64,000 bases of DNA from Xanthostigma xanthostigma. Taxonomy: Eukaryota > Arthropoda > Insecta > Raphidioptera > Raphidiidae. The translations under genes were made by a program, and so were the position numbers. Of this stretch, positions 1 to 64,000 are shown in pieces. Numbering within the stretch: the first letter of the stretch is position 1; the number at the start of each line of letters is the position of its first letter. Location: contig OY754465.1 of assembly GCA_963575645.1 (NCBI GenBank), positions 44,418,401 to 44,482,400 of the forward strand, written 5' to 3'. The notes under the pieces were generated by a model, which worked only from the letters and a program-made list of their open reading frames with translations, ran no database searches and had not been told where the DNA came from.

Positions 1-671
1 CAAACTAGAATATCCAGATTTCGGGTTTGTCCGGTAACATATATATTATGTACTTGGTACCTGTATATGCAGTGTACATATAATATAAATATATTATTCT
101 CCATAAAATATTTTACCTATATATTATTTTGGTGTCATCAAGACGAAGAAATAATATGTAAACGCTGAAGATTTCTGAACTTTACGCAAAAATTATTTGA
201 AATACCACTTCCAAAGCAGTAAGGTTATCGACAATATAGGTACGTTTTTCGATAAGAAAAGATACACGAATCGTAAACTAGTGTTTTCAAAGATTTTTTA
301 AGCTCAGTCCTGTCCATGCGAGATCGACAAAATTTTAGGGGAACATTTAAACCTACACTAATATTATAAATAAATGAGAGTGCGAATTTTGTGAGTTTGT
401 GTGTTGGGTAATTCTAAGGAACCACTGCACCTATTTGAAAAATTCTTTCATCACTATTTAGACTGAACATTCAGGATGGACATGGGCTATAGATTATCGC
501 GTTAAATTAAAAGCGCTTTTCGTGGAGACCAATTATGCAATATAAGTCGACGAAAAAAACGGCAGCATCTATAAATTCGGGCAGAGCTGAACCGGGCCAC
601 TATAGTCTTTACTAAATGGTTTTCGTATAAGCTTTTTCCGGACATACAGTTTGCATATTACTATTATTATA
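1..671. other. Gene-free AT-rich stretch with repeat debris
   Basis: I see no coding exon here. Around 357-490 an ACTAATATTATAAAT-type opening followed by 'gtgagtttgtgtg' resembles the degraded 5' part of non-autonomous insect Helitrons, but no matching 3' end is visible. The rest is AT-rich sequence without recognisable structure. Confidence 0.4.
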
Positions 672-1021
672 CAGTATAATCTCTGTAAGTCGAACTTCAA
701 GGGAGACGCCGAAAAAATCGAGTTATAGAGTTTTCGACGTAGGCGGATTTTGTAAGGAAATATTCGACTTGTATTATAGAGGTTAAGATTCATTCTAACT
801 AATTGTGAGTTAGAGAACATTGCTATGTTCGAGATTCAGAGCTCCAATTTATTTTTTCGAGTTATGGAGGGAACATAATATGTACCGAAATGGCTTGTAG
901 GCACTCACTGATTATTTCGACCTATAGATGTTTCAAATAATGGAGGTTTTGAGGCTTGAAAGGAAGGGAACAAAACATTTTTTCGAGTTTTGGAGGTGTT
1001 CGACTTAAAGAAGTTCTACTG
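672..1021. mobile_element. pogo/Tigger-like MITE, 350 bp, TA target site
   Basis: The element opens with CAGTATAATCTCTGTAAGTC and closes with the imperfect reverse complement GACTTAAAGAAGTTCTACTG. Both ends are flanked by TA (670-671 and 1022-1023). The inner part repeats 'tcgag..ataga' half-sites near both ends. This layout of CAGTA termini, TA duplication and TCGA-rich subterminal repeats is typical of pogo/Tigger-type Tc1-mariner elements. There is no transposase reading frame, so it is non-autonomous. Confidence 0.72.
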
Positions 1022-1165
1022 TATAATATTTTTTTTGTAGGTAATTCTTCTAGTCCGCTTCGTTTTTCTGTCTCACCGCCTTTACTTGCAAAAGCGGTTT
1101 TCTTTGTAGAGCCCAGTTCTACTTAAAAAAACTGGAAGGTGTCAGGTGATTAATATTTAATAATA

Positions 1166-1302
1166 TAATTATCGGAGAAAGTTTTGGATTAGAATCCATG
1201 GCAAAAGAACAATTAAAGAGTAATACTGAAGTATTAAAATTGCGTTAATTCACTGACGTTTCGGTACACTTCGTACCATCTTCAGAGTTTCAAATGCTGT
1301 CA
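1166..1302 (+). repeat. Interspersed repeat, half copy of the 10893-11133 hairpin
   Basis: This stretch shares nearly the whole order of the left arm at 10893-11010: 'gagaaagttttgg', 'gaatccatggcaaa', 'aatactgaagtattaaaat', 'attcactgacgtt', 'cggtac..ttcgtaccat'. Here only one arm is present, whereas the second copy is a full inverted repeat. The family is not recognised. Confidence 0.6.
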
Positions 1303-2485
1303 AATCATATCAATATTTTGTCGGATAAGAATAATTGTAAACATGCGTCACATGAACGATACTTGTATAATTATCGTTTCGTGCGTTCTATGGATTAATA
1401 GGTAAATAGCATTGATTAAAATATTTTAATCAGTGGTAATAGGTATTAGATAAAATATTATCGTCTTCTCGGAATCAAACAAACACTCCGTCAAAATCCG
1501 TTATATGCCCATTGAATTGAAATTCTTGGTATTAAATTAAATAATTTACGGCATATAACAGCGCATGCCAAGCATATATTACAGCACAAACTTTAATTTT
1601 TAAAGGCAAGGATAACTTTTTTCCAATAACTGTTTTGCTTATAAAAATAAAATCTTTCATGGTGGCACATCATAGCACCGAGCACTACAGCAACATTTAT
1701 GTTTACAAATATCGAAAAATATGCCGTAGCCAGCACTAACTGCACATACAAAAAGTTGACTTGTGCATTCAGATTCCAGATTCAAGAGACAGAGAGCAAA
1801 GAAAATAGCTACAAATGTTGCTGACGCCTGTAAAGAAATTCACTGCCCCATGCATTCTATATCTCGTGAAAATTAATTACCTGTTTACTGGAAATGTCAC
1901 AATATGTAAAACACACAGGAAATAATTTTTATCGTGTTTATTCATCAACATTAAAAATACGAAATGTAAAGTACCTATCTATATTCAAAGCTAAAAAATA
2001 ATGTAAATAAATATGTACCCAAATCCAATCCACATTAGTCGGAGATGTGGAAGAGTTAATAACCGACAAAAAAGCGCATGTCCCACTGCCAAACCCTACT
2101 AACAGAATAGTGAATTTAACTGCTAAAGAGCCTGGGTTATTCGAACAATGCGATTTTTTTTCATTTGATTTGCATATTTTTTGCACATTCTATAAAAAAG
2201 CTGCTCTTCATGCCCGTATAGCGGTAGAAAAATTACTCATGTCGCACTAGCGCGTAAAGTAAAAACAATTAAGGAAATGCGATTTTATCAGTTGTCATTT
2301 AAATCCATATAATCAACGGAGACCACAGAGTAGGCGTAGTCTTCATAAACAATCCAAAAATATATTACAATATACCTATGTAGTATGTATCTCGATTATT
2401 GTCATGTTTTCATAATATTGGCCAAAGACAAGCGAGTCAAGCCAAAACAAAATTAAAAAAAAAATGTTTTTATAACTCGTGTGAC
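1303..2485. other. No feature seen
   Basis: Short open frames at 2047-2250 (+) and 1938-2186 (-) overlap each other, have no splice context or family resemblance, and look like chance. Nothing else is supportable. Confidence 0.5.
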
Positions 2486-2488
2486 TTA

Positions 2489-3106
2489 GCCTGCGTTCAG
2501 ACATGCGGGAATCGTGCGTTTACGAATCGCGCGGTTTCAAACCGCAAAATTGTGATGCTATTCAGACACGCGCGGTTAGTATGCGATTTCGTGGTCTCAG
2601 TTTCAAAATGGAGGTCGACGAAGAAGTGTGTTTAGTGTTTACTGTGGTTGCTCCTTAAAAAAAAGAAAAGAAAAAGGCGGTATTGGGTGCATCCAATATT
2701 ACGTGACCGACTAGTAGGTACATGGTCAGTTCGTAACGTTATATCCCAAATTAAGAATGTATGATAAAAAATTTTTTGACTGAATGTCCCATATTGCAGG
2801 TCTCTTCTCCACCTCATCAATAAATAGTTCAGTGTCGAAACGATCCATGGCGAACTCACGAACAGTGACGTGCTCACCGCGCGGTATCCGCAACGCAACT
2901 GAACGCGAAGTAAAGACTCCATAGTAATAGAAACGCGCGGGAGCAGCGCGATTCTATTTTCTGGCGGTTGGGTTGCGGTAACCGCGCGGCTTGATTAACC
3001 GCGCGGTTATGTCTGAACGATTACTAACTAACTCATATAAATAAGACCCGCGCGATTTCCATGCGATTCTATAATCGCGCGGTTCCCGCCGTGTCTGAAC
3101 TAGCGC
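2489..3106. mobile_element. PIF/Harbinger-like MITE, 618 bp, TTA target site
   Basis: The left end GCCTGCGTTCAGACATGCGG and the right end, read in reverse complement (GCGCTAGTTCAGACACGGCG), are imperfect terminal inverted repeats carrying CGCGCGGTT-rich subterminal repeats. TTA flanks both sides (2486-2488 and 3107-3109). A 3-bp TTA duplication is the usual mark of PIF/Harbinger elements. Several CG-rich motifs (cgcgcggtt, gcgcgatt) recur inside in both orientations. No transposase is encoded. Confidence 0.72.
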
Positions 3107-3109
3107 TTA

Positions 3110-4250
3110 AAACTCGCCAATCGCTCGTTTTAACATGTCACACCTGGTATATAAACGAATGCATTACGGTCTAGATATATCTATAACAAAATTACATTTT
3201 CTACCTATACATTTAAAAAATTGTATCAAGCATATTCAGGATCACGTAAATAATCGAGATTTTATGCTCACGCCCCTGGATCTTGCCACCCGACTAACGT
3301 CAATAGCCTATGGGCCACATACTATGTAAGTGTGTAACTAAGAGCTCGAACAGATGTATCTTACAATAGATAAATGGATTAATCCACAGTACTCAGAAAT
3401 GTATGTTAAGATTATTTACTGATTAAACATTCTACACACACAATACATCGTTTACTTTGAAGTATCTACTGTCTTTACGAAACGCTAGAAAATTCCAAGA
3501 AAATTTCTTAAGACCACACCTTGCCAGTCACAGGTTAACAGCTACAAGTCATCTGAATGGAGTTGCATCAACATAAGAGAAAACTGCAGCACCCGCTTCG
3601 ATCATTAAAGGTAATGTTAATCATTGCTACTTACATATATTTGAGAAAATCCACATAAGCGAACTAAACAGTTTATTTATAAGTAGCACAATTAAAAACG
3701 AACGACACTTAAAAAACAAGCACAAAATGCTATGTATTTCAGCTCTGGTATTATTACTAAGCACTAATACCGGCGTGCTTCAAAACAGCACGCATCAATA
3801 CAACATACAAAGCATCCCAACACGGCACACAACATACTGGCAGACCAGACTAAGCGCTGAGTGCAGTGTCACTGACTTCGTATGTCGCACTGTCGTGCTG
3901 GCTGGTTTCGGTTTGGTTGCTGCTGCTGTAGGCTGTCCACTCGCATAGGGGCGCAACCGCTTGGCGTCTCTATTTCTCTTATCACACACACAAGCGCCGA
4001 CCACTTGTCTTTTTTGTTCAAAAAGTAAAACTAAAGGAGGAATTATTGTACCGATAAAATATTGTTCCGTTAATTAAGTCTCCAAACTTATAACTCTAAA
4101 ATAATTTTACGATTTTTTACGTTTTAAACTTTAAATAAATCTCAATCATAACACGTAAGTATTCACGTATCTGCTAACCTTAGCTGTTGGTGGCCTTAAA
4201 AAAAGAAGGCGTCGTGGGACGCCTGGCAGATGTGAAACATAAATTTAAGC
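3110..4250. other. No gene seen
   Basis: Overlapping short frames on both strands at 3727-4004 show no domain. AT-rich, no clear repeat structure. Confidence 0.45.
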
Positions 4251-4344
4251 GAAATTCTAGTAACTACATTTCGCTTTGTCATCGAACGAAATTCTAGTTA
4301 CTAAATTTCGCCCTGTCATCTAACTAAATTTTAGTAACTAATTT
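4251..4344 (+). repeat. Tandem repeat, 37-bp unit, about 2.5 copies
   Basis: Units start at 4251, 4288 and 4325 with the pattern GAAATTCTAGT.ACTA.ATTTCG followed by '..TGTCATC.AAC'. The third copy is partial and more diverged. Each unit also contains a short inverted motif (cgaaat / atttcg). Confidence 0.7.
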
Positions 4345-4489
4345 AAACGTATCAATAAACGTCACGTTCACCACAGAAAACAGCTGTCCAACGCATACAC
4401 ACAGCAGGCGCAAATGACACGTAACAGGTGTAATGTACAGTGTCCCCACATCAAAGCTTCGTGACTATCGCGCGCATGCGCCTACATTT

Positions 4490-4690
4490 GTGCCACGACG
4501 TCACAGGAAAAACAATCCTACGAGACAAGCACGTACAGACATGATCCATCCGTTGTGGGCTCAACCATTGTTCACGCATTATTAGCGATTCAAATGTGAC
4601 GGTAGGTACTTTGTCACACAAGAAAGTTCGACCGACTGTAACAAGCGAATAGACATTTTCACGTCCAAAAAGAGGCCTGTGTACGCTGGC
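4490..4690 (+). repeat. Interspersed repeat family D, copy 1
   Basis: The order 'acgacgtcaca', 'acaatcct', 'cgtacagacatg', 'ctcaacc.ttgtt', 'cgcattatta', 'gcgattcaaa', 'tgacggta', 'gcgaatagac', 'ttttcacgtc.aaaaag' is repeated in the same orientation at 29985-30190. The shared stretch is about 200 bp, clearly diverged, without evident terminal repeats. The class is unknown. Confidence 0.65.
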
Positions 4691-5097
4691 TCTTATCGCA
4701 GAATCGTGCTAATAAAGTAATATGACTAATATCTTATTAAATTCTCACATGTGAGACAATCCCTTTAGTACTCTGTACTTTTGAGATGATTTCCCTCCTT
4801 TAACGTTATGTTTCGAACTACTTATAACGCATACTCAATAACCTTGTCATAGGAGAGTCAGTCAAACCTTTGCGTCTAGCCTCTGATCTAGTTGCAGGTG
4901 TTGGAAGCATAAATTCCGAAGTTTCTCGGTTAATCGTGGTATCATGTAAAAACTATATAATATACCGTTGATTAACGTCGTATTCTATTGAATATTCTGT
5001 AATCAACGATTACAATCAATGATTAATTATACTACACCAACCCTTGTCTCCGACTATAACATAAAAACAGTTGGAAATATGAAACGATTAGGTACGA

Positions 5098-5230
5098 TAG
5101 GTAGCTGAATTGATATAGCGTCTGATTCGTACGCAGGGGGTTGCTGGTTTGATTTCAATCCATACCGGCATTGTTTTTATTTTAACTGTTCTATATACTG
5201 CTCGATTTTTTTATAATTTTTTTTAATCTA
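5098..5230 (+). repeat. Possible tRNA-derived SINE head
   Basis: The sequence has an A-box-like TAGCTGAATTGATATAGCG near 5101 and, about 40 bp later, a B-box-like GGTTTGATTTCAATCC near 5150, followed by an AT-rich body. This spacing fits an internal RNA polymerase III promoter of a tRNA-derived SINE. No second copy or target-site duplication is visible, so this is only a candidate. A decayed tRNA pseudogene is the alternative. Confidence 0.4.
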
Positions 5231-5457
5231 AATAATAGGTATATTATGTTAATAATTTAATTAATGTCTTAGATACCTAAGACATTACCTAAGACTAGAT
5301 ATGCTAATGTTATTCTTTTTTTCATCTGGATTACAATCTACAAACTTTGTAGTTATAATTACATTAAAATAATATACAAGTATTGCAGTTTCTTAGCGGT
5401 TATTTATGTTAGATTAGCTCCTGAATACTAGTCTTCACTAAAATCAGAGATAACAAA

Positions 5458-6171
5458 TAGGGATTGCTTACGGGAATTACCGGTACTGAATTTCCCGGGA
5501 ATTCCCGGAAAATTTCATCGCCTTCAGTACCGGGAAATGAAACCCATTTCCCGGGCATTCCGGTACTACAAAAAATTATACTAATTTAAATGTCTTAACT
5601 ATTTTTTCAAGCTGTAAATGTTGTAATCGTCACCGGTGATTTGAAATATAACGTTTTATTAAAATATTTAACACCCATGTGACTTTACCTCAATTTCTTT
5701 CTGCTTTTTCTTTCTTGTATTTTATCTTTTTTATTTCTATTTACTTAGTTAAATTTTGGTACTTAAGTTACGACTACGACTTTAGAATTTTGGTGAATTT
5801 TTCAAAACCAGACTGAATAAGTATTTGGTACAATATTAAATTTAAATTTAAGGTTCCTTTTTCATGACAAGAATGATTATTTTTTGTTAAAGTTGAGTTA
5901 AGATAATAATACTTAATTTGTTGATTATGAAAGATTATTATTGAGACTGATTGTAATATTTAAAGGTTATTGAATTACGTAGGGTAATGGGTAACTCAGA
6001 GATTTGTATTGTGATACTTCTTCAAAAATATTTCCAACATTTTATTTCACCCACAACTAGCATTTAACACATTTTTTCTCTAGTACCAAAAGTATCGAAT
6101 TTCTCGGTACTGGATCTCCTCTAGTACCGGGAAATACAAATTCGATTTCAGTACCGGTACTGCAAACCCTA
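5458..6171. mobile_element. hAT-like non-autonomous element, 714 bp, 8-bp TSD
   Basis: Terminal repeats TAGGGATTGC (left) and GCAAACCCTA (right) are flanked by the exact 8-bp duplication ATAACAAA at 5450-5457 and 6172-6179. Subterminal ACCGGTACTG/CCGGGAA motifs recur at both ends. An 8-bp duplication with TAGGG ends fits the hAT superfamily. The interior is AT-rich without a transposase. Confidence 0.8.
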
Positions 6172-6494
6172 ATAACAAACTAGAGTTTATATTGATCGTC
6201 TAAGGCCTAAACTCTAAAGTTCTAAACCATATTTTGATATAATACGCACAGGTTTAGTGATCATCTATCTAAGACCATATGATCTAATACGTAGAGATTA
6301 CATCCATGGGAGAGATGATTAGAGAACAGGAGGTAGTGTAGTGATCGTTTAATAGATCTAATACGCATGCGCATTAACCCAGACGTCTATTTTTCTAACC
6401 TTTAAAAATAAATGAATTGTTTAGTTCGGAATTGTCAAAAAAAGTCACGTTGTTAGGATCATTGACAAAAAGTTATACTTAGACAATTTATGGA

Positions 6495-7039
6495 ATGATG
6501 TCAACATTAGAAAATATAAGGCCGACTATTTATAAAAAAGCTTCAGATCGCGACTTTTCTGAAAGCGAAGCAGATGAAAATCATACTGATGAATTTGATG
6601 CCAGAGAAGTGTTTGGTAAGATCCAATTTTTAAAAAATTGAATTTGTAAAAAATGACTTCCAATAATGAAATATATTAAATTGCAGATCTAATCCGGAGC
6701 ATAAACGACCCAGAGCATCCGTTGACACTCGAAGAATTACACGTAATCGAACAAGACAACATAACTGTTAATAATGAAAAAAACCAAATTAGAGTTTTGT
6801 TCACTCCGACAATTCCTCACTGTAGTATGGCAACTTTAATCGGTCTATCGATTCGCGTTCGTTTATTGCGTACGTTACCTGTACGATTCAAAGTCAGTGT
6901 AGAAATATATCCAGGCACACATGCATCTGAGCATGCGGTCAACAAGCAACTAGCGGATAAGGAACGCGTTGCTGCGGCTTTAGAAAATTCTAGTTTAATT
7001 AATGTAATTAATCAATGTATATCGATAGCTGATCTATAA
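6495..7039 (+). CDS. CIAO2B: MIP18-family protein (CIAO2B / galla-2 type)
   Basis: This is a component of the cytosolic iron-sulfur protein assembly targeting complex, which with CIAO1 and MMS19 delivers [4Fe-4S] clusters to client proteins such as DNA polymerases and helicases. There are two exons, 6495-6615 and 6687-7039, joined through a GT-AG intron of 71 bp in phase 1, giving 157 residues (human CIAO2B has about 163). The N-terminus is an acidic linker ([20 protein letters not shown]). The DUF59/MIP18 core follows, with [14 protein letters not shown] and the [11 protein letters not shown] segment holding the conserved reactive cysteine. Two adjacent ATGs (6495, 6498) could both start translation. 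An AATAAA lies at 7086. The acidic linker and the length favour the galla-2/CIAO2B branch over CIAO2A. Confidence 0.9.
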
Positions 7040-7085
7040 TATCCTCGTGTTCGGTTTCAACTTTCATTGAACTTTTTATGGTAAA

Positions 7086-7091
7086 AATAAA
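7086..7091 (+). terminator. Poly(A) signal of the CIAO2B gene
   Basis: An AATAAA hexamer sits 47 bp after the stop codon, giving a compact 3' UTR if it is used. Confidence 0.6.
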
Positions 7092-7408
7092 ACAATTTAT
7101 CAGAACTTTAAATCGCAAATGTGATTTGGGATTGTCATGGTATCTTTTCACGATATACAACTATGCTATCAGTACCAATATTGTCGCAAAGTAATGTTCA
7201 TACTGATCTTTTCACAAGTCAGATATCCATGATTTGACCGAAAATAGCAAAATTTGCTCCTGATTTTATTAAGCTTCAGTTAATTTACTTGAATACTTCT
7301 AACAGTTACATCTGCAGTAATGTATATAAATATATTGGGGCGTTTCTTTAAAAAAATGTTTATTTTACAAATAAAAAACATGAGTGCGTGTAACCTTTAC
7401 GCACAGTT

Positions 7409-7747
7409 GAAGTAAAACTTTTTCAGTTTGTATTTAACACTCTCAATTTTTGGAAAATATTCATTCACAAATTAAATTATTAGTTTGCGTCTGTAGCTAT
7501 GTTTCCTACAGATGTATTGTTGGTGTTAACTGGCTTTTTGGTGCCGCCCTCTGCCATTCGATGCCTTTAAATAGCGGAAACCGATCATAAAATTGATTTG
7601 CGTTCATAACGATATTTCATCTTTCGTTCAAGATGGTTTCTACAGTGGAGCTATTTTAGTCAATGCCGGTAAATAGCACTAACAAATAACTTCCGTCCGA
7701 AAAAAGATCTGAGTTACTCTCAAGTCGCGTCTAAAGAAGTTTTACTT
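7409..7747. mobile_element. MITE family E, copy 1 (339 bp)
   Basis: The left end GAAGTAAAACTT (7409-7420) and right end TAAAGAAGTTTTACTTC (7731-7747) are inverted repeats. The interior matches the copy at 32390-32717 in the opposite orientation ('gatctgagttactctcaagt', 'atgcctttaaatagcgg', 'cttcgttcaaga'). The left terminal repeat is shorter than in the other copy. No coding frame; superfamily not assigned. Confidence 0.65.
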
Positions 7748-8002
7748 CATAAAGCTAACGCTTAGTTGTTTTTTTTTTCTGTTTTCACAATCGTAATCTA
7801 TGTAAAAAATATTACAAAAATGCTTTAAATGAACTCGTAGTTTCAATATTAACAAAGTTAGCAATAGTGCTCACTTAACTTTGAACAACCTGTATATTAC
7901 GATAGAGGCAAAGGTGAAGGATTATCTTATAAAAATAAAAAATAAAATTGAATACTATTACTTTATTATAAAATAATTACATTTACGTCAGTATCTGTTT
8001 CA

Positions 8003-8224
8003 CTAATCTGTATGCTTTTTAGCTGACATTACACTTTTGTCAGTAAGAGAGACTTTAGTGGGATCGTATTTGTACGTCTTCACAACTGGGCCCCTTCCTG
8101 CTTTTCTAAATTCAATTTCATCAAAATGTGATCGGTCTTCCATTTCTCGTGCAATTTTCATATTACTCCATGCTACAAATGTCAAAATCAGAATAAATAA
8201 ATTCTCAACTAAAGTAGGAACTAG
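8003..8224 (-). CDS. Terminal exon of an unrecognised small membrane protein
   Basis: On the minus strand an open frame runs from a stop near 8350 down to a TAG at 8003-8005, with no in-frame ATG before the middle. The convincing part is PEFFNLVPTLVENLFILIL, a single predicted membrane helix, followed by a charged tail that ends in VMSAKKHTD (residues MKIAREMEDRSHFDEIEF then KAGRGPVVKTYKYDP). The helix-plus-basic-tail layout resembles small mitochondrial or ER single-pass proteins, but I do not recognise the family. It is probably a 3' exon; acceptor-like AG sites occur in the 5' part of the frame (for example CTTTAG before the Glu-Asn pair near 8200, and upstream). No upstream exon was found among the repeats at 8350-9150. 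It could be chance, but the composition is unlike the surrounding AT-rich repeats. Confidence 0.4.
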   Translation of the reverse strand, partial: LVPTLVENLFILILTFVAWSNMKIAREMEDRSHFDEIEFRKAGRGPVVKTYKYDPTKVSLTDKSVMSAKKHTD

Positions 8225-8544
8225 ATTAAAAAACTCGGGTCGCAGTGCGAAACCCTGCCGACAATATAGTGTATTTGCTTTTATAAGCAGTGTGGCTCTA
8301 TTGTATGAACTTAACTTTGTTTTTGGACAAAAGAAAAAAATTATCCCTTAATACACCCCTTAAAACAACATTTTTTTCTTAATTTCAATACTATATACCA
8401 ATTCAACATCTGTATCAAATTATATACACCCTTCAGTATGCAAATCCATATCAATAAACTTGCGTTTTCATAAAATTTGTAAGTCCGGTCCTGTCGGGCC
8501 GATTTTATAAAAATTTTAGCAGCACATTTCAATAATTACTAAAG

Positions 8545-8880
8545 GGTTAAATTTCAAATTTGAAACGATTCTGAGAATTTTTTCGGTATTTTTGGGCCCA
8601 AAAACATTTTTCAACCCCTAAATGCCCCCCTTAAAGTGGCCCGATCGGGCCCATTTTAAATAGGCTTCGTGCGGTGATGGATTTTAACATGTGGTCCAAA
8701 TTTCGTTAAAATCAATTAACTCCTTCGAAAGTTATTGCCCGCACCTATATATATATATATATATATATACATATATAAACATACTTTTCCAAAAATGGTG
8801 CCAAACTTCTTAGAAACTTATGAAACGTCGAGAAATTTTGGTCCGACCCCTAGGTCCCGCCATCCGACCGACGCCAATAG
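8545..8880. repeat. Degenerate repeat with (TA)n microsatellite
   Basis: The tract contains 'gggcccaaaaac', 'ggcccgatcgggccca' (a short palindrome) and an AT dinucleotide run at about 8744-8775. It looks like part of a noncoding mobile element, but no termini are resolved. Confidence 0.4.
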
Positions 8881-9154
8881 TGTAAGTGCCTTATGGCAAA
8901 TACACTAATAAATTATTGAATTACTACGGTTCATTAGATTAAAATTTAAGCAAGAAATGACTGCAATATCTATTTCTTTGCAGTGAATCTTTGCTAATAA
9001 ATGATTCAGTGTTATACAGGCGTCTGGATTTTAGTGAGATCTTGAAAGCAGTATTTATAAAGTACTTTAAATTAAAGAAAATAATCAGGACTAGTCTACT
9101 AACGATAACTAGATTATCGAGTGCTCAGAAAAATAAGCACTCTGGGTAATCATT

Positions 9155-9160
9155 TTTATT
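9155..9160 (-). terminator. Poly(A) signal of OXA1L
   Basis: AATAAA on the minus strand (TTTATT on +) lies about 100 bp beyond the OXA1L stop codon. Confidence 0.5.
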
Positions 9161-9259
9161 GAACAGTAATTAGAACACAAATAGCAGAATATGACAACAA
9201 ATACTCCAAAAATTATTATAGTATCCATCTTAATTAAAATGATTAAATTTTTCTGTTCA

Positions 9260-12186
9260 CTATTTGGCAAACATTTTATCAATGCACTGATACATTGATG
9301 ATATTGCAAAACTGCTAATATTGAAAAAAACTGTTGTTTGTGAAATGGCTAACTTACCATCTTTCACTCCTTCCACGAATTTTTTTGGTTTAACGGGTAA
9401 AGTTTCTTGTTTGTGTGCAACTAACGCTTCAATCTTGAAATAATCTCTTACAGCAGGTATTTTCAAAAATGCAACTTGGCCAAGGGAAATAAAATTAGTT
9501 GAAACCCAGTAACATAGAATTGCACCAGGAAAATTTATAGTAAATGGCAAAATAACGAGAGGTAAAGCACGTAAAACATATTTCATTGTTTGCATATTTT
9601 GTGATGATAAACGCGCAGAATCAGTACCCAACTAAAAAATAATAAATATTTTAAATATATTTATCACTGTTGCGTGTTAACATAAAATTTTTAACTTGCC
9701 TCTATAGTTGCCCACATGGTAGCACTTGTTATAAGAGGGAGTAGAAAATACTGGTCAGGTATTGTCAGATCAGCAAACCAGAATAAGCCGCCTTCCTTCA
9801 TGCTTTCAACTGGTGCGTTTGCCATTCGACGCAATCCAATAAAAAATGAAATAAATAACGGAGCCTAAAAAAATGGCTAGAAATTAATTTTTGACGCCGG
9901 TCAGTACCATTAATGGCAAGACTGATCACCAGTACAGTCGAACTCATCTATTTTCAAGTGTTTTTCGAGTTTTTAGTCTCTACTTCTTACCCAAAGTATC
10001 TCCTCCTATGCTGCCTCCCAATGGAAAAATACGTTTGACAACGTTTAAGCGTAAATTAATGAAGGTTTGTTTCACCACAAAGTGACGATGAAGGAGAAGT
10101 TCAAAATACATGAGTCAGTCCCGACAGGTTGAAAATACATGAGTTCTACTGTAATATGATTATTCTCTATTTTTAAGAAGCTAAATATGCACTAGCTAAA
10201 ATGAGACAAACATTTAAAGTCCATTAACTTTTACATGTACAAACAAAAAACCAGTTCCTAGTGATTTCGGGAAAAATGTTCTCACTTTAAACTTTTAGCC
10301 AACTTGTGCTCGGTTTCTTGTACAAACCTATCTACATTTACGGCTAAAAACCGTATCAGAAATCCAGTGTTATACCTGTGCTAAAGGAACGATCATATTT
10401 TTTAACGGATTTAATCCTTTTTCGTTCATAAATAACATCAAATCTTGGGCATAACGAGCTGCCTCAATTCTATTTCCCGATTGTCTTGCTTCTGTTAATT
10501 TTAACTGTATCGCTTGCATCTGTGGCAAAGTATTGTTCATTCTGGCAGCATTTCTTTGGGCAATAATCACCAATGGAAACATTAAAGTTCTAACTATAAT
10601 AGTACCTACAATTAAAAAATTTAATAGCAACCATGTACAAAAATTTTTAAAAAGTATCAGATGAATTGTGAGTCTTGACTAAAGTAAAGTAATGATATAT
10701 TGCTACTTTTATGACCCATCAGTTTATGCAAAGGGGGCAGCTACTCTCTCTGGAATCTGGTATAACGTGAAAATTAATTAAATTTATTTCATTCTAATTC
10801 CTTTTTATCTACCGCAATTGAGTTTTGGCGCCTGAAAATTCTACGAACTCTACTTAGAACACATTCAGTTGCAGAAAGCATAGTCAGAAAATTTGAGAAA
10901 GTTTTGGGTAAGAATCCATGGCAAAGGATCAATAACTAATACTGAAGTATTAAAATCGTATTTATTCACTGACGTTACGGTACAATTCGTACCATCCTCA
11001 GAGTCTCAAATGCTTTCAACTCTGAAGATTGTTCGAAGTGTACCGAAACGTAGTGAATAAATGCAATTTTAATACTTCAGTATTACTTTTTAATTGATCC
11101 ATTGCCGCGGATTCTTATTTAAAAAATTCTCCAATAATTTTCAAGGATCACTATTGCTCTATTTAATTAATTAGTTAATCTCATATTGTCAGAAAATCTG
11201 ATTTGACAATGACCTTAGATTGTAAACATACATATTTCTCCATATGAAAAGCATTTCAGTTTTTTGTAATTATTTTCAACTTCGAAACAACTTTTTTCTA
11301 CGCATTTTGATCAAAATTTTGCTTCAAAAGCGATCTTGTTCTATGTAGAACGATCATTTATTTTTGTGTTAGTACAATCTGTGCTTTAGATGACGGAATT
11401 TGAATAGATACATTAGGCTAATCGTGATGTATGGAACTGTATATGATTATATGATCACAACCTAAGGTCATTGTCAAATCAAATTTTTTGACAATCCTTT
11501 CTGCAACCCAGCATAGACGATCGTTTATGACTTAACTGCGGTATGAATTACGATACCATGACGTAAAAATAATTATTATATCAACTTATATTACCTATAA
11601 TTATAGTCCCCCACCAGGGTATATCTAAAGAAACATGAAGATATTCTAAACTATGTTGAACCAATCCAATAGGTGACCATCCTCCTAAGCCGAGACTTAC
11701 AATTGAAGGTTCTCCTGCAATCTCGATAATATTGTCTGGAGTTGGGATTAAAGGTGGTTCAGGAATTGGATCAATTATAACTTTATCACTAATAACACTG
11801 TCCACAACGGGAGTTGCGGGTTCTACTGTTTTTTGAATTTGTTCTGTTACAACTTGTGTTTGCTCAACCACATTTTCTGTACTTAAGTAACGAAATGATT
11901 GAAATTTCAAAATGGGTCTTTTCCATTTTCCAACGGAAAATATTTTTCCATTATTTCTATTAGAGGACAATACATGAAATTGTGAATATTTGTGCTGAAA
12001 CGTTTTTAAGCCACTTTCCACCTATAAAAGAAATTGAAAAACTGTTCAAACAGTAATTTGAATGTAAAAATTCACATTATGAAACTCGAGGTTAGGTATA
12101 TTATAAAAAAGAAATCGACTTACCCTGGTTATACAATAAGTAAGGTGTATTCGTTGACCACAAGGTAAACCAAATCGAGAAAACAT
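9260..12186 (-). CDS. OXA1L: OXA1L, mitochondrial inner-membrane insertase
   Basis: Oxa1 inserts mitochondrially and nuclear-encoded membrane proteins into the inner membrane and belongs to the YidC/Oxa1/Alb3 family. Five exons join in frame to 418 residues: 12186-12124, 12021-11595, 10605-10376, 9864-9700 and 9631-9260. Residues 1 to about 70 are a basic, presequence-like leader, followed by a Pro/Val-rich linker. The insertase core starts near [20 protein letters not shown]; the second membrane helix ([20 protein letters not shown]) holds the conserved groove arginine at about residue 169, then the NTLPQMQ coiled hairpin, and further helices in [24 protein letters not shown] and [16 protein letters not shown]. 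The matrix tail is short. The first ATG and the exon-1 donor are both good. The last intron (9699-9632, 68 bp) uses a GC donor (GAG|GCAAGT); this is needed to join TIE to [10 protein letters not shown], as the family requires. Intron 2 holds two hairpin elements. Confidence 0.92.
10893..11133. repeat. Inverted-repeat (hairpin) element in OXA1L intron 2
   Basis: The left arm runs from 'gagaaagttttggg' through 'gaatccatggcaaa', 'atactgaagtattaaaat', 'cactgacgtt', 'cggtac' and the right arm repeats all of these in reverse complement ('gtaccgaaacg', 'aatacttcagtatt', 'gattctta'), centred near 11018. The arms are about 110 bp. A single-arm relative lies at 1166-1302. Confidence 0.7.
11187..11493. 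mobile_element. MITE with about 40-bp inverted ends in OXA1L intron 2
   Basis: TTGTCAGAAAATCTGATTTG...GACCTTAGATTG at the left is matched in inverted orientation at the right (caacctaaggtcattgtc...tttttgacaa). The interior is AT-rich and noncoding. Target-site duplication not clear; class not assigned. Confidence 0.65.
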
Positions 12187-12460
12187 TTTATCCCAATTCG
12201 CTGTTATAAACACTATTTCTGATTATTTTAATATTTCTCATGAAAATTTTTCTTAGTATTTGAGGTTATTTTTGACAGTTCAGGAGTATGGAAAATTTCA
12301 GCTTCGTTTTTATCATCGTAAGCTCGATGGTTCGTATCGGGCTCACTGATTTCTATTAAATGGATGAATTGTGGATTAATTTTTAGCGGGCCAGGTTTAT
12401 ATAAATATTTCAAAAATAATTATCTTGCTTATTTGAAATCAGAATGCAATTATTTACTAG

Positions 12461-13603
12461 TTAGGGAGCTGACACGCTTAAAAACTATGTTGTCCCAACC
12501 TTCTGCCGCTTGCTACATAAACTATTTAAGTAATTTGGACCATTTTAAGATAAGGATCGATAACAAATTTCAAAAAAAAAATTCTGCCGCTTCATTTCAA
12601 TTAAGTTCTGTTAGAGCCAAATGACCGGGAAATACCAGCGGCAGAAATTTTTGACCAATTGCACACTCTCCAAGCCACTCCTATGAAAGCGTATTTATGA
12701 TCATAAATTCACTTTCTTAGGAGTGGCTTGAGGAAGGTGCAATAAATCAAAAATTTTTGCCGCTGGTATTTTCCGGTCGTTTGGCTCTAACAGGACCTAA
12801 AAACGAAACGACAATATTTTTTTTAAATTTTAACCATTTCTTTACCATCTTTGAAATTTTTTATCCTCCATATCTTAAAATGGGTTCAGATTCCGCCTAT
12901 ATATTATATGAGAAAAAATTCTCCAAATTACTTAAATAGCTAATTAGCCCAGTTATTGCACGGTTTCCCTCGCAATTCTACCAAATAGCACCGATTAGCC
13001 CCAAAATTTGGCTGTAGGTTCTACTTACCCTCTACTTCAAATTTATCAATGTGCCGAGGGTTGCTTTTACCCTGGGGGTGGACGCCACCCCCTCTCGAGA
13101 ATGAAATTTATTTTATTAAAAATAATTATGGGACTGGATAGATTGACTAATTCTAAGCAACTTTTTATAAGCTACATTTTTACAACGAATGATTTTTTTC
13201 ATAAAATACTTATTTTCAAAGTTATTCATGTAAAATAAAACGTGGTTTTTGTTGTTGACAAATTGACGTTTCTACTCTCGAATAAGTCGAAAAGTATTGA
13301 CTTTAAGTAAAAACTTTATAGAACAAAAGCTGCTTAGAATTAGTCAATCTATCCATTCCCATACTTATTTTTAATAAAAAAAATTTCATCATCGAGAAGG
13401 GAAGGCGTTCACCCCCAGGGTAAAAGCAGTCCTCGACACATTGACAACTTTGAAGTAGAGGGTAAGTAGAACCTACAGCCAAATTTTGGTGCTAATCGGT
13501 ACTGTTTGGTAGAATTGTCAGGTTTGGCCGTTTTTTCTGTGCTATAGTACCAAGCGGCAGAAAATAAGAACGACATGATTTTTTTGCGCGTCAGCACTCT
13601 AAC
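12461..13603. mobile_element. Fold-back element with long inverted arms, TA target site
   Basis: The ends GTTAGGGAGCTGAC and GTCAGCACTCTAAC are inverted and flanked by TA. Long inverted blocks pair 12471-12520 with 13550-13600, and 12976-13180 with 13320-13530 ('accaaat..gcaccgattagc', 'ggctgtaggttctacttacc', 'gatagattgactaattctaa'). A second, smaller hairpin (12606-12795) sits inside, with a 'ccgggaaataccagcggca' arm. The reading frames in it are just hairpin DNA. TA flanks suggest a Tc1/mariner-type or fold-back MITE. Confidence 0.7.
12606..12795. repeat. Inner hairpin, about 85-bp arms
   Basis: 'ctgttagagccaaatgaccg' and 'cagcggcagaaatttttga' at the left recur inverted at 12730-12795, around a short loop near 12690-12712 that itself holds the palindrome TTATGATCATAA. 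'ccaagccactcct' also pairs with 'aggagtggcttg'. Confidence 0.75.
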
Positions 13604-14051
13604 TATCGTAATTTTGTTCAGAATTTACCGCCCTAATAATATGCATAACACAGGAAAAATTCATTGGTTCTTTTCTTTATAACAATATAGAACAAGTCAA
13701 TAAATATAAAATAATATGCTATAAATTTTACGATATGCAATTTGGGACAAGTTTGAAATTATTGTTAAAAAAATTAAATAATGAAATTCTAACCAATAAA
13801 AATATCTGATTACCCGTCATCCGACATACCGGATTAAGCCGAATAATTGTACGTATTTCATGTCTGCCGGTATTCGTTACATCTTTATCGTTTTCATTCA
13901 CTTGTCAAGTTGTTATCCAAAAATCTTAAATTAGGTGATGGTCGCTACAGACTTTATCGCGTAAGGATCAAAAGAAAGATACATTTTTTTAGTTCTTGCG
14001 TCAACCGATATCTTATAAAAATAACTTTATTTATAAATTGGTGACCGTAAA
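13604..14051. other. No feature seen
   Basis: AT-rich sequence between the fold-back element and the LTR. The open frame at 13847-14044 shows no family resemblance. Confidence 0.45.
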
Positions 14052-14055
14052 GTAC

Positions 14056-14736
14056 TGTTGCGCGCTCCCTGTTGGGACGTCTATGCTTTCTGTGGAATAT
14101 TCTCGCAACAACAACAATGGAAAGCAGGTAGTCAAAACCCGACCTTCATAAAGTTGCCTGAAGAAGGCGATGTATGTGAAGAAAGGATCTCGGTGCTTCT
14201 AGAACATTCTACCAGGCGGTAGACGAAGCTATAAAATGCAAGTGGAGTGGTTGTCAAGTCAATCAGTCAGTTGGTTAGTTGCAGCGTACGTACAGTGGAT
14301 TACAGACAACAGTCTGTAAAATAAATTGTTCAGTCGGTACAGCAAGACCGAGGTAGCTGCTAAGATAGAAGATAAATGAGCTGTGTAAACCATTGAGTGC
14401 AATTATATAAATCTGGTGCTACATAAATAGCTTCTGTGTTGTAAATAATTGTGTGAATATAGTTAATAGACAAGTGCGAATAAGTGTCCTAAATAAACTT
14501 TGGTGTGTTCCTGTATTGTAAATATTTTGTGTAGCTACATAATTAGTGACTTAATATTCGTCTGTTACTCAGTCTTCTATTTTATTAGTCAGAATTTATT
14601 AGTTTTGTTTCTGTTAACGTTATTATTACTGTTAAGTTAAAGAAGTGCTTTTTCGTTTGTGTGTTTAACTGTTTTGTTAAACGTTTATTATTGTAAATAA
14701 ATAATTTCCACCACGAGCTAAAACAGTTTGGTTACA
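14056..14736 (+). mobile_element. Solo LTR, 681 bp, 4-bp TSD GTAC
   Basis: The unit begins TGTTGCGCGCTCCCTG and ends GGTTACA, i.e. TGT...ACA, and is flanked by GTAC at 14052-14055 and 14737-14740. It shares its 3' half with 34065-34316 ('ttggtgtgttcctgt.ttgtaaat', 'tttattagt.agaatt', 'ttccaccacga'). It has its own promoter signals (HSE, TATA, initiator). No gag-pol body or primer-binding site adjoins it, so it is a solo LTR left by recombination. A 4-bp duplication is usual for Ty3/gypsy-type elements, but the class is inference. Confidence 0.75.
14197..14272 (+). promoter_or_regulatory. LTR promoter: heat-shock element, TATA box, initiator
   Basis: TTCTAGAACATTC at 14197-14209 is a perfect three-unit heat-shock element (TTCnnGAAnnTTC). 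TATAAA follows at 14230-14235 inside GCTATAAAATGC, and TCAGTC at 14263-14268 (A at 14265, 35 bp beyond the TATA start) matches the insect initiator. The spacing is that of a functional core promoter. The related LTR at 33681-34316 has a TATA box (CATATAAATAC) and GCAGTCA but no such HSE. Confidence 0.6.
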
Positions 14737-14765
14737 GTACAATAATTGTGTTTATGTGTTCATAC

Positions 14766-15075
14766 ATACTAATATTATAAATGCTAACTCTGTCCTGTCT
14801 GTCTGTTACGCTTTTACAGCCAAACCGCTGGGCCGATTGTGATGAAATTTAATATGGAGATAGTTTGAAGCCTGGGGAAGGACATAGGCTACTTTTTTTT
14901 CAAAATCCAACCCTTTTGAGGATGAAGTGGTGTTTGAATTAATATTATATGAAGTTACGCTTTCACGATCAGACCGCTCTCGCTGGGCCAATTGTGATGA
15001 AATGTAAACTAGAGATAGTTTAAACTCTGGGGAAGAACATAAACTACCATTTTTCCAAAAATTAACTCCTAAAGG
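14766..15075 (+). repeat. Tandem pair of an interspersed insect repeat
   Basis: Starts with TACTAATATTATAAATGC. Two successive copies carry 'gttacgctttcac', 'gctgggccgattgtgatgaaat', 'gagatagttt' and 'tctggggaag.acata', about 150 bp apart. The consensus is familiar from non-autonomous repeats scattered through insect genomes. Noncoding. Confidence 0.6.
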
Positions 15076-15189
15076 GGTTAATTAATGCCATCTTATAAAT
15101 TAAGATTAAATGTGAGTGTTCCGGTACTTTCAATGCAAAATCTTGATGCGCCCAAATTGTGTAATGGTATACACGTTTACAAGTTTGAA

Positions 15190-15407
15190 GCCTCCACTAC
15201 ACACGTGGCCAGCACCGCCACTCAAATAAGTGCCTATCATCATCGCCGCGATGTTGCCTAGTCCTCCACACAATCGTGCCGGTCCGCACGATGCTGGCCA
15301 CGCATTCCTTTGATGTACCGACAATCAACCGATTACAGACGATTATGTCCTCTACACAATCGTGAGTGCCTGTAAGTGGCGGTGCTGGCCACGTGTGTAG
15401 TGGAGGC
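15190..15407. mobile_element. MITE with perfect 33-bp terminal inverted repeats
   Basis: The 33 bp starting GCCTCCACTACACACGTGGC at 15190 recur exactly inverted at 15375-15407, ending in GTGTGTAGTGGAGGC. The interior holds a second internal inverted motif (cctccacacaatcgtg / gtcctctacacaatcgtg in direct order). Total 218 bp, GC-richer than its surroundings. Flanking duplications are not clear. Confidence 0.7.
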
Positions 15408-15445
15408 ATCTTATCTGGGTCTATTATATAATTAGTGGCAATTCT

Positions 15446-15595
15446 AAGGCCTAGCCCACATGAAGAGCGTTCAACGCGCGTTGGCCCAACGCTCTTCATG
15501 TGGCCTTAGGCCAAGTTTATATGAGAGGCGTTCAACGCGCGTTGGGCCAACGCGCGTTGAACGCTCTTCATGTGGGCTAGGCCTTACCCTAAAAG
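15446..15595. repeat. Double-hairpin element rich in CGCGCGTTG
   Basis: The outer ends AAGGCCTAGCCCACATGAAG and its inverse GGGCTAGGCCTT enclose two nested palindromes built from GAGCGTTCAACGCGCGTTGG. Five copies of the core GTTCAACG/CGTTGAAC or their GCCCAACGC variant occur in 150 bp. It can fold completely on itself. No coding potential. Confidence 0.75.
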
Positions 15596-15612
15596 TGTTT
15601 TAATACATACAT

Positions 15613-15930
15613 ACATAAAATCTTTATTTAAGAAACAGTACAATGCTGTATAAAATGCGTCATTAAAAACAATATAAAATTACTAGTTAAAATAGTCTTG
15701 TAGAGTGTAATGGCATTCGTTTAATAGATAACTTTTTAATTTAATTTTAAATTTCTTTAGTGGCAGATTTTTTAAATAATATGGTAGTTTGTTAAATATT
15801 CTTATTATTGAGTTGTAGGGTCCAGTAATAGACAACATTTAATTTTGTTTGCAGTATATTAACCGATTGAGTTGATTTACTTTTTGTGTTGTATTCATGT
15901 TTTCTCGTACTAGTTTCAAATAGTTCCAAT
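15613..15930 (-). mobile_element. 3' end of a CR1/Jockey-like LINE, truncated
   Basis: On the minus strand the frame GPYNSIIRIFNKLPYYLKNL followed by PLKKFKIKLKSYLLNE and a stop after TLQDYFN matches the C-terminus of the reverse transcriptase ORF of CR1/Jockey-type LINEs (FNKLP..ik....FK..LK.YLl). Upstream parts are already frame-shifted. The adjacent noncoding tail extends to about 15613. It is a dead 5'-truncated copy. Confidence 0.65.
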
Positions 15931-15940
15931 ACCACGAATA

Positions 15941-16201
15941 CCAATTATACAAATAGATTTGGCTTGTCAATTTAAAAGATATCATATTCCATTAAAAACT
16001 TTCTTCGGAATATCTATAAACCAGGCCCAGGGGAAAATACTTGAGGTAGCTGGCATTCACTTAGAAAAAACAGTTTTTTTATCTTGTTCTGACTGTTTTG
16101 GAAACACAATAAAAATAATAAGAACCAATAGCAGATTTCTACTTATTTTAGATGGCTCAGCTATTCGGTCATTACTTAAAGAAAATTATTTATTTCTATA
16201 G
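15941..16201 (+). pseudogene. Helitron/PIF1-like helicase C-terminus, remnant
   Basis: The open frame contains IPLKTFFGISINQAQGKILE, matching helicase motif VI of PIF1-like and Helitron helicases (..fPlklaFaiTInKaQGqTl), followed by VAGIHLEKTVF, like the 'v.l.l..pvF.hGqlYVAlSR' segment. The following YVA-SR part is lost. Only about 85 codons remain, and no upstream helicase motifs were seen. The fragment lies directly after the LINE remnant, so it is presumably a dead transposon piece and not a host gene. Confidence 0.6.
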
Positions 16202-16416
16202 TATTAATACCATATCCATTTTTATTGATTTAACCAATAATGAATGCAGATGTTGGAAACGAAAAAAAAACACTAGCAAGTAAATAAATCATTTTCAAAT
16301 AAGTATGTTCATCAAAATTTCAAGTTTTAAGTAATTTGGTTTTTTCAAAATTTATTGTAAAGGTATAATGTAAATTACTTTTGTAAAATAGTAGAAATAA
16401 TTGTTGTAAGTACAAA

Positions 16417-19400
16417 ATGTTTCGGTTATTAAAAAATACTTTGATGGGGAGAAAACCCGTGTCTAGTGCAGTATACTTATTGTCAAAACGAGCTCAATCT
16501 ATTAGTGAACTTGAACCTCTAGACTGCGGTCCTCCCAAGCATATGGGCTTGGTCTTAGGTATGTACTACGACCATACAGATCCCTTTTCAATTGCTCGAC
16601 TAACCGATAGTGCTGAAAGGTTCAACAATGCTGTTCACGGGAGGCTAATGCAGCTTTTGCAATTATCTGGACCACCTCCGAGAAAAGGAATAGTTCGTTT
16701 ATTTTATGGAGTAGATCCGGAATTCAGTGCCGTAGCAGTTGTTGGCTTGGGAAAAGACTGTGCTGGATTTGATGTCGCCGAAAGAATGGATGAAGGAAAA
16801 GAAAATATTCGTATCGCAACAGCGGCGGCTTGTAGAGCATTGCAAGGTATCAGAGTGAAAAGAATAGCTGTAGAAAGTATGGGTCATACAGAGTCAGCAG
16901 CTGAAGGTGCAGCACTCGGTATTTGGCTTTTTCAAGATTTCAAAAATAAAAAGGATAGAATTTGGGTACCTTATTTAAGTTTACACGAAAGTTGTGATTT
17001 CACTGGCTGGCAGATTGGTTTGCAAAAAGCAGCAGCTCAAAATTTAGCCCGTCAATTAGAGGAGCTTGCTTCAAATATATTAACACCGTCCGTTTTTGCA
17101 CAGACAGCTGTCGAAGTGCTTTGTAAATCAGGAGTGAATGTTGAAGTAAAGGTGAAAGAGTGGGCAGAACAAATGCAAATGAATGGCTTTCTACAGGTAT
17201 CCAAGGGTTCATGTGAGCCGCCAATATTTCTGGAACTAAGCTACTACGGGGCAAGCAACACTGATGAAAGGCCAGTTATCTTAATTGGCAAAGGAATGAC
17301 TTTTAACAGTGGCGGTCTCGAACTGAAGGAATGCAAGGATATGAAATACATGCGTGGCGATATGAGTGGCGCATCCGTAGTCCTAGCGACTATGCGAGCT
17401 ATTGCCAACTTAGGATTGCCAATTAATGTACGCGGCTTGATACCTCTCGCAGAAAATATGCCTGGCTGTTCGTCCATGAAACCTGGCGACATGTTTAAAA
17501 GCATGGGTGGTAAAACCGTTCTCATCCAGTCAACTGATGTTTCAGGACGTATTATGATTGCGGACGCCATCTCATATGCTCAAACCTTTTGGCCAGTATT
17601 TATCCTTGATGTCGGTACTCACACAAAAACGATGAGACAAATTATGGGTCGATCTTCTAGTGCTGTCTGGACAAATTCTGAACGGATGTGGAGATACATA
17701 GAAGCTGCTAGCATGCATACAGGTTCGTTACAGTTGCAAATTCGATCCAAAGACGACTATGTTAATAGCTGGAAGCTTATGACCCACTTTTCATGAAGTG
17801 TTTGATTCACGTAGAAATTTTGACCAGTGGTACAGATAGGATAGATGAACAAGAAAAAATATGTTTGCCTGACTTACTGTGGTACTACAGGTACTGCGCA
17901 TACAAGTAATGCGCCCAAAAATGTATGTCAAAAAAGTGTTTGATTGAAAGAAATCATCTAAGCATGCTTTGATTAATTGGAACATATTATGTAGGTAACC
18001 ATGCCAATGAATAGCAAATATGGTATTTAATACTAGCCATTACCCGCACACCGCAAACGATTTAATACAAAAACAATAATCCGATCAAAATGGAATGTGT
18101 TTCTTTTGTAATTTATAGAAAAATGGCAATATTATAATTTAAGGTACAGTGATGTGCCTATACCATTAAATGTGTCTCCTACTAAAGACTGTCATCTACA
18201 ATGTTATACAAATTTCACAAGTTTAAAGCTTATCAACAAATTCTACGGAATCTCTTATTCATCAGGTATTGTACAACATTAAATTTATCTCTCTACTGTT
18301 AATATGCACGTTGACTTTTTTAAATATACCGAATCTAAAAACGCTAAATCTTAGTAGGAAATCTTAAAATTGAAGACTTAGAACCTCAACCTAAAGGGAC
18401 CATTGGCCACACGGAAAATGAAGATCAGTCAGAAGTTCAAGAAGGTCCAGATTTCCTACTACTGGGCCACTTGTAGAAGGGGTATCTATAAAGGAAAAAA
18501 TCGATTTAGCGTTTTTAGATTCGGCATATTTTAAAAAAGTCAACGTATATATTATTAACAGTAGAGAGATAACTTTAATATTGTACAATACCTGATGGAT
18601 ATAGGAGATTCCGTAGAATATGTTGATAAGCTTTTCCTGTACTGTTGCTTTAAACTTGTGAGATTTGTATAACATTGACGATGACAGCCTTTAGTAGGAG
18701 ACACATTTAATGGTAAAACCACATCGCTGTACCTTAAATTATAATCTTGCCGATATTATTGACTATTTTCTACAAATAACACAAGAAACAGATTTCATTT
18801 TGATCGGATGATTGTTTTTGTATTAAGTCGCGTGCTGTGTGCGGGTAATGGCTAGTATTAAATACGATATTTGCTATTCATTGGCATGGTTACCTACATA
18901 ATATTATGTTCCAGTTAATCAAAGCATGCTTAGATGATTTCTTTCAATAAAACACTTTTTTTGACATAAATATTTGGGCGCATTCTTGTATGCGTAGTAC
19001 CTGCAGTACCACGGTAAGTCAGACAAACATATATTATTTCTTGTTCATCTATCCTATCTGTACCACTGGTCAAAATTTCTACGTGACTCAAACACTTCAT
19101 GAAAAGTGGTACATGAGCTCTTGGGCTATAATTGTTAATTTTTATTTCAGGTGACCGAGTATGGCGTTTTCCACTTTGGGCACATTATGCTAAGGCGGTA
19201 ACCGAGTTTGAAACTGTGGATTTACATACAATAGGAGTGGATTCAGGTACTGGTTGCAAAGTTGCTGCATTTTTGTATCAATTTGTACCCTGCGGTGAAT
19301 GGATGCATGTTGACTCTCAAGGTGTTTATCACGCTAACGATTTTGACGAAGCTTATTTACGACTTGGTATGTCTGGTCGGCCAACGCGTACTTTAATCGA

Positions 19401-19446
19401 ATTCCTATCCCAATTGGTTTGCCGTGCTGAAAGTGAATGTACTTGA
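16417..19446 (+). CDS. M17 leucyl aminopeptidase-like protein, likely pseudoenzyme
   Basis: Exon 1 is 16417-17722, exon 2 is 19151-19446. They join in phase 1 (HTG|DRVWRFPLW) to 533 residues, the usual length for an M17 peptidase with a leader. Residues 1-30 are basic and fit a mitochondrial presequence. The catalytic domain is clear: GKGMTFNSGG (291-300), LIPLAENMPG (341-350), STDVSGR (372-378), GDRVWRFPLW and GMSGRPTRTLIEFL. Compared with bovine LAP, K250, K262, D273, D332 and R336 are kept (K292, K304, D315, D374, R378), but D255 is N297 and E334 is S376. Two of five metal ligands are therefore lost, so peptidase activity is unlikely. Loss of such residues is known from insect sperm leucyl aminopeptidases (S-LAPs), structural sperm mitochondrial proteins; that this is one is inference. 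The frame reads through the donor to a stop at 17796, so intron retention would truncate it. Confidence 0.88.
17774..19119. repeat. 1.35-kb imperfect palindrome in the LAP-like intron
   Basis: The left arm (about 17774-18352) and right arm (about 18503-19119) are inverted copies, separated by a 150-bp loop. Landmarks are 'acttttcatgaagtgtttga' near 17787 against 'cacttcatgaaaagt' near 19092; 'ggtacagataggatagatgaac' against its inverse near 19045; 'taatactagccattacccgc' against 'gcgggtaatggctagtatta' near 18842; and 'cgaatctaaaaacgctaaatc' against its inverse near 18503. Arms look about 90% alike by eye with small indels. It nearly fills the intron. No terminal duplication recognised. Confidence 0.82.
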
Positions 19447-20525
19447 AATAAGTAGTCGAAATGTCCCACTGTTTCCGAATTGTTTGTGCAAAAGAGCAAT
19501 GTAATTTAAAAACATAACGGAATTATATGAATAATAATTATCTACTAGAGATGAAAATTATAATAAAATGGACATTGAGAATATTAGAACAGAGGCATGT
19601 ATATTATAACCCAAAATTTAAAAAAATCTATATTATAAATTTATTTTGTACAAACAGTTTTAAAACAAATCTTTTGGATTGTTTGCGATTTAATGCATCT
19701 TCAATCGCAGACATATTGTTTTTTAGAGGTTTTTTTCTAAGCAAGACAGTATAAAACAACAATGACCAGTTTTAATATCTGAAATTCTGAAAAAGATACA
19801 ATCATACAATTTTTATTAAGTGAAAGAAAGGTTTTCTGTACTGTATTTTATTTGAATTCGAAAAATGTAATTTGATTTACAGCAAATGCAAGATATGTGG
19901 TATTTTTTTTCAAAAGTATTTAAATTAAACATTTAAATCATAAAACATCTCAAAATATTTTCAGATGTTCTCTATAAATTTAAATTTTATCTGTTTTTTC
20001 TGCTTATGTTTGATAATTACAATAATGTTTTTTTGAATATTTTAATTTTTATATTTTCGTTATTTGTTTAAAAATTTGTAACGTTTAGTTTGAACGATCC
20101 AATCGAATAAGATTACATAATTTTATATGACTATTAAACCAACAACTTTATAAATTATGATAATCGTACTAATTCAATATGACTGTTTCATTTGTAAAAC
20201 TGCTTACCTACACATATCGATGTCATAAATCAGTTCATCTGTTTTTGCTATTTATAATGTGAATTAATTCAAGATTTATCTATTTGTTTACTTCATGTCA
20301 TTTAAACATGCCAACAGGCCAATATTTTGACATTTTTATTTCAGAAGTAAATCTATAAACTATATTTTTCCAGTACTGATTATTTAAAATATTTTTAATG
20401 AAAACAGTTAAAGTAAAATGAAACAGTTGTATTATAGAGATCCTCAATATTTTGTATGTAGGTCATTTTGATTTGTTACTGTTTATTATTGTTGTTGAGT
20501 TAATAAAAGTTAATACCTGTAATTT
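19447..20525 (+). other. Presumed 3' UTR of the LAP-like gene
   Basis: An AATAAA is at 20502-20507, followed by a GT-containing stretch. If this is the signal, the 3' UTR is about 1 kb. The region is AT-rich and has no coding frame with support (19527-19754 is low-complexity). Confidence 0.4.
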
Positions 20526-21470
20526 TACTTTTATTATCATGGTTTCTGCTCACATCTGTAACGGGAAGGGGGTGATGTAAAAAAAACACTAACGTGTTTA
20601 ATTATGGTGAAAATACTGGAAATATTAGGTGTCTTTGTTTGCAAGTATAGGTACTTGAATGGTAGAAAAAGTGTAAGAAAATGGAAATTCCCACTAAAAA
20701 ACTAACTCAGAAACCTATTAGTCCGGGATTTCGTCGTTCGTTGCCTACAATTGAATAAAGTGCGTTATCAAAAAGAACTGTTAACAATGCACCTCGAGAC
20801 CTTTTGTCGCAATAGGTAAATATTTATAAAAAAACTTATTTCTTTGTCGTTTATCCTTCGCGAACTCGTTAATTAGCACCAAACAATGTAAAAAAGTACC
20901 GCTTACATTTGTTTATCGCTTACAAGCGCGGAAAGATATAATTTATTTTCCAAATACGACCAATAGGTTCGTGATTGAAATTAAAAACGAAAAATTAATT
21001 ATGACGGATGTCATATTGTCAGAACTCAAAAACCAAGAGTCAGCAACGCCTTCGGGCTTAATTTTGATAAATGTGATGTCGACTGATTCGCCCTAATCTC
21101 AGGAGTGACACTGGGTTATGACGTTGTAAAATTCAATATCATGGACGCTGACGCCACGTTGTCAGTACACAAAAGTCGATAAAACAGTTTTTGTAACTTG
21201 ATTAATAGATTCCTAAAATATTTATACTGCATTATGATTGTTATATTATTGTAAAAATAAATAAACATGAACTATCTATGACAATCTGTCTATGTAATAA
21301 TAATTAATAATTTAAATTTAAAAAAAACAAGATACCCAACTGCTCAAAAATAGCTAAAAGGAAAAAAACAAGTCGATTAATTATTATATCAGTCAACTTC
21401 AATACGCAGCAGGTGGGGATACATTAAAAAATAAACAAAAGAAAGCGACTGCTGCATCTTGAAGTTGGCT
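20526..21470. other. No gene seen
   Basis: An AT-rich stretch. A short inverted pair at 21385-21470 ('cagtcaacttcaatacgcagca' and 'tgctgcatcttgaagttggctga') forms a small imperfect hairpin. Nothing else is supportable. Confidence 0.45.
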
Positions 21471-21477
21471 GATTTGT

Positions 21478-21725
21478 TTTTGACGTGATAACGTCATAAA
21501 TTGATGAAACACCGGCTGCACGCACAAAAAAGTGTCACGTTCCGCCTGAGCCTGAGCGTGCAAGCGAGAGCGCGGTATAAGCGATAGAGAGGCACGATCG
21601 GCCTAAGCGTCAGCTTGCACGCATTTCTCTCTCTTCTCGCGTGACGTCAGAGAGTTCATCAATGTTTCTTTATGACGTTATCACGTAAAACTATCGTCCG
21701 TAAACCGACTTTACAGACAACCAAT
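21478..21725. mobile_element. Inverted-repeat element family F, copy 1
   Basis: Left end 'tttttgacgtgataacgtcataaattgatg' and right end 'catcaatg...tatgacgttatcacgtaaaa' are inverted. The tail 'ctatcgtccgtaaaccgact' followed by 'ttacagacaaccaa' recurs at 55504-55545. A second copy at 54888-55545 shares both ends and 'ggctgca.gcacgaaaaagtgt'. Interior GC-rich; noncoding. Confidence 0.65.
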
Positions 21726-22309
21726 TTTTTTTTCTCTTTTAGTCTCATTTTTGCGCAGTCGGTTTTTTTTAGTAATTTGTTTTTATTGGTTGAAAACAGA
21801 CAGTAAACATATTATAATAAATAATAATAATACTGTTAAGAGTTTTATTTTTGTACTCAACAAAATTTCAGTAATTTTTCCATTTCGTTAGCATTATATT
21901 ATTGTTAATGACTATATGGCCAAAGAAAATATAGTGCTATATAGTTGTTTTCTTAAGGAAATGACAGACAAAAATACTACATTAGAAACTTCTATTTTCA
22001 TTTTTACCCACGACGGAACGGAGCAGGTATATGCGTTTAGCCTGAGAGATTGTTTGTTTGTTTTTCCAATTTACAATAGATAATTCTTGCAATCCTGTCA
22101 AACAGTGCTTGACCGACGGTCAGCTTCTCTGATGTGTTTATACTTTACACTTTTCATGGCTCGTCGGGCGACCGACGCAATTCAACCGACGATTTCCGTC
22201 AGGAGGACGTAGCTATACGCGCGTAGCAAATTGTCAGCGCTGCACTGAACGCGTAATACACTTGCCCGACCAACGTATGGGCGGACCGTCTGTCGAGCAC
22301 TGATTCCAG

Positions 22310-22912
22310 CCGGTACGTCCAAGATGCAAGCTGGTAGTCAGATTCAGATTTCGACGCCTGACTGTCTGAATCCGAACGGCGTTGGGTGTGGCCAATATGA
22401 AAGCTGGTTATCAGCGCAGACAGAGCATTCATATTAAATAATTATGGAGCGAACAGAACAGGATGCAGCTTTGTTGCTGCTTGATGACAATGTTACAACT
22501 AAATTAAAACCTGTTGGAAGTGAAATACACCCAATTAATAAATTAAGGTCGATTTACGGGGAGTACAAACATCTTTTTCCGTAATTACTTGCCGACGAAA
22601 ACCGATTTTTTCTTTCTCCAACAGGTATCGACGATGTTCCTATTACAATGCTCTTTAATTCGCTTATCACATATGGGAGGATTAAATGCAACTTTTGAAA
22701 TAAAATCCTCGATATCTATATTTTATAGCGCCATAAACAATGCCGGTAAATATCTGAGTCAGAAAGCCGGTGCGCCGGAAATCTGCACGCTAGTGCATTA
22801 TGGCCAGTCCGGTTTAGCAACAAAGGATTTTATGCACGCTGACTCTGACTCAGAAAACCAGCGTCTGACTACCTGACTACCAGCTTGAATCTTGGACGTA
22901 CCTTAAAACACG
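22310..22912. mobile_element. Inverted-repeat element, perhaps Harbinger-derived
   Basis: 'ggtacgtccaagatgcaagc' with 'tggtagtcag' at the left is repeated inverted at 22860-22912 ('ctgactaccagcttgaatct' then 'tggacgtacc'). Between the ends lies a short coding relic that resembles a PIF/Harbinger transposase N-terminus. Class is inferred only from that. Confidence 0.5.
22443..22580 (+). pseudogene. Short transposase-like N-terminal relic
   Basis: ATG opens a 45-codon frame with an acidic start (MERTEQDAALLLLDDN) and the segment INKLRSIYGEYKHLFP before a stop. The 'R..YGEYh.LF' pattern resembles the N-terminal region of some PIF/Harbinger transposases, but it is too short to be sure. The frame ends before any catalytic DDE part. 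Confidence 0.3.
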
Positions 22913-23279
22913 TGAACTTGCAGAATTAACAGGATAATGTTTTTGTGGGTTAAATCCCGACAACTTCTCGATTGCTCATTGATAGTTTTGTCGGCAGGAT
23001 TATTTACTGCAGTCTGCAACTAGCGTTTTTTTTAGTCAATTAGAAATTAATTTTATATTTACTTTTGTTTCTAGTGTCATCATTATCAAACTATATGACA
23101 CGATGTTAGGTGTTTTTCGCAATGATATTAATCTCAGACTATTCGGAGCTATGTACGCAGTTAATGGCTAAAATTAAATGTTTAGATATCAATTTATACT
23201 TATTATAATTATACTGGTTATTTTTATTAACATTTTCACTATCCGATTTTATTTTAGAAAAACCTTCGACGAACCAATG

Positions 23280-23775
23280 CGGACTTAAAGCGGCCATGCT
23301 TGCACGGGCTAGATATGAGCGCCGCGCCGGCGCGCCGTCGCCGCCGACGATTTCTCCCGCCTTCGCCGCCGTAAAAATGTAACGGCGCGCCGGGCGAAAA
23401 GGCATATGTTTAAACGATCAGAAAATGTTGAAAACATATTTTTAAAGACTACTTTATATTTTTTTATGACTTAAAAGAAACATCTTTGTTTTCTCTAAGA
23501 TTTATTTTCTTGTTAATTGTTATTCGAACTTTATGACAACGTTGATTTTTTTCTGCCAATCGAAGTGTCAAAAATATTTTAGCTCTAGGCTAGAAACCAT
23601 TTCCTTATAAAAATAATTTGTGTTAAATAAATAATAATTCTGATTGTTAAACTACATGTTTTGTTTTATTGTATACTGCCCATCATTAAAAAATGCTTCT
23701 AAGGTCACGCCGCCGACTACGCCGCCGCCGCTTCTTTACCCATCGGCGCTCATATCTAGCACGGGCACTGTGTGT
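23280..23775. repeat. GC-rich inverted repeat
   Basis: 'gctagatatgagcgccg' at about 23308 recurs inverted as 'cggcgctcatatctagc' at about 23743. The left end is followed by strongly GC-rich sequence with ggcgcgcc palindromes (23323-23400). The AT-rich centre has no coding frame. Confidence 0.55.
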
Positions 23776-25858
23776 TCACAACTTCACACCAAATACGGGC
23801 GGCCCAGGCTCCACCCTGTTCCGATGGATCATTTTGAAACGAAACAGGATCATTTCAGCTTCGGTCTCGATGGAGCAAAAATCAATTATAAAATAGCACA
23901 TAATAACAATGACCAACTGTTTCTTTTCCTTACCCAAACACAATTATTAATTTCTCACAGTTTTTCATTAAACTAGAATTTCATAGTACCTACGCCCATT
24001 GAGTTGTCGAGTTGGGTTCGGATCTGGATCCACTACTGGATTTGTTCAAATGAAACGGGACCACCTTATGACCGTATTGATTTCTCGAAGCTTTAAGACT
24101 ATCTAAATAATTTCAACAATATGAAATATCCAAATACAAAACTATATACTATTTTTCACGATAAAGGGCACAATACGCGCGGGAAGACAAAAAACAGACG
24201 ATTTCTATGATGACGACAGCTGATTTTAAGATTTAGTGGGTCAAAGTCGAAACTTGACTTCTTCAAGCATCGACTGCATGATGGAACTACAAATTTTCAT
24301 CGAAAATATTCCACTGACATAAACACGACCGCCCGAGCAGTCAACAGCGTTACAGCACTGCGAAAGTTCGTCATGTACTCGAACAATCCCAACACAATCT
24401 CGAGCTATTGACTGTTCGTGATTATGGCTATCTAGGCAACGCTCTCCAGAACAAGCCATGAAAGTATCCGTTTTGTTTTTTTAATTCTAAAATTGAATGA
24501 ATCCAGATTTATTTGTTTTTTACGTCGTCTGCGCCTGAACAAAAATAGCGAGAGCAGTGTTTATTCCTCAAAATACATATTGCAACTGAATTTGAGCGCG
24601 TTACTCAAGATGTATGAAACGTCTGCTCGAGCGGTTGACACTGACTTCTCGAGCGGATCGCGTATATGTTGTTCGACAATTAGCAAGTCTATAGTTGTCC
24701 GACGTCTGTGTTCGGCCGGCGTTACCAGACAACTCTCACATTACAAAATTAAATGCCACTCTTTGCAACTTTGTTGTCTAGAAACTGTAATTCGAATTGA
24801 AAAATATATATCTATGTCATCTTATTAAAATAATCAATCAACCTTTACACAAAATCAAATAAAAATATGAGAGTTATTACAATAATAACTTACCTTTGTG
24901 AAAGGAAAATGTTTGCATTCTTATAAAAATTATTCGAATATTTAATACATTTCTTATGCGGCATTCAATGTTAACAAAGTTACAAAAATTTAAGTTTTGT
25001 TATAAAGAAAAATACATATTATGGAATAGCTCTGTTTATAGAAAAAGATGTGAAGAATGTAAAATTATCTTTTCAAATTGTCGCTGGTAGTCATCACTGT
25101 CTATCTCCTTTGTTGAGCGACACTTTTGCTGATCTGTTGCACAGTCCATTTTTTAAATCAACGGCGATGATCGTGATGAGGACGCAGTGCCGTCGCTGTT
25201 ACACACACCACTAACAAGTCTAAATTGACCACGGGCGCCCTTTACTCGTGAAAAATAGCATAGTTGTTAGATATTATCAAAGTCAGTATTGTTTTCATTG
25301 TTATTATATTACTTTTTGTAAATCCTGGCCACACTTGAACTTTTAAAGAATAACAACAATAGAGATTGAAAGAAATTCAAGTATTTATGATTAGATTTTG
25401 GCGTGGCTAATTACGCATATAAACATTATATTAAAAAAAAAGTATTTATGAATAGGTACTAGTGACTATGCGAATAAATTTTTATTGACAAGTTTTTCAA
25501 TGAAACGTAGTAGGTTAAACCTGCAATTAATTATTATTAAAGAATAGTCCGATTTTTCAATAATTTGTCACTAATCTATAATGAATGACAACAATTTTCA
25601 TAATTATCGAAAAATATTATCTTATTATTTATAAAATTGACATTTGATTAATATAATTATACTTATTTTTTTTTAAATGTAGTATTGCGTATATACCTAC
25701 TATACTTACTTTGTTTTTGTAATTTTTGAATACTAAGTACTAACACTTTTCTTTAGTCGAGTTTTGAGTTTGTGTTTTATACAGTGCGCGTCTAAAGTTT
25801 GGTGGAAGAAGTTATTATTTTGACACACGATCCGTCCAGCACGCCCAGAAATTGCAGT
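23776..25858. other. No gene seen
   Basis: Short frames on both strands (for example 24241-24459 and 24493-24828) have no recognisable domain and no conserved splice context. 'cgagcggttgac' and 'cgagcagtcaac' motifs recur, hinting at a decayed repeat. The rest is AT-rich. Confidence 0.4.
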
Positions 25859-25861
25859 TTA

Positions 25862-26256
25862 GGCCGTGTTCAGATGAGGCGTTTTACGCGCGAGTCAACT
25901 CGCGCGTTTCACGTTTTACGCGCGTTTCTGCGCTGAGCTCGGTGTGGCGCCAGTTACAAACATGGACTCGGAAACAGCGGTTGTGTTGTGGCTTGCATAC
26001 CCTCGATCAAAACATCGCAACGGACTCGCGCGTAGTACTGGACGCAGCAATTGGCACCCGAGTATCTCGACTCGCGCGGCGCTCGCGCGTAAAACGCGCG
26101 AGTCGAGAGTCCCGCTCATTGCACGCGTTTTACGCGCGAGTTAGGAAACGCGCGTAGGCTTCTGGACGGGATATATGTAGCTCTAGTATCTCGAATACGC
26201 GCGAGTGTCAACGCGCGAGTGGACTCGCGCGTAAAACGCCTCATCTGAACACGGCC
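25862..26256. mobile_element. PIF/Harbinger-like MITE, 395 bp, TTA target site
   Basis: The ends GGCCGTGTTCAGATGAGGCG and CGCCTCATCTGAACACGGCC are perfect inverses and the match continues through 'ttttacgcgcgagt' for over 30 bp. TTA flanks both sides (25859-25861, 26257-26259). Inside, CGCGCGAGT and its inverse occur more than ten times. The resulting reading frames on both strands are by-products of this repeat structure. Confidence 0.82.
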
Positions 26257-26259
26257 TTA

Positions 26260-28013
26260 GAATAGTTCCTCGCCCGAAAAGATTTGCTCTGACGGCCGTT
26301 GCTAGTGATAGTACGGGCAGGTGCTGGTCGACTGTGCGCTATTCCGTTAAATAACATGGATACCTTGGCTTGCCTGGTCCGTTTCGTGTTGGTTCCTGCG
26401 CGATCTATAATTGTGATAGGCGTGGTCGGATTTTTATATTAAAATGTTCAACTAGTTTCCATTTTATTCTGGTTTTAATCTTTAGACGCGCCTGTATCTA
26501 AATTTAAACGACATATTTAAATATTTCCTAAATATTTAATATACATCCGATCAGGGACGCCGACTTTTAGAAAACCCCGTGGCTGCTCATGCTCGTTTGA
26601 TGGCTCGATTAAAAAACCGGCGAAGTGCGAGAAGAAAAGGTGCACATTGACCGACGAACAAATATTCTACATAATCGTGAAAATCGCATCTAAATTCATC
26701 GAGTAGACTGTAGAATTCAAGTTATAAGGGAACAGACCGGCAGTGGGACAAAGATATTAAAGACACAGACGAGAAGAAAATAAGATAGTATTGATGTCTA
26801 TGGTCATGGGTGCTCCGCACCCACTGTTTACTTCTCGTATGTGCAACAGCCCCCGAGTACCCACGGAGTCGGCGCCCATGCATCCGATACTAAAAAAATA
26901 TGATGAAAATTAGTAATAAAGCTGTGTCCATAATATAAGAAATGTATTTTGAAAATTGAATATTGAGTGATGACGTAAAATAGTATCGGATAAACGGTTT
27001 TCATTAATACTACAAATTTTGAGCTTTTTTTGAGCACAAGTTACACCAGAATATAATATCAGGTATTGACATTGAAATTCGAAGTTCTTAGAAATAGAGT
27101 TCAATTTCCAGCAATTTTGCTTTGAAATAAGTATTGAACTACTTACCTATTTTTTTTTCTAAAGTTAAATAGCTTGGTGTTAAAACTCAGTAATTTAATT
27201 TGTATAAACTCGGAAACAATCTCGAAACTGATAACATTTTTTAACAAAATTGCCTCTTTTCTGTATAATAATCGAACGGTATTTTACATTTTATGAGTTT
27301 TCAAAGCGACACCATCGTTTGTGAATTTATTTTTTCGAGCGATTTGTTTCGGTACCGGTTAATGAGTTTTAAAAAATGTTAATAAAAAGGTCAAAACATT
27401 TTTAGTCTTAAATTAACTTTTTCGAACCTTTTTTGGATTTTATATAATTTGTGATCCTTTGAGCTCTTGTGCATTCTCTTTCGAAGAGAAAAAGTTAAGG
27501 ACGTGTTTCTTAAACACCAAGTTACCACTTCAGTAAAAACATGCGGTTCACATGTTACTTGCCTCTGGTGTCTTATATGTTATGTAACATCAGTTTATAT
27601 ATTTTGTAGTAACAATTTTGAACATCATTGTGTTCTTGTTATACATGTTAAAAAATTTTTAAAGCATTAAGAAATTGGCACATGGGTCAAACCCTGAAGC
27701 TATTGGTGACGGAAGAAAAAAAAATTGAACAAGCAAAATTTTGATATGAGTTTTGAGTTTCTAGGAACTAACTTGGTGATTTTTTATTGCAGAAGTTATC
27801 TAGAAGTATTTAGAAGTTATTTTTATTGTTAAGTTTGTGAAATTCTAATTTTTGTTTAACGTCTGATTAATGTGCACAATATTTGTCTGAAAAGTTATTT
27901 ATTTGTGTTATATTCTTCAAATAAAGATTTGTTGAATTCTATTGATGATTAGAACATTTTTTTAAAATTTCATTTGACCGATATATTAGACATAAGTAAT
28001 ATTTATGCGAGTA
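26260..28013. other. No gene seen
   Basis: No exon, repeat boundary or RNA gene could be supported. AT-rich throughout except for a GC-rich patch at 26800-26885. Confidence 0.45.
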
Positions 28014-28361
28014 GCAAGGCTAATTACGAAGGTTGCCTCATTCCGTTATATAGCAGTGGGAAGAAGACGACATTCGGCGGACCTGTCAATTGATTACGTA
28101 GCAACGGTTATTGTTTATAAACTTTAATAGCAGTATTTAACAAATGTCAAAAAAATCAAAATGGCAAATTATTGGTATTGTTCGCAATAAATTAAATTTT
28201 TAAGATGACTAGCACTCGAAACACATTTATTGTTTTTCACGTTTAATAAAAAAAAAATCAAGCTAAAAATGTAATCGGTCCGCCAGCTGCCGTCATTCCC
28301 GCGCTTACGCTGATTGGTCAGATTGAACGAGGCCACCTCTGTAATCTCTTAGCCTTGACAA
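28014..28361. mobile_element. Candidate MITE with imperfect inverted ends
   Basis: 'gcaaggctaattacgaaggt' then 'tgcctcattc' at the left is mirrored by 'gaacgaggccacctctgtaa' and 'cttagccttgac' at the right, about 30 bp with mismatches. Both ends also carry 'cggcggacc'/'ggtccgcc' inside. About 350 bp, noncoding. Confidence 0.5.
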
Positions 28362-29984
28362 ACAGTTAACTATTTTTAACTCGTTATATTTAAAGGGAGC
28401 TTACTAAAATGTTTTCGTTACATACAAAATGGAAGATTGTTTTCGTTTTATGCGGTTTTGTTTACGGAACGTAACCTATTTTTAATTTTTCAAATTGAGT
28501 AGGTAGTGTCGATTTTTGTGTGATTTTTATAAAATGTGGTTTTCTATGGAAAGTATCTATCGCATAAAAAATGACTTGACTGTACCTACCCTAATAAAGT
28601 AGGGAACGTCCAATTATGTATTGTTGATAAGTTATATAAACCTCTCAAAATCTCCAAAAAATTACTTTTCTGTAATCTGTAGGTCGAATTGAATGCCACT
28701 TCTCTTCCGATATAAATGATGCGAAATGCGAATTGATATTAGAAATGTTCAATATGAAATTTAAGATTAGTTTTTAAAATATTTTTTAAACTTTTATATT
28801 TTTATGCATTTTTTACATGCTTTCATAGATATGTTTTGATCGCCACACTTCCGCATTTTTTCACTTTTCTTCTGTAAAAATTGAAGATTTTAATATACTT
28901 ATAAGTACTTTTTTTAATATCATGTATAGGTATTCTATTCAATTTGACAAAGAAAAAAAAATGTTTTTTTTATTTTTTTAATTAAGATCAAATCTTAGGA
29001 CTTAGGTATTTAAAAATTTAAAGATGATATAACAAATTCATTATAATAGTACAGGTCTAAGACCGATTATTTTTTTTTAAATACATAACAAAAAAGAAAA
29101 TCGACAACAAAGTGTGCTGTAAATAAATTTTGTTCATTCGGATCGAATCATATATCTCCTTAAATTTTAGTACCTTACTATAGTACGGTTTGCTTAATAA
29201 AGCGACAAAGCATTGAAACTGTGTAATGCAAATCCGTTCCATACGTGAAAACTATGCCGCTCATATTACACTGTTAAGTACTAATATGATACTTATATGA
29301 TAATATACTCCTTTAATTTTGAATTTATATATATTATCATATTTTTCCAGTTTGTGATAACTCAACCACGTTCTATTAATATAAATACTTATATACGTAA
29401 AAAATTGAAAATAGTGCAGATCAATTTCAATATTTACCGAGCTTAGTTTATCTTACAACAGCTGAAAAGTAGGTACTATTTCTTAATTCAATAATACAAC
29501 GCATATCTATAGCCACGCTGTTGCGCGTTTACAAATTAAAAAGGTATACTATTTCAGAATAGTTATTTTCAAAAAAAAAAAGTTAATAAAGGTGCGGTTC
29601 GGGTGCGCGCCGTAGATTTTTCGTGAAAACGTTTGAATAAAATTATAATAAGTGTTTGGTATCGCTTTCCAATCCAAAAACGCCTGCACACGATACGTTT
29701 CCTTTTCGACGCTGCCGTAGCTCTCGCATTCGCTCGGCAATGAACTTTCGATACGAGCTGTTCGCTGACACGTTTTCTATCATTCCGAGCATATTTACAA
29801 GTCATCAATACCGGATTTAGAGGTCTGCAGGTCTCGGGGCAACAAAGGAGTGGAGGCCCCCTGGCCCCAAAATATTTTCTAAATAAAATGGACAATTTCT
29901 TTCAGTCGAGTTTTCCAAAAATTTATTGTGAAACCAAGTATGTATTATTTTATTATTAAACAAACATAAATATATGTGAAACGA
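28362..29984. other. No gene seen
   Basis: AT-rich sequence. The minus-strand frame at 29569-29895 has no recognisable domain and is interrupted by low-complexity sequence. Confidence 0.45.
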
Positions 29985-30190
29985 CGTCACAGACGAAACA
30001 AATCCTGCGCGACGAACTCGTACAGATATGCTCTACCCGTTATGGACTCAACCGTTGTTAACGCATTATTAGTCTCGTAGTTATTAGCGATTCAAAACTG
30101 ACGGTATATTATGTAACATAAGAAAATTCTACAGACTATCACTGTACTTAACGAGCGAATAGACGTTTTCACGTCAAAAAAGTATCCACA
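29985..30190 (+). repeat. Interspersed repeat family D, copy 2
   Basis: Same block order and orientation as 4490-4690 ('cgacgtcacag', 'cgtacagatatg', 'ggactcaacc', 'cgcattatta', 'gcgattcaaa', 'gcgaatagacgttttcacgt'). This copy carries a short insertion ('gtctcgtagttatta') that duplicates the ATTATTAG part. Confidence 0.65.
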
Positions 30191-30479
30191 GGAAATAACA
30201 GACTTCAATATGTAATAATATTTTCAATTGCTCTATCTAAAATTCTAGAACGTGAGTTTTAGGCACCTAAAACATGCCGTCACATTTTTCGCTCTACATG
30301 GTATTACACTATCCAGAAAAGTTCTGAAAAGCAGTGATGTTGAAAACTATTTATAACTGATTCTCACCCTAAAGATTTTTTAATTACGCCGGAAAAGTTT
30401 TGAGGTTAAGGTATGTTGAATAAACCTATACTTATGTATACTGGTACATTTTGTGTAAAATGTTTTTTACTATTAATAA

Positions 30480-30913
30480 AGGTCCACTGCACACGAGGCT
30501 GGTTTTGCCGCTAGATTCCTTGCTACATTTGGCTGCAAGGTTTCAAGCGTACTGTGGCGCTAGATTTTTTGATGGCTTTTATGTGTTCGCCTCACACGAT
30601 GCGTGTTTTGAAATTGGCTGTGCGCGTGAAGTGACAGTTCGAATGGTAACAAATTATTGTCTCTGAACAGAACACACACTATGGCGCCATGCTTGTTTGT
30701 GGAAGTTTGTCCGTGTGAAGGTACTGTTTCTGATTGGTTCTTGCTCAAAAGAAGCAGAGAAACAAGCATGAAAAATAGCACCGATTCAAATTTTGAAATC
30801 CAACGCACTCGAGACTGTAGTGACGTCATTTTCATCCTGGTAGTCAGCGTGACAGCCCGCGCAAGTCCCAGCAACGATTCCACCGGCAAAACCAGCCTCG
30901 TTTGCAGCGGCCT
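30480..30913. mobile_element. PIF/Harbinger-like MITE family G, copy 1, TAA target site
   Basis: Left AGGTCCACTGCACACGAGGC and right end in reverse complement AGGCCGCTGCAAACGAGGCT continue as inverted repeats through 'tggttttgccg'. TAA flanks both ends (30477-30479 and 30914-30916). The interior contains 'tctgaacagaacacacactatggcgcc' type sequence shared with the copy at 45441-45852. Reading frames on both strands (30560-30988, 30657-30965) lie wholly inside it and are not genes. Confidence 0.75.
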
Positions 30914-31017
30914 TAAGATATTTTTTATGATCTTTCCGTTCCAACTTCCGAAAAAAGTTTGGTAAATTATAATACTGAACGGACTCATTAAGAAAAATTG
31001 AACATTAAACTTCTTAA

Positions 31018-31023
31018 TTTATT
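31018..31023 (-). terminator. Possible poly(A) signal of the DUF1295 gene
   Basis: AATAAA on the minus strand about 330 bp beyond the stop at 31353. Other AT-rich candidates exist, so usage is uncertain. Confidence 0.3.
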
Positions 31024-31352
31024 TTCCACAAGAACGGACGTTGTGAAAAACAAAACAGGCCTGTGCTATTTAAGCCCAGCTTTTTTCTATGTAATTAGTC
31101 CCTAATGGTTATTTTTCATTAATACAATTGATCAAATACTAATTACATTAAGAACTGTTCAACTTTTTTAAAATCTGAGATCTGATTTCAACTAAGAACC
31201 ATCGATCTCCGGAATGTTTTACAACAGATCGCGCTCTCCTAGAAAGAATGATCGAATAATCTTTAAAGAGCCGTTGTTGAGCATTTTTGATTCGCATTCG
31301 CATTCCGAGAAGCGCTAGTCGTCACTTGGTCTCGACTAGCGTGGAGCTATAG

Positions 31353-33599
31353 CTACGTCTGGGATTGGGCTAACGACACGCTGGTTGATTCAGTGATTAT
31401 TTGGGGCGGTGGCACTTTAACGTCCATAGAATCGTATAGCGGGAATTCACAGCAGAGTACGAATTTTAGAAAGAACGGTACTTCGACGTAAAATGCGGGA
31501 GGTATTGGAATTAATGGCGATGTAGATTTCTTGTAGTAACGATACTCTGGACAACTGAAACAACGAAGTATCTGGTTAGCTCAAATTTTAAAATGGCTTC
31601 GTACCAACATGATAATAATAAATTTTAGAAATTTATTTTGTAATGGAATAATGAAAATTTGAAAGAGATAATGTAATTGTTTAACTTACTCTCTATATTT
31701 TTCGTCTGAAGATTTTTCTAAAAGAGGCATTCCAGATAAGAATAAAATAATTAATGTGACAAAAATTGGCGAAGCAATTGCAATCCACTCAAATCCTTCT
31801 AAAACGTTCACGGAGATGATGAATATACCCCACCAAAGTAATATTTCACCAAAATAATTTGGATGTCTTGATAATCTCCACAAACCTATCACATAAAAAA
31901 TATATGTTTTAGCCTACAAATACTAAACTGACCTAAATTCTTGGAAAAATTTGGGTATCGTTGGAAAAAATAAACATAAAGTTAATCAGGAAAGACAACA
32001 ATGGAAGGAAGGTTAACTGAAGAACTGCGGAACAATGACAAAGAAGTTTCGGAAAGCGAAGATATAATGTATATTTACCGTCGTTACACCATTTTCCTTG
32101 ATTTGCGGAATCTTGCCGAAACGAAAATTTCTGCAAATCGGCGTATGTTTCCGTAAGCAGACCACCAACAAACAATCCAGTACCTGCTGAATCCAGAGTG
32201 GTCATTGTTTTGGGTGCGGGTGGAGTGCTATGGTGCGGAGAGTTAATAATTATCACAGGAAGACTCACTATGAAAACCCAAAATGCCTACAAATCAATTT
32301 TAAAATTATTCTAGTAGATGGGAAATTACCTAATTTAATTCTCTATGTATGTGATTTTTGTTCACTGAAAAATGTGTCTGTATTTTTTTGAAGTAAAACT
32401 TCTTTAGGCGCAACTTGAGAGTAACTCAGATCTTTTTTCGGACAAAAGTATCGTGTTTAAGCAGTTTCCGCTATTTAAAGGCATCAAAACGCATCTGTAG
32501 AAACCTTGTTGAACGAAAGGTGAAACATTCAGACGAAAACTAATTTTGTGATCGATTTTCGCTATTTAAAGGCATCGACTGAGAACTGGCAGCATCAAAA
32601 CGCATCTGTAGGAAACCAATAAACAAAGTCAATTCATGAGTAATTTAATTTGTGGTGAATATTTCCCTAAAAGTGAGAGCGCGAGCGGTAAAAACAAATT
32701 TAAAGAAGTTTTACTTCATCCGCGAGTAATGGTTATACGCACTCATTTTCTTTATACATGTCAAATAAACACTATGTACTAGGTACCTGAAATGTCCAAA
32801 AAACGGCAAATCTAATAACATTGCTTTTTTTATCTTCAAACCGCTTATCGCGTCCTATTTTCATTATACGATACAAAAGGTATCCTGAAAGCCTTGCACC
32901 CCATAAACAAATCATTACCGTAACCATTAATTGTCGACTGTCGTATGTTTTCTGCAAAAGATAATTACAGTCTTGTTAATGCTTACATTAAAACTAGGAT
33001 TCTTCGATTGATAAAAAAGCTTTTGCGCAGACGTGTGCTTTATAATAATTACTTCCAGTAGATTTCGGGCAGTTTAAGCTATAAATACATTTGCAAACTT
33101 TATTGTAGTGAAATTGAGTTTAATCTTAAAAGTAATACAAAAGAAGTTTCTTTTGAAAGGAAAAGCTTTATTATTGTAGAATAATAACAAAAAAATTATT
33201 GGTATAAATTATGCGTTATATTATGCTCCTTGTAGCTAGCTACTACGCTGTTTTTAAATGAGTTTGCATTTTTGAATACGTCAGAAATATGCCTAAAACA
33301 TATTTCTGGATTTTTGTCTTTACAAATTGTAAAGACAACGCTAATGTAGGTACTAAAACTGCCCGAACATTTAAACGTGAAAAGTCCTAATTTAAAAATA
33401 ATTTACAAAAACCTACTCTTCCCGTTTGTCCCAGACAGAACGTAAGAAGTGCTAAAATAATAAAATTGACGCCACCAGCGAAGTCAGTCAATTTATCGAA
33501 TTGGAAGGTTGCGGCGATGACGAAAAATATAATTTGCATTGACACTGTCACTATAGCACTAATGGCCAAATGATTTCTATCCAGTACCTGCACTGCCAT
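31353..33599 (-). CDS. DUF1295 / steroid 5-alpha-reductase-like membrane protein
   Basis: A polytopic membrane protein of the DUF1295 family, related to the C-terminal catalytic region of steroid 5-alpha reductases and sterol reductases. The substrate is not known. Five exons join in frame to 317 residues: 33599-33417, 32951-32787, 32286-32079, 31885-31690, 31554-31353. Features in order: helices around residues 12-30 and 44-56 with the DFAGG.NF motif; [61 protein letters not shown]; the family signature [17 protein letters not shown]; and the tail [19 protein letters not shown]. The continuous frame of exon 4 hits a stop at 31686, but a strong donor (GAGA|GTAAGT) two codons earlier and an acceptor at 31555 restore the family C-terminus. 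Intron 2 carries a family-E MITE; intron 1 has short inverted ends (tcgggcagttta / taaaactgcccga, about 33062-33370). Confidence 0.87.
32390..32717. mobile_element. MITE family E, copy 2, in DUF1295 intron 2
   Basis: Perfect 17-bp terminal inverted repeats GAAGTAAAACTTCTTTA (32390-32406) and TAAAGAAGTTTTACTTC (32701-32717). The interior contains two direct copies of 'gctatttaaaggcatc' and 'catcaaaacgcatctgta'. It is inverted with respect to the 7409-7747 copy. Lone end sequences of the same family occur near 43397 and 55556. Confidence 0.75.
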
Positions 33600-33680
33600 T
33601 GTGTAGTGTTTCTAAAAATATAATATTTTTTTAATTAATATTTCAGCCTATTCTTATTTATTAGGAACGCGCTAAGAAAG

Positions 33681-34316
33681 TGTTAAACGCTCTCCGTTGC
33701 GACAACAAAGGATTTCGTGAGACAACAATCGGCTCGTCATTCTAACAATGACACACAGATTGTTGTGGGTTAACAATCGGCTTATTGTTCTAACAATGAT
33801 ACACGCATTGTTGTGGGGCAACAATCGGCTTGTTGTTCTAACAATATGCGTATGTAAAAAGGACTTTGTTGCCAAATTCTAGACAGCAATTAATGCAAGA
33901 AAAGAAGGAACTACCCAGTGCATATAAATACCACGGGATAGCTCAAAGAAAGGCAGTCATACATTGTGCTTCATCGAGTTAACAATCGACAAATAGTTGT
34001 GACATAAATTGAGAGTTAGTGCCGTAAAAAGTACTGAAGTAACTGCTGAGGTAAATAAATAAATGAACTGCATATAGTTAATAAATAAGCGTGCTAAATA
34101 AATTTTGGTGTGTTCCTGTGTTGTAAATACCTATTTCGTGTACATAAATAGTGACTTTGTATTCTTCATTACTTATTCTTTTATTTTATTAGTTAGAATT
34201 GTTGTTTTGTTTCTGTTACGTTATAAATAAGTACTTTTCGTTTGTTTATTTGTTTTGTTAACGTTTCACTATTGTAAATAAATATTTTCCACCACGAACT
34301 GGAAAGTTTTGTTACA
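33681..34316 (+). mobile_element. Solo LTR, relative of 14056-14736
   Basis: Starts TGTTAAACGCTCTCC and ends TTTTGTTACA. The last 250 bp match the other LTR closely ('attttggtgtgttcctgt', 'gtacataaatagtgactt', 'ttccaccacgaact'). The 5' part differs and holds a 48-bp tandem repeat ('caacaatcggct.gt..ttctaacaat') at about 33724-33850. CATATAAATAC near 33921 and GCAGTCA near 33953 form a TATA/initiator pair. No target-site duplication found, so the left boundary is uncertain. Confidence 0.6.
33724..33850. repeat. Tandem repeat, 48-bp unit, about 2.6 copies
   Basis: The unit AACAATCGGCTTATTGTTCT with 'aacaatgatacacgcattgttgtgg' repeats inside the 5' part of the LTR. Each unit contains 'attgttgt'/'acaat' inversions. 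Frames across it give a periodic peptide and are not genes. Confidence 0.7.
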
Positions 34317-35200
34317 ATAGTTAGAAGTTCGGGTTTCAGTTATTCTAATGCCATGGTTTATAGAAAAATGGTTTGCGCTTATATCGATTAAACAACAATT
34401 ATTTACGTTTCCTTTTTTGTTTTACAACTTTTAGTATTGCAAGTGAAGAACAAAAAAATAATTGATATAAATGGGATGATTCCATGAATTACCACACCAT
34501 GTATTTGAATTAGGTATATATACTTTATGAATAAATAAAAATAAGTTTATAAAACGCGTGGGCCATTTAAAAAGCCCGCGGGTTATGGTTCACCATCACT
34601 GCCCTATACTGCTTATTACAATGTAAGTTTTCGTTACAAGTGATCGTGCCCCCCTCAGCAAAAAGAAGTTTCGCCGTTAATGATGACATGTTCTAAATTA
34701 ATATCACAACTGAAGTTGCTTTATATCAATCACCTACATGCAACACATTCCCCTAATTAAATTGGTGTGCTATATGTATACAGTTTCTATTTTCATCATC
34801 TTTCTGGTTCAAGGTCGTTGCTCTTGAATTCCCGTATTTCATCCGGGAGCACCATAGATATGTCTGGATCAATAAGCTACTGATTCCATATGTATGTACA
34901 GCTGTGTGAACGTAAAATTTATTCTTACGTAACGTACACCAAGTGTATTAAAAAATAAGCGTTAATACGTTTCTAAAATAATACCACAAAAATATTCTGT
35001 TCTGAACTTCTGTTTGTTTATAGCAAAAAGTAATGTATCTAACTTAACCCAAAAAAGAACTGAAGTATAAATATCTAAAATTCAAAATTTCAAAGTGTTT
35101 ATTCATGACCTAGATCAATAGTAATGGGGAATTATAAAACGGCCGAATAAAAAAAAATTTGGTGACTGATGATGAGATACTGTTTTAATAACTTGAGATA
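34317..35200. other. No gene seen
   Basis: AT-rich sequence without exon or repeat boundary that I can support. Confidence 0.45.
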
Positions 35201-35591
35201 TTAAAATAATAGTTGGGTGACTAAATTACTAAGTGAGCGACTAGAATGCGTTCGGTAATTTTGAAGCAGATATCTTCTTTTGTTTTTACTTTTTATTTTT
35301 TTTCACTTTGAGAGAGACTACAACTTAAAACTCACATTTTCATGAAGATTGAAAACCACCGCTTTTTTTGGTAAAGGGGTATGCGAATTGTCTCGCAGTG
35401 AAACGCGATGTGGCAAAGGTGGAGTTTTTAAAAAAATAATTCCGGGGTGAACGATAAACGGGTATGCGAATTGTAATTCCGGGGTGAACGATAAAGGGGT
35501 ATGCGAATTGTCTCGCAGTGAAACGGGAAGGGCCAATGTGGAGTTTTTAAAAATATAAATCCGGGGTGAACGATAACGGGGTATGCGAATT

Positions 35592-35706
35592 AAATAGTTA
35601 ATTGTTTGAATATAACTGCGTTTTCTAAAAAGTGTATATTTAATTGACAGTCAATTAAATATATATTTTTTAGAAAACGCAGTTCTATTCAAACAATTAA
35701 CTATTA
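35592..35706. repeat. Near-perfect hairpin, about 55-bp arms
   Basis: 'taatagttaattgtttgaat' (near 35594) through 'actgcgttttctaaaaa' is inverted immediately downstream, around the AT-rich centre TTTAATTGACAGTCAATTAAA. Only a few bases differ. Confidence 0.8.
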
Positions 35707-35870
35707 ACAAAATGCCGCTCAGAATAAATAAATCATTTGCCAAATTTTGAAAAAAATACAGGACGTAACGTTGACACTCAAACAAATATTAGGTCGCTCA
35801 AATATTATGAAGTTTCCCATTTTGTATTTTAAGTAACTCAAATGGATGTTCGTAAGTTGCTGTTCTGTTG

Positions 35871-36038
35871 TTTTCTCGTCACGCGCAGTCAGTCGCTCAC
35901 TTAGTAATTTAGTCACCCAACTATTATTTTCTCGTCACGCGCAGTCAGTCGCTCACTTAGTAATTTAGTCACCCAACTATTATTTTCTCGTCACGCGCAG
36001 TCAGTCGCTCACTTAGTAATACAGTAACCCAAATTGAC
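35871..36038 (+). repeat. Tandem array, 56-bp unit, three copies
   Basis: Units at 35871, 35927 and 35983 begin TTTTCTCGTCACGCGCAGTC and contain AGTCGCTCACTTAGTAATTT. The first two are identical; the third diverges in its last 15 bp. Recent local duplication. Confidence 0.88.
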
Positions 36039-36714
36039 TATTTTTATCACCCAAAATTGTAATTTACAGTCACTCGTTTAAATACTACCCAATAGTAATT
36101 ATTAGTAGTTTATATATCTAGTTGCATAAAAAAGTAGTAAATGTTACTAGTGAGTAAGAAATATTATGTTAAGACGAACGTCATCGAGTTTTAACAGTTA
36201 TCATATGATTGCACCCGCGATATACTATAAGTACTATATTTTTTGCATTACCCGCACTATAAAATAGCTGATTTTCAGTTAATTTCCAGTATTTTCAAAA
36301 GGCATAGTTATAGGTAAAGCTTATACTAGATAGTCCTCATATATTATATTCACGATTCCAATATTCAGAGCCTAACAAATAAGTATATATTTTCTTTAAT
36401 TTGATAGGAGAGGCAAGGTTTGATGTCTAAAAGAAAAAAAAATATTCTTGTATCAGGCGCTTGTAACACTATATTTCATTGTTTCTTTTTCCGACGTTAT
36501 AATATTATAAGTAGGTCCCTATTTATTTCATTTTGTTAGTATGTAGTTTTCGAGGTTCTTTTGAAAATGCACCTCACAAACTGACCCCCCTCCATTTATT
36601 TCCAAAATTATAAATACAGTTAAAATTTCAAAAAACAGTGCTTTTTTTAGAAATAAACGTATATAGGTACTACTTTACAAAAAAACATTACGATGTTTCC
36701 AAAAGCCATATAGT

Positions 36715-37870
36715 TCAGTTAACGAAGACCCGAAATTGGCAAATAAATGCAAAAAATTGTGTAGTCTGGATTAATATTTTTTATAATAGGGTTGACCCCC
36801 AGGTATAACATACCAAAAGTCCCCAGCCAGGGGCCGCTTGCTTTAGGCGGGGGTGGGGGGGATATGTCCCATATTTTAGTTTTTCCTAAATATTTCAAAA
36901 ACTAAGCATCGTAGGAAATAAAAACCTTAAAACGTAATGAAGCTTATTAAATTTCTTACAAAATGATATATTAATTGTATATTTATGACAAATACAAAAG
37001 GAAATGCAAGGGATATAAATGTGATACAAACTGAAAACAAAGTAAGTATTATTGCCTTAGAAAATTAATGTTTATTATTCCGTTGAGCTATCATTATAGA
37101 TGAAAATTCTTCCTTATTCAATCCAATATACCATTAGTTATCTTTTGGTTCATGTTGAAATTAGGAATGTTACGGAGGTGGTTTTATCGGAATAGAAGTC
37201 GGAGTCGGAGTTTTTAAATTTGGTTTTTTGGAGTCGGAACCGGAATCGGAGTCGGAGATGGTGGCAGAAGAAAGATGTGTTAAGGGCAGGCAATAAAATA
37301 ATATAGTACAAACACTACAAACATTAAGCAGTCAGCCTCTTAAATTTCAATTAAAAAATAATAAATATAGGTGTCACAAATAAAAATAATCTCATTTTTA
37401 TAACAGTTAGCAAATTAAATCAAATTAATTGACTCCAGAAGTAGCAAATTATATTTAATAAACAATAGCTATTAAATAACCTTTCCCTTTATTTCTAGAT
37501 AAACTTGACCATAAAAATTATTTTTTGACATTTTCACCTCCCGTATCTCCCTTATTAATAAATCTAAAAAAAAAAAAAATTACGGCATTTTGTAGAAAAT
37601 TTAATCAGCTTTATTTTTTATAAAAGGTTCTCTTTTCTAAAACGCATGGTTTTTTAGAGAATCACGAAGAACCAAAAAATGGGACCTATTTGCTCCCCTC
37701 CCGCCCAAAGCAAGTGCCCCCCCGCTGGAGACTTTTAATATGTTATACCTGTGTATCACCCCTATCATTTGAAATAATAACCCAGACTACACAATTTATT
37801 GTTTTTATTTTTCCTTCGTTGACTGGATTAATAGTTTTAGAGAAATTAATAATAAACATACTGGGCAAAA
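36715..37870. mobile_element. Fold-back element with long imperfect inverted arms
   Basis: Paired blocks: 'cagttaacgaag' with 'cttcgttgactg'; 'caaaaaattgtgtagtctgg' with 'ccagactacacaattta'; 'aggtataacataccaaaagt' with 'acttttaatatgttatacct'; 'ggccgcttgctttaggcggg' with 'cccgcccaaagcaagtgcc'. The arms are about 180-220 bp, the centre about 800 bp and includes a GGAGTC-type simple repeat at 37187-37260. No coding frame. Confidence 0.65.
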
Positions 37871-38934
37871 TTTCTACTAATTAATGAAATGTGATTTAAT
37901 TTAATATATTAGATACATAGGCCAGTCATATCTAACATTAAACTCGCAAACTAAAATTTCGCAGTTTTTTGAGTACTGCAAAGTTAGCACAGGTCTTTCA
38001 AGCTGCAAACTTGGATATACGCTACTGGTAGGGGTCCTAACAACATATTAAAAAATCAGAACTACACGTTAGTTTGCGAGATTAGCGATTTTTAGTGTAA
38101 AATATGACTGGGCTAACATGCATTTGTCTGTAAGTTGTACGGAACCCTCAACGTACTACACTATATTTTCAGCTATCGGCGAGTGTGTCTTACTCTCTCT
38201 ATTTTATTCAACGCACTTATGCATTCGCATACAAACTTTAACCATACTTACAGCAAATTCACGAGTATTGATTAGTGACTTCTATTAATTATAATATATT
38301 GAACATAACAATTGTTTTGTTAGTATCTGAAGCCTGTCTAACACAAAAAACACACACGAATGTTGCCATTGCAACAATCATCGTCGTTTACTCACTTCCC
38401 TGAATACAACGTCAGGTCAGACTGCACAGACGCTCGCGCTAGGCGTCGATTTTCCAGGTCACATCTAATGCGTTACAGCGCATGCGCACAAAATCAATAT
38501 AACTCTTTCGAAATTGTAATAATTGTTGTATTACATTTTTAGGTTTAAATAGATAAATACTTTTTTTAAATGATTTCTATAAAGAAGCCGTTATTAGTTT
38601 TTATTAGCCTCGATAATCTGAATTAGATTGGTTTTCAATATTTTGGATTAACATCTGCATACTATTTCCTGAGACTATGAGTGAAAAGGATGAAAAATTT
38701 GTCTGGATTCTAGATAATATTTATTTTTATGATAATTATCCAATAAATATTATTTCAACATGGCCATCTAGATTAGTATATAACAGGCGGTGATTTTTTT
38801 TATGTCAAAAATAGTTTTTTGACAATTTTTATTATAAAGTATGTTTCTAAAAAGTATAAGGACTTTTTTCGGGTATAAGAATTTTAAATTAATAGATAAA
38901 TTTGGTGGAGCTTATTGTTATTATTTATTTTATA
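37871..38934. other. Intergenic sequence upstream of LETMD1-A
   Basis: No exon or transposon boundary is supportable. It should contain the LETMD1-A promoter, but no clear TATA or initiator stands out. Confidence 0.4.
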
Positions 38935-41900
38935 ATGACATCGATAACGTTACGTACTTTGTGTAAATATTTATCTGTAATTTTAATTCGATCGTTTTCT
39001 ACAAAAAATATTTATAGTAAAAAGTAAGTTGATGTCATTTATTATGAGCCATAGTTTATTTATTAAATACGTACTGTTTAAACGTCATTCGAATTTTGTA
39101 AAGACAAAATGCGTCAGTTTTTTTTTTTTTTTTTTATTCGATAAGATAAACTATAGACGGAGAGCTGGCTACGGGGAAAATGGGTGACTCGGTGCAGAGC
39201 TGAAAATTTGCAGAATAATAGGAGATAGTAAAGTAAGTAGGGAAAAAATTGCCAGAAGGCTAGGCGGAAGATAAAGAGCCGCCAGAAGGCGCTAATGTTG
39301 CGAAAAATCAGTACACTTATGGCAATTTCTATACTTATTCTGTAATTCAAAACTAGATTATATATTATATTATACATTATATAGTTATAAGGGCATACTG
39401 AAAATTCAAACATGATAATATAATAATTACATTCGACAAATATTCAAAATTATTAATGACATTTTTATAGAAATAAAATTAATCGTCATATATTTTCATT
39501 AATAAAATTACGTTGTTATAACAACGTACTTAATTTTATTAATTTATTTAATTTTATTTCTATCAAAATGTCATTAATAATTTTAAATATTTGTCGAATG
39601 TAATCATTATATCATGTTTGAATTTACAGTATGTCCTTATAACTATACAGGGTGTCCCATTAAGAATGGGACATAGAACAACCGCAGATTCTCCAATTCA
39701 AAATAAAACGATTAAGCGAAATATGCTTAGATAAAATGTTGCTCGTTTCCGAAATACAGGGTGTTGAAGTTGAAAACTGAAAAATTATTAATGTCCATAA
39801 TTTTGTTAATACACCGTATAATTTTACTCAAATCGGCACACTTGTTAAATATCATAAAATGCACCTAACAATAAAAAAATTAGTTCAGTACGCTCTACCA
39901 GTGGCGTACGGCAGGAGTAAGTAATGCTTGTGCCCCTTCTAAATGTTACGCCGCTGTCTAAATTTTAATTTTGACTATAATTTTAATTTTTTTGATATTT
40001 TCTAAGTCAATAATGTACACTTGTTAGTTTGTTGTAAAGTCATTGGTTTTCAAGATATTCGCAGTTAAAGATAGATAGACATGTACTTTTTATGTGTATT
40101 TTTACAATTTTGTCTTAAAACCAAACAAAGTAGAAACTATTGTAATGAAATTTTTAAAAAAATTTTAAAAATTTCATTACATTAGTTTCTACTTTGTTTG
40201 GTTTTAAGACAAAATTGTAAAAATGAATATTATTAATAATAATACACATAAAAAGTACATGTCTATCTATCTTTAACTGCGAATATCTCGAAAACCAATG
40301 ACTTTACAACAAACTAACAAGTGTACATTATTGACTTAGAAAATATCAAAAAAATTAAAATTATAGTCAAAATTAAAATTTAGACAGCGGCGTAACATTT
40401 AGAAGGGGCACAAGCATTACTTACTCCTGCCGTACGCCACTGGTAGAGCGTACTGAACTAATTTTTTTATTGTTAGGTGCATTTTATGATATTTAACAAG
40501 TGTGCCGATTTGAGTAAAATTATACGGTGTATTAACAAAATTATGGACATTAATAATTTTTCAGTTTCCAACTTCAACACCCTGTATTTCGGAAACGAGC
40601 AACATTTTATCTAAGCATATTTCGCTTAATCGTTTTATTTTGAATTGGAGAATCTGCGGTTGTTCTATGTCCCATTCTTAATGGGACACCCTGTAGAATG
40701 TATAATATTATATTGCAACATTAGCGCCTTCTGGCAGCTCTTTATCTTCCGCCTAGCCTTCTGGCGGTTTTTTTATCTTCCGCTTAGCCTTCTGGCAATT
40801 TTTTCCCTACTTACTTATACTATTTCCTATTATTCTGCAAATTTTCAGCTCTGCACCGAGTCACCCATTTTCTCCGTAGCCAGCTCTTAACGACTAGTTT
40901 GCGGATAGTGAATTACTCACTGAATATATAATCTATATAATTTGATGAAGATAAAATACCTGCCGGAGATTCTTTATTTTTGTCAAATTATATATAGGTA
41001 TACATCACATGATTAAATAGTAAACAAAATGATAAATATTTTGTTAAAGATACATTCATATCAGTCAGCAATACGAAGATGTCAAGAAAACTCAATCCAA
41101 CAATGTGTTATTTTACATACAGAAACAATTTCCTGTGGTCTTTCAACTGTATCAAGTTTTTACGAATGGTACTAGAGAATTTTTCAATGACTTTAAAAGT
41201 TTTTTTGGAGTTATTCGACTGGTAACATTTAAGCCAAAATATAAAGGTCTTGAAATTTTAACTAGAAAAGAATTGGAGATATACCATCAAATGCCAAAAG
41301 ATATTATTAAAGTGACACCGATTTTACTTTTCAGTACCTTGCCTTTTTCATATTTTTTTATATTTCCTATGGTGTAAGTTAAACATTTTGTTTTAAGAAA
41401 CGTTAAATATTTAATAACAAAGTGCCTTTTTTAACAATTAATGAAAAACTTGGATGAAAAAATATAATATAAAAATATAGGTCAAAATAATTTGATGCCG
41501 GGGTTTACGAAGAATTGATTTTTTAAAACCTTGTCTACTTACCTCTATACCTATCTCTATCAGTTTGTGAAACTGTTAATTTCTCAAAAAAAAAGTTCAT
41601 AAGCTATAAAGAAATTCAGATGTTTGGGTTCTCTTGTGTTTTAGTCAAAATGAAAGAAACACGTGTACAGCGATTTTTTTAAGTGGTGAAAACGGGGTAG
41701 GAAACTCTTGAAGAGTATCTACGCGTATCTCTAAAACTGTTTAAGCTAGAAACGTGAAAGCCGAAAAAAATCCTTTTCTTAAAACGCAATGAAATTTTGA
41801 TGTTTTTTAAATGACCCTATCAGGTGAACAGAGAGCACTCGGACCGTGGAATTTTTTTTTTATTTTATTTATTTCCTCAATAAAAATATACAAAATATAC

Positions 41901-43913
41901 TAAATATACAAATATAGGATAGAGGATATCCTGTCCAACTTGGGTGACCAGTGCTATTTTAGTATCACTATTTAGAACCAGCGCAACTCTGGCATTCTGT
42001 AACCCCCTCGGGTGAATCTGGGTAGAACAGCTAGATTTCCATATAACTGCACCAAGAGTTCATTAATTCCATTACATAATTTCTCTAATAATTTAGATTT
42101 GTTACTAATTTTACCTGTAAGTTTATGTATTGGTAATTAATTATTTTATTGATAGATATTATTTCCCGCGACAGCTTCTTTCATCACATTTCTGGTCAAT
42201 TCAGCAGCGATCAGAATTCAAAATAATATATTTTACAAAAAGATTGCGTTACTATCGACCATTATTTCGATGTATGCAGGAGCAATTACCAAATTTGAAA
42301 ACGCATCCAGTACACGATAAATGGGCACAAGTATTAGGTGTTATAGACAGCGGTATGCAACCATCCATTGAACAAATTGTCGAATGTAGTCCCTTGTTTG
42401 TCGGGGAGCCATATGGATTAAAACATATAAAAGGAAATCATGCGGCAAGTAGATGTAATTGTAATAAAAAAAATATAAAGTTAATTTATGAATGTACCTA
42501 TATAGGTACCTACTACTTAGTGTCGTAACACCATTACGCCGTACGTGCACAAGGTAAGATACATGATATTTTTTGCACGTACCTCCTATAAAATAGCTGG
42601 TTTTCACTTCATTTTCAAAATTTTTGACAAATCAGTTTTGAGCAAACCTCATCTATATCTCTACTAATATATAAAGCTGAAGAGTTTGTTTGTTTGTTTG
42701 GTTGAACGCTCTAATCTCGGGAACTACTGGTTCAAATTGAAATTTTTTTTTGTTAGATAGCCCATTTATCGAGGAAGGCTATAGGCTATAAAATATCATG
42801 CTACGACCAATAAGAGCGGAGCATCAATGGAAAATATTAGAAAATGTATCTCAAAAATAAGCTTCTATTTAGGTGAAATTCCGTAACTAAATATAACAAT
42901 ATTAGCGTTGCACATCAGAAGGCTGGCTGGCTCGAAATTTGGACACAACAGTCATCTCGGTAAACTAAGATGAATGTGCGTACTCATGTCCCTCCCTTCC
43001 CCATTCGTTCTTTTGCACCCGGGTGAAACCGGGCGGGACCGCTAGTTTCTAATATGTAGTAACCGCGAAGTTTTTAACCAGGAGACCTAGCTTTCTATGT
43101 GTTTCTGTGCTTTTTGTGTTTCGGGATGGACCGTTTTCTGGCGCACGCGAGTTGGCGCTGTTATCACTACATGGGAAAACTTCGGTTCTTTCCACCTGTT
43201 TTCGCCATGGTTATACCAAAGACACTACACGCATAAGCCATGAACGTATATGCGTTTTCCAGTACCTGACGCCGTATTGGTTCATGCGACAGATATTGGT
43301 CCACCGCTACGCTCGAACTGGTTCTCTTATGGTTATGACTTCGTGGTAGTAGCTTATAAAAAAAAGGTGTGAGCTTTAACCACATAAGTTACGAGGGAAG
43401 TGAAACTTCTTTAGAGTTATGAATTCGTTTCATTAATGCGTTTCGCTTTACCAAGGTTTCTCTTATATTTCCCCGCCGTTGAATCATTTCCCATTTATCG
43501 TTATAGAACATTTCAAGCAGATATGTCGCTAAAGAAGTATTACAACAGGCAACCAAATATTGTTCGCATAAACTCTCTTGTTTGTATTTCAGACTTTATT
43601 AGCGCGTGCTCATTCAATACATGGATGGTTTCGACAATTTCGATTATATGATCGAGCAATGGCAATGACGGAAATAGATCGTGCCATTATGCGAGAGGGC
43701 GGAGTGCATAATACCCCATTCGAATCGCTTACAGATGCGTGTTTCTTGCGCGGCTTAAATCCAACAAACATGTCTACCGATGGTATTATACTTTGGCTAA
43801 ATCAATGGATCGCTGTATCGAAAACGATAAACAAAATGAATTTGGCCTTATTACTGCATTGCCCCATATTGCTGGGCTATAATGAACCAAGTAATAGAAC
43901 GCTTTTACGCTGA
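38935..43913 (+). CDS. LETMD1: LETMD1-like mitochondrial protein, copy A
   Basis: Four exons (38935-39023, 41050-41373, 42156-42444, 43593-43913) join in frame to 340 residues. The product is a LETM1-domain protein of the inner mitochondrial membrane; LETMD1 (HCCR-1) is tied to mitochondrial structure and respiration, exact role unsettled. Residues 1-29 form a presequence rich in Leu/Arg/Ser. Then come FPVVFQLYQVFTNGTREFF, LEILTRKELEIYHQMPKDII, a hydrophobic helix (ILLFSTLPFSYFFIFPMV), and the Letm1 ribosome-binding-like domain (YYFPRQLLSSHFW, RLRYYRPLFRCMQ, REGGVHNTPFESL, CFLRGLNPTNMS, LWLNQWI). Copy A is 17 residues shorter than copy B: 3 in the leader and 14 by in-frame loss in exon 2. Its third intron has a GC donor (GCG|GCAAGT) where copy B has GT. 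Intron 1 starts TTAAAG-type acceptors in both copies. A TA-flanked transposon begins only 51 bp after the stop. Confidence 0.86.
39381..39656. repeat. 276-bp palindrome, nested
   Basis: 'atagttataagggcatactg' at the left and its inverse ending 'gtccttataactat' at the right, with 'acattcgacaaatattcaaa' and 'ttattaatgacattttta' matched inverted in between. The centre is 'cgttgttataacaacg', itself a perfect palindrome. Confidence 0.8.
39658..40693. mobile_element. 1.04-kb fold-back element, TA target site
   Basis: Begins CAGGGTGTCCCATTAAGAAT and ends with its inverse, flanked by TA at 39656-39657 and 40694-40695. The two arms of about 500 bp are nearly identical throughout ('caaccgcagattctccaatt', 'gcgaaatatgcttagataaa', 'gctcgtttccgaaatacagg', 'ggcgtacggcaggagtaagt'), meeting near 40160; the right arm has a 20-bp AT-rich extra. 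It is noncoding. TA flanks and CAGGG ends suggest a Tc1/mariner-type origin. Confidence 0.85.
42658..43045 (+). mobile_element. Non-autonomous Helitron, 388 bp, in LETMD1-A intron 3
   Basis: The 5' end is TCTCTACTAATATATAAAGC and the 3' end GGGCGGGACCGCTAG, with host A before and T after, as Helitrons require. A GC-rich hairpin (cacccgggtg) lies about 20 bp before the CTAG end. The body ('gaagagtttgtttgtttgtt', 'ctaatctcgggaactactgg', 'tagcccatttatcgaggaag', 'ctacgaccaataagagc') is a sequence well known from insect non-autonomous Helitrons. Confidence 0.82.
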
Positions 43914-44010
43914 AAATAATATACCAGTACAAAATATTTTGTGGGTTCGTAAAGGTAAGCTATAGGGGAGACGTACCGAATACTGGATACGTGCGCAATA
44001 TTGGATACTT

Positions 44011-44398
44011 CAGGCCCCCATACACCTCGTTCTTTTTTGGCAGTTTTAACCGTACGGGTAAAACTGTACCTACGGGTAAACACGAACAACGACCATATCC
44101 ACACACTAGGCGTTGTTTCGTTCAGTTTTCTGAAGTCGTGGCATCATCTGATCTGCTTTGATGGATCCTACAACGTTACAGAGTCGAACAAAACCCGTCC
44201 TTTTTAGCTGCGTCGTCACACACACGGACCGACTTGAACGACACGTTTAAAACGGACGGTTTAAATCAAGCAGCAGCAGATATTTTTGAACGCCGGTAAG
44301 AAGGACGATTTTTGGCCACACACCGACCGTTTTACCCGTACAGTTTTACCCGTGCGGTTAAAACTGCCAAAAAAGAACGAGGTGTATGGGGGCCTTTA
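44011..44398. mobile_element. MITE nested in the pogo-like element
   Basis: Inverted ends AGGCCCCCATACACCTCGTT continue through 'cttttttggcagttttaacc' for about 60 bp, followed by 'gtacgggtaaaac' repeats on both sides. The flanks are TTC at the left and TTA at the right, perhaps a mutated 3-bp duplication. The ACGGGTAAAAC motif occurs four times. Confidence 0.75.
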
Positions 44399-44828
44399 GT
44401 TTTATAGAAAACTAGCAGCGTTACCTCTTTTTGAGATATTGAACTGCTTCGCCAATGTGAATTTAGTGGTCCTTTCTCCGACGACAGCGCCATATTTAAC
44501 GTCAGTGAGCTGTTAAAATTCAAAGTGATATTTTTCGTTCGTTGATTTTTTGTAATGTGACTTCAAAACGCTGTTAAATTATCCTAAGTATAGTGTTGTA
44601 TTTTATAGTAGTGATAAATGCTAGCTTGGGACATAGTTATTAAAGTATATTTTATTGAATTTTCTCGATTATTGGACTAAGTAAATTGTTCATAACTAAT
44701 TTTTGTAGAAGTAGGTAGTTACCTCTGCAATATTGGATAGCTAGCTATTCTCAATACTAGATATCCAATATTGGGGTACATCGAGTGAAGTATGCAATTT
44801 GTGTTCAAATGTTATATTATTTGTTTAG

Positions 44829-45000
44829 ATGGAGGGTTTATCTGAAAAAAGCAACGAAGGAAATGAGACCCGGAGTCGATGCAAAAGCATATAATGATAA
44901 ATTGAATAAAGAAATGGGATACTTAAAAGCCTCTAAATTTTTTGGCGTTCCTCAATTATTAACCTTGGAAACTTATGTGAAAAACCGTTCTAGACAATAA
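44829..45000 (+). pseudogene. psq-type helix-turn-helix of a pogo-like transposase
   Basis: An acceptor-like TTTGTTTAG at 44820-44828 precedes the frame WRVYLKKATKEMRPGVDAKA then YNDKLNKEMGYLKASKFFGV and LETYVKNRSRQ, ending in TAA at 44998-45000. 'MGYLKASKFFGVP...LE.YVK' is the HTH_psq signature seen at the N-terminus of pogo/Tigger-related transposases and host proteins derived from them. The frame stops after the first helix-turn-helix. Alternatively it is a domesticated DNA-binding exon, but its position inside the inverted repeats argues for a transposon part. Confidence 0.6.
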
Positions 45001-45440
45001 ATCAATTAATTTATATTATATATGAATTAAAATTTATAATAAAAAGGTTTAAATATAGTAATAATAGATATTGAATTCATGTCGGCCTGCGGCTAAGAAA
45101 ATACCTTAAGTTCCTATTAGTGTACCCATCACTGGATATCCAATATTGAATTCCATACCTAATATTGGATATTCATTATTGAGAATACTAAATATCCAAT
45201 ATTGGGGTACATAAGATCTCATTGTTGACATTTGTAATTTTTTGAAAAGAAATTTATATAAAACTTTTTATTAGAGATATAAGTTTAATTCTTTTTCTAA
45301 TGTAAAGAGTAATAGTACACAATTATTGCAACGACAAATAAATAAATGTTTCTTTCAATTATGTTTTTTTTTAAGTTTTGAAAAAGTATCCAGTATTCGG
45401 TTCGTCTCCCCTACCCTCATAAATATGAATTTTATATCTT

Positions 45441-45852
45441 AAGGCCGCTGGAATCACTGCTAGGACTTGTGCTGGCTGGCACACTGGCTGCGAAGATGGA
45501 AATGACATTACTGCGGGCTCGCGGCGTGGTCACAAGAACAATTTCAAAATTAGAATCGGTGTATTTTTCGTGCTTGTTTGTCCTACTTGTTTTCAGCAAT
45601 AACCAATCAGGAAACAGTATCTTGTCACGTGGGCGACATGGACAAACGCTCGCAAATAAACATGGCATCATAATGTGCGTTCTGTTCAGAGACAATAAAT
45701 GCTTGTGCAATGGAACTGTTACGTCTGTTAATGCGCGCGACCAACCCATCTACAAAATACACATATCGTGTGAACACATAACGTCACAGCACGCTTTAAA
45801 CCTAGCAGTCATATCTAGCGGCAAAACCAGCCTCGTGTCCAGCGGTTTCAGA
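45441..45852. mobile_element. PIF/Harbinger-like MITE family G, copy 2
   Basis: AAGGCCGCTG at the left lacks the next 23 bp of the terminal repeat found in the 30480-30913 copy and resumes at 'gaatc.ctgctaggacttg'. The right end 'cggcaaaaccagcctcgtgt' is complete. The interior matches copy 1 ('tctgttcagagacaat', 'catggc.', 'gtgtttgtccatg'-type sequence). Reading frames on either strand here are transposon DNA. Confidence 0.7.
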
Positions 45853-46037
45853 CAGTTGATGATGAACAATTTGTGTTTTAGGTAGATATGTTGACTATAC
45901 TTGAAAAGCGTTCCAATAAACCAAGAATTATAAATCAATTGTAATCTTATAGTGAAACAGTTTTTTTTTCAAATAAAATTTCACGTTAACTAAATTGCTT
46001 TTGTGAGATAAAAGCATTCGTTATATTTTTATTTATT

Positions 46038-46110
46038 ACTAGCCGCGACTTCGCACACGATTGAGATGGAACAATGTTATATAGCTTTTCCCGAGGATAT
46101 AATTTTTACG
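46038..46110 (-). mobile_element. Helitron-like 3' end on minus strand
   Basis: Read on the minus strand, GTGTGCGAAGTCGCGGCTAG is followed by T (46038). The CTAG|T end with preceding GC-rich hairpin potential is Helitron-like. A second such end is at 46937-46990. The 5' ends are not identified. Confidence 0.4.
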
Positions 46111-46204
46111 TAATTTTGAGTTAAAATGTGGCCTAGATCAACCCTCTATATTTATGAATGCGTTAGTTTTGTTTTTAATAATCAGCATTTGTTTAAACTT
46201 TAAA

Positions 46205-46475
46205 TAAAGAATAGGGACGTACATTGTCGCAACACGAGGCATATGGACGATCTATGCCTTCAACGACACAGACTTCAATTGCATCACATTAGTGCTTACC
46301 CATCCGAATTCCAATTTAAACGGAAACTTAAATTATTTTTATTGGAGAAAACTTTTTATTCAATTGATGAATTTTTTTAAGTATTGTATTTTATTTGTAT
46401 TGTATTTGACTTGTCCTTTTCCCATTTTTGGGAGCAGTTTTTAAGGAATAAATATATTATTATTATTATCACTCC
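46205..46475 (+). mobile_element. 3' end of a CR1/Jockey-like LINE, truncated
   Basis: The frame RNTRHMDDLCLQRHRLQLHH then YPSEFQFKRKLKLFLLEKTF and YSIDEFFK resembles the end of the LINE reverse transcriptase ORF ('FK..LK.fLl...fYsi.EF'). It is followed by a short 3' UTR and an (ATT)n tail at 46452-46470. Strongly 5'-truncated, as usual for LINEs. Confidence 0.65.
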
Positions 46476-46499
46476 TGACTTAGCCCTTTACCTACATGT

Positions 46500-47585
46500 C
46501 TGTGAAGTGCCATCACAATTGGATTATCGTATGTAGAAGATTAACCCGTATAGACAGACAAACATTTTAAAAACTATACGTTCTGGAGCAACTTTTTTCG
46601 ACTTGATTCCGATTTCGAACAATCGTCGATCGCAAGATGTTAATATCTCATGTAAAAAATAAGAATATGTACATGCAATAACCCTAGTCAACACGTGAAA
46701 TAATAAAAACAGTTTCGATACACTTTGCCTGTCGTAATCGTATGACAAAAACGGCATCATAGCCGCGTAAGATCTATAGACTCACATCGTCAACCTATAC
46801 CGTCGACTGCAGACTGATTTATTTGCCGCGCGCAGTGACAAAATTCTGATGTTTTGGCCTCTGTGCGTATCTACGCGAGACCAGTGGGGTTTCATAATAT
46901 GGCTGCATTTGACCTATTTTGTAAAAATATACCTATACTAGCCATTAATCGCGGCTTTGCACGCGATTAAGACGAAACACGGATGCATTCCCATTATTTG
47001 GCATAGTTACTCCTTTCTCGACGTAGACCTCCCTTATAAATTTCAAAATTGACGACATTCACGTGATCAACGTCCAGATAAACCTTGAAAATGACACTCA
47101 TGTTGATTTTTAGACTATTTGCCTCTTTTCACCTTCTGGGGTCTGAGTCAGCTGAAGGGGTTGTTTTTGAAAAAGCACGAAACACGTGTTTATTTATTTG
47201 TTGACAGGAGTAATCCTGTGCATTTTCGAATTGATACATCTATGATTTCTCCATGCAAATTTTGAACCCCCGTTACCGTTTTAGGGGTTGAATCATGGTT
47301 GAATTTTCAAAAATCCGTTCTTAGCGGATGTCTACGTCATAATAACTATCTATGTGCCAAATTTCGTTATAAGTGAGTACTGTACCTATACATACGCCCC
47401 AAAAAACCTTGAAAATGACACCCATGTTGATTTTTAGACTATTTACCTCTTTTCACCCATCATGAATTATGAAAGATTTGACAGAGGCTTCAAATTAATT
47501 TTGATTATTTACAAATTACTACACTGCCAATATCAAGGAGTATTCTATACTCCTTTAGTCCTAACCAGAGAACAGACACTGTCTT
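46500..47585. other. No gene; repeat debris
   Basis: A Helitron-like minus end at 46937, plus two direct copies of 'ccttgaaaatgacac.catgttgatttttagactattt' (47083-47125 and 47406-47448) that mark a local duplication of about 320 bp. No coding exon. Confidence 0.5.
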
Positions 47586-47593
47586 GTCCTACC

Positions 47594-48528
47594 ACGGACA
47601 TAGGAATATAGGGACGGAGTATGATGCTGCGGGGGGGAAGCCACTCAGGGACGGGGACGAGGTAAAATTGGTACCAGTTTTCTATTGGCTGATGGTTCTG
47701 CGAGTGCGTAATAAGTTTGCGCATGCTCAGTACACCAAATTCCATGTCATAAACATGTCCATGGCCATACCAGTGATTCCCAAAGTGGTCTATATCGATT
47801 CCCAGGGGTCGACGACAACTTGCAAGGGCTCCATGTCAGCGGGAAAAAAATTGGGCGTCCATGAAATGAAAATGGGGGTCAACGATAGTGAATCTCCTAA
47901 CAAAAAAAGAAACAAACTGGACATCGTTAACCAAGGAGACTTGAGATTAAACCTAACTAAATTGTTGCCAAATGTTAAAAAGTTTGGCGACCTCTGCCAT
48001 AAACAAACTTCTCAAAAGGTTAGGTCCATTATCACATTGTGACAAATTTTAGTAACCTTTTTCAAACTTGATGAAACATAAACCATAATTTTTCAAAAAC
48101 ATTTTTTAACAACTAAGTTTAACGCAACCCGTACTCGTGAGTCATTCAGCACAAAAAAGATTTCTGCATTCTTTCACAAGGATAATTATAAATTTATCAA
48201 AAATCAAATTCCCCATTTGGCTCCATGCATTCGATGCTAAAAATCATATTTTCTAATATTAATTAATACAAAATTTTAATGTTACAGTACTATAACTACA
48301 TTCATCGGTGCTTTACTTTAATAAAAAATGTATTTTAATGAATGTTTACAACAAATTAAAAAAAAAACTTCTTTTACTATTTGATGTTTACCCGCGCTGA
48401 GCGTACGCAGTGCGTCGGCCAATCAAAAGCTGGCACCCGTTACCTCGTCGCGTCCCGCAAATCGGCTTCACCCCCCTCGTCTAAAACCTTAGTTCATGCT
48501 CCGTCCCTATATATTCCTATGTCCATGT
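47594..48528. mobile_element. Terminal-inverted-repeat element, 935 bp, 8-bp TSD GTCCTACC
   Basis: GGACATAGGAATATAGGGAC at 47596 is inverted at 48500-48524. The element is flanked by GTCCTACC at 47586-47593 and 48529-48536. Just inside the left part, 'cagtgattcccaaagtgg' (47770) resembles a hAT terminal sequence, so a second hAT fragment may be nested. The 152-codon frame at 47584-48042 crosses the transposon end and is not a gene. Confidence 0.7.
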
Positions 48529-48947
48529 GTCCTACCCATATTATGTGTATCTATGGTCCTAACTACCTAACCACAAACCAATTTTGTTCATATCAGTGAT
48601 TGTGGCCATCTTCACTTTAATTGTTAAGTTTCCGCCGTGAGTTCTGTCTGCTGTCACTGAAATTAACCAAATATTTTGCCAAAAAGTTCTTGGAAAGTAG
48701 GATATAATATATTAGTAAACAAATAGTATTTCATACGGTGATATGATATATTAGGATATCTTTTACAAAAATGTGTTTTGCTAAGTTGGATATTAATGGT
48801 TGACATTTGAAAATATTTAAAAAATGTTATTTGATTAATTCATGAGGTATATGAAAAAAGTGATATACAACGGTTTCTTTCGCATGTAAGAATTTGAAAT
48901 TTTGGATGACAAAAATATAGTAGAAATTGATAATACCGTTCTTTGCA

Positions 48948-51900
48948 ATGACAACGACATTATTACGCAATTTGTGTAAAACATGTAACTATGCTCGTAC
49001 GGTTAAATTTCCACAACCTAATGCAAAGATTATTTATAGCAAAAAGTAAGTATCCTTTATTTTTAGTAACTAATTTATTATGTAACAGTTCCCTTACCGC
49101 ACTTAACGTTCAGAATGTTTACATAAAACAAACCTTGATTATTTCATTGTGATTATTATAAAAATGGCCATCACTTTTGAAAATAGTTTTCTCTGATCAC
49201 GCATGTCACATGTGTAAATAATAAAGAAAATTATAATAATTATGCTTTAAGGGTACATGGAACGGAAACTGTTTTTTGAGCTTACGAAATACTGCGCTAA
49301 TCGTATCCTATAAAACGAATAAATGTACCTACCTAGTAAATTAAATTATATTTCAGTAATATCACAAATTACTAATACTTCGTCAATCGCATTACTATAC
49401 TTATTGTTAATCGGTTATTTTTTTTTGCCCTAGATATATAATGGCTGGTTTACAGTGTTTACACGTTGCGAGCTGCTGACCAGACAGTAGGCAGCTGCTC
49501 GCATTGTGTACTCGCACACCAGTAGCTTGGCGCGCTTGTACTGTCCACATAATTCGACTAGTTGCCCAGTCTCATGCGAGTTGTCGCGATGTCGAGTCAA
49601 CGTGCTTTGATTAAAAAAAAAAAACTAATAAGATTCTAACTGCCTGGCGACACTAGCGAGCTACTGCAAAACGCGTCTGAGCGCAGACAACTCGCACGTT
49701 AGCTTGCAACTAGTGTTGGGGAGAATCGTCTTTTTTGAGAATCGAGTACTCTGTACTCGAATACTTTTAAGAATCGAATACTTATCCGAGTACCGAGTAC
49801 TTCTTCTCATTGCATGCAGTTGATAGTCTGTCAGCTGCTGAGAATCGATGCTAACCATGCTAACCGAATACCGTCGGCTCGCACATTAGCTTGTGCTGGA
49901 AACACTGAATACTGAATGATGGTTGGCCGTGCAATTTTTATGCAAGTTAAATTGTTATAACCGAAAAATTTAGTTATGTTAATATTTTCAAATACTTATT
50001 GTCGTTAAACTTACTATATCTATTTTATTTTTTTTAATCTGAACGCTATTTTGTTTATATGGCAAAAGAAGAGTTTATTGATTTTTATTTTTTTAAAGAG
50101 TTTATTTGTTTTTGTATTTTTTAATAAATAATTGTAAGTAATGTTTTTAGTTTCCCTAATAAAATTATTAAAATCAAAATAAGTAAGTAGGTGCCCCTTT
50201 TCATTATGTAAGTACGTGGCGTTGACAAAACGCCTAATATCTATTCCTTATTATATTACCTATTGTATTCGGTATTCGAGTACACGCCGTGCTAGTACAG
50301 AATCGCATTGACTGTAAAAAGAATTCAATCCCAGCACAGTGCACTGCTAACTGCAGTGTACTCGTACTGTGTATTCGAGTACCAGTGTGTATTCACGCAG
50401 GTACAAAAACGCATCAACTGTAGGAAGAATTCGATTCCTGTACTCGGTCTCCAGTATTCGAATACAAGTTACAAGTACTCGAGTACAGCGAGTACTTTGA
50501 AGAATCGAGTACTGAATCGATTCTTGTACTCGAGTACCCCATCACTACTTGCAACGTGTAAACCAGCCATAAGTGTAACTGATATGACTATTTTTCCTGT
50601 AATCTTTAGTAGACCAGCTTGTGTTAATGTGCAATTTTCAAGTTTTGTGGCATATATGCAGCCTTATATTATTTATGTAGGTAGTAGTTTCACGTTTATA
50701 TGCAAATTTAATATTTTTAATAATGCGTGTTTTGTTAAAGGTTTCATGTCAATCAACAATTGTTAAGAAAATCAATTTACGAAAATGAAGACGTTAAAAA
50801 AATCCAATCATACGTTTTATTACGTTACATGGACTATGTTAAAAAACTCATGCAGAAGAAATTCCCTGCGGCATTTCGTATGTATCAAGTGTTTACGATC
50901 GGTATCAAAGAGTTTTTTTCTGACTTGAAAAGTTTTCTTAGAGTAATACGACTGGTAGCGTCTAAGCCAAAAGACAAAGGTCTTGAGATTTTAACTAGAA
51001 AAGAATTGGAATTATATCATCAAATGCCAAGAGATATGGTCAAAGTTGCACCAGTTTTGATTCTTAGCGCTGTGCCATTTTCAAATTATGTCGTATTTCC
51101 TTTGATGTAAGTTGATCATTTTATTTTTAAGAAACGTTAAAATATATCGACTAACAAGCTTTTTTGGATGATGTAATAAACATTAATTAGTCTGTGATTA
51201 GAACGTCAGTGTTATTTCAATACATTGGGGATTTGGTTTTGCTATTGTTGTTTCGACACTCTAAAACAGTGTTTTGTTTAATAACAATTTTAATAGTAGG
51301 AGAGCTACCAAACATTTTTGGGTAGGTATTTGAGGCGGCGTGAAAAAATGTGTAACACTTCTTTTCTAATGTCTGAACACAAAAATCGAAGACCTGACTG
51401 AAGGGCAGTGGAACCTAACCGTGAATTTTTAACTTTGAGGCATTTTTAAATTTTAATACCTTCAAATTTAGTATTTAATGAAATACAAAATAAACAAGCC
51501 AGATCATTTAGTCGCATCTAAATGTTTGCCAGGCAGTTTCAAAACTAGGAATATTATACATCAAAGAAGCTACGGGTAGGTTAAAGTGTGAGAGAGAGCG
51601 TATATCGACGTATATAGCCCTGCAGCACACTTCAACTCAGCCCATATATGCTCAACCTCCCAGTAGTGTCTTACTGGCATTGACGTATAATAGACACTTT
51701 TGTAAATGCCTGGCAGACATTTAGACCCAACTAAATGATATACCTACCTTCCTTTTTTTTATTACATCCTAAATTTGAAGATATTAAAATTTCAAAATGC
51801 TTCAATGATTTTTTTGCAAATAAAGATTCGCAAAGTTTAAAATTCACAAATTGGCTAGGCCTCACTTCTCTTCAGCCAGATCTTCGATTTTGTGTTCAGA

Positions 51901-54487
51901 CATTACAAAAGAAGTGTCACAAATCACGCTGTCTCAAATACCTACCCAAAAATGTTTGGTAGCTCTACTAGTATTAAAATTGTTATTAAACAAAACACTG
52001 TTTTAGAGTGTCTAACATAGAGATATAAGTTAGAGTACGCGAGTGAGCCATAAAAGAAGTGTCTGCTATTCAGAGAGAGAAAAGTTCCTTATCTCCATGG
52101 GACAAAACAATGCTGATTTGAGTAAACATATTAGACGGAGAGATAGCTACGGAAATAGGTTTGCAATTTATAGAGCAACGAAATCCCTCTAGTTAGTATG
52201 CCATACTATCATTATTAATTAATCCGGGCGCCTGGCAGCTGTTCAGAGGTGGGTGTGAGAGTGGATGGACAACAAAGGGGTTGTAAAGTCAATTGAAGGT
52301 GTGCAATTTATAGAGCTCTGTGTTTGGTGTGATATTATAGCTAATTATGTATTTAATTCGAATATAACATTGCCAGACGTTTTAATTGGGGGAAAAGTAG
52401 TGCCAGGTGCGGGAAAAAGTGCCAAAGTCGTCTCATTTATAGAGGACTGGGCCTATACTTTTTCATTAGAGTGGACCTTTAGAATCGTGTGTGCAAAAAT
52501 ACAGGCGCGAATATTCAGTTGATCACCCCGCCAGGCGACGACAAAGAGCAACTGGCTCCAACTCGCGCCGCCCGGGATGCACGCGACGTCTGCGCTACCC
52601 CCGCCCACATTAATTCTCTCTCTCACTCTTATGTAATTTTTATCAAAATTAGTTTTCCTTAGCTACGCAGGAAAAATGAATGTTGTTATTAATTCTGAAA
52701 AAATCATTATTCTCATTACATCTTGAGAAACAATTTATTACGAATTGCACTACTTTTCCCCTAATTAAAACGCTTGGCATTGTTATATTCGAATTAAATA
52801 CATAATTAGCTAAAATATCACACCAAACACAGAGCTCTATAAATTGCACACCTTCAATTGATTTTACAACCCCTTTGTTGCCCATCTACTCTCACACCCA
52901 CCGCTGAACAGCTGCCAGGCGCCCGGATTAATTAATAATGATAGTATGGCATACTAACTAGAGGGATTTCGTTGCTCTATAAATTGCAAACCTATTTCCG
53001 TAGCTAGCTCTTGGACTATATAAAATGATACGGAACGTTTGCAGCGTTCTCTCTCTGAACGGCAGACACTTTTACTTATGGCAAGCATACCCGCTAGCGT
53101 ACTCTAGTAATTATATCTCTATGGTGTTGAAAGGTTAATTGAGTATCAAAATATTATGCATAAAAACAGGATAATGTGGTCGCCTTCATCCATTATTAAT
53201 TGTATTACATGCTTTAGTAATAACTTATTTTATTGATAGATATTATTTCCCGCGACAGCTTCTTTCATCACATTTTTGGTCAATACAGCAGAAATCAGAA
53301 TTCAGAACAGTATATTTAACAAAAAGATTACGTTACTATCGACCATTATTTCGATGCATGCAAGAACGATTGCCAGATTTGAAAGAAACTCCACTATATG
53401 ATAAAATGGCGCAAGTACTCGGTGTAATAGGCAGTGGTGCGCAACCATCTACTGACCAAATCCTTGAATGCAGCCCTCTCTTTGTAAAAGAGCCATACGG
53501 ACTAAAATATATATATGGGAATCATGCTGTAAGTATTTTTGATAATTTAAAAATGTTTTGGGGAAGCACGATTTATTTAAAATCAAACTAAATCCATATT
53601 ATATTTGTTTATGTAAACCTCAATCTATATTAAATAAAAGTACAATGTTAGTTTGTTCAAAATCTTAAATCTTTGAAAGTTCTGCACCGATTGCTTTGAT
53701 AATTTTGACACGTTGCATTCGAATATGTGTATATTTAAAAAAAGAAACAGCGCCATCTGTTGATCGTTAAAGCAACACACGCTATACTAAATAATTTATG
53801 GCAACGGGAGTGCCATCTGTTGAACGTAACAGCACACGCAAACCAAACCGCGCCATTGCAACGCGTGGCCGGGTACAGCTAGTAAATATATAAAGTGTGT
53901 TGAAGATTGGCAAATGGTGCACACCTAAATTTTGTAAAGAATTAGTATCAAAAAAATAATACAAAAAATTTCGATTCTAACATTAGATAGCTCTGTTCCA
54001 AGCTCTCTGAGAACGGTAGCTAAAACAAAACTGTTTGTATTGGTTTTTGAGCTTACTGTGACGGTTCTGTACCGTTCTCAGAGAGCTTGGAACAGACCTA
54101 ATATCTAAAATATACCTACGATTTCTTCCAAGATTTGCTGTGAGTTTTTTTTTTCATATTTTACAGAAATCGTTAGCTCGTGTGCATTCGATACGTGGAT
54201 GGTTTCGGAGGACACGATTGTATGATCGAGCGTTAGCTATTGTAGAAATAGATCGCGCCATAATGCGAGAGGGTGGAGTACACAATATGCCATCCGAAGC
54301 GCTAAGGGAAGCATGTTTTATGCGCGGATTAAATCCAGCAAATATGTCTAACGATGATATTATACTTTGGTTAAACCAGTGGATCGCTATATCAAAAACG
54401 ATAAGTAAAGAAAATGTGTCCTTACTATTGCATTGTCCTATTTTATTGGGTTATAATGAACCGAGTAACTGGATGCTTCTACATTGA
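48948..54487 (+). CDS. LETMD1: LETMD1-like mitochondrial protein, copy B
   Basis: Four exons (48948-49045, 50741-51106, 53240-53528, 54167-54487) join in frame to 357 residues with the same phases as copy A (2, 2, 0) and identical lengths for exons 3 and 4 (289 and 321 bp). The leader (MTTTLLRNLCKTCNYARTVK) is basic and lacks acidic residues, as a mitochondrial presequence should. The core reads KKFPAAFRMYQVFTIGIKEF, ILTRKELELYHQMPRDMVKV, a membrane helix (PVLILSAVPFSNYVVFPLI), and the LETM1-like domain with YYFPRQLLSSHFW, REGGVHNMPSEALREACFMR and LNPANMSNDD. All donors are GT. It keeps the 14 exon-2 residues missing in copy A and so is the better model of the ancestral gene. Introns 1 and 2 are swollen by hAT, Harbinger and inverted-repeat elements. 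Confidence 0.88.
49442..50569. mobile_element. Harbinger-like MITE split by a hAT element, TAA target site
   Basis: The ends TGGCTGGTTTACA and TGTAAACCAGCCA are inverted, with TAA at 49439-49441 and 50570-50572. About 290 bp of MITE sequence remain once the inserted element 49711-50547 and its duplication are set aside. The MITE is in LETMD1-B intron 1. It contains 'cgagctgctgacc'-type GC-rich repeats. Confidence 0.72.
49711..50547. mobile_element. hAT-like element, 837 bp, nested, 8-bp TSD
   Basis: TAGTGTTGGGGAGAATCG at the left and CGAGTACCCCATCACTA at the right are flanked by the exact 8-bp duplication CTTGCAAC (49703-49710, 50548-50555). Both ends are full of GAGTACTCG-type repeats (more than ten copies of 'gagtac' or 'gtactc'). 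It lies inside the MITE 49442-50569 and is therefore younger. No transposase frame. Confidence 0.82.
51255..52012. mobile_element. Inverted-repeat element in LETMD1-B intron 2, first
   Basis: 'gacactctaaaacagtgttt' with 'tgtttaataacaattttaat' and 'gagctaccaaacatttttgg' at 51259-51325 is inverted at 51945-52012. A second inner pair ('tgtttgccaggcagtttc' / 'tgcctggcagacattta') lies near 51520 and 51705. Arms about 230 bp, diverged. Confidence 0.7.
52020..53125. mobile_element. Inverted-repeat element in LETMD1-B intron 2, second
   Basis: Arms of about 370 bp (52020-52400 and 52745-53125) pair: 'gcaacgaaatccctctagtt', 'taatccgggcgcctggcagc', 'caattgaaggtgtgcaattt', 'gagctctgtgtttggtgtga'. Because of this, almost the same peptide can be read from 52265 (+) and 52885 (-); it is a consequence of the inverted repeat. 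The centre is GC-rich near 52525-52600. Confidence 0.8.
53750..53882 (+). mobile_element. Helitron-like 3' end
   Basis: Two copies of 'gtgccatctgttga.cgt' precede a GC-rich stretch ending GGCCGGGTACAGCTAG followed by T at 53883. This is the 3' end type of non-autonomous Helitrons. The 5' end could not be placed. Confidence 0.45.
53989..54099. mobile_element. 111-bp miniature hairpin element
   Basis: CTCTGTTCCAAGCTCTCTGA plus GAACGG at the left is inverted exactly at the right (ccgttctcagagagcttgga then acag). It ends 67 bp before exon 4 of LETMD1-B, close to the branch-point region. Confidence 0.75.
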
Positions 54488-54887
54488 AAACAGATTTGAA
54501 AGCGTTGACGTCTCCACTCACCACGCCTTTTTTTTCTTATTTATAACAATAATTCTGTTCTCACTGCTTGAAAAATAATGGCTGATATATCATTATTTTC
54601 AAGCTCTGATATTAAAATAGTAAACTGATTTTATGTTGAGTAAAATATAGTCGTATTGTGATATTTTTATAAATCCAAAAAAAATGTTAGTCATTTGTAA
54701 TAATAAGTGAATGATATTATTTTTAATTCTGTATAAATTTCGTTTTGATAATTATTTTTAATGGATAATAATTCATATATCCTTTTATTTATTGATTGCA
54801 TTATGTAACAAAAAAATTGTTGGACGAGTGAACAAATACATTTTAACGCTCCAGAAAATTGTTTATTTTTCACCTATTTTATTGTTT

Positions 54888-55545
54888 TTTTTGACGTGAT
54901 AACGTCTTATAAATTGATGAATCACCAATCTTATAAATTGATAAAACACCGGCTGCATGCACGAAAAAGTGTAACGTTCCTAAATCCTAACGTTCGTAAC
55001 GCGTAACGTTCCGCCTGACCCTGTGCGTGCTTTTTGCTAATTTCTCGCTCAATTTAAATCAGATCGGTTTGAAACCAGTCTTAAACGAAAGAGGAGAACA
55101 TTTTACATAGATTTCGTATAACAGAATTTGCCTAAACAGTTTTTTTATACAAATTTATATAGAAAAATAGCTGTATAAATGCAATGTTGTCTAACGCATG
55201 GCGCGACGCGGTCGGTCGTCTTTGTTTGCCGTACATGGAAATTAGAAGATAACGTATGTCTTGTCTTAACATGAAAACGGCTGCATTTCTAATGTTTAAT
55301 TCAATTTTTTGACATTAGTATTTTGTGAAATGCAACGCCTTCTAAGTTAAGTATTGGAATAACTAATTATTATTAGAACATAATACTTTGACAGTTGCAA
55401 ACGTCACTTTTGACATTTCTTATCATTCCGACACCAAGGATAAGTGGATTGAAACCAAATTTTGGGAGGTTTAGGTTATGTATTACGGAATACGTTATCA
55501 CGTAAAACTATCGTCCGTAAACCGACTTTACAGACAACCAATTTT
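54888..55545. mobile_element. Inverted-repeat element family F, copy 2
   Basis: Left 'ttttttgacgtgataacgtc' and right 'acgttatcacgtaaaactat' are inverted. The left arm has a short tandem duplication ('cttataaattgatgaa.cacc' twice). It shares ends and several internal blocks with 21478-21725 but carries about 400 bp more. No coding frame. Confidence 0.65.
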
Positions 55546-55903
55546 TTTTTTTTTTGAAGTGAAAACTTCTTTAGCGGCGTTGTACACTTTTTTTGTAATG
55601 GGTAAAAAATGTTAAACTCGCGTCAGATAGAAAATTCGTAAGACCTGATCGAAAATGCGTAAGACGAAAACTTTTTTGTTTTTTTTGCTTAGCTATTTTA
55701 AAATAAATACAAAATGTAATCACATATTTTAATGGAGTAAGCAATTGTCTTTCAAATGCAAGAAACAGTTTTTTGATTTAATGAATATATTTTGACAAAA
55801 TCAAATGCTTGTAAAAACGATTCTCACTAGTAGTGGATTTCTGAGTAACGCTAAGTATATATACGAGTTGTTGAGGCACATCTACAGTACTTGCTTCGAC
55901 AGT

Positions 55904-55937
<34 letters not shown>

Positions 55938-56073
55938 CAAGTTTTCACTTCTGCCGGCACTCCCGGAGTGCAACCCGTCATTTATTTTTAACCGACGAAA
56001 AACAAAAACGGAGGAGGTTCTCAATTCGACGCGTATATTTTTTTTTTTTTATTTATTTATTTTTTTTTATTTA
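55546..56073. other. No gene seen
   Basis: Begins with an end-like 'gaagtgaaaacttctttag' of MITE family E at 55556. The frame at 55805-56080 runs into poly-T and is not supported. Confidence 0.4.
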
Positions 56074-56400
56074 TGTATGACCACGCATAACTTTTTACAG
56101 AGTAGTCCGATTTTGATAATTATTTTTTTGTTTGAAAGGGTATACCCCGAAGTTGGTCCCATATAAATTTGGTAGAAAAATTCCAACCCTAAGGGTAGGA
56201 AAACAGGGGATGATTGATTGTTCACTCACTGATTATAATGTATGACCACACATAACTTTTTACAGAGGGGTCCAATTTTGATAATTATTTTTTTATTGAA
56301 TAGGGTATACCTCGAGGTTCGTCTCATATAAATTTGGAAAAAAAATTCCTACCCTAAGGGTGGGAAAATAGGGGTGATTTTCACAGATTTTCATGCTGAG
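56074..56400 (+). repeat. Tandem duplication, 166-bp unit, two copies
   Basis: Copies start at 56074 and 56240 with TATGACCAC.CATAACTTTT, then 'ttgataattattttttt', 'gggtatacc.cga.gtt', 'catataaatttgg' and 'ccctaagggt.ggaaaa'. Divergence is about 15% by eye. Noncoding interspersed repeat. Confidence 0.75.
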
Positions 56401-56447
56401 TTGTGTATATTACAATTATAAATTATATAGCCACAAAAAATTATTAA

Positions 56448-56946
56448 ATAAAAACTTTTTAACAAAAAAATTACACCGCCGAAAAACTGAAAAGCAAAAA
56501 ATAATAAATCTTTTTATTTAACTAAGTTCTATCTAAGTAGTTGAACGTATGTGACAGTCTAGTATATCTAAGTAATTTTGAGTCGGCGTCAAACCATCAA
56601 TGAACAAAGATCACTAAAAGAAATAACCAAATCAAATTAACAATGATACGTGAAATCTCCAGCGATAAACATTAACATTCTAAACATGCGCTCTCCACAC
56701 GACCACTCGCAAAGACGTGTGCTCTCAGTGTGCCCGTTAGGGTTGCTCTGTCGCTGATATTAACTTCGTGAACGCTCAAAGATTTCCGGCGAAGGATTGT
56801 TGACGCCGACTCAAAATTACTTAGATATACTAGACTGTCACATACGTTCAACTACTTAGATAGAACTTAGTTAAATAAAAAGATTTATTATTTTTTGCTT
56901 TTCAGTTTTTCGGCGGTGTAATTTTTTTGTTAAAAAGTTTTTATTA
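56448..56946. mobile_element. MITE with about 145-bp near-perfect terminal inverted repeats
   Basis: 'aataaaaactttttaacaaa' through 'ttacaccgccgaaaaactga', 'ttctatctaagtagttgaac', 'gtgacagtctagtatatcta' and 'ttttgagtcggcgtcaa' at 56448-56592 is inverted at 56796-56946 almost without mismatch. The unique centre is about 200 bp. The very low divergence between arms suggests a recent insertion or recent gene conversion. Confidence 0.82.
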
Positions 56947-56998
56947 AGGTATTTAGTGGTCAAATTACAATAAAGAACGTTTTAAATTTTCAGTGGCC

Positions 56999-57004
56999 TT
57001 TATT
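56999..57004 (-). terminator. Poly(A) signal of ZC3H3
   Basis: AATAAA on the minus strand about 520 bp after the ZC3H3 stop codon, just before the MITE 56448-56946. Other candidates in this AT-rich stretch cannot be excluded. Confidence 0.4.
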
Positions 57005-57525
57005 TAAAAAAATATATAAAAATACATTTACATAAAACAGCAACAATACAAATGTATATCACAATTTAATTCCATATTTCAATTTACAAATATATATTTT
57101 TTAATATTTACAAATTTTCATCTTTTTACATACTGTATAACAGTTGAGATACATTTATTCGGTTCAATTACACAGCACTACTTCATTTTACAATATTAAA
57201 CACCTTATTTTGGTTTGTCGCCTTATAGATCTGTTTAGATTTGATGCGCTTTTTTTGAGTATTTTGACTTCAACTTGCATCCAAATTCCACAATAACAGA
57301 GTTTTTTAAAACAGGAGCGTCAATAGTAACGCTATTTCTGAAAACTGCTCAGATCTACACACCTTTTGGAGCCTTATGCCAAGTTGATCGAAATAGCAAA
57401 ATTTAAGAGAATATAACCTCGTAGTACCAGAGTAATTTTTAGATTATGAAACATAGAAAGTGTTATTCAACTTTTGCAAATGGAGATGAGTTTACATTAC
57501 TAAACGTTATAAATTTTGAACGGAA

Positions 57526-60230
57526 TTATTCTTTTAATGCTATATAATCGGGTAAATCTTCTGTTCTTGGCCTTTTAGCAACAACCAATTCAATCGAAGC
57601 ATCTAAATCGTTTGTAAGGCAGTCGTTATGATATCTTTCATTTTTTTTCGTAATCAAAACAACTTCCTTTTTATTGCCAGTATCAATGAAAAACTCACAT
57701 GATGCGGTGTTTTCTTTAGTTGTAGTAGTGTTGGTGATGGGTTTAATGTCTTTTGTCGGAGTATGTTTTTTATGTGGATATGAACAAAAACGTTTTTTGC
57801 ACTCTCCGTTGCGTTCAAACTCTGGACATATAAGGATATGTCGCTTGTCGCACTGAAAATATAAATCAAACAATGATACAAGAGAATTTTAATCACACTT
57901 CTTTTTTTAAACTTTCTTACCTTCCCTGCTAACGGACAATAGCCTTCTAAGAAATTTTTGCAGACTTCTACTTTTTCATTTAATTTCACATGTAAATAGG
58001 GACAGTTCTCTCTACTGCAAAATCCTTCTAAAAAGAATTTACAAGTCGGCATCTTCTCAAGACTAATTAAATGAGAGAGGCAACAGTCTTTTATGTCACA
58101 TTCGCCTTTTAGAAATCTGAAAATATAGAATTACTCCATGATACTATCACTATATTATGTTCATTGGGATGCGAATTTTAGATAATTTGTCGAACACTGA
58201 CGTTTTCGATTCTAACGATGAATACCTACTCGGCGTTGGAAAAAGACTATTTTTATAAATTCCTTTTTCACCCCATTAAGGATAGATTGAAACAAAAAAC
58301 AGAACAAATCTGTGGTTGCTTATTTTTAATGAAGTGTTAATACATTGAATTTAATATTTAACGATTCGTGAGATAGGAATTTTTGACCACCTTACGTTTT
58401 GAAAAATCTTCTTATTGTGTGCCTAGGTCATGAATTGTATATTCCAAGTCGTGTTTTGTCTCTGGGTGTTGACGTCACCCAAAGACAAAATACTGTCATG
58501 GAATTACTCAATGTTACGCAATAACTGATGAATATAAATACGATAATGGTAAATAAAATTTATTTTTCAGAATTGTCTATCCTGAAGACTAATACTAAAC
58601 TTACTTGCTGCAAATTGTAACTTTTTTAGGATCATGCATTCTTTTACAGGTACCGTTTTCTTTTCCTCGACATTTTCCGAAACGATTGAAGAATGGACAC
58701 GCTTGATTATTTTTACGTAATTTATTTGACAATGTATTGATGCTTTTTTGCCGCATTTGACTGTAAAAAAATGAAAAAGATACACGTGTAAATTGTTCGA
58801 AAAAGTAAATTTTAATATCGTCATCTTTACCTCAAAACTCGTTTTGGTGTATTGGAATGACCGGTACTTAATATTCGTGTCCTGTTAATAATTCCTGATG
58901 CCTTGTTTTGAGAATTGGACATACTTCGTATTCTGTTTCCAGTTGAGGGAGTTTTCAACCATTTATATTTTTCAATCGATGATAGTTGTTTTTTGACCAA
59001 TTTATTAGCAGTTGTTCTTCGATCAATTTTGTAATTAATTTTATCGCATGTATTGAAACTTTTAATTTTTTTTATAGTTTTTATTCTTCTATCCAATTTA
59101 AATTCCGAAATTACAGTGTTACTCAACTTTCTTTTAGCCGGTGTCTTAATTAATACTTTTTTTCTTCTATCAATTTTATGAATCGATTTGTTTATTGTTT
59201 TTATATTCGTAGATATCTTTGGTGTCATTAAAAATGCGTTGTGTGTAATTTTCACTAATTTATTAGGTGATAATTTTATAGTAGAGAAATTGTTTGTTAA
59301 TTTTGTGGTTTTTATAATAATTGACGGCGACTTTAAATTTTGTTCCGATAACACCGGCCCACATTTTATCAATTTATGCGGACTCGAATGTACGAACGAT
59401 GATTTTACATTTTGTTTGGACAATTTATGAGCATATTTTATTAGTTTATATGAGCTCAAGTGTGCAATTTGTCTGGGCGACTTATGAGATGAGGACTTAA
59501 TTAATTTATGCGCGGTAGAATGTACAATTTGTGGTTTATTTAGCGATTTCTGTGGACATTTTATTAATTTATGAGGACTTGAATGGATTATTTGTGTTTC
59601 AGAGTTAATTACTGGTACCGAGTTTGTGTTCAGTTTTGATTGTACATAGTCCTTTATATTATTATTATTATGTGTAGTCGATGAGGGAGTTGATGTTTGT
59701 GTAGTTAGCGAATTGAGCATTTTAGGATTTATATGAATGGTAGAATTTTTAACGTCATTACTGTCTAATATAGTGTTGTTTTTTAGAGTTAACTGAGTTT
59801 TGCGTTCAAAATGTGGATTAATATACACTTGTGAACCTTTTATATCATGTACATTTTGTCGATTGTTTTGTTTTAGTGACTGTACACTTTTCTCAAAGTG
59901 AGGATTTATATAGACTTGAGTTTTGAAATGTGGATTAATCAAAACTTTTCTGTTCACGGTTTCACGTTGATTCATAAAATTGTCTGGCATATGACTATTT
60001 TTGTACCAAAGATCATTATCCGGTGGTTTTTGAGTGCACTGATAATAGTTATACAGTGAATTTTCCATATTATTGTTTATCACGGGCACGTTTGGATGAA
60101 AATCTATAAGAAAAATGTACTCGCCTGAAATTAATACACATTTGCTACTAACAATTATTTATATTAACAAAATGTTTTGCTTACTTGAAGGATACGTGTA
60201 CAATAGGGCACTATTCTCAATTTCACTCAT
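57526..60230 (-). CDS. ZC3H3: ZC3H3-type protein with five CCCH zinc fingers
   Basis: ZC3H3 is a nuclear RNA-binding protein needed for export and polyadenylation-linked processing of mRNA. Five exons (60230-60185, 60103-58831, 58760-58605, 58116-57921, 57852-57526) join in frame to 665 residues. Residues 1-440 are low-complexity and basic, with INPHF motifs at 71-75, 81-85 and 110-114 (INPKM at 140), several HKLIK-type repeats at about 190-300, and IDRR/LDRR repeats at about 325-390. The finger array is C461-H482 (CX8CX7CX3H), C490-H507 (CX7CX4CX3H), C517-H534 (CX7CX4CX3H), C544-H562 (CX7CX5CX3H) and C566-H584 (CX8CX4CX3H). Spacing and linkers (KMP.C, VEVC..FL.GYCP) match ZC3H3, not tristetraprolin-like proteins. 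The tail 585-665 is unconserved. Finger 4 is split by intron 4 (GK|CDKRH). It is divergent from RpL14. Confidence 0.9.
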
Positions 60231-60706
60231 AATAATTGTAAATTATGCTTTTGTAATAATAAAATCGATGAATTCACAAATATTTGACAGAAAACTATCA
60301 AACGTTAATCAGACCAATTTTTTTAGAGTGCCTTCATGAATTTACACATGACATTGACAAGTCTTGCCATACTTTTGTAGTGTTCTCTGGATAGATGGTA
60401 GCAGAGATACATACGCTGGTAGCACGAGATATTTAAAGATATTTTTATTTGAATATTATGTTTTTTAATTAATATTTTCTAACTATTTATACATGTGATT
60501 GTTTATAAATTTTACCGTTTATTATTTAAATATACTATTAGATTTTTAAAAATCATAACATTTTATAATACAATATTTTAGACTTTAGTTATTTGACGTT
60601 GTATTTACATCCGTGTGGCGCTGCGCAGTGGCGCTAGTTTCAGCTGGGGTAGCCATATTTCTTTTAGTCAGTTTTCGTGCTACTCATCGGAATATAGAAC
60701 GTCGCA
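60231..60706. promoter_or_regulatory. Divergent promoter region, ZC3H3 (-) and RpL14 (+)
   Basis: Start codons are 476 bp apart. On the RpL14 side, 'tattTCTTTTagtc' gives a pyrimidine-rich TCT-type initiator (C at 60661), as used by ribosomal protein genes in flies, and would make a 46-nt 5' UTR. The short GC-rich repeat 'tggcgctgcgcagtggcgct' lies 40 bp upstream. No TATA box is seen on either side. Confidence 0.5.
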
Positions 60707-62317
60707 ATGGTATGAAATATTGTAATTATAAAATAAATTTTAAGTATTCACTTTCATTAAAATTAATAGTTTTGAATCTTTAACGATTGAAAATATTATG
60801 CTGAGTTTAGTTTATTTGTGGCAATTACAATGAAACACGTTCACGCAGGTTTTGCGACCACGTGTTTCGGCATACGGTCTGCAAGATTATTTAATTCTGT
60901 TTCTGTAGTGTTTATTTTAATTTCCAGACGTTCACGAGATTTGTAGAAACTGGCCGCGTTGCCCTCATAGCAGATAGCCAAGACAAAGACAATGGCAAAC
61001 GTGTCGCAATTGTTGATATTATTAACCAAGGAATGGTAAGTGGAAGTGTATTTAAAATTGACTTACGCCTTAAATTAATATCTTATATTGAAAGATAAGT
61101 AGATTGTAGTGGGATTCTGGGGTTTACGGTTTATCCGGATTTGTTGTATTGAGAAGGAACCTGCCTGCACAACCATAATTATTATTATCAAATAGTTTGT
61201 ACTGACACTTAGTAAACTTAAAGCTGTGTCCTGACTATACCAATCGGCAAAGTTGCACTAGTATGGACGTGACGTCGGCTTCTTTATCAGGCAAATTCGT
61301 TGCCGATGACAAGTCAGAATACAGCTTAAGAACTTATGATAAAGGTTCTGAACTCGCACCTTTTTCCCCAAAACTTTCATAATATAAGGAATGGACGAGA
61401 TCGATAACGATGTAAAATGCTTATCACATCACATGTGGTACATTATACATAGCCCATATTAAAAAGTAATCATGATTATATTATTTCAAATCAGATAACC
61501 GTGTAATAATGTGATGATACATATTTCTTGATAGGAATTGCCGGCTGACAAATGTTGATGCCAATTGAATTCTGATTTTATGACTTTAAATCCTAGGATA
61601 ATTACTTTAGAGTTGAAAGTTGCCTAATCGTGTTGTTGATTCTAGGTTGTAGTGGACGGACCAGAAACTGGTGTGACACGACGACAAATCCGTCTTAACC
61701 AGATACATTTAACAAAGTTCCGTATTAAATTTCCATTCACTGCATCGACCAGAGTTGTTCGAAAAGCGTGGAAAGATGCAAAAGTTGATGAGAAATGGGC
61801 CGAGAGTGTATGGGCTAAGAAAATTGAAGCCAAAAACAAGGTAAATATTTCAAATTTCACCTGTAGACTTGATGAAATATTTTTATACAAATTGTAGTTG
61901 AACCACAGTATAGAACCACATTCAGAGCAATTGAACACAGTTTTTGTGATGATACAATTTCATTGATAGGAATTGCCGTCTGATTTCTTTGATGCCATAA
62001 TTTATTCTGAAAAATTGTGTTCCCTTTCATAAAATATTTCAAAGGCATGCAAAAAATACGATTATGAACGTAATTGATTATTGAAATAAAATTTTCAGCG
62101 CTTGGAAATGGGAGATTTCGACAGATTCAAGCTGAGAAAAGCACGCCAACGTAGAAATAAAGCCCGTAGCTTTACATTCTTCCGAATTAAGAAGAAGAAC
62201 GCACGTAGCGGTAATCTTTTTGGAAAGAAAACTGCCACGAAAGGTGGAGACAAACCGAAACCGCCAAAAGCGAGCAAGAAAGCAGCAGCAGCGCCAGCGG
62301 CTGCGCCTAAAAAGTAA
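60707..62317 (+). CDS. RpL14: Ribosomal protein L14 (eL14)
   Basis: A large-subunit cytosolic ribosomal protein. Four exons (60707-60709, 60928-61035, 61646-61840, 62099-62317) join to 174 residues. Exon 1 contains only the ATG, which is common in insect ribosomal protein genes. The protein has the eL14 SH3-like N-terminal fold (RFVETGRVALIAD, KRVAIVDIINQGMVVVDGP), the core LNQIHLTKFRIKFPFTASTR, VVRKAWKDAKVDEKWAES, DFDRFKLRKARQRRNKA, and a Lys/Ala-rich tail (KASKKAAAAPAAAPKK) that binds rRNA at the surface. It is longer at the C-terminus than Drosophila RpL14. Introns 2 and 3 each carry a C/D-box snoRNA candidate. The divergent neighbour is ZC3H3. AATAAA is at 62333. Confidence 0.95.
61221..61327. 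mobile_element. 107-bp MITE in RpL14 intron 2
   Basis: 'aagctgtgtcctgact' with 'accaatcggcaaagttgc' at the left and 'gcaaattcgttgccgatgac' with 'agtcagaatacagctt' at the right are imperfect inverted repeats. Small, noncoding. Confidence 0.55.
61508..61580 (+). ncRNA. C/D-box snoRNA candidate 1, in RpL14 intron 2
   Basis: Boxes in order: C GTGATGA (61511-61517), D' CTGA (61545-61548), C' TTGATGC (about 61555-61561), D CTGA (61572-61575). The spacing gives a snoRNA of about 70 nt located 70 bp before exon 3, the usual distance for intron-encoded snoRNAs. The D' guide (TTGATAGGAATTGCCG) is shared with candidate 2. Flanking bases pair only weakly. The likely job is to guide 2'-O-methylation of rRNA; the target is not identified. 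Confidence 0.65.
61941..62016 (+). ncRNA. C/D-box snoRNA candidate 2, in RpL14 intron 3
   Basis: Boxes: C GTGATGA (61946-61952), D' CTGA (61980-61983), C' TTGATGC (61989-61995), D CTGA (62007-62010). The flanks CAGTTTTT and AAAAATTG can form a terminal stem. The D' guide matches candidate 1 while the D guide differs (ccataatttatt against ccaattgaatt), so this is a diverged duplicate of the same snoRNA. It ends 80-90 bp before exon 4. Confidence 0.72.
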
Positions 62318-62332
62318 TATATTTTTTATTTG

Positions 62333-62338
62333 AATAAA
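62333..62338 (+). terminator. Poly(A) signal of RpL14
   Basis: AATAAA lies 16 bp after the stop codon, giving the very short 3' UTR typical of ribosomal protein mRNAs. Confidence 0.75.
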
Positions 62339-62746
62339 TATATATAAAAAAGTTTTTTCGTTGATTTTTTTATCACTAGCGACGACCAGATACAAAATAA
62401 TCAACTGTCTTAGAACTTTATTATTTTATTTTTGTCTTTCAAAATTTATTTTAAAAATATGGTTTATCGAAAGTTAAACGAGAAAAAAGAAGCATTGATA
62501 TTTTTTTAATTGCACTAATGGTTTGTTTTCTTCACTGGTAATTTTTTTATGGCAGTACTAAAAATTAATTTAGGGCTCATAAATTTGAACAGAAGAACAT
62601 CTGTGTAGTAGATATGCAATTATGTGAATTTTATACCTTCGTTTCACAAATTTGCCAATATGCAAGTACAATTTTACATAATAGTTTTGAAAAACCTTCA
62701 AGCTTTTGAAGTTTAACAAAAGTAAATAACAAATCGGAATCTGTTA

Positions 62747-63327
62747 GGCCTGTTTCACACATACACGATAACCATCTAAACGGCATCATTTAAACAGTGC
62801 CGTTCCATTGTGTTCACTTTTCACACATTACCGCTTAGTTTTATGGTGATTATGGATCGATAGCATTGGTGATATACAGACGCTTGAAAAGGAAAAGAAG
62901 AAACAGAATTATGTTGGTTCATCCTAAAAATATTATGGGAAGGCAAAAGTTTGGAGCATTTTTTACACTTTTTAAACAGCTTAGAGAAAGCGCAAACAAG
63001 TTTTTCAACCATTTCAGGATATGAGTATCCAGTTCGTTACTAGTATAGCCACTTACAAAATAATACTTTATGCCCATGTAAAAAAGCAAGAAAAGTAAGT
63101 AAATATGGCAAGTTTGAAAGCTTCCAAGTTATTCAGTACTCGACTGGACAGTTCGCGCTATTTAAACAGTAACTGGAGCCGTGAAATCCAGTGAGAATTA
63201 TCGGTGACGTCACGGTAAAGATTTGTCGCATACGTTGTTCGGATGCGTATGAAAGCACTCATAATACTTTGCGTCCCTTCGCAGTTTAAATGGTGCTGTT
63301 TGGATGGTCACCGTGTATAAAATGGGC
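62747..63327. mobile_element. Harbinger-like MITE, about 580 bp
   Basis: GGCCTGTTTCACACATACAC with 'gataaccatctaaacggca' and 'catttaaac' at the left corresponds to the inverted right end ('gtttaaatggtgctgtttgg', 'atggtcaccgtgtataaaat', 'gggc'). TTA precedes and TTTA follows the element. The GGCC/GTTTCACAC ends resemble the other TTA-flanked elements of the window. Confidence 0.6.
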
Positions 63328-64000
63328 TTTAATATATATTTTCGAAAAGAGCTGGGTTTTAAATTTTAAAAATGACGTAAGAAGTATTCTGAAATCCCTT
63401 TTATCCTTTCCTAACTTATATTTAACAAAATGATCGGTGACGATTATAAAACACGTCAAAGGTAAGTGCTGGTTTATTAAATATCTTATTTCAAATAATT
63501 GAATATAGTACCTTTATCATCAAACCAAAGTTTTTCTCGCTGCTTCGATCTTGTTGATATCATTTTAATCGGAATCATTTGAGTTTGGGCTTTAACGGGT
63601 ACAGAAAAATCAGACCTGAGTCAATTACTAAAAAATGTATTCGAATACAAAATACCTATTGCAGCCAAAAAGTTTTCGCCAACAATAAGAAATCATTTTG
63701 TAAAAATTCAGTCAAGTGAAAAAAAAGATGTTAAAAACGAAACTTAACTGTCAAAATATTTGCAAAAGTTTTAATTGATTCTGTATGTGCGTTTTTTTAA
63801 CTATTATTTTAAATTTTTGTTCCAATGACTAAATCAAAAATGGCCAATAGGAGGCCTGCGGAGAGCATGCGGCCGGCTGGGAGTCATGTTTGAGCTGGCG
63901 AAGCTAGGTCAAATGAACATTTGTTGTACATATTACCACCAAAAGAAAATTACGCGATAAGTCGTTCATATATATTTTTAAATTATAGCTAAGAGAAATT
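63328..64000. other. No gene seen
   Basis: AT-rich sequence to the window end. No exon or repeat boundary can be supported. Confidence 0.45.

Follow-up and report, generated by a model that had tools for sequence, protein, structure and literature searches.

A pair of putative intronic box C/D snoRNAs in the RpL14 gene of Xanthostigma xanthostigma with a D' guide to the probable Um578/Um627 site of 18S rRNA

Rfam clan CL00057 includes the box C/D snoRNA families snoR77Y of Arabidopsis (RF01178), snR77 of yeast (RF01181) and SNORD65 of human (RF00571), the last of which we take to be the same as HBII-135. According to excerpts of the respective papers, these snoRNAs share one target: a single table row assigns snoR77Y to Um580, HBII-135 to Um627 and snR77 to Um578, that is, to one uridine of the 18S rRNA (PMC3511168), and the same row, with CD21 of Dictyostelium (Um571) added, is found in PMC8817022. 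The available part of PMC11542601 also lists human Um627 in a row with yeast Um578 and numbers the Arabidopsis site 582. In human, duplicated C/D snoRNAs usually occupy separate introns within a single host gene, as stated in a passage of PMC8178906. For insects, an excerpt of PMC4028297 reports that RpL14 of Drosophila melanogaster has two intronic snoRNAs, and a passage of PMC13228274 likewise mentions RpL14 among snoRNA host genes; the likeness of the two fly snoRNAs to those described here is one of host gene and intronic location. Position 627 lies outside the human-only 18S stretches given in the same part of PMC13228274 (99-436, 644-867 and 1383-1668), which hints, though weakly, at a shared mark in flies.

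Here, a stretch of 64,000 nucleotides of the X. xanthostigma genome (GCA_963575645.1, contig OY754465.1, positions 44,418,401 to 44,482,400), referred to as the window, was analysed. The host gene of both snoRNAs is RpL14, whose spliced translation of 174 amino acids matches the Pfam family Ribosomal_L14e (PF01929, E 9.1e-28). Its best matches in the PDB are the L14 chains of 6xu6 (E 1.9e-39) and 4v6w (E 1.7e-39), the latter presumably a Drosophila 80S ribosome as well. 6XU6 is described as a Drosophila 80S ribosome in an excerpt of PMC13228274. The gene contains three introns, all with GT..AG ends. Intron 1 holds a hairpin at positions 60832-60868, in which a 3x3 internal loop lies between helices of 9-10 bp and 4 bp (z -2.37 for the fold of 60822-60878); no match to Rfam was obtained for this intron up to an E value of 1, and the hairpin could be a chance structure or an unrecognised structured RNA. 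Elsewhere in the window, an open reading frame with 459 uninterrupted codons (16417-17796, plus strand) encodes an M17 leucyl aminopeptidase-like protein (Pfam PF00883, E 6.2e-75), and its lack of introns suggests that it is a retrocopy. Two short open reading frames (30560-30988, minus strand, and 45469-45885, plus strand) share, by eye, the pattern NQS...GQT..NKHG.I.CVLFRDN and are perhaps copies of a dispersed repeat, and tandem arrays are present at 35372-35591 (unit of 119 bp), 35871-36032 (56 bp) and 56073-56379 (165 bp).

A sequence-only reading of the window had proposed that introns 2 and 3 of RpL14 each contain a C, D', C' and D box in this order, and this was confirmed by a motif scan (Table 1). 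Both copies carry a box C of the form RUGAUGA, CUGA as D' and D boxes and a C' box, with correct order and spacing, and the small indels between the copies cancel out, so that both measure 65 nt from C to D. A strict C-D'-C'-D pattern, which was composed with both elements already known, yielded two matches on both strands of the 64-kb window, namely the two copies, and none in 200 dinucleotide shuffles of the window. The pair of elements is real and probably functional, and its snoRNAs are of a known type.

Table 1. Features of the RpL14 gene and its two intronic snoRNA elements (positions in the window)
Feature	Position	Strand	Basis or remark
RpL14 (eL14) coding region	60707..62317	+	exons 60707-60709, 60928-61035, 61646-61840, 62099-62317
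RpL14 intron 2, 610 nt, holds copy 1	61036..61645	+	GT..AG ends
Copy 1 snoRNA element from C to D, 65 nt	61511..61575	+	motif scan, Rfam
Copy 1 box C (GTGATGA)	61511-61517	+	motif scan
Copy 1 D' guide GGAATTGCCG, positions 2-11 before D'	61534..61543	+	pairs with 18S CGGUAAUUCC
Copy 1 box D' (CTGA)	61545..61548	+	motif scan
Copy 1 box C' (TTGATGC)	61555..61561	+	motif scan
Copy 1 box D (CTGA)	61572..61575	+	motif scan
RpL14 intron 3, 258 nt, holds copy 2	61841..62098	+	GT..AG ends
Copy 2 terminal stem, 5' arm	61933..61945	+	13 pairs in the structure computed for 61931-62027 (z -2.94)
Copy 2 snoRNA element from C to D, 65 nt	61946..62010	+	motif scan, Rfam
Copy 2 box C	61946-61952	+	motif scan
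Copy 2 D' guide GGAATTGCCG, positions 2-11 before D'	61969..61978	+	pairs with 18S CGGUAAUUCC
Copy 2 box D' (CTGA)	61980..61983	+	motif scan
Copy 2 box C' (TTGATGC)	61989..61995	+	sequence reading; set opposite copy 1 C' by the intron alignment
Copy 2 box D (CTGA)	62007..62010	+	motif scan
Copy 2 terminal stem, 3' arm	62011..62022	+	fold also pairs 62010, last base of box D

An Rfam search over positions 58000-64000 with E values up to 5 gave 18 matches, a list from which one lower-scoring, overlapping match of the same clan was omitted. The top family for both copies was snoR77Y, with the whole model covered (copy 2: 36.0 bits, E 0.0004; copy 1: 32.7 bits, E 0.0027); both scores are below the gathering score of 52 for RF01178, and at gathering thresholds no family matched in the whole window. 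Other C/D families were weaker, the nearest being SNORD49 with an E value of 0.0074 for copy 1. The match of copy 2 is 79 nt long, compared to 85 for the snoR77Y model. Like the RpL14 copies, snoR77Y has a GGAAUU-CCG guide located one base before a CUGA D' box: its consensus reads GGAAUUACCG, one base and CUGA, and the copies read GGAATTGCCG, G or T, and CTGA. Letter-by-letter comparison was confined to snoR77Y, SNORD65 and snR77 both being likened to the pair by clan and site. A full-text literature search combining guide forms with 'snoRNA' found neither GGAATTGCCG nor GGAAUUGCCG in the papers listed, and none of the insect snoRNA matches listed was recognised as dealing with the snoRNA described here. 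With good confidence, we regard both elements as intron-encoded box C/D snoRNAs of the SNORD65 (HBII-135)/snR77/snoR77Y type, which have been duplicated within one host gene and whose D' guide would be directed to the Um578/Um627 site.

Seven GTDB contigs (L121-L127) from bacterial assemblies served as a sample of eukaryotic rDNA; eukaryotic rDNA contaminates these records, which are named as bacteria, none of them is a known insect, and several hold partial rDNA. Rfam detected SSU rRNA in 7/7 contigs, although in L126 the match is confined to a short piece for which the microsporidial model fits best. The sequence CGGTAATTCC is present in all seven, a count to be read with the fact that the pattern that fetched the contigs includes CGGTAATTCC. 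In all six 18S genes left when L126 is excluded, positions 2-11 of the D' guide form 10/10 pairs with CGGUAAUUCC, with a single G-U pair at position 5, and position 1 of copy 2 can add a U-G pair to this duplex. The 18S gene of L125 is 1800 nt long and the site starts at 575, so the fifth guide position falls on the conserved U578, which is how the known mark is numbered in yeast. To our knowledge, the 530 loop of the 18S rRNA, in which this site lies, is universal. In line with this, a eukaryotic V4 primer, matched in 170 papers by a literature search, has the ten letters of the site at its end.

It is the register of this pairing that sets the two copies apart. At least nine of ten pairs to the 18S site in the D+5 register were found for 2/388 CTGA sites on both strands of the window, which are the D' boxes of the two copies, and 0.006 perfect register matches are expected from base composition. 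Pairing strength alone is ordinary, being equalled somewhere in four rRNA sequences by 38/300 random window 20-mers and 39/300 shuffles, and half of the six scanned 18S genes, three in number, offer the guide a second, weaker match of 10-11 pairs, TGGTAATTCT. Along the 18S sequence of L125, 5/1790 positions draw at least two guides that precede CTGA. Because the register evidence and the Rfam match come together, the 18S assignment is likely. The conserved TTGATA, the six bases upstream of the ten-nucleotide guide, is left unaccounted for by 18S pairing. An accessory pairing of TTGATAGG to CCTATCAA, the latter present in 4/6 eukaryotic 18S genes, was dropped, as 23% of 2000 random window 16-mers reach a run of at least eight in the 18S sequence of L125. 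The guides before the D boxes were rejected as well, as even their best rRNA matches are at chance level (119/300 random window 20-mers are as good for copy 1 and 298/300 for copy 2).

The local alignment between introns 2 and 3 scored 76, compared to a maximum of 49 in 200 shuffles, and spans the snoRNA body only. Over 60 nt of ungapped flank, the copies are identical at 17/60 and 20/60 positions, which is approximately chance for AT-rich sequence. As the sequence-only reading had stated, the 16-mer TTGATAGGAATTGCCG before D' is the same in both copies; position 1, between the 16-mer and the box, holds a G in the first copy and a T in the second. The earlier view, in which a box C/D snoRNA was duplicated and its copies share a conserved D' guide, is supported. 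The stretch before D, which had been described as diverged, is so in part, but 8/11 letters match with a one-base gap in this AT-rich sequence. Selection had been claimed for the D' guide; since the copies agree in guide and boxes but are alike in their flanks only to an extent close to chance, selection on both guide and boxes can reasonably be inferred, from two copies rather than from a phylogenetic test. The route of copying, be it recombination or insertion, leaves no readable trace in the remaining sequence. To look for a third copy, a sequence model was built from copies 1 and 2. It recovers just these two in the window; a further 12 matches are partial (E 0.0054 to 0.026) and lie in viral contigs that were chosen for the 16-mer itself. 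No full-length relative was found when the viral-contig loci from two of three pattern scans were searched with this model, and one 18S pattern scanned in viral contigs gave no match. Apart from the G-U pair described below, the RpL14 pair is an ordinary within-host-gene duplication, as in human C/D families.

The copies differ in the terminal stem, the element by which boxes C and D are brought together. The good stem ascribed to copy 2 was borne out: it is 12-13 bp long, and its arm duplex of -12.9 kcal/mol is equalled by 0.2% of 2000 random arm pairs. The stem of copy 1 reaches -1.3 kcal/mol, and 75% of 2000 random arm pairs are as good or better; likewise, the fold of copy 1 (z 1.03) is no better than shuffles, compared to z -2.94 for copy 2. 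It is therefore conceivable, though we think it rather unlikely, that copy 2 alone is functional and that copy 1 is a decaying duplicate. However, copy 1 has lost none of its four boxes, its 16-nt guide stretch is identical to that of copy 2, and some C/D snoRNAs do without a strong terminal stem. Moreover, the 3' splice site lies 70 nt past the end of the D box in copy 1 and 88 nt past it in copy 2, and spacings near these values are favourable for vertebrate intronic C/D snoRNAs.

As far as can be judged from the sequence, the two snoRNAs are unusual in a single respect, namely the G-U pair at the nucleotide that would be methylated. The base opposite the target uridine is G in copies 1 and 2, whereas the snoR77Y consensus, on which alone a Watson-Crick A-U pair is expected at the methylated uridine, has A at this guide position 5. 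A G-U pair at the catalytic position may be poorly tolerated; the computed duplex energy with the U target, however, is -15.6 kcal/mol for both G and A at position 5. The passages of a paper on archaea are silent on whether fibrillarin accepts G-U there. We tentatively suggest, while regarding it as doubtful, that a natural duplicated lineage has fixed G-U at the methylated nucleotide of an 18S site that is deeply conserved; either fibrillarin would work via the wobble, with two copies perhaps offsetting a lower efficiency, or the ancient mark of the decoding region would have been lost or moved while the guide was kept.

The sequence-only reading had taken the Watson-Crick complement of the guide and hence predicted a C within CGGCAATTCC as the target; this is not supported, as the D'+5 nucleotide at CGGUAAUUCC is a U that faces the guide G. 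A related alternative, which we consider improbable, is that the pair descends from a Um578 guide and that the G at position 5 marks a retargeted or orphaned snoRNA directed to a C of a different RNA that contains CGGCAAUUCC. A G-C pair would be fully Watson-Crick, and a C in place of the U in the target strengthens the duplex by 2 kcal/mol (-17.6 vs -15.6 kcal/mol). The G is also present in both copies, which suggests that it predates the duplication or was spread by conversion. However, the guide still pairs at 10/10 positions with the 18S site, and the site CGGCAATTCC, for which a search had been proposed, occurs on either strand in 0/7 of the eukaryotic rDNA contigs, a search that covers rRNA in partly incomplete contigs of which none is a known insect.

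Little probability is also given to the idea that the guide binds the 530 loop of the 18S rRNA without methylating it, due to the G-U at the catalytic position, and acts as a pairing or folding helper: the complementarity of ten pairs persists in both copies despite the wobble, but the duplex energy is equal for G and A, and the wobble may be acceptable to fibrillarin. Chance motifs in AT-rich introns are a negligible explanation, for although boxes are short and common, as the 388 CTGA sites illustrate, not one such element arose in 200 shuffles, the intron alignment exceeds its null maximum (76 vs 49) and the Rfam match has the guide in register.

Returning to the pair as SNORD65/snR77/snoR77Y-type guides, each snoRNA would be freed from its RpL14 intron after splicing and, as expected for its class, be bound by the C/D core proteins including fibrillarin. 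The D' guide would then pair with the CGGUAAUUCC stretch of the 18S 530 loop, and the uridine that corresponds to Um578 in yeast and Um627 in human would receive a 2'-O-methyl group; both copies would thus be expressed, assemble into RNPs and take part in this methylation. In this way, a snoRNA of unassigned target gains a probable identity together with a precise prediction, namely Um at the equivalent of yeast 578 and human 627, and the pair offers a natural test of whether the base pair at the methylation site must be Watson-Crick.
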